IMG/VR virus record: IMGVR_UViG_3300011252_000341
Span: 1 to 20,908 of that record
Reading direction: 5' to 3' (one strand)
From: a virus
Length of the DNA: 20,908 bases
Shown piece after piece: positions 1-20,908 of this stretch; position 1 is the stretch's first letter; each line of letters opens with the position of its first letter. The position numbers were made by a program, and so were the translations under genes. The notes below the pieces were generated by a model. The model ran no database searches. It was not told the origin of the DNA and saw only the letters and a list, made by a program, of their open reading frames with translations.

Positions 1-1
1 G

Positions 2-1999
2 TTAACCGTGGCAGGCACCGCCTCAGAGGGTGCTGGATACGTTATTGGCGGCATTGCAGACCTGTTTATGAAGGCAGGCATGAGCGAGGGAAACGCAACA
101 AGATTTGCGCGTGATATGATGGCAATGCCAGACGCCTTTATGGGTTCTCCAAGCTCTCTAATGCGTGGCCGTAAAATGGTTAATCCAAGCGTGGGCGGCA
201 TAACAGAGGCACAGGTGGCTAGACAGTTTACGCCTGACGAGATCACAGCAATGCGTACTGCTCAAGCCCCTGCCCCCGTTGCAGCGGCCCCCACGGCTCC
301 TGTGGCAGCACAGGGCGCAGCACAGGCGGCACCTACCCTAACTCCAGATGCGTTGGGCGAGTTAATTCGTGCGGCTTCCACTGGCGGCAGAGGCTCACAG
401 AAAGCAGCGGAAGCACTAGCGGCAGCGGCTAAAGTAAATCCAGACGCAGCGGCAGCGGCAGAGCGCCTTGGCATTGACGTGCCAGCAGACGTTCTGAGCG
501 ACAATACACAGCTACGAAGCGCGGCTGGTCTAAGCCGATCAATTGCAGGATCAGAAGCCGAAGCAAATTTTAGAAATATTGTTGTTGCTGCATCTAAGCA
601 AGCAGACGAAATGATGGCTACAATTGACGCAACTCCAGATGTTGCATCAATTTCAGAGCGCATTCAAACAACATTAAAACAGACACAAGCATCTTTGCAA
701 CAAGCCGCGAAAGGGCTGTACAATCAAGTTGATTCAGTAGTTCCAGCAAACTCACTGGTTGAACCACAAAATAGTGTAATGCTGTTAAATAAAATGCTTG
801 AAGAACTTGGTGGCGTAAACGCGCTGACAGGCAAAGAAAAGATGCTTTTCGATACATTGACAGACCCAAACACGCCTTTGACTTACGCCGCATTGAAAAA
901 GTTTAGAAACGGTATTGGTAAAGCCATAAACAAAGGCGAAGGTGAATTTGCCGATATGGATACTGGCACTGCAAAACGTATATATGGAGCATTAACCGAA
1001 GATTATCTTGCAACGGCGCAGAGGGTTGGTGGAGACGAAGCTAGAGCCGCACTGCGTTTGGCAAATCAAACAACGGCAAAGCAAAAAGCTCTAGAAAAAC
1101 GCATTGTCACATTTTTTGGCAAAGATGGCGAAGGCAGTCTGGCAGGAAAACTGAGGACGGCAATAACCAGTGGAACTAAAGGTGATATAGCTGGCCTCAA
1201 CAGACTATTAAAAGTCATTCCAAAAGAGCTACAGCGTGAAGCAATGGCTACAGCCATAAATGCGTTGTCAGTATCTGAAGCCGTAGGTTTCGACGGGCCG
1301 TTTGATTTTGCCAAGTTTTCAAAAACATTTGAGGGTCTAAAGCGAAACAAGCCTGTCTATAATAAAATTATTGGCATTTTAGGCGAAGACAGTAGTCAGT
1401 TTATGTCTGACCTTAATAACGTCTCTAAACGCATCACACAGGCCCGTGGGGCCGTCCTACAGACAGGTAAGGCTAATCAGGCTCTTGTCCAAGCATTGAC
1501 GGCTGAAGGTCTTGTAAAAAGAGTATTCCAAGGAATTATGGGTAACAGGATAGTTCGCGCTGGGGTTGGTCAGGCGGCGGGAGGCCCAGCAGGGGCTATG
1601 GCCGTGGACACTCTAGGTGATATGCTTTTAAATAAAGGCAGCAAAGAAAAAATTGCTGCGGCGGGTGACTTTTTAAATAGTCCTACATTTAAAAAACTTG
1701 CAGTCTCAGCGTCTGAACCAGAAATTGCTGCTGCGATTAAAACGCCTGCGTTTAAACGACTGGCAAATGCTCTCAATATTAGTGATGGCCGTGGGTTCTT
1801 GGAGGCTGCACTGTTGGCGTCTTCAACAAATGAAAGCAGCGTGGGGCCAGCAGAAGCGGCCACACCAGAGGCACAGGCGGCGTATGACAGCGTGGAAGTA
1901 CCGACAATTCAACTTGATGCAGACGGGGCCACAGCGGCTCTCATAGAGGCTCTCAGAGGCACTGACGCAGCGGCACAGGTACAAGAGGCCGCTCGGTAG
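2..1999 (+). CDS. Large Ala-rich putative virion-internal / DNA-ejection-type protein (5' end open)
   Basis: The reading frame is open from the left edge of the window (no stop before the GTG at 8), so the gene probably starts outside the window; at least 663 codons are present. The product is very rich in Ala, Gly, Lys and Gln, mostly predicted helical. An Ala/Pro linker lies at about residues 85-110 and a Gly/Ala-rich hydrophobic stretch at about 520-535 of the GTG-started protein. I see no enzyme motif. Long, helical, Ala-rich proteins at the end of a structural module in podovirus-like phages are often internal virion or ejection proteins, which is why I suggest that role; it is inference. 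It lies on the same strand as terS, terL and portal and meets the leftward operon tail to tail, with one base between the two stop codons. A tail or head-fibre accessory protein is also possible. Confidence 0.55.
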   Translation, partial: LTVAGTASEGAGYVIGGIADLFMKAGMSEGNATRFARDMMAMPDAFMGSPSSLMRGRKMVNPSVGGITEAQVARQFTPDEITAMRTAQAPAPVAAAPTAPVAAQGAAQAAPTLTPDALGELIRAASTGGRGSQKAAEALAAAAKVNPDAAAAAERLGIDVPADVLSDNTQLRSAAGLSRSIAGSEAEANFRNIVVAASKQADEMMATIDATPDVASISERIQTTLKQTQASLQQAAKGLYNQVDSVVPANSLVEPQNSVMLLNKMLEELGGVNALTGKEKMLFDTLTDPNTPLTYAALKKFRNGIGKAINKGEGEFADMDTGTAKRIYGALTEDYLATAQRVGGDEARAALRLANQTTAKQKALEKRIVTFFGKDGEGSLAGKLRTAITSGTKGDIAGLNRLLKVIPKELQREAMATAINALSVSEAVGFDGPFDFAKFSKTFEGLKRNKPVYNKIIGILGEDSSQFMSDLNNVSKRITQARGAVLQTGKANQALVQALTAEGLVKRVFQGIMGNRIVRAGVGQAAGGPAGAMAVDTLGDMLLNKGSKEKIAAAGDFLNSPTFKKLAVSASEPEIAAAIKTPAFKRLANALNISDGRGFLEAALLASSTNESSVGPAEAATPEAQAAYDSVEVPTIQLDADGATAALIEALRGTDAAAQVQEAAR

Positions 2000-2000
2000 C

Positions 2001-2270
2001 TCAGAAGCCGTCCTTTAACCCATCCAATATCTCACTGAGCGTGGGGCGCTTGTCTTTCTTCTCATAGACACATTGAAAAACACGGGGGCATTCGGAAAAC
2101 GACAGCGTTGGATAGTGATATCCAAGCCCCCCAAATCCCGCTGAAAAACGATAGACGCAAATTTTCTGACCAGTATTTTTGTCAGTAATCCGCTTCCACA
2201 AACTGCACGGTACGTGGGTGGGATTGGCAACGCCTGCCAGCGTTACAGACATCAATAAAACTTTAATCAT
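2001..2270 (-). CDS. Small putative exported protein, 89 aa
   Basis: The start overlaps the stop of the preceding gene as ATGA, so translation is probably coupled. The N-terminus has one Lys followed by a hydrophobic run ending near Ala15-Asn16, which looks like a short signal peptide; the mature part has four Cys residues (near positions 22, 38, 60 and 67) that could form disulphides in the periplasm. There is no clear lipobox. I do not recognise the family. Being the last gene of the leftward operon and paired with a membrane-anchored protein, an envelope or lysis-related role is conceivable, but nothing in the sequence proves it. Confidence 0.6.
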   Translation of the reverse strand: MIKVLLMSVTLAGVANPTHVPCSLWKRITDKNTGQKICVYRFSAGFGGLGYHYPTLSFSECPRVFQCVYEKKDKRPTLSEILDGLKDGF

Positions 2271-2743
2271 AGCGCAAGCGCAATCAGATAAAGGCCACCG
2301 CCCAGCACGGCCACAATGCCCAAAGCCAATCCCGTGATTGCAAGATTGTTTGCCATTTGGCGCTTGCTCTCCATTGCGGCATATACCGTGCGCTCTCGCT
2401 CTGCCCTAATTTTGCGTCTCATTCCAAGCATCTGATCATAGGTGCCTAAACCAAATCTGTAGTCCAACATTACGCGAATTTCATATTCAAACTCTTTTAA
2501 TTTTTTGGCGCGGATCGTGATGTCCATCGCCTCTTGTTCAATCGATGCTTCGCCGTGCTGTTTCTTTTCCAGCCACGTTGTATTTTTGCGCTGTGATTCG
2601 GCGCGAGTAATATCAGCCACTGCGCTATACCAAGACCCAAGCTGCTTTGAAACGTCTTCGATTTCACGGCCAGCCTGCAGCAGCATTTTAACGCCTTTAT
2701 AGGCGGTTGTGGCGGCAGCGTAGGCGCTCACAGGATCGATCAT
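2267..2743 (-). CDS. Tail-anchored membrane protein with helical N-terminal region, 158 aa
   Basis: Residues 1 to about 130 are charged and predicted helical, with heptad-like stretches and many Arg/Lys/Glu. The C-terminus (about 131-158) is one uninterrupted hydrophobic segment rich in Leu, Ala, Gly and Ile, so the protein is probably anchored by its tail with the bulk in the cytoplasm. Proteins with a similar beginning (acidic, then 'AYAAATTAYKGVK'-like) occur as hypothetical proteins in aquatic phages, as far as I recall, with no assigned job. A GGGG-containing ribosome-binding site precedes the ATG and is partly covered by a hairpin (2754-2773). The next gene is coupled by ATGA and encodes an exported protein. 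A spanin or holin pair would be a guess: a C-terminal anchor is not the usual inner-spanin topology. Confidence 0.65.
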   Translation of the reverse strand: MIDPVSAYAAATTAYKGVKMLLQAGREIEDVSKQLGSWYSAVADITRAESQRKNTTWLEKKQHGEASIEQEAMDITIRAKKLKEFEYEIRVMLDYRFGLGTYDQMLGMRRKIRAERERTVYAAMESKRQMANNLAITGLALGIVAVLGGGLYLIALAL

Positions 2744-2753
2744 GGGTCATCAC

Positions 2754-2773
2754 CCCCTAAATGGAATTAGGGG
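2754..2773 (-). promoter_or_regulatory. Intercistronic hairpin overlapping a ribosome-binding site
   Basis: On the minus strand CCCCTAA pairs with TTAGGGG around a six-base loop. The 3' arm forms part of the G-rich ribosome-binding site of the 158-aa membrane protein gene that starts 11 bases further on. No T-tract follows, so a terminator is less likely than a translational control hairpin or an mRNA stabiliser. Confidence 0.45.
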
Positions 2774-2784
2774 CATTATAGCGG

Positions 2785-2916
2785 CTATTTGGGCTTGTGA
2801 ACAGCAGCAAGCTGTCGCGCCTGCTCCCTGATTAATTCACGCTGCCTTTCAAGCTCTTCAAACTGCCGATCCAAATCGGACAGAGATGGAAATTCAACTA
2901 CTGTTTTATCACCCAT
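2785..2916 (-). CDS. Small coiled-coil-type protein, 43 aa
   Basis: The ATG at 2916 is preceded by a strong GGAGGAGG ribosome-binding site and overlaps the end of the upstream gene by 8 bases; a longer reading from 2997 lacks such a site, so I prefer the short form. The product is highly charged, with a Glu/Arg/Gln-rich helical stretch (about residues 13-38) that could form a coiled coil. No family recognised. Confidence 0.6.
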   Translation of the reverse strand: MGDKTVVEFPSLSDLDRQFEELERQRELIREQARQLAAVHKPK

Positions 2917-3067
2917 CGTCTTCCTCCTCCACTTCGCCACTGCCATTACAGTAATCGCAATCGATCCATTCGCCAACAGGCTCCAGTGTGCCACCAAATC
3001 TCTGGTGGACTTCCTTTTCGACTTTGCCGTGATAATCAGTGTGGTCGCATTCTGGGCAGGGGATCAT
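2909..3067 (-). CDS. Small zinc-ribbon protein, 52 aa
   Basis: The product has a CPEC pair near residue 3 and a CDYCNGSG pair near residue 38. The second resembles the CxxCxGxG unit of DnaJ-type zinc fingers, so one zinc ion is probably bound by the four Cys. The C-terminus is a run of acidic residues. The ATG at 3067 overlaps the previous stop as ATGA and has AGGAGA upstream at good spacing, which argues for this start over one at 3100. Small zinc ribbons in phages often bind nucleic acid or host proteins; the target here is unknown. Confidence 0.65.
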   Translation of the reverse strand: MIPCPECDHTDYHGKVEKEVHQRFGGTLEPVGEWIDCDYCNGSGEVEEEDDG

Positions 3068-3318
3068 TGGCCTGTCTCCTGATCTGGGCGCTTGCGGCAC
3101 TCTTCATAGGCGGTAGAGGCATCGCCCTTGATGTCTTGCATCACGTCAAGCTGCATCATTTCATTGCCAATCCAGTCTTGTTCAATTTGCAAGCAAGCCT
3201 CGACGTGATCTGTGTTAACCACTGCAAGGCCAATCACAGAAAGGTGCAGGGGCAGCGGCTCATTGATCCGCTCCAGTATACCCTCCAGATCGATTTCATC
3301 TTCCCATTCGTATTTCAT
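3064..3318 (-). CDS. Hypothetical acidic protein, 84 aa
   Basis: A well-spaced AGGAGAGAAAAT ribosome-binding site precedes the ATG. The protein is acidic (many Asp/Glu in the first 20 and around residues 55-70), soluble and without membrane segments. No family recognised. It is coupled by ATGA to the zinc-ribbon gene downstream and separated from the gene upstream by a hairpin cassette. Confidence 0.6.
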   Translation of the reverse strand: MKYEWEDEIDLEGILERINEPLPLHLSVIGLAVVNTDHVEACLQIEQDWIGNEMMQLDVMQDIKGDASTAYEECRKRPDQETGQ

Positions 3319-3363
3319 ATTTTCTCTCCTTGGTTGGTGGGGGCGCGATGGCCCCCTGTTGGG
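3319..3363 (-). repeat. Intercistronic hairpin cassette, copy 1
   Basis: The whole space between the stop of the 55-aa gene and the start of the 84-aa gene is nearly the same sequence as the space at 3532-3573. On the minus strand it reads CCCAAC, then a GGGGGC/GCCCCC stem with a six-base loop (arms at 3351-3356 and 3339-3344), then CACCAAC, then the ribosome-binding site AAGGAGAGAAAAT. No T-tract follows the stem. Confidence 0.7.
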
Positions 3364-3531
3364 TTAGGCGCAGGGGCGATAACAATACCACCCCCCGACT
3401 TTGCCTAAATGTAATGCCACTACTCTATCGCCGTAAGAGTTTTTGCTGGATTTGATTGCAAACAATTTGGAAGAGGGTGAGTGGATAAGCGATAACGTGT
3501 GCCGCCCAAATTTAAAGATTTTGCTGGTCAT
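3364..3531 (-). CDS. Small basic hypothetical protein, 55 aa
   Basis: The ATG at 3531 has the same AGGAGAGAAAAT ribosome-binding site as the gene at 3318, and the frame runs 55 codons to a TAA at 3364. The product is basic (Lys, Arg, His) and Ser-rich, with aromatic and Cys residues near the C-terminus (GGWYCYRPCA). It sits exactly between two copies of the hairpin cassette, which supports it as a real gene. Family unknown. Confidence 0.6.
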   Translation of the reverse strand: MTSKIFKFGRHTLSLIHSPSSKLFAIKSSKNSYGDRVVALHLGKVGGWYCYRPCA

Positions 3532-3573
3532 ATTTTCTCTCCTTAGTTGGTGGGGGCCGAAGCCCCCGTTGGG
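3532..3573 (-). repeat. Intercistronic hairpin cassette, copy 2, with UUCG tetraloop
   Basis: On the minus strand a six-base-pair stem GGGGGC/GCCCCC closes a TTCG loop, the very stable C(UUCG)G tetraloop, flanked by CCCAAC and CACCAAC and followed by AAGGAGAGAAAAT and the next ATG. It is nearly identical to the cassette at 3319-3363 from stop codon to start codon. It could stabilise mRNA ends or separate translation units. Lack of a T-tract argues against intrinsic termination. Confidence 0.7.
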
Positions 3574-3972
3574 TTAAACTTTGGTGGCTTTGAGAATGCC
3601 TGACTTGCAGGCTTCGCGGTTCCAATCGTTTGTGCCGATCACCGTCCAAACCCAAACGGCTTCAGCTTCTGGGTGACCTTCATGCCAAGTGAAATACCAT
3701 TCGCCTGTGCAGAAACAGATTGCGCCAACGCCAAAATCTTCGGCGGTGATGTCTTTAGTTTCTCCATCGACACGATGCTCTACAGCGTGGTGCCATGTCC
3801 ATTCAGCACCAGATTTTCCACCAGCAACAGGCTCTACGTTTGCAGGGTTTGCCAACTCAACTTTATAGTTGACGCCATTTTTTTCAACATGGCCCCCAGA
3901 ATGTGCGTTGGCAACTTTGATGTCTCCCAAAAGTTCACCCTTAACGCCGTCTGTAAAATTGAATACTTTCAT
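3574..3972 (-). CDS. Hypothetical protein, Trp-rich C-terminal half, 132 aa
   Basis: First gene behind promoter cassette P1, with AGGAGACC upstream of the ATG. The predicted product is soluble and mildly acidic, with a beta-rich look. Its C-terminal half has a cluster of aromatic residues and a CFCTGEWYFTWHEGHPEAEA stretch containing His, Glu and Cys that could bind a metal, but I see no complete known motif. Function unknown. The strong promoter and ribosome-binding site suggest it is made in quantity early in infection. Confidence 0.65.
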   Translation of the reverse strand: MKVFNFTDGVKGELLGDIKVANAHSGGHVEKNGVNYKVELANPANVEPVAGGKSGAEWTWHHAVEHRVDGETKDITAEDFGVGAICFCTGEWYFTWHEGHPEAEAVWVWTVIGTNDWNREACKSGILKATKV

Positions 3973-3993
3973 TGTGGTCTCCTGATTTTTGAT

Positions 3994-4047
3994 TTTTGAT
4001 CTTACCTAATACATATAGTGATACCCCAAGATATATCAAGGGGTATC
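3994..4047 (-). promoter_or_regulatory. Promoter cassette P1 with inverted repeat
   Basis: Read on the minus strand: a -35-like TTGATA (4039-4034), exactly 16 bases, then TATATG as a -10-like element (4017-4012), continuing into the conserved TATATGTATTAGGTAAGATC and AAAA. The same block occurs at 4795-4818 and 5700-5723. An inverted repeat GATACCCC/GGGGTATC (4020-4027 and 4040-4047) is centred at the -35 element with a palindromic GATATATC inside it. It drives the 132-aa gene and whatever follows. Confidence 0.65.
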
Positions 4048-4060
4048 TTTAAATAATTTA

Positions 4061-4507
4061 TTAGTGGGGTGCTTTTATTTCCCAAGCGTAGGCTACGCGC
4101 TTGCGGCGGTGCTTGGATTTACGGACGCTGTGCCACTCGCCAGACTGGTTGTCGATGGTCTTGTCGCCCGACACCACAATGTAGTGGCCCGTGATGTTGA
4201 CCAGATAGGTCTTCTTACGGTCACGGGTCTTGAGCCAAGCCGCCAGCGTGGCATTGTCTCTGGCATACGATCCGATCTCGCGCTTGTAGTGAAACGTCAT
4301 CTCGACGTTGTTGGCACCCATCACAACTTTCATCAGGCTGTTGCTCATGCCCGTGATCTTGCCGCGATATGTGAATTGCAGGCAGGCGTCATAGGCGGCG
4401 TCATAGTTCTGACGCAAAAACACAGCAACGGCGTATGGGCCACACCATGTGTGGCGGCTCTTGCTGGTGCGGAGCGGAGTGTGGGACTGGGCAGTTCTTG
4501 GAAGCAT
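4061..4507 (-). CDS. Putative papain-like (C39-type fold) cysteine peptidase, 148 aa
   Basis: Residues 20-26 read TWCGPYA, typical of the active-site Cys at the start of a helix in papain-like enzymes such as the C39 group; GHYIVV at 107-112 supplies a candidate His and DNQ at 119-121 a candidate Asp/Asn. The order Cys-His-Asp and the spacing fit a compact papain-like fold. The C-terminus is strongly basic (about 126-140). There is no signal peptide, so it would act in the host cytoplasm or be packaged. A GGAGACC ribosome-binding site precedes the ATG. In a leftward accessory region, cleavage or deamidation of a host protein is a possible role. It could also be an inactive family member; the family call rests on motif pattern alone. 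Confidence 0.5.
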   Translation of the reverse strand: MLPRTAQSHTPLRTSKSRHTWCGPYAVAVFLRQNYDAAYDACLQFTYRGKITGMSNSLMKVVMGANNVEMTFHYKREIGSYARDNATLAAWLKTRDRKKTYLVNITGHYIVVSGDKTIDNQSGEWHSVRKSKHRRKRVAYAWEIKAPH

Positions 4508-4553
4508 TGGATGGTCTCCATTGGATGGTGGGTGGGTGGGGCGGTGGCCCCTG
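4508..4553 (-). promoter_or_regulatory. GC-rich hairpin and G-tract spacer between genes
   Basis: On the minus strand GGGGC and GCCCC (4551-4547 and 4542-4538) form a short stem with a CACC loop, followed by a C-rich run and the ribosome-binding site of the peptidase gene. On the plus strand the same stretch is GGTGGGTGGGTGGGG, a possible G-quadruplex former. It is in the same position, just after a stop codon, as the other intercistronic hairpins. Confidence 0.4.
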
Positions 4554-4772
4554 TCAAACTAAATAACGTGCAGCCGTCCATCTAGCAGCGATGGCGTTTT
4601 CAAGCCATTCGATGCAGCGATCCCATTGATCGGGGCGGTCAGTCAGGCTGATGTCAAAGCCAGCCAAAACAATGATTTCTTCCAGATACAAAGCCTTGTC
4701 AGTCTCACGGGCATATTGAGCTTTGACCGATTGGGTGGCGAGGGCTTGGATGGCTGCTTTAGTGATTTTCAT
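4554..4772 (-). CDS. Hypothetical small helical protein, 72 aa
   Basis: First gene behind promoter cassette P2, with AGGAGATC seven bases before the ATG. The product is predicted all-helical, begins Lys/Ala-rich and contains DRPDQWDRCIEWLENAIAAR near the C-terminus. No known motif. Placement behind a strong promoter suggests an early host-takeover peptide, which is inference. Confidence 0.6.
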   Translation of the reverse strand: MKITKAAIQALATQSVKAQYARETDKALYLEEIIVLAGFDISLTDRPDQWDRCIEWLENAIAARWTAARYLV

Positions 4773-4794
4773 TTTTTGATCTCCTGATTTTTGA

Positions 4795-4866
4795 TTTTGA
4801 TCTTACCTAATACATATAAGAAATATATCTGGGAATACAATACCCCCAGATACATTTAATTAATAT
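4795..4866 (-). promoter_or_regulatory. Promoter cassette P2 with inverted repeat and AT-rich upstream element
   Basis: On the minus strand TTGTAT (4840-4835) is followed after exactly 16 bases by TATATG (4818-4813) and the conserved block through 4795. The inverted repeat TATCTGGG/CCCAGATA (4826-4833 and 4845-4852) surrounds the -35 element, with a different sequence from that of P1. An AT-rich run containing ATTTAATTAATAT on the plus strand (4854-4866) sits where an UP element would, and the same 13 bases lie upstream of P3 at 5768-5780. Confidence 0.65.
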
Positions 4867-4868
4867 TT

Positions 4869-5195
4869 TTACTCGTCCAGCGCCTCATCGACCCTGTTCA
4901 TGTAAACGGCCAGAGCCACAGAGAGGTCTTTCAGAGCCGCTTTCTCAGCGCACTCCCTGATGGTCACCCAAGGGTGTGGTCGGCCCTGTGGGTGGCTTGT
5001 CACCCTCTCAGTGACCACTGGGGCTGGCATTGGCTCTGCTGGCAGGCCAAGGGCGTTTGCAGCCTCTGTCCTGTTATTGAGCCACGCCAGCAAGCTGGGC
5101 TTGTCGGTGGGAACTTCAGTCTGCTCCGCGCCAATTGTCTTGGCTTCGGCTTGCGTTCCGACCCACTGGCCTTTTGCGTTGGTGTAGAGTTTCAT
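4869..5195 (-). CDS. Hypothetical protein, 108 aa
   Basis: An AAAGGATC site precedes the ATG. The product starts with a short strand-like segment (MKLYTNAKGQWVGTQAEAK), has a Pro-rich middle (about residues 52-75) and an acidic helical C-terminus. The first 20 residues resemble the start of small phage proteins that open with a strand-turn-strand unit, but I cannot name the family. It follows the 143-aa gene after a UUCG hairpin and probably belongs to the P3 transcript. Confidence 0.6.
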   Translation of the reverse strand: MKLYTNAKGQWVGTQAEAKTIGAEQTEVPTDKPSLLAWLNNRTEAANALGLPAEPMPAPVVTERVTSHPQGRPHPWVTIRECAEKAALKDLSVALAVYMNRVDEALDE

Positions 5196-5245
5196 TTTTT
5201 GATCCTTTCTAGATCGTTGGATGAGGGGCCGAAGCCCCCCGTTGA
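5196..5245 (-). repeat. Intercistronic hairpin with UUCG tetraloop, copy 3
   Basis: On the minus strand the stop codon is followed by CAACGGG, then GGGGC-TTCG-GCCCC (5238-5225), then CATCCAACGATC and the AAAGGATC ribosome-binding site. Stem, tetraloop and position match the cassette at 3532-3573, while flanks are less conserved. No T-tract. Confidence 0.6.
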
Positions 5246-5677
5246 TTAAGCAGTTATTGGGTTTACCTCAAAAGCATAAAGTTTTTCGTTTGAACTTGGC
5301 AAATTTTCCAAGCTGTCTGTGTGAATTGCAATTGTGCTTTGGATGTAAACTTTTTCGTCTGGGTGAAATCCAGCGGGGCTGATAAGGTCTTTGTTGTTGA
5401 TGACAACGTAGCGCGTAGAAACAACCATCAGATCAGCAGCCATTGTATCTTTAAAGTTTTTCAACTCATGAAATGCGTTGTTCAAGGTAAGGTCCAACGT
5501 CTTAAATTCTTCAACCAATGTATCTTTTTGATCGCTCTCATCTTTCAATTCATCAAGAATTTCAGACAGGCGAACACTGTCGGATTTAGATTTTGCAATT
5601 TGTTCTGGAGTGGCGTCAGCCAACATTACTTCAAGCTCTTCGATACGCGCTTTGATTTGTGATTTATTCGGTGTCAT
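5246..5677 (-). CDS. Hypothetical coiled-coil protein, 143 aa
   Basis: First gene behind promoter cassette P3, with GGAGAGACC before the ATG. Residues 1 to about 80 are rich in Glu, Lys, Leu and Asp with heptad-like spacing, so a coiled coil is likely; residues about 85-143 look like a small beta-rich domain containing RYVVINNKDLISPAGF and an acidic tail. No catalytic motif. Role unknown. Confidence 0.6.
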   Translation of the reverse strand: MTPNKSQIKARIEELEVMLADATPEQIAKSKSDSVRLSEILDELKDESDQKDTLVEEFKTLDLTLNNAFHELKNFKDTMAADLMVVSTRYVVINNKDLISPAGFHPDEKVYIQSTIAIHTDSLENLPSSNEKLYAFEVNPITA

Positions 5678-5699
5678 TGGGTCTCTCCATTTTTTGAGT

Positions 5700-5780
5700 T
5701 TTTGATCTTACCTAATACATATAGGCATTCTGATCGGAGATACAATAGCAGAATACAAATTAAATATATTTAATTAATAT
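5700..5780 (-). promoter_or_regulatory. Promoter cassette P3 with inverted repeat and AT-rich upstream element
   Basis: On the minus strand TTGTAT (5745-5740), 16 bases, then TATATG (5723-5718) and the conserved block to 5700. The inverted repeat ATTCTG/CAGAAT (5727-5732 and 5749-5754) again brackets the -35 element, with a third unrelated arm sequence. ATTTAATTAATAT at 5768-5780 on the plus strand is shared with P2. Confidence 0.65.
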
Positions 5781-5782
5781 AT

Positions 5783-5838
5783 GGGGGGAATATATAGGGG
5801 GAAAATGGGGGGAAGCCAAAATTGGGCGACTTTCCCCC
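5783..5838 (-). terminator. G/C-tract region with hairpin downstream of the winged-helix gene
   Basis: On the plus strand three runs of five or six G (5783-5788, about 5797-5801, 5807-5812) alternate with AT-rich spacers. On the minus strand GGGGGAA (5838-5832) can pair with TTCCCCC (5814-5808), with an inner GCC/GGC stem and a loop ending in four T. It may end the long recombination transcript before P3 restarts transcription, but the T-tract is poor, so the terminator call is tentative. Confidence 0.3.
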
Positions 5839-5846
5839 GATGCGAT

Positions 5847-6224
5847 CTATGCCGCGATGTGGTACAGCCAGCAATCCATGTGGCCGTTTGTTTTATTGTC
5901 CTCATCTCGCAAAATCGAGTGAGGGGTCTGATCAACTAATCCAGCCGCCACGGCGTGTCGAACTGTGCCACAAACATTGTGTGAGTTTTTCTTTAGCAGC
6001 CGCGCCAAGTCTCGACTGGTCATTGGCCCGTGTTTTTCTAGCGCCCTCAAAATTGGGGCAAACGCGCCAGTATCTGTGCGGCTGGGCCTTGGCTCTTCCA
6101 TATCGCACGGCAAAGTGGGTCGCATTGGCTTGCCTATCAGAAGCTCATTCCCAGTGGTTCTAATAATTTTTGTCTGGCTGCGCTCAAACTCCAGCATTTT
6201 CTGGCCTAACTTATCGTCTGTCAT
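5847..6224 (-). CDS. Winged-helix DNA-binding protein, 125 aa
   Basis: Residues about 54-100 (FAPILRALEKHGPMTSRDLA onward, then AGLVDQTP) fit a winged helix-turn-helix: helix, 'GPMTSRDLARLL' turn, recognition helix with NVCGTVRHAVAAG, then a wing. The N-terminal 50 residues are basic and look disordered. A GGGAGAG site precedes the ATG at 6224. It is the last gene of the recombination operon and lies just before promoter P3, so it may regulate the P1-P3 promoters; that is inference from position. Confidence 0.65.
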   Translation of the reverse strand: MTDDKLGQKMLEFERSQTKIIRTTGNELLIGKPMRPTLPCDMEEPRPSRTDTGAFAPILRALEKHGPMTSRDLARLLKKNSHNVCGTVRHAVAAGLVDQTPHSILRDEDNKTNGHMDCWLYHIAA

Positions 6225-6236
6225 CTGGTCTCTCCC

Positions 6237-6419
6237 TCAGATTTTGTATTCGTTCTGTCGCAATCCGCTGACAAAGTTTTTCAATTCCTGTCTCGCCATC
6301 CAGAGATCGTTCTGTGAATTTGGAACTGGACTATTTCGATAAGCCTCTCGCTCTAAACGATCCACTTGGCCCCTCAAATGGCGCAGTTCAGCGTCATGCG
6401 CTGGTGTCAATTTCTTCAT
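6237..6419 (-). CDS. Small helical protein, 60 aa
   Basis: Highly charged, predicted helical, with a heptad-like LRGQVDRLEREAY segment (residues 15-27). It starts inside the end of the 56-aa gene upstream (26-base overlap), where GGAGAGGC supplies a ribosome-binding site. Similar small coiled-coil proteins appear in many phages without assigned roles. Confidence 0.55.
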   Translation of the reverse strand: MKKLTPAHDAELRHLRGQVDRLEREAYRNSPVPNSQNDLWMARQELKNFVSGLRQNEYKI

Positions 6420-6564
6420 TTAGCCTCTCCTTCAGCAGCTTTTTGCGGTAAAATTTAATCTGCTCTCGGAGGCCAGCATTGTCAGCCTCCAAGCGTTTGT
6501 TCTGTTCGATCACCATCTGATATTCATCTCGGTGTATCAATTTATCCAGCCTCCATTTGGTCAT
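6394..6564 (-). CDS. Small coiled-coil protein, 56 aa
   Basis: An ATG at 6564 opens a 56-codon frame ending in TGA at 6394. The product has a clear heptad pattern in VIEQNKRLEADNAGLREQIK (about residues 18-37), typical of a short leucine-zipper-like coiled coil, and a basic tail. The ribosome-binding site is weak: GGGGAG lies 16 or so bases upstream, inside the end of the Mom-like gene, so initiation may depend on ribosomes finishing that gene. Confidence 0.5.
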   Translation of the reverse strand: MTKWRLDKLIHRDEYQMVIEQNKRLEADNAGLREQIKFYRKKLLKERLNEEIDTSA

Positions 6565-6575
6565 TGGTTTTTTTA

Positions 6576-7325
6576 TTATACTCCCCTCTTTGGATAAGGT
6601 TTTATCAAGTGATCAATATTTTTCCTGTTTTCTTTTTTTGTTTTTTTAGAGCCTCTAAATGCAAAATATCTGCCTTTGCTATTTTGTTTTATATGCTCAA
6701 CATTCGGATGCGATTTTTTTATTACGTCAATTTTAGTTGTGCCGAATTTCTGGCGCATAGCTCTTGGGCCATATAATTTTCCATTAATTAACCATGCTGA
6801 TCTGTCGCCCTTCCTGCTGTTCACATTAGGGTTGGCATCTCTCATCGATCCAACATAATCAAACCCACAAGCCTGATAAATTGTTCCAATCTCTCCAGCC
6901 AAATCATCAACTGTACAAGTGACTATTTCATACTTTTTAGGCAGCAATCTCATAGACTGCCTAATTAATTTACTGGCAGAATGAGGATGCGCCCAATGTA
7001 CACAAGCGCCACGGTTCAAAAGAATTATTTTTCCCGTGTAATCGTATTTGTCCCAAATGCCCAAATTCTCAATGTATTCTTGGCCGTAGCAAGCAACGCC
7101 ACCGCAAACATTGTCAAAAAATATGCCATAATAATGCCAATTCACAGCGGCCAAACAACCCAGCCATTCATATTCTTCAATAATTTTTTTTGCTGTAGCT
7201 TGTGTTGTCTCTCGCACCACAGCTTTTGAAATGTCTGTATCAACATCATTCCACCAATTACCAAACAAATCACCAGATTTTGTTTCCGCAACACGATCTC
7301 TAACTACTTTTTGGTGAGCTTTCAT
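6576..7325 (-). CDS. Mom-like GNAT-fold DNA adenine modification protein, 249 aa
   Basis: Mom of phage Mu converts adenine in DNA to a carbamoylmethyl-type derivative that blocks host restriction; it has a GNAT fold. This protein has the GNAT-like core AHPHSASKLIRQSMRLLP (about 112-129), GTIYQACGFDYVGSM (147-161) and a C-terminal basic KGRYFAFRGSKKTKKE segment (217-232) ending in KPYPKR, a pattern I associate with Mom-family proteins in phages. The ATG at 7325 overlaps the stop of the VRR-NUC gene as ATGA, so I use it rather than the longer frame from 7472. It sits with a nuclease and a helicase, consistent with a DNA protection and processing operon. A different acyltransferase is the main alternative. 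Family assignment is from memory of motifs, not a search. Confidence 0.65.
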   Translation of the reverse strand: MKAHQKVVRDRVAETKSGDLFGNWWNDVDTDISKAVVRETTQATAKKIIEEYEWLGCLAAVNWHYYGIFFDNVCGGVACYGQEYIENLGIWDKYDYTGKIILLNRGACVHWAHPHSASKLIRQSMRLLPKKYEIVTCTVDDLAGEIGTIYQACGFDYVGSMRDANPNVNSRKGDRSAWLINGKLYGPRAMRQKFGTTKIDVIKKSHPNVEHIKQNSKGRYFAFRGSKKTKKENRKNIDHLIKPYPKRGV

Positions 7326-7705
7326 TTTTCCAAAAACTCCAGCACTTGCTTGGACGCATCGCCTGCGCCCTTTCCAACAATTACAGTGTGGCCCACTGAT
7401 CTCAGATATTCGATAACTTTTTTCTGATCGGGGGAAAGTCTGCCGCCCGTGGCCCTCTTCATTTCCACCCAAAGATTGCAGGAGGGGATATAAAGATCAG
7501 GTATCCCTCTGGTGACCCCCTCGGCCTTCAGCCGTGTCGCCACGCTAATCGATCTCTTCTCACCGTTTGGGATCGCAAAGATCAGCGTGTCTGGATATTT
7601 GGCGCGAAACCAGTTCACAAATCCTACCTGTTCTGAATGCTCGGAATGTTTAAAACGGTATGTCTTCGACACCCCAATCAGCGTATGGCCCTTCTTGCTT
7701 TTCAA
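7322..7705 (-). CDS. VRR-NUC domain nuclease, about 127 aa
   Basis: The VRR-NUC family is a PD-(D/E)XK nuclease group linked to branched-DNA repair. Visible motifs: HSEQ near residue 25, FAIPNGEKR (43-51), GIPDLYI (67-73) with the catalytic Asp, VEMK (80-83) with Glu and Lys, and a following Gln in LSPDQKK. This is a complete single-domain enzyme of usual size. I choose the TTG at 7705 because GGAGAGAAAAA lies just before it; the GTG at 7672 or the TTG at 7747 are alternatives. The start lies inside the 3' end of the helicase gene (overlap 56 bases) and the stop overlaps the Mom-like gene. It probably trims or resolves DNA intermediates in phage recombination. Confidence 0.85.
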   Translation of the reverse strand: MKSKKGHTLIGVSKTYRFKHSEHSEQVGFVNWFRAKYPDTLIFAIPNGEKRSISVATRLKAEGVTRGIPDLYIPSCNLWVEMKRATGGRLSPDQKKVIEYLRSVGHTVIVGKGAGDASKQVLEFLEK

Positions 7706-9305
7706 TTTTTCTCTCCACTTTTTTGTAATCGAACTGCACAACCTCAAAATATTTAGGATCGTATGTCGAGGGTTTTATTTTAATTCGGCTGGGCCAGTTC
7801 CAGAAATGACACTCATCCATCGCCTCGTCTGTCGTTTCAGCCCCAGAGGCCAGCAATGACCGCCGCGCTTGATATCTGCTGGCCGCATAGCCACCATGAT
7901 CAGGGCAGAGCCATTCGTTTATGCTTCTCATCCCGCAGTAGTACGTGACCTTGATCGAATCAGGCTTCCCCGCTTTTCGGTGTCGATGATAAAGAACGCT
8001 GTCCACATCTACCCATTCGGGTTTTGCTTGGCCCGACAGCATGGCACCATCATAACTGCTGGAGCCGTGGTTCAAAGTGGGTGGTGGAAACTCATGGCCG
8101 CAGACGTGGCATTGGAGTGCCGCCGCAAAACACATCGTCTGGCAAGACTTGCATTGTTTCACAGGTGCTTTACCTTCAGTCACCCCTGCGGATTTATCTT
8201 TGGGTTTTACCCTATCTATAAACCCCAAACGCTGTACATTCGAGCCGAAGTCCAGAATGAGGGCATCAGTCTTTCCTTCGGCAATCCTAGTGCCACGCCC
8301 AACCATTTGGACATACAGCCCAGCAGATGCTGTGGCCCGGACCAGCGCAACAACGTCCACGGCAGGGTGATCAAATCCAGTGGTTAAGACGTTGACATTA
8401 ATCAGGCAGCGGATTTTGCCGTTCTTAAAATCGGCAATGGTTTTCTGTCTTACTTTGTTGCTGTTGCCGCCAGTGATCACAGCGACCTCAATGTCGTGGT
8501 ACTCAAACTCATTTGCCAACATATGCGCGTGATCGACGCCGCTGCTAAACACCAACCAACTTTTTCGATCCTCGCTAAGTTCCACGATTTCTTCGACAGT
8601 TTTTCTCACCAATTCGGGATCGGACGCAGCCGTGGCAAGGTCGCTCTCAATAAACTCACCGCCCCGCTTCTTTACGTTGGTCAGATCAATCTGGTTCAGA
8701 CCGCCCTTCGATATGACAGGCGACAGGTAGCCCTGCTCCATCAGCATATCGATTGGAATGTCGTGGGCAATGCCGTCAAAGATAGCGCCCTCGCCTTTGT
8801 GGAGATAGCCTGTGTCGAGCCGATACGGCGTGGCTGTCAGGCCCACCACTTTAATCGCAGGGTTGCAAACCTTCAGATCGGCAATAAAACGATTGTATCG
8901 CGTCTCAGTGTTTTTGGGCAGCATGTGCGCCTCATCGATCAGAATAAGGTCTGGCGCAGGAATGATGTCATAGGCGCGTTCCCAGACGCTCTGAATGCCA
9001 GCAAAGGTAATGGGGCGGTCTAAGACTTTCTGCTTTAGACCCGCACTGTAGACGCCGAAATCAGCCTCTGGATACATTTTCAGCAGGCCATTGGCCCCCT
9101 GCTCCAAAAGCTCTTTGACGTGGGTCACAATCATCACCCGTGTGCCAGCAAATGACATGGCGTCTTTCACGATCTGCGCTATAATGGCCGTCTTTCCTGA
9201 CCCAGTGGGTGCGACTATAAGAGGATTGTGTCCTGACTTACTCGCCCAATAATTGTACAAACCATCGACAGCTTCTTTCTGATAATCGCGTAATTCAAAC
9301 GTCAT
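7650..9305 (-). CDS. Superfamily 2 DEAH-box helicase with zinc-finger C-terminal part, 551 aa
   Basis: Q-like LRDYQKEAV at the N-terminus, Walker A APTGSGKT (32-39), DEAH (124-127), motif III LTATPYR (about 156-162), and helicase C motifs including LINVNVLTTGFDHP and QMVGRGTRI show a complete two-lobed SF2 engine of the RecG/UvrB-type phage group. After it comes a four-Cys zinc site (CKSCQ...CHVCG, roughly residues 390-410) and a C-terminal region with further Cys/His. ATP-driven unwinding or branch migration in recombination-dependent replication is the likely role. The ATG at 9305 has AAGGAG nine bases upstream and overlaps the exonuclease gene by 11 bases. A longer form from the GTG at 9323 is less likely. 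Confidence 0.92.
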   Translation of the reverse strand: MTFELRDYQKEAVDGLYNYWASKSGHNPLIVAPTGSGKTAIIAQIVKDAMSFAGTRVMIVTHVKELLEQGANGLLKMYPEADFGVYSAGLKQKVLDRPITFAGIQSVWERAYDIIPAPDLILIDEAHMLPKNTETRYNRFIADLKVCNPAIKVVGLTATPYRLDTGYLHKGEGAIFDGIAHDIPIDMLMEQGYLSPVISKGGLNQIDLTNVKKRGGEFIESDLATAASDPELVRKTVEEIVELSEDRKSWLVFSSGVDHAHMLANEFEYHDIEVAVITGGNSNKVRQKTIADFKNGKIRCLINVNVLTTGFDHPAVDVVALVRATASAGLYVQMVGRGTRIAEGKTDALILDFGSNVQRLGFIDRVKPKDKSAGVTEGKAPVKQCKSCQTMCFAAALQCHVCGHEFPPPTLNHGSSSYDGAMLSGQAKPEWVDVDSVLYHRHRKAGKPDSIKVTYYCGMRSINEWLCPDHGGYAASRYQARRSLLASGAETTDEAMDECHFWNWPSRIKIKPSTYDPKYFEVVQFDYKKVERKIEKQEGPYADWGVEDIPF

Positions 9306-10245
9306 GGGACAGAACTCCTTCACCGTGGGACAGAACTCTTTTTCTCAATTCTTCGCTGTTGTCTTGATTGCGGATGACGCCATGTGGGGTCTGATACTCC
9401 ACGAAATCATCGCCAGCGTCTATGATCTCCCAATCGTCAGGCACCATAAACGGATTAAACAGGTGGCCCCCTGCGCCCTCCTTGCGGCTCCAAGTCCCGT
9501 CTTTTTCTGGGGTGCTGTGGGCGTCCGTCCGATCATTAACCTCTGGCAATTCACCACCGTGGCAAATCGGAATATAATTGCAAAAACGACAGGCAAACTT
9601 TGACGGGTCATGGCTGATTTTTGACGGTGGCTTTTCGTCAAAGATGATATTGCTGGCTTTGCTGATTAGCATCTCACCCTCGGCCCGATCTCGCTTGATC
9701 CGCTCAGAATAAATCTCATCGTTATTTTTATTCACGGCAAAGAAATAGCAACGATCAATGTCAGCCAAGTGCATTCCAACCTGACACTGCGCCCAGTATA
9801 TCGGCTTGCTGATCCTGACGCCCTTCATCTTGGTCTGAGCAAAGCTCTTGTCGTTCATCGTTTTAAATTCCAAAGTGTGCGGCTCTGCGCTTTCTGGAAA
9901 CCCAATTCCAATGCCGTCTAAGCTCAATCCAAAGTGACCCCCGCAGGCCGTATAATTAATCTGCTTGCCCGTTTCTGGATCGACCTCCCACACCTCAACG
10001 CCAATCGCTCTCAAGTTTGCCACGATCCGCTCTTCCTCGCGGTCACCCGTTTCAAACAGGCGCAGCATACGCCCCTCAAAGCTCTGTGAGCTTGCGTGGC
10101 GAAACTGATACCACAATGCCCTAGAACACGGGTTGCCTATCTGGCTCCCCCCAAGATGCGGCCTGTGGCCGTTATCGCGGCTGGCCTCATAGTGTTCGTA
10201 AATCTTCTGAACTGTGGGCGATGGATTGTATTTTTCAAGGTTCAT
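9295..10245 (-). CDS. Cas4-like PD-(D/E)XK exonuclease with Fe-S cluster Cys, 316 aa
   Basis: Catalytic residues of the RecB/Cas4 nuclease group are visible: His (CGGHFG, 104), Asp110 in LSLDGIG, Glu126 and Lys128 in LEFKT, and Gln153 in the motif around WAQCQVG. Cys40 (GNPCSRALW) plus Cys219, Cys222 and Cys228 (FACRFCNYIPICHG) match the four Cys that hold a 4Fe-4S cluster in Cas4 and AddB-type enzymes. In phages such proteins make ssDNA ends for a single-strand-annealing or RecA-like partner; here Sak4-like and DUF669-like genes lie just upstream. No CRISPR array or other cas gene is present. The residues after about 235 form a poorly conserved acidic tail ending in a small in-frame duplication (VLSHGEG/VLSHDV). 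Confidence 0.85.
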   Translation of the reverse strand: MNLEKYNPSPTVQKIYEHYEASRDNGHRPHLGGSQIGNPCSRALWYQFRHASSQSFEGRMLRLFETGDREEERIVANLRAIGVEVWEVDPETGKQINYTACGGHFGLSLDGIGIGFPESAEPHTLEFKTMNDKSFAQTKMKGVRISKPIYWAQCQVGMHLADIDRCYFFAVNKNNDEIYSERIKRDRAEGEMLISKASNIIFDEKPPSKISHDPSKFACRFCNYIPICHGGELPEVNDRTDAHSTPEKDGTWSRKEGAGGHLFNPFMVPDDWEIIDAGDDFVEYQTPHGVIRNQDNSEELRKRVLSHGEGVLSHDV

Positions 10246-10268
10246 CTTGGTTCCTCTCTATTTGTAAA

Positions 10269-10292
10269 ATGGGGCAGCAAAAGCCGCCCCAT
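10269..10292 (-). terminator. Possible intrinsic terminator or attenuator inside the recombination operon
   Basis: On the minus strand ATGGGGCGGC pairs with GCTGCCCCAT around a TTTT loop (ten pairs with one G-T), followed by TTTTAC. It lies between the DUF669-like gene and the exonuclease gene, so it could partly stop transcription and set a lower level for the exonuclease and downstream genes. The T-tract is only four bases. Confidence 0.5.
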
Positions 10293-10303
10293 CGCAAAAC
10301 AGA

Positions 10304-10768
10304 TTATCGCTTCCAAGGTGGCGCTGCCGCCGCCTGTGGAGCCGCCGCAGGGGCCGCTGTGGCAGCGCCGTTTGTTTTGGCACCTGAATAGCCCTTGATC
10401 TCATTGCTGGCGCTGTACTGGCCGTCTGCGGCCTTAACTGCCACCTTCACCACCAGAGGCTTGTCGTGCAACTCGCTGCTGTCGTGGGGCGTCATAACGC
10501 CTGTGGCGTGACAGATGGCCGACAGAGTGCGCTGCGCGATCTGCACTGCAATCTGATTTGGATTGTTTAAATTCAAACGATCTATCAATTTGCGGCCAGC
10601 ATACTGGCCCTCAACAATCTCCAGACCAAGCTGCAAATAACTGCCAGTCATCGCCTTAGTCGGCTTCTCCTCGCTTTCGACAATTACTGCCGAATAGTTT
10701 CCCGCTGGTAGCGGCTCGTATGTTGCGGCTGGTTCAATAGCCGCTGCGTTAAATCCGTTCAGTTCCAT
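10304..10768 (-). CDS. DUF669-like single-strand DNA-binding protein, 154 aa
   Basis: The N-terminal 120 residues follow the pattern of DUF669 phage proteins: LPAGNYSAVIVESEEKPTKA, LQLGLEIVEGQYAGRKLIDR and LNNPN (about 20-72), a set of beta strands expected to form an OB-type fold. An Ala/Pro-rich linker follows, then a short PPWKR end like the flexible tails by which SSB proteins recruit partners. AAGGA lies nine bases before the ATG. It sits directly after the Sak4-like ATPase and before the exonuclease, the usual place for a recombination SSB. Confidence 0.75.
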   Translation of the reverse strand: MELNGFNAAAIEPAATYEPLPAGNYSAVIVESEEKPTKAMTGSYLQLGLEIVEGQYAGRKLIDRLNLNNPNQIAVQIAQRTLSAICHATGVMTPHDSSELHDKPLVVKVAVKAADGQYSASNEIKGYSGAKTNGAATAAPAAAPQAAAAPPWKR

Positions 10769-10783
10769 GTGAGTTTTCCTTCT

Positions 10784-11542
10784 CTACTCTGCTACAAAAT
10801 CTGCAAATGGGTTGCGGTCAAACGTGAAGGCCAGAGGCTCAGACACGTTAAACCGATTTTTCGTGACGCTCGACGCTTGAGGGTGGCAGATGATCTCTCG
10901 CTCACCCGTCGAAATCGCACGTTTCTTGTCGCCGTCACCGCCACGAACAAATGTCTTCAGTCGGATCAATCCGACCAGATCGACGTTGTCTGTGTAGTGG
11001 GGTATCGACTTCTTGTGCATACGCACGGTGTATCGTGCGAAGGCGTCCATATCGGGGAGGTCGAGCATCTCAGTATCGGCGTGACCGATAAAGATGACGT
11101 TCATTCCTTTTTCGTAGGCGAGTGATCCCGCCCAGTCTCTGATCTGGCGATGCTTCTCTGCGGCTGCACTGTATCCTGCGCCGTAACCACCCATAGCCTG
11201 ATTGATGCTTTTTGCCTTGGGGTCAGCCGCGACAATCTCTGCTTCAATCAGTGTGCCAAGCTGGGTGATCGAATCAATCACCAGCGTCTTGTGGTCGTGC
11301 TTCTGGGTGGCAAGCGCCTCAATCGCGTCCAGCACGTCCTGCGTGGACGTTGCCAATGGAAAAAGGCTGACGTTGTCATTGCCTGCCAGACTGGCTGTGC
11401 CGTCCTCTGTGCGAATAAACACAACAGGTTTGGGGAACATAGCCGCCAGCGTAGTTTTACCCATGCCACCTTCGCCAAAGAGGGTGCAGATAATAGGCCG
11501 CTGGCCGCTTGGCTTCGATAGTGTTTTTAGGTCAATCGCCAT
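10784..11542 (-). CDS. Sak4-like RecA-fold single-strand annealing ATPase, 252 aa
   Basis: Walker A FGEGGMGKTT (22-31), an acidic site RTEDG (44-48), Walker B TLVIDSI (86-92) and a downstream IFIGHAD segment give the minimal RecA-like core seen in Sak4/phage AAA proteins. There is no N-terminal RecA domain, and the length fits Sak4 (about 220-260 residues). With the SSB-like and Cas4-like products it would pair homologous ends, probably with host RecA or alone. The ATG overlaps the previous TAA by one base (TAATG), so expression is coupled to the 72-aa gene. Confidence 0.85.
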   Translation of the reverse strand: MAIDLKTLSKPSGQRPIICTLFGEGGMGKTTLAAMFPKPVVFIRTEDGTASLAGNDNVSLFPLATSTQDVLDAIEALATQKHDHKTLVIDSITQLGTLIEAEIVAADPKAKSINQAMGGYGAGYSAAAEKHRQIRDWAGSLAYEKGMNVIFIGHADTEMLDLPDMDAFARYTVRMHKKSIPHYTDNVDLVGLIRLKTFVRGGDGDKKRAISTGEREIICHPQASSVTKNRFNVSEPLAFTFDRNPFADFVAE

Positions 11543-11760
11543 TACTCAATCCTCCATGCTCTAAAGCTGCCATCGTCCTGCTGCTGACAACGCACCAGCA
11601 GACCCATGCGCTTGGCTGTATTTCTGATACTGGTGGCCTGCGACTGCTCATCAACCACAACGCTATCGCCAACGTCCATTTTACCCAGCAAATCTTTCCA
11701 TTTGCCCGATCTGTCCCGCGAGGGTGCCGTCATTGGCACCCCTTTCTCAATTTTAAACAT
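11542..11760 (-). CDS. Small hypothetical protein, 72 aa
   Basis: GGGAGGG stands before the ATG, and the stop overlaps the Sak4-like start. The product contains KWKDLLGKMDVGDSVVV, then a segment SIRNTAKRMGLLVRCQQQDD and ends FRAWRIE. This pattern of a short DNA-binding-like helix plus two strands is shared by small phage proteins that I recall being of unknown function. Its constant place just before a Sak4 gene suggests a recombination accessory role. Confidence 0.6.
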   Translation of the reverse strand: MFKIEKGVPMTAPSRDRSGKWKDLLGKMDVGDSVVVDEQSQATSIRNTAKRMGLLVRCQQQDDGSFRAWRIE

Positions 11761-11825
11761 TACCAGTCCCTCCCAAAAACAAGGCTAAATACCTCGTCCA
11801 AAATTTCATCTATGCTGCGGTTCAT
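11760..11825 (-). CDS. 21-aa mini-ORF coupled to the downstream gene
   Basis: ATG at 11825 has TTGGAG seven bases upstream and runs 21 codons to a TAA that overlaps the next gene's ATG as TAATG. It starts inside the end of the 55-aa gene. Whether the peptide matters or only the passage of ribosomes into the next gene cannot be told from sequence. Confidence 0.4.
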   Translation of the reverse strand: MNRSIDEILDEVFSLVFGRDW

Positions 11826-11973
11826 TTGCAAACTCCAAGTCTGGGTGGTCGCGCCACCTGTTTAATTTACGCTCTAATCTGAGTTTTGTTGATCGCCAGT
11901 CTTCGCCATCCATCACAACGATAGCGTCCAGAGCAGCAATCAGCATCTCTAGCTCGACATCAGTGAGGCGCAT
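11806..11973 (-). CDS. Small helical acidic/basic protein, 55 aa
   Basis: ATG at 11973 overlaps the upstream stop as TGATG and gives a 55-codon frame ending in TGA at 11806. The product is mostly helical, with an acidic N-terminal half (VELEMLIAALDAIVVMDGED) and a basic amphipathic middle (WRSTKLRLERKLNRW). No family recognised; start/stop coupling on both sides supports it. Confidence 0.55.
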   Translation of the reverse strand: MRLTDVELEMLIAALDAIVVMDGEDWRSTKLRLERKLNRWRDHPDLEFANEPQHR

Positions 11974-12356
11974 CAAAGCACCTCAACTTTGACGCCGATT
12001 TTGCCAGATTTGGTTTCAAAGGCAGGCGCAATTTTGGCCCACAGCTTTGGCTCATTAGCCAGCAAGTAACGACAGCCAGCGGCATCCGCGCTGATTGTGT
12101 GTTTGACTGGCTGCAAATGTGCGGGTATTTTTTTAGAAACTTTGTCCCAAACGATGGCGTCAATTTTACGGCTGACAGGCTGTGTCAGCGTAATCTTATG
12201 GCCTTCAGTTTTGTGGGATATGGAGCCTTCATTTTTGGCTTCCAGTGCAGCGTTAAGCTGCTCCTCAATCGCGTGGCGCTTTGCGGTCAGCGCCTTCTCT
12301 TGAGCTTTGATATCCAGCCAATCGGCGGCAAGAATATCGACATTGATATTGTCCAT
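11973..12356 (-). CDS. Hypothetical protein, 127 aa, first gene of leftward operon
   Basis: I start at the ATG at 12356 because GGAG lies six bases before it, while the ATG at 12368 lacks a site. The N-terminal half is a long charged helix (ADWLDIKAQEKALTAKRHAI and on, to about residue 45); the C-terminal half is beta-rich, with HKITLTQPVSRKIDAIVWDK and a GCRYLLANEPKLW stretch. Its layout resembles phage proteins of the replication/recombination region that carry no known function. As first gene after the divergent control region it should be expressed immediately. Confidence 0.6.
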   Translation of the reverse strand: MDNINVDILAADWLDIKAQEKALTAKRHAIEEQLNAALEAKNEGSISHKTEGHKITLTQPVSRKIDAIVWDKVSKKIPAHLQPVKHTISADAAGCRYLLANEPKLWAKIAPAFETKSGKIGVKVEVL

Positions 12357-12462
12357 TTCGTTCTCCATTTTTCACATTCACTTTTTCTACACGACGATCT
12401 TTACTAAATGCTTTGCAGCATGTAAAGCTCTTTTTTGTAATAATGCAAAATTGGAGAATACA
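12357..12462. promoter_or_regulatory. Divergent control region with operator-like inverted repeat
   Basis: The 106 bases between the divergent operons hold CTTTAC (12399-12404) and GTAAAG (12422-12427) flanking ATGCTTTGCAGCAT, itself an inverted repeat with five-base arms. Candidate rightward promoter: TTGCAG (12413-12418), 17 bases, TGTAAT. Candidate leftward promoter: TTTACA, 17 bases, TAAAGA, overlapping the same repeat. A repressor bound here could control both directions; the HTH gene immediately to the right is the obvious candidate. Confidence 0.5.
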
Positions 12463-12642
12463 ATGGACGATATGATACCTCTTGAGACCATACGGGACGC
12501 CCTGCAAGATCGCAGGCTGACCGTTGTCGCACAGAAATCTGGGCTGTCGCACCCCACCGTAAAGGCCGTGCAGCAGGGTAATGAACGAATCAGTCTGAAC
12601 ACATGGAGAAAGCTGTCAGAATATCTCACCGTATATAAATAG
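12463..12642 (+). CDS. Small HTH (Cro/XRE-like) regulator, 59 aa
   Basis: TTGGAG stands seven bases before the ATG. The product has LTVVAQKSGLSHPTVKAVQQ (about residues 19-38), a typical helix-turn-helix with a glycine in the turn, followed by GNERISLNTWRKLSEYL, the usual third and fourth helices of XRE/Cro proteins. At 59 residues it is the size of a Cro-like minimal repressor. It is the first rightward gene, 13 bases before the primase gene, and lies next to the inverted repeat it probably binds. Confidence 0.75.
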   Translation: MDDMIPLETIRDALQDRRLTVVAQKSGLSHPTVKAVQQGNERISLNTWRKLSEYLTVYK

Positions 12643-12655
12643 AGGGTCAAAAAAA

Positions 12656-14947
12656 ATGACTAACGTGGAAGAGTATTGCGAGAAGCTGGGCTGGTATCTG
12701 GTTACGATACCCGCTGGCACGAAAGGCCCAACTCGCTTTGGCTGGCAGAAACCAGAGCAGGCATTGAGCGATCCAGAAACAGCGCGTCTGTATTACGAGC
12801 AGAACCCAACCCATAATGTGGGGCTGCTTCATGGGGCGTCTGGAACCTGTGCAGTGGACATCGATCATGTGGAATACACCAAGCTGATCTTTGAAGAACT
12901 GGGCATCGATTTCTCAGAGCTTATGCAGTCGGCACCCCAGATTATTGGGCGCGAAAATCGCGGCAAGCTGATCTTCAAGGCACCGCCCGATTTAATCACC
13001 CATAAAATTAGTTGGCCTGTCGAGGGCGATCCCAGAAAAACAGAAGTGGTTTTTGAGTTACGCGCTGGGGCCGTGCAAGATGTCCTGCCGCCATCAATTC
13101 ACCCAGACACGGGCCGTCCCTACGAGTGGGCAGGCAGGAGTATCTTCGATGGCCTGCCAGAACTACCGCCCCAGCTTCTGACAATCTGGCGCGAGTGGGA
13201 TAAATTTCGGCCACAGATGGTGGCAATCTGCCCTTGGCGGCGTGAGCCAGAATTTCAGCCACCCCGCAGGCCACGGCCAAAGGGTGACGGCACGTCTGTC
13301 ATCGACGCCTTTAATCAGGCGCACGATATGCACAGTTTATTAATCCAGTACGGCTACAAGCAGACCGCCAAGGATCGATACCTGTCGCCCAACTCCACAT
13401 CCAAACTGGCAGGGGTAAAGGTCTTTGAGGATGGCCGTGCCTTCAGCCACCATGCCAGTGACCCGTTTGATTCGGCCCACAGCTTCGATTGTTTTGAGCT
13501 ATGGACGCAATACGAACACATGGGCAACGTCACCAAGGCGGTCAAAGACGCCGCTGCGTTTCTAAACGTCAGCAACAATCCAGATTACGAATACGATCAG
13601 GAGGCCATTGAGCATGGCGCAAAAGTGGCGGCATCAATTATGTCCAAGCCAGCAGCCAAGGCCGAGCCGCTGGGCAATATACCAGATCATCTGCTGTCGA
13701 TACCGGGCGTTCTGCAGGACGTGGTCAACTATTATTCGATCACCGCCATCAAGCCACAGCCCCAGTTTGCGGTGCAAGCGGCCATCGCCTTTGGCTCCAC
13801 AGTAATGGGCAGGCGCTGGGTGACAAACCAGCGTAATTTCTCATCTTTGTATCTTTTGAATATCGGTGAGACAGGCAGCGGCAAAGAACACAGCAAGACC
13901 GTGTTGGAGCGGCTGCTGGAAGAGGCTGGTCTGGAAGACCTGATCGGGCCAGCAGGCTACACGTCTGGCGCAGGCGTGATGTCCACACTGACCAAAAAAC
14001 CAGTTCACGTCAGCGTGATTGACGAGATGGGCCGTATGCTCAAGTCAGCAGCGGCAGTAGGCCATCAGCACAAGGCTGACGCTCTGACATCCATCATGGA
14101 AGCCTTTGGCCGCACAGACGGGGTCATGCGGCAGGCTGGCTATGCAACTAATACTATGAAGGCCAGCGAGGCCGAAAAGTTGGAGAAGGTGGTCAGGCGT
14201 CCATCCCTGACGCTGGTGGGCATGTCAACGCCGTCAGAATTTATGAAGGCAATCGGAGGGGGCGATGTGGCAAGCGGCCTGCTGAACAGGTTTCTGATCG
14301 TGAAGACCGATATCGGCGTTCAGCTATCGCAAGAAATCACAACGTCCACAATTTCAGAGCGGCTCAAGTCTTGGGCCAGCGATCACGCTTACGCCGTTAA
14401 CGGGACGCTAGACCCCGGATCAACGCACGATGTGCCGCCATCCCCAATGGAGGTGGCATTCACACCAGAGGCCAAGGCGATCCTACGGCGCTACGAGGAG
14501 CGTCTGGTCGATGCCATTAGGGCAGAGGCAGGCACTGGGCTGGAGGCCATGTACAATCGATCCAGAGAGATCGCCATGCGCCTGTCACTGATCATTGCGC
14601 GGTCTATGGGACAGGAAAGTATCGGGCTGGACGCAATGCAGTGGAGTATTGATTACGTCGAGCATTACGCCACCGAAACCATCAAGATGTTTAAGGCCAA
14701 CATGGCAGACGGCCCCTTTGATGCCTGCTGCAAGGCAGTGTTCACCAAGATCGAAACGGCGGGGCTGGGGGGCATCACTGAGAGCCAGATAACGCGCAGC
14801 GTGGGGGCATTCGCAAATATGGATCGGCGCAAGCGTGGAGATGTTCTGGACGCTCTGGCAAACGATAGGGGCATAGAGTGCCGCAATCTGAACGAGGGCA
14901 AGCGGGGCCGTCCGACGATGGCTTGGTTCGCTCCAAGCATCCAGTGA
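12656..14947 (+). CDS. Primase-polymerase / DUF3987-like helicase fusion, 763 aa
   Basis: Residues 1 to about 180 are a bifunctional primase-polymerase domain: WYLVTIPAGTKGPTRFGWQK at the start, metal-binding VDIDH (67-71), FELRAGA (133-139), and PPSIHPDTG (145-153) with the conserved His. After a linker, residues about 340-640 carry a DUF3987-like ATPase with Walker A GETGSGKEH (404-412) and Walker B-like SVIDEMGRM (453-461). A C-terminal segment with RRKRGDVLDALANDRG and KRGRPTMAWF looks like a winged helix. It would synthesise primers and unwind DNA at the phage origin. AGAGGG lies before the ATG. No DNA polymerase gene is in the window, so a host polymerase or one elsewhere in the genome is needed. 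Confidence 0.85.
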   Translation: MTNVEEYCEKLGWYLVTIPAGTKGPTRFGWQKPEQALSDPETARLYYEQNPTHNVGLLHGASGTCAVDIDHVEYTKLIFEELGIDFSELMQSAPQIIGRENRGKLIFKAPPDLITHKISWPVEGDPRKTEVVFELRAGAVQDVLPPSIHPDTGRPYEWAGRSIFDGLPELPPQLLTIWREWDKFRPQMVAICPWRREPEFQPPRRPRPKGDGTSVIDAFNQAHDMHSLLIQYGYKQTAKDRYLSPNSTSKLAGVKVFEDGRAFSHHASDPFDSAHSFDCFELWTQYEHMGNVTKAVKDAAAFLNVSNNPDYEYDQEAIEHGAKVAASIMSKPAAKAEPLGNIPDHLLSIPGVLQDVVNYYSITAIKPQPQFAVQAAIAFGSTVMGRRWVTNQRNFSSLYLLNIGETGSGKEHSKTVLERLLEEAGLEDLIGPAGYTSGAGVMSTLTKKPVHVSVIDEMGRMLKSAAAVGHQHKADALTSIMEAFGRTDGVMRQAGYATNTMKASEAEKLEKVVRRPSLTLVGMSTPSEFMKAIGGGDVASGLLNRFLIVKTDIGVQLSQEITTSTISERLKSWASDHAYAVNGTLDPGSTHDVPPSPMEVAFTPEAKAILRRYEERLVDAIRAEAGTGLEAMYNRSREIAMRLSLIIARSMGQESIGLDAMQWSIDYVEHYATETIKMFKANMADGPFDACCKAVFTKIETAGLGGITESQITRSVGAFANMDRRKRGDVLDALANDRGIECRNLNEGKRGRPTMAWFAPSIQ

Positions 14948-15311
14948 TTAACTGCATGATTTATTGCACCACTAAACATTGGGGTATTTGTCAATGATTT
15001 CAACGGGTTCTGATTTATTGTATTTATTGCATTTATTGCGACACCTTGGGGGGCATCTATACTCCTCACCCTCCACCCCTCCCATACATAGTGGGGGGGG
15101 GTAGGGGGTGGGGGGCAGTAATACACTATATGTATATATAATAATAATAATAATAATATTATATATATAAATAAGGTACTTAGGGCGTTTCGATTTATTG
15201 CATTTACTGCTCTGCAATAAATAAGCAGAAAATAAAGTAAATAAATTAACGATGGCCCTTGATGTATCCGTAAAAGTATCTATTTATAATTTTAGAAACA
15301 GGGAGACGAAC
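14948..15311. other. Non-coding region with iteron-like repeats, G-run and AT-rich segment: candidate replication origin
   Basis: No gene is supported in these 364 bases. TTTATTGCA-type nonamers occur at 14960-14968, three in direct tandem at 15014-15040 (TTTATTGTA, TTTATTGCA, TTTATTGCG), then 15194-15202, a variant at 15203-15211 and an inverted copy at 15213-15221. Between the clusters are a C-rich arm, a G-run of nine, five and six G (15093-15115) able to form a quadruplex or a hairpin with the C-rich arm, and a 50-base AT stretch (15121-15175) with an AAT microsatellite and TATATATA. Iterons next to an easily melted segment just after the primase/helicase gene is the usual layout of an origin. 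A transcription control region is the alternative. Confidence 0.55.
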
Positions 15312-15527
15312 ATGACCGAGTGGACAACAGCAGAAAAAATCGAAGGTCTCAAAGAGGCCATCGCTGACGCCAACGAAGAGCTTGCCATCCCAGAATTTGA
15401 CGGTGGATCATGCCACAGAATTGCCAGCCAAATACTGGCCGAGGCAGAGCGCCAGCTAAAGGCACTCAATGTCGATCTGGAATACGAAGAATTGTTTGGC
15501 GACTACACAGGAGTAAATCACCAATGA
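15312..15527 (+). CDS. Small acidic protein, 71 aa
   Basis: I start at the ATG at 15312, which has CAGGGAG at good spacing; an earlier ATG at 15252 lacks it and would run through part of the non-coding region. The product is acidic and helical (many Glu/Ala), with one FDGGSCHRIA segment. It opens a chain of small rightward genes linked by ATGA or GTGA overlaps. Function unknown. Confidence 0.6.
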   Translation: MTEWTTAEKIEGLKEAIADANEELAIPEFDGGSCHRIASQILAEAERQLKALNVDLEYEELFGDYTGVNHQ

Positions 15528-15721
15528 GTGGCGCAACCGCAGCAGAGTTTAAAAAGTGGGAAGACCACGCCAAGAGCGTGGACTACCACGCCCTCGTATT
15601 CATCATCGATGATTGCCGCAATGCGCGGGAAGCCATGAAAGGCTGGAACCCAGTCAAGGAAAACTTCTATGCCGATCAGGGCATGACATATTCAGACGAA
15701 CTCAGGAGGAGGATGAAGTGA
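15524..15721 (+). CDS. Small hypothetical protein, 65 aa
   Basis: ATGA overlap with the previous gene and CAGGAG upstream. The product contains WEDHAKSVDYHALVFIIDDC and ends in a basic RRRMK tail; mainly helical, soluble. No family recognised. The end of the gene contains AGGAGGAGG, the ribosome-binding site of the next gene. Confidence 0.55.
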   Translation: MSGATAAEFKKWEDHAKSVDYHALVFIIDDCRNAREAMKGWNPVKENFYADQGMTYSDELRRRMK

Positions 15722-15909
15722 CAAAGTATGTCGAAATCACTCTGATGGTAGAGGAAAAAACTCTGCGCGACATAAAGCAGATGTGCAATCTAAAGCGCAT
15801 GGTTGGTCGTAACGATCTTTGTTCAGAGGCTTGGGTAAAAGTTATTGAAGCAATGGACGATAAAAAAAACGCTGCCGACATCTGTCTCAAAGAATATAGG
15901 GAGGACTAA
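15718..15909 (+). CDS. Small hypothetical protein, 63 aa, GTG start
   Basis: GTG at 15718 overlaps the previous TGA (GTGA) and is preceded by AGGAGGAGG, one of the strongest ribosome-binding sites here, which decides this start. The product opens with a strand (KYVEITLMVEEK), then a helix with Cys and basic residues, suggesting a ribbon-helix-helix-like arrangement, but the match is loose. Function unknown. Confidence 0.55.
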   Translation: MTKYVEITLMVEEKTLRDIKQMCNLKRMVGRNDLCSEAWVKVIEAMDDKKNAADICLKEYRED

Positions 15910-16080
15910 ATGAACCAAGACGATCTCGACACGCTAACAGAGGTGCGCCAAGAAATTAGGCGCATCAATCAAGCCGCAATGCGAACCATCTTCAATCCAG
16001 CAGCGACAGAAGCACTGGAGGAATTAATACAGAAAGGAACCAATCAAATAAATCTTGCAGACAGTGCAAAATCTTCTTGA
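15910..16080 (+). CDS. Small helical protein, 56 aa
   Basis: The ATG follows the previous TAA directly, with AGGGAGG upstream. The frame of 56 codons encodes an acidic-to-polar helical protein (MNQDDLDTLTEVRQEIRRIN at the start). Missed by a 60-codon cut-off. Role unknown. Confidence 0.5.
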   Translation: MNQDDLDTLTEVRQEIRRINQAAMRTIFNPAATEALEELIQKGTNQINLADSAKSS

Positions 16081-16141
16081 ACATATCCAAGTAATCGCTA
16101 TCTGTAAGCCATCATCTAAATATCAATCAGGAGAAAAAACA

Positions 16142-16714
16142 ATGGAACTTCAAAAAATTCATGGGTTAATCACAAACATAACCCAGCACTACAGCGCATT
16201 CGCTGTAGACGCCGAAGGCCAAAATACCTTCATAACCAACAATCTCGCAAGATTCTTACAATTAACGGTGGGCGATCAAGTGCTAATGGATGTCGTGCCA
16301 AATCACCCAGATAAGGCGCAAACAATACCATACCGCGCAGTCGGCTGCGTAAAGCTCAAAGAAAGCCTGCCAGAAGAAAACCCAGAGCAGCCAGAACCAG
16401 AACCAGATAATGGTGTGCTGGAGCAGCTTCTGAACGAGTGGACAGAGATAAAACAATCGCCAAAAGAAATTATGGAAACCGTCACAAAAATATTAAGTGA
16501 CGCCGACACGTATCTCATCAACGCAGAGGTGATAGCCGCATACCGCGAAGAGCAGCCAGACCAAGCAGACGTTAGCGATAAAGACATCAACAATGCCTGC
16601 CACCGCCTCTTCAAGCAGTCAAAAATAGCAAAGGCCGAGGTGTGGTCTAAGCCAGACCAATCCAAGTGCAGCTTCAATCTGTGGGCATTCGATGCGACAA
16701 GGTTCACACTATGA
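16142..16714 (+). CDS. Putative OB-fold (cold-shock-like) plus winged-helix protein, 190 aa
   Basis: The first 70 residues read like a cold-shock/OB domain: KIHGLITNITQHYSAFAVDA, then FITNNLARFLQLTVGDQVLM, then PNHPDKAQTIPYRAVGCVKL, an alternating strand pattern with the GDQV turn. A Pro/Glu-rich linker (about 75-90) leads to a helical region and a C-terminal winged-helix-like segment (about 130-185). It could bind single-stranded nucleic acid near the replication genes; the domain calls are by pattern only. AGGAGAAA precedes the ATG, and a 61-base gap upstream may hold a weak promoter (TTGAAC, 16 bases, TATCTG). Confidence 0.5.
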   Translation: MELQKIHGLITNITQHYSAFAVDAEGQNTFITNNLARFLQLTVGDQVLMDVVPNHPDKAQTIPYRAVGCVKLKESLPEENPEQPEPEPDNGVLEQLLNEWTEIKQSPKEIMETVTKILSDADTYLINAEVIAAYREEQPDQADVSDKDINNACHRLFKQSKIAKAEVWSKPDQSKCSFNLWAFDATRFTL

Positions 16715-16905
16715 GCCTAGAACGCATCGAAGAGTTGGGTCAAATTCTGTCAAAACTTGACCTGACAATCTCACATATGCTGTCATGCAAAATAACGCCC
16801 GATGACTTTCCAGACCTCAATGACGCACTCACAATGCTAGAAGAGGCCAGAAAAATGCTGCGGGAAACATACCAAAACGTCAGGACAGATTATGACGCCC
16901 AGTGA
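16711..16905 (+). CDS. Small helical protein, 64 aa
   Basis: ATGA overlap with the preceding gene. The product is all helical with repeated Leu/Glu/Met pattern and no Trp; it could form a helical hairpin or coiled coil. No family recognised. Confidence 0.55.
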   Translation: MSLERIEELGQILSKLDLTISHMLSCKITPDDFPDLNDALTMLEEARKMLRETYQNVRTDYDAQ

Positions 16906-17107
16906 CCTCGAAAAAATATTTCAGCAAATGCCACACAAAATAACCAACGTGGATATCATCGCGCTGATCGCAACGATCATCGATGGATATGATCTGCAAG
17001 ACGATTTCACAAGAGTAATGGAGGGCGTGGCAGAGGCGCTGCTAACCATGCACGATGAGCCATGCGACTGCGAAATGTGCGTAGCAAGACGGGAGGGGAT
17101 GCATTGA
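16892..17107 (+). CDS. Small acidic protein with CDCEMC motif, 71 aa
   Basis: Begins inside the end of the previous gene (14-base overlap), with AGGAC before the ATG. Acidic and helical; the C-terminus has CDCEMCVARRE, three closely spaced Cys that could bind a metal. Function unknown. Confidence 0.55.
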   Translation: MTPSDLEKIFQQMPHKITNVDIIALIATIIDGYDLQDDFTRVMEGVAEALLTMHDEPCDCEMCVARREGMH

Positions 17108-17310
17108 CCAGACAGGCAATCAAACGAGAGCAGTTCAAAGTGAACCACCTGACATTTGAACTGACCGACACGACCTACGCAGTAATTGCTGGGGAGGCCG
17201 TACACGCAAAGGATCGACGCCCACTATTCACGGGCGTCATCACCAAGGGAACCGCAACAGAGCTACGCAGGCTGGCTCACCAGTTTGATGAACGGGAGGA
17301 TAAATTATGA
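17104..17310 (+). CDS. Small basic hypothetical protein, 68 aa, TTG start
   Basis: TTG at 17104 overlaps the previous TGA (TTGA) with GGGAGGGG upstream, a stronger case than the more distant ATG in the same frame at 17062. The product begins TRQAIKREQFKVNHLTFELT, beta-rich in the middle, basic overall. No family recognised. Confidence 0.5.
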   Translation: MTRQAIKREQFKVNHLTFELTDTTYAVIAGEAVHAKDRRPLFTGVITKGTATELRRLAHQFDEREDKL

Positions 17311-17588
17311 TCGTTAAATCTTGGCAGTTTAGGGGCTACGAGTGGAGCCAAGACATGCCAGAATGGCTGAAGCCAGAATGCTCCAAACGTGCGGGAAGCC
17401 CACACCTGTGGATACACACGCAGGCAGGGGAAGCAGCCGCAGGATCAGGGCAGTGGATCGCAATCAATATGCGAGGCCACGTCAGCATCCACAACACAAA
17501 GCCAGATGGCTGGGGCAAAGAAATTATCGCAGGCGCTGCCTTCGCAACCCTTGTCGCAGTTGTCGCAATCGCAATGATGGTGATATAA
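17307..17588 (+). CDS. Small C-terminally anchored membrane protein, 93 aa
   Basis: ATGA coupling with the previous gene and GGGAGGAT upstream. Residues 1 to about 70 are soluble with many Trp/Gly/His; residues about 72-93 form one hydrophobic segment (AGAAFATLVAVVAIAMMVI), a tail anchor. It stands just before the sigma-like gene. A holin needs no such large soluble part, so I do not call it one. Function unknown. Confidence 0.55.
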   Translation: MIVKSWQFRGYEWSQDMPEWLKPECSKRAGSPHLWIHTQAGEAAAGSGQWIAINMRGHVSIHNTKPDGWGKEIIAGAAFATLVAVVAIAMMVI

Positions 17589-18191
17589 ATGGAAGACTTT
17601 AACGTAAAAATAACCGTAAGAAATAATAGATTGCTACAGGCAATTCGTAAGAAATATGAATCCGTGGCAGACCTGTCGCGAAAAATGGGCCGAAGTCAGG
17701 GGGCAGTTAATGCTCTCGTAGCTATGAAAGTTAAACCCATCAACGAAAAAGGCTGGACTGAACTTGCGTCAGATGTCGCCGCAATGGTCGGAAAGGAGCC
17801 AGTAGAAATATGGCCCGAACACTTGCAAGATATCAGGCTATCAACATCAACGTCCGAATTTACTATCGATATGGATGGCGTGAAACAAATAATGTCAGAC
17901 AACTCAACAGAAAAAATGATAGCCCACTCGCAAGTGTTGCAGCAACTTGACACTCGACTAAACGACACGCAGAAAAAAGTAATAGATATGCGCTTCAACC
18001 AAAATATGAGCCTAGAAGAAACTGGAAAAGTTTTAGGATTGAGCCGTGAGCGCGTAAGACAGATCGAATGCAAGTCTATAAGAAGAATGAGATATGATGC
18101 CAAGGTTAATGGATACCTAACGTCAGTCACAAATCATGGTAGAGTTGTTGGACATAAAAAAACCGACGAAGGGTGCGAACTGTTTGATTGA
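17589..18191 (+). CDS. XRE-type HTH plus sigma-70 region 4 protein, 200 aa
   Basis: Residues about 12-75 look like an XRE/Cro-type helix-turn-helix (ESVADLSRKMGRSQGAVNAL). Residues about 119-170 match sigma-70 region 4: LNDTQKKVIDMRFNQNMSLE, then ETGKVLGLSRERVRQIE and a KSIRRMRYD end, nearly the RpoD signature. Region 2, which binds core RNA polymerase and melts the -10 element, is absent, so this is not a complete sigma factor. It could guide host polymerase by contacting -35 elements and the polymerase flap, comparable in principle to split sigma functions in phage T4 (gp33/gp55). Being the last gene before the terminator and the packaging genes, a late-gene switch is likely but inferred. 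Confidence 0.75.
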   Translation: MEDFNVKITVRNNRLLQAIRKKYESVADLSRKMGRSQGAVNALVAMKVKPINEKGWTELASDVAAMVGKEPVEIWPEHLQDIRLSTSTSEFTIDMDGVKQIMSDNSTEKMIAHSQVLQQLDTRLNDTQKKVIDMRFNQNMSLEETGKVLGLSRERVRQIECKSIRRMRYDAKVNGYLTSVTNHGRVVGHKKTDEGCELFD

Positions 18192-18194
18192 TTA

Positions 18195-18218
18195 AGCCCC
18201 GCTTCGGCGGGGTTTTTT
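18195..18218 (+). terminator. Rho-independent terminator
   Basis: CCCCGC-TTCG-GCGGGG followed by six T, a perfect six-pair stem with a UUCG loop and a T-tract, starting four bases after the sigma-like gene. It separates the replication/regulation transcript from the packaging genes. Confidence 0.95.
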
Positions 18219-18288
18219 ACCATAAGAACGACAACCCTTTTTTTTAATTTAATTTTGCATTATATGGAAATAACAGGAGGGCCGCATC
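18219..18288 (+). promoter_or_regulatory. AT-rich promoter region of the packaging genes
   Basis: Seventy bases between the terminator and terS. A run of eight T, AATTTAATTTTGCATTATATGG and a strong AGGAGGG ribosome-binding site are seen. TTATAT or TATATG could be a -10 element; no good -35 element is found at 16-18 bases, so activation by a phage factor is possible. No operator identified. Confidence 0.4.
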
Positions 18289-18798
18289 ATGGCGAAAAAA
18301 ACAACCAAGAAACAACCAGCCAAAAAATCTGTCGGTAGGCCAAAGTTTGAAATCACAGAAGAAGTGATTTCAGAGGTTAAAACACTTGCTGGGCAGGGAT
18401 TGACTGTCGAACAAATCGCTTCCTGCTTGGGTATTTCACCCGCCACCTTCTACAACAGGCAGGCCGAAAATTTAGAGTTTTTGGAGACTATAAAAAAAGG
18501 CAAGGCAATTGCCCTCTCAAAAGTTACCAACGCCCTATTTGAAAATGCTGTGGTCGAGCGGGATAATGTCGCCATCATTTACTATCTAAACAACAGGGAC
18601 AAAGAAAACTGGTCGAACAAGCATGAGGTCGCAACCACCGTCGAACATAAAAATGTCATAGATTTAACAAGGATGAGCGATGACCAACTCAGCGCAATTG
18701 CAGCAGCTTTTAAGCAAGCTGACACTGGAGCAAGTTCAAGCGGAGCGTTACCGCAGATCATTGAGGGAGTTTACGAAAGCCGCATGGCCGACGATTGA
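18289..18798 (+). CDS. terS: Terminase small subunit, 169 aa
   Basis: Recognises packaging sites and delivers DNA to the large subunit. The N-terminus is very Lys-rich, followed by a helix-turn-helix (about residues 38-58, GLTVEQIASCLGISPATFYN) typical of phage TerS DNA-binding domains, then a helical oligomerisation region (IALSKVTNALFENAVVERDN) and an acidic C-terminal tail. AGGAGGG lies nine bases before the ATG. It is followed at once by the large subunit gene, whose first 119 bases overlap this gene in another frame. Confidence 0.9.
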   Translation: MAKKTTKKQPAKKSVGRPKFEITEEVISEVKTLAGQGLTVEQIASCLGISPATFYNRQAENLEFLETIKKGKAIALSKVTNALFENAVVERDNVAIIYYLNNRDKENWSNKHEVATTVEHKNVIDLTRMSDDQLSAIAAAFKQADTGASSSGALPQIIEGVYESRMADD

Positions 18799-20191
18799 AC
18801 CGGGCGTCGATTTCAAAAACAACTGGCACATCGACGCCATCAGTGATCACCTCCAAGCCGTGGCCGAAGGCGACATCAAGCGCCTAATCATCAACGTGCC
18901 GCCACGACACATGAAGTCAATCAGCGTGGCCGTGGCGCTGCCTGCGTGGACTTGGGCCACACAACCCCACAAGAAGTTTCTCTATGCGTCCTACGCCTCT
19001 TCCCTGTCGATCAGGGATAGCGTGAAGTGCCGAAGGCTGATCGACAGCCCGTGGTACAAGGCGCACTTCGGTGACAAGTTTAAGCTGACCGACGATCAAA
19101 ACCAGAAGCAGCGGTTTGAAAATGATCAGACAGGCTATAGAATCGCGACCAGTGTCGGGGGCGCTTTGACCGGGGATGGGGGAGACATTATCGCAATTGA
19201 CGATCCCCACAATTCGATAGAAGCAGACAGCAGCAAAGTGAGGGAGGGTGTGCTGGAGTGGTGGGATCAGGCCATGCAGACGCGCCTCAACGATCCAAAG
19301 ACTGGAGCCTTCATCATCATCATGCAAAGATTGCACGAACAAGACCTCACGGGCCATATTCTCGCCAATGAGCTAGGCAATGAGTGGGATCACTTATGCT
19401 TGCCTGCCAGATATGAGATCGGCCACCCAACGCCCAACAGATCAACCCTTGGCTTCACAGACCCCCGCACAAAGGAAGGCGAACTGCTATGGCCCGAAAG
19501 GATGGACGAGAAGACCCTGACTACCCTAGAGCGGTCTCTTGGCTCCTACGCAGCCGCAGGGCAGCTACAGCAGCGGCCAAGCCCCAAGGGCGGTGGCATA
19601 CTGAAGTCAAGCTGGTGGGTGCCGTGGGAAAAAGAAAACTTACCCGACAATATCGAATATGTAATTCAATCTTGGGATACGGCCTTTGAAACCAAGGAAA
19701 GCTCTAGCTTCAGCGCCCGTACCACTTGGGGCGTTTTCAAGCATCAAGGATACGACTGCGCCATCGTTCTGGAGGCGTGGTACGACAAGGTGAGCTATCC
19801 AGAGCTACGCAAGCTGGCGCAGGAATCATACGATGACTGGGAGCCAGACGCAGTCTTGATCGAAAAAAAGGCGTCAGGGCAGAGCCTCCTGCAAGATTTA
19901 CGCATGGCAGGGGTGCCAGTGCTGGCGTACAGCCCAGACCGCGACAAGGAAGCTCGCGCACACGCCGCATCTGCCCTGCTGGAAGACGGCAGAATATTCT
20001 ATCCCAAGCGCAAATGGGCCGAAGATTTGATCTCAATATGTGCCGCCTTCCCAGCGCACCCAAATGATGATATCGTTGACACTTGCACCCAAGCGTGGCT
20101 AAGACTGAGAAAAGGCTGGTTCCTTGGTCACACTGAAGACCCTGACGAGGACGATTATCAAGAACCGCAAAGGATAACTTTATATGGCTGA
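18680..20191 (+). CDS. terL: Terminase large subunit, 503 aa
   Basis: Motor and nuclease of DNA packaging. Walker A variant NVPPRHMKS (72-80), Walker B DIIAIDDP (169-176), then an RNaseH-fold nuclease with SWDTAFE (331-337, Asp333), VLIEKKASG (392-400, Glu395) and HPNDDIVDT (460-468, Asp463/464/467). Length is usual. I keep the ATG at 18680 because AAGGATGA precedes it and the following LEQVQAERYRRSLREFTKAA segment is conserved in this family. This produces a 119-base overlap with terS. The portal gene begins 8 bases before its stop. Confidence 0.95.
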   Translation: MTNSAQLQQLLSKLTLEQVQAERYRRSLREFTKAAWPTIEPGVDFKNNWHIDAISDHLQAVAEGDIKRLIINVPPRHMKSISVAVALPAWTWATQPHKKFLYASYASSLSIRDSVKCRRLIDSPWYKAHFGDKFKLTDDQNQKQRFENDQTGYRIATSVGGALTGDGGDIIAIDDPHNSIEADSSKVREGVLEWWDQAMQTRLNDPKTGAFIIIMQRLHEQDLTGHILANELGNEWDHLCLPARYEIGHPTPNRSTLGFTDPRTKEGELLWPERMDEKTLTTLERSLGSYAAAGQLQQRPSPKGGGILKSSWWVPWEKENLPDNIEYVIQSWDTAFETKESSSFSARTTWGVFKHQGYDCAIVLEAWYDKVSYPELRKLAQESYDDWEPDAVLIEKKASGQSLLQDLRMAGVPVLAYSPDRDKEARAHAASALLEDGRIFYPKRKWAEDLISICAAFPAHPNDDIVDTCTQAWLRLRKGWFLGHTEDPDEDDYQEPQRITLYG

Positions 20192-20908
20192 CCCAAATGT
20201 AATCCCGTTTGCCGAGGGCGCACCCGCAGATGACCTGATGGTCGAGACCCTTCCAGACGGTGACGTGCTGATCGGTGATCCAGAGCTTGACGATATCGAA
20301 GAGAGCGACAGCGGATTCTACGCAAATCTCGCAGAAGAGATCGACGCACGGGAGCTATCGGCCAAGGGCGCGGAGCTTGTGTCGTATTACGAAAACGATG
20401 AAGCCGCCAGAGACGAGTGGAAGTCACGCTACAAGGCAGGGTTGCGTACCTTGGACCCAGATGGGGGGCTAGATGAAAGCGAAGACGAGAGGGCCACCCG
20501 TGGCCTGTCCATCGTTGTTCACCCCCTGATCGCAGAAGCAGCAACGCAATTTAACGCCAAGGCCATCGCAGAGCTTTACCCGTCAGGTGGCCCAATTAAG
20601 TCGGTCATCATTGGTCAGCCAGACGAGGAAATCGAAGAGCAGGGCCGCAGGGTCAGAGAATTTATGAATTACCAGATCACAGAGGAAATGCCCGAATACT
20701 TTCCCGATCTGGATCAAATGCTGTTTCACTTGCCGTTGGTCGGTCAGACGTTTAAAAAGGTTTGGTGGGACGTAAACCTCGACAGGCAATGCAGCCAGTT
20801 CGTCAAGGCCGAAGATTTTTGCGTGGCTCCAGATAGCAAAGACCTCTACACATCCCCACGCTACACCCACATTATCAGAATGCCGAAAAACGAATATAAT
20901 CGCTACGT
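20184..20908 (+). CDS. Portal protein, N-terminal part (cut by the window end)
   Basis: An ATG at 20184 overlaps the end of terL by 8 bases, with AAAGGA upstream; the frame is open to the right edge (241 codons seen). After an acidic start, the product has EWKSRYKAGL, HPLIAEAATQFNAKAIAELY, FMNYQITEEMPEYFPDLDQM and LFHLPLVGQTFKKVWWD, which match the conserved segments of portal proteins of podovirus-like aquatic phages. It would form the dodecameric ring through which DNA enters the head. The C-terminal part lies outside the window. Confidence 0.88.
   Translation, partial: MADPNVIPFAEGAPADDLMVETLPDGDVLIGDPELDDIEESDSGFYANLAEEIDARELSAKGAELVSYYENDEAARDEWKSRYKAGLRTLDPDGGLDESEDERATRGLSIVVHPLIAEAATQFNAKAIAELYPSGGPIKSVIIGQPDEEIEEQGRRVREFMNYQITEEMPEYFPDLDQMLFHLPLVGQTFKKVWWDVNLDRQCSQFVKAEDFCVAPDSKDLYTSPRYTHIIRMPKNEYNRY

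Follow-up and report, generated by a model that had tools for sequence, protein, structure and literature searches.

A Ner-like/sigma-70 region 4 fusion gene at a variable position ahead of the terminase genes of CRP-901-type Roseobacter phages

A gene that joins a helix-turn-helix (HTH) domain to a region 4 of the sigma-70 family stands ahead of the terminase genes in a marine phage, and the locus raises the question of what such a protein does there: whether it switches on the late genes beside it, or whether its position says little about its function. The gene lies in a DNA stretch of 20,908 nucleotides (hereafter the window), part of a virus record of 27,163 bases (IMGVR_UViG_3300011252_000341). 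It begins with an ATG directly behind the TAA of the preceding ORF and encodes 200 amino acids. The gene and its parts, with the evidence for each, are as follows.

17589..18191, + strand: the Ner-like/sigma-4 fusion gene (ORF, Pfam, PHROG, NCBIfam, 31 to 80+ relatives)
17595..17867, + strand: N-terminal Ner/Cro-type HTH domain, residues 3–93 (HTH_35, phrog_769, pLDDT, invariant residues)
17868..17951, + strand: linker with two predicted helices, residues 94–121 (pLDDT 53–66, dN/dS)
17952..18107, + strand: sigma-70 region 4 domain, residues 122–173 (Sigma70_r4, match to PDB sequences, Foldseek)
18042..18077, + strand: recognition helix SRERVRQIECKS, residues 152–163 (alignment with sigma-A, residue counts in the family)
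18108..18188, + strand: variable C-terminal tail, residues 174–200 (low mean consensus)

The assignment of the C-terminal domain agrees with the sequence-only reading, which had likened this part to the RpoD region 4 signature. Pfam Sigma70_r4 matches residues 123–168 at 59 bits against a cut-off of 24.1 (E = 3.3e-16), the domain matches S. aureus sigma-A domain 4 among PDB sequences at E = 3e-8 alone and 2e-15 with the family profile, and Foldseek aligns it to 1ku7 with a TMt of 0.72 and an rmsd of 2.0. The XRE-like DNA-binding domain noted in front of it was likewise borne out as an HTH, here described as Ner/Cro-type. HTH_35 reaches 23.5 bits on the N-terminus of this protein, below its cut-off of 25, and matches 26 of 47 family members at E ≤ 0.01, the strongest of them at 7e-6. 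Among the PHROG families, phrog_769 ('transcriptional repressor') is matched at E = 1.9e-7, and a comparison of the domain alone with PDB sequences gave no meaningful match; by these profiles it is best described as Ner/Nlp-type. Structure prediction, which had been suggested as a check, was confident for each domain. The AlphaFold model (47 sequences) has a mean pLDDT of 82 and a pTM of 0.48, with pLDDT of about 86–93 over residues 11–80, about 88–96 over residues 121–170 and 53–66 in the linker, so that each domain is well defined and the relative placement of the two is not determined. The model thus gives two confidently predicted, loosely connected domains.

The missing region 2, also claimed earlier, held up in the profile search: Sigma70_r2 was not found in the protein, in its incomplete 27.2-kb record or in 14 other records that carry the gene. 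As a control, the same search matched 10 of 14 control genomes, and four of the carrying records are 54–62 kb long. With region 4 present and region 2 not found, the protein is not an ordinary sigma factor. It might instead be one half of a split sigma, with region 2 on another phage protein, and SigO/RsoA of Bacillus subtilis is a precedent for a sigma factor in two parts, but the search across these 15 records speaks against such a partner and makes this highly unlikely.

Four scans of IMG/VR collected at least 69 related metagenomic phage sequences, 46 of them non-redundant, that are 29–93% identical to the fusion protein. Family proteins have 180–246 amino acids and all share the two-part architecture, with Sigma70_r4 detected in 47 of 47 members. 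The N-terminal domain carries the family motif D-F-N-[IV]-K ... VRN-x-RLL ... WP[ED]H, and D3, V10, R11, N12, L15, L16, A18, P50 and W75 are invariant across the 47 sequences; mean consensus is 0.59–0.69 in the two domains versus 0.33 in the C-terminal tail. Within the recognition helix, R153 (kept in 37 of 47), E154 (39), R155 (46), R157 (45), Q158 (42) and K162 (39) align with R584, E585, R586, R588, Q589 and K593 of E. coli sigma-70, which we take, from structures of sigma-A with −35 DNA, to be the residues that read the −35 element. As a general statement, the recognition helix of sigma enters the major groove at −35 (PMC6755090).

The gene is under purifying selection, with a whole-gene dN/dS of 0.15–0.34 against relatives that are 76–93% identical, and is therefore not a chance ORF. 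Split by part and measured against the window, dN/dS is 0.00–0.13 in the linker, 0.06–0.19 in the N-terminal domain and 0.28–0.82 in region 4. The linker is modelled with low confidence, yet shows few amino-acid changes among close relatives. The highest value for region 4, 0.82, comes from the comparison with L001, a 93% identical relative, and is based on 13 changes (10 non-synonymous, 3 synonymous). This protein has SRGRVMQ where the window has SRERVRQ, and in its subclade the equivalents of E585 and R588 are lost from the recognition helix; together with the value of 0.82, these losses mean that −35 reading is not constrained everywhere. Over residues 153–165, the recognition helix reads SRGRVMQIECQSLRM in L001, L002–L004 and L013 and SRERVRQIECKSIRR in the window, and such a change between proteins that are 93% identical may reflect an altered DNA target.

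Relatives beyond phages were sought in 84,980 bacterial and archaeal genomes, where one scan returned none and the matches of a second all lay within region 4 or had their centre there. Two candidates from the search for relatives in isolate phages were set aside: H1, on a contig labelled as a faecal 'phage', had looked like a near-full-length match but proved to be a complete RpoD beside a DNA primase gene, which marks the contig as bacterial, and H6 is also a full RpoD. Membership in phrog_36 was disregarded as uninformative, as that profile matches all 14 control genomes. No paper on Ner-like/sigma-4 fusions was found in the literature collection that was searched.

The large terminase subunit (TerL) in the window shares 86–87% identity with its counterparts in the Roseobacter phages CRP-901 and CRP-902, isolates on which the CRP-901-type genus is founded and whose hosts belong to the CHAB-I-5 lineage (PMC10149686), and the window is a CRP-901-type Roseobacter phage. 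The fusion gene occupies an interval, or slot, between an ORF designated X, immediately ahead of it, and a terminator, beyond which the terminase genes begin.

17307..17588, + strand: upstream ORF X, 93 amino acids, left border of the slot (homologous to gp01 of CRP-901 and CRP-902)
18194..18219, + strand: intrinsic terminator behind the slot (9-bp stem, TTCG loop, U tail; folding)
18236..18267, + strand: A/T-rich promoter-like stretch before terS (alignment of gene-less slots)
18289..18798, + strand: terminase small subunit (terS), right border of the slot (phrog_309, E = 7e-26)
18680..20191, + strand: TerL, which places the phage in its genus (phrog_38, E = 1e-94)

The terminator folds at −16 kcal/mol with a z of −3.5. 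A scan for consensus promoters and terminators returned counts equal to those in shuffled sequence and missed both this terminator and the promoter-like stretch before terS; the former was probably overlooked because its stem pairs into the T run.

The slot was surveyed by inspecting the interval from X to terS in the 80 nearest TerL relatives. Both borders were in view in 65 of these TerL-anchored slots, of which 50 were empty, 11 held an unrelated ORF and 4 (L002 included) held the fusion gene; the slot table also includes six loci recovered by scans with the fusion protein itself. Empty slots measure 102–285 bases, except in L104, and many have 119–125. The gene is thus missing from 61 of 65 relatives, in a sample that is centred on the window and in which most IMG/VR contigs are fragments, so that a copy elsewhere in those phages is possible. 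In the complete CRP-901 and CRP-902, a search of the whole record found no copy, using a query that was positive on the window's record. The slot between X and terS is a variable position in the CRP-901-type genus. On the TerL tree, presence of the fusion gene requires six changes, five of them forced by well-supported branches, a pattern that recombinational exchange between phages would give. As a separate observation on this slot, CRP-901 (OQ401623.1) and CRP-902 (OQ401624.1) carry an unannotated ORF of about 160 amino acids there, across the record start (L052:3-482 and L050:3-467), and the same ORF is found in 11 IMG/VR relatives; it is HD-like by motif only and has no Pfam match.

These results bear directly on the late-activator function that had been read from the gene's place before a strong terminator and the terminase genes. 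Under this explanation the protein would be an essential activator of the adjoining terminase operon, comparable to RinA/Ltr or Xpf, and recruitment of polymerase by a region-4 domain is conceivable. Xpf, encoded by PBSX, a defective prophage of Bacillus subtilis, also sits ahead of the terminase genes. It is described as a sigma-like prophage factor (PMC4243946), and it is in this description that it resembles the fusion protein; the latter differs in being optional and in having an added Ner-like domain. RinA/Ltr of Gram-positive phages are required for the late genes, whereas close relatives that share the late operon lack the fusion gene. In gene-less relatives whose TerL is up to 98% identical, terS is preceded by an unchanged GCCCCGCTTCGGCGGGG terminator and an almost unchanged TTTTTTTAATTTAATTTTGCATTATATG stretch, and an alignment of the 50 empty slots shows the promoter-like stretch to be near-identical in most gene-less close relatives. 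Compared with late regulators of the RinA/Ltr/ArpU/Xpf type, the gene shares the position upstream of the terminase genes but not the conservation with the late operon. The terminator and terminase genes belong to the slot, not to the fusion gene, and position alone is here a misleading guide to function.

Outside the CRP-901-type genus, genes of this family lie mostly in replication modules, which also counts against the late-activator reading; placement upstream of the terminase genes was seen only in this genus and in L177. In L137 the fusion gene has a helicase (phrog_1967) on one side and a DNA polymerase (phrog_17) on the other; it precedes both in L152, adjoins a primase/helicase in L169, follows an exonuclease in L037 and is downstream of the polymerase in L188. 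The polymerases of L184 and L137 are 99% identical, and L184 has a collinear region that lacks the fusion gene, so the gene is optional in the replication setting too. Late activation as a general role of the protein is contradicted by the empty slots and by these arrangements, and an essential function for the adjoining terminase operon is very unlikely.

Direct repeats were observed around some copies of the gene. Exact 24-base repeats border it in L007 (4516-4539 and 5150-5173) and L010 (2458-2481 and 3092-3115), and an exact 27-base repeat in L027 (3220-3246 and 3894-3920) is the start of the following gene; those in L008, L011 and L038 are shorter or imperfect. Each repeat duplicates either the tail of the upstream ORF or the beginning of the downstream one, at two different sites, as if the bare gene had been inserted and its target duplicated in the process.

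Two independently folded DNA-binding units are kept together under purifying selection, the −35-reading residues are retained and region 2 is missing, a combination that suits a regulator of sigma-70-type promoters. The reading we prefer, with a probability of roughly 0.45, is that the protein is a polymerase- or promoter-directed regulator, accessory and horizontally exchanged, in which region 4 works as a region 4. Expressed in the early or middle phase of infection from the final gene of a rightward operon, it would select a DNA site through its Ner/Cro-type domain, and the tethered region 4 would work at that promoter in one of two ways, by recognising a −35-like hexamer or by taking the place of the host sigma's own region 4 on the beta flap. 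The use of some promoters, whether of the phage, the host or a competing phage, would be altered, and the late genes would be independent of it. What survives of the earlier proposal that the protein reprogrammes host RNA polymerase is a plausible polymerase- or promoter-directed role, consistent with the sound region-4 fold and with −35-reading residues kept in 37–46 of 47 sequences; polymerase contact, DNA sites, direction of effect and timing are inferred. No DNA target site of the protein was found.

A more specific form of the preferred reading is a region-4 swap within a single chain, in which regions 2–3 of the host sigma-70 would keep the −10 element, region 4 of the fusion protein would sit on the flap and the Ner-like domain would add an upstream site. 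A possible functional parallel, by analogy, is sigma appropriation by AsiA and MotA of phage T4, where AsiA, a phage HTH protein that can take over the role of sigma region 4, replaces region 4 on the flap while a second DNA-binding unit reads a phage site (PMC6755090). AsiA is not homologous to region 4, and the fusion protein, unlike the T4 pair, would hold both units in one chain. The swap is speculative and rather unlikely in this precise form; if true, it would be an optional promoter-reprogramming cassette that travels between phages.

The main competitor is a plain DNA-binding repressor, in which both HTH domains would bind DNA and region 4, without touching polymerase, would act only as a reader of −35-like sequence and so block promoters of the host or of a competitor. 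The repressor-type N-terminus (Ner/phrog_769) and the kept recognition-helix residues agree with it, and an accessory distribution suits a function in competition or exclusion. Mu Ner and E. coli Nlp (HTH_35) resemble the N-terminal half, a phage repressor-type HTH, and have no region 4. Against the plain repressor, the region 4 seen here groups by sequence and structure with bona fide sigma-A domain 4, a fold that also bears the flap-binding face. A plain repressor is a real possibility, short of being probable, and is not distinguishable here from the promoter-directed regulator that we prefer. The accessory distribution would also suit a moron-type gene outside promoter control, for example one that serves host takeover by titrating a host factor. 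Its region 4 would then be a decoy that draws off an anti-sigma or an activator whose normal partner is region 4 of sigma-70; the phage proteins AsiA and G1 ORF67 (entry 4g6d) do target region 4. Such a decoy leaves the kept −35-reading residues and the DNA-binding N-terminus unexplained, and we consider it improbable.

The architecture has probably already been deposited, without a function. In a library of predicted viral structures, the best Foldseek match of the fusion protein (E = 2e-10, 178 columns) is A0A0F7L6V6 (UniProt), a 'Sigma-70 region 3 domain protein' of an uncultured marine virus that likewise has 200 amino acids. It is 24% identical with a TM-score of 0.44, a value expected if the arrangement of the domains is flexible, and probably belongs to the same family. 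The family is an accessory one and a new variant among phage transcription regulators. If the fusion protein redirects polymerase, promoter choice, which is usually regarded as part of the core wiring of a phage, would become an optional and transferable cassette in an abundant marine phage genus, and the pairs of phages with and without the gene, whose TerL is up to 98% identical, allow a direct test of its effect.

A different type of protein, which combines a sigma-70 region 4 HTH with an RNA polymerase alpha-CTD, came to light upstream of helicase genes. Weaker profile matches near such genes had been candidates for relatives of the fusion protein, and the three that were tested (L256:326-880, L225:346-918 and L243:1300-1728) are instead sigma-4/alpha-CTD fusions, all passing both Pfam cut-offs (Sigma70_r4, 1.7e-7 to 9.4e-10; RNA_pol_A_CTD, 9.6e-6 to 7.9e-9). 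Similar weak matches are present in L210, L214, L221, L224, L228, L230, L237, L240, L249, L259 and L260, and a literature search on this second fusion found nothing. Elsewhere in the window, positions 6576-7472 (− strand) encode a Mom-family protein (Pfam Mom, E = 2e-18), which gives this Roseobacter phage a DNA modification gene of the Mu type, and positions 5847-6224 (− strand) encode a MarR-type HTH protein (MarR_2, E = 3e-7) that is possibly another regulator of this phage.
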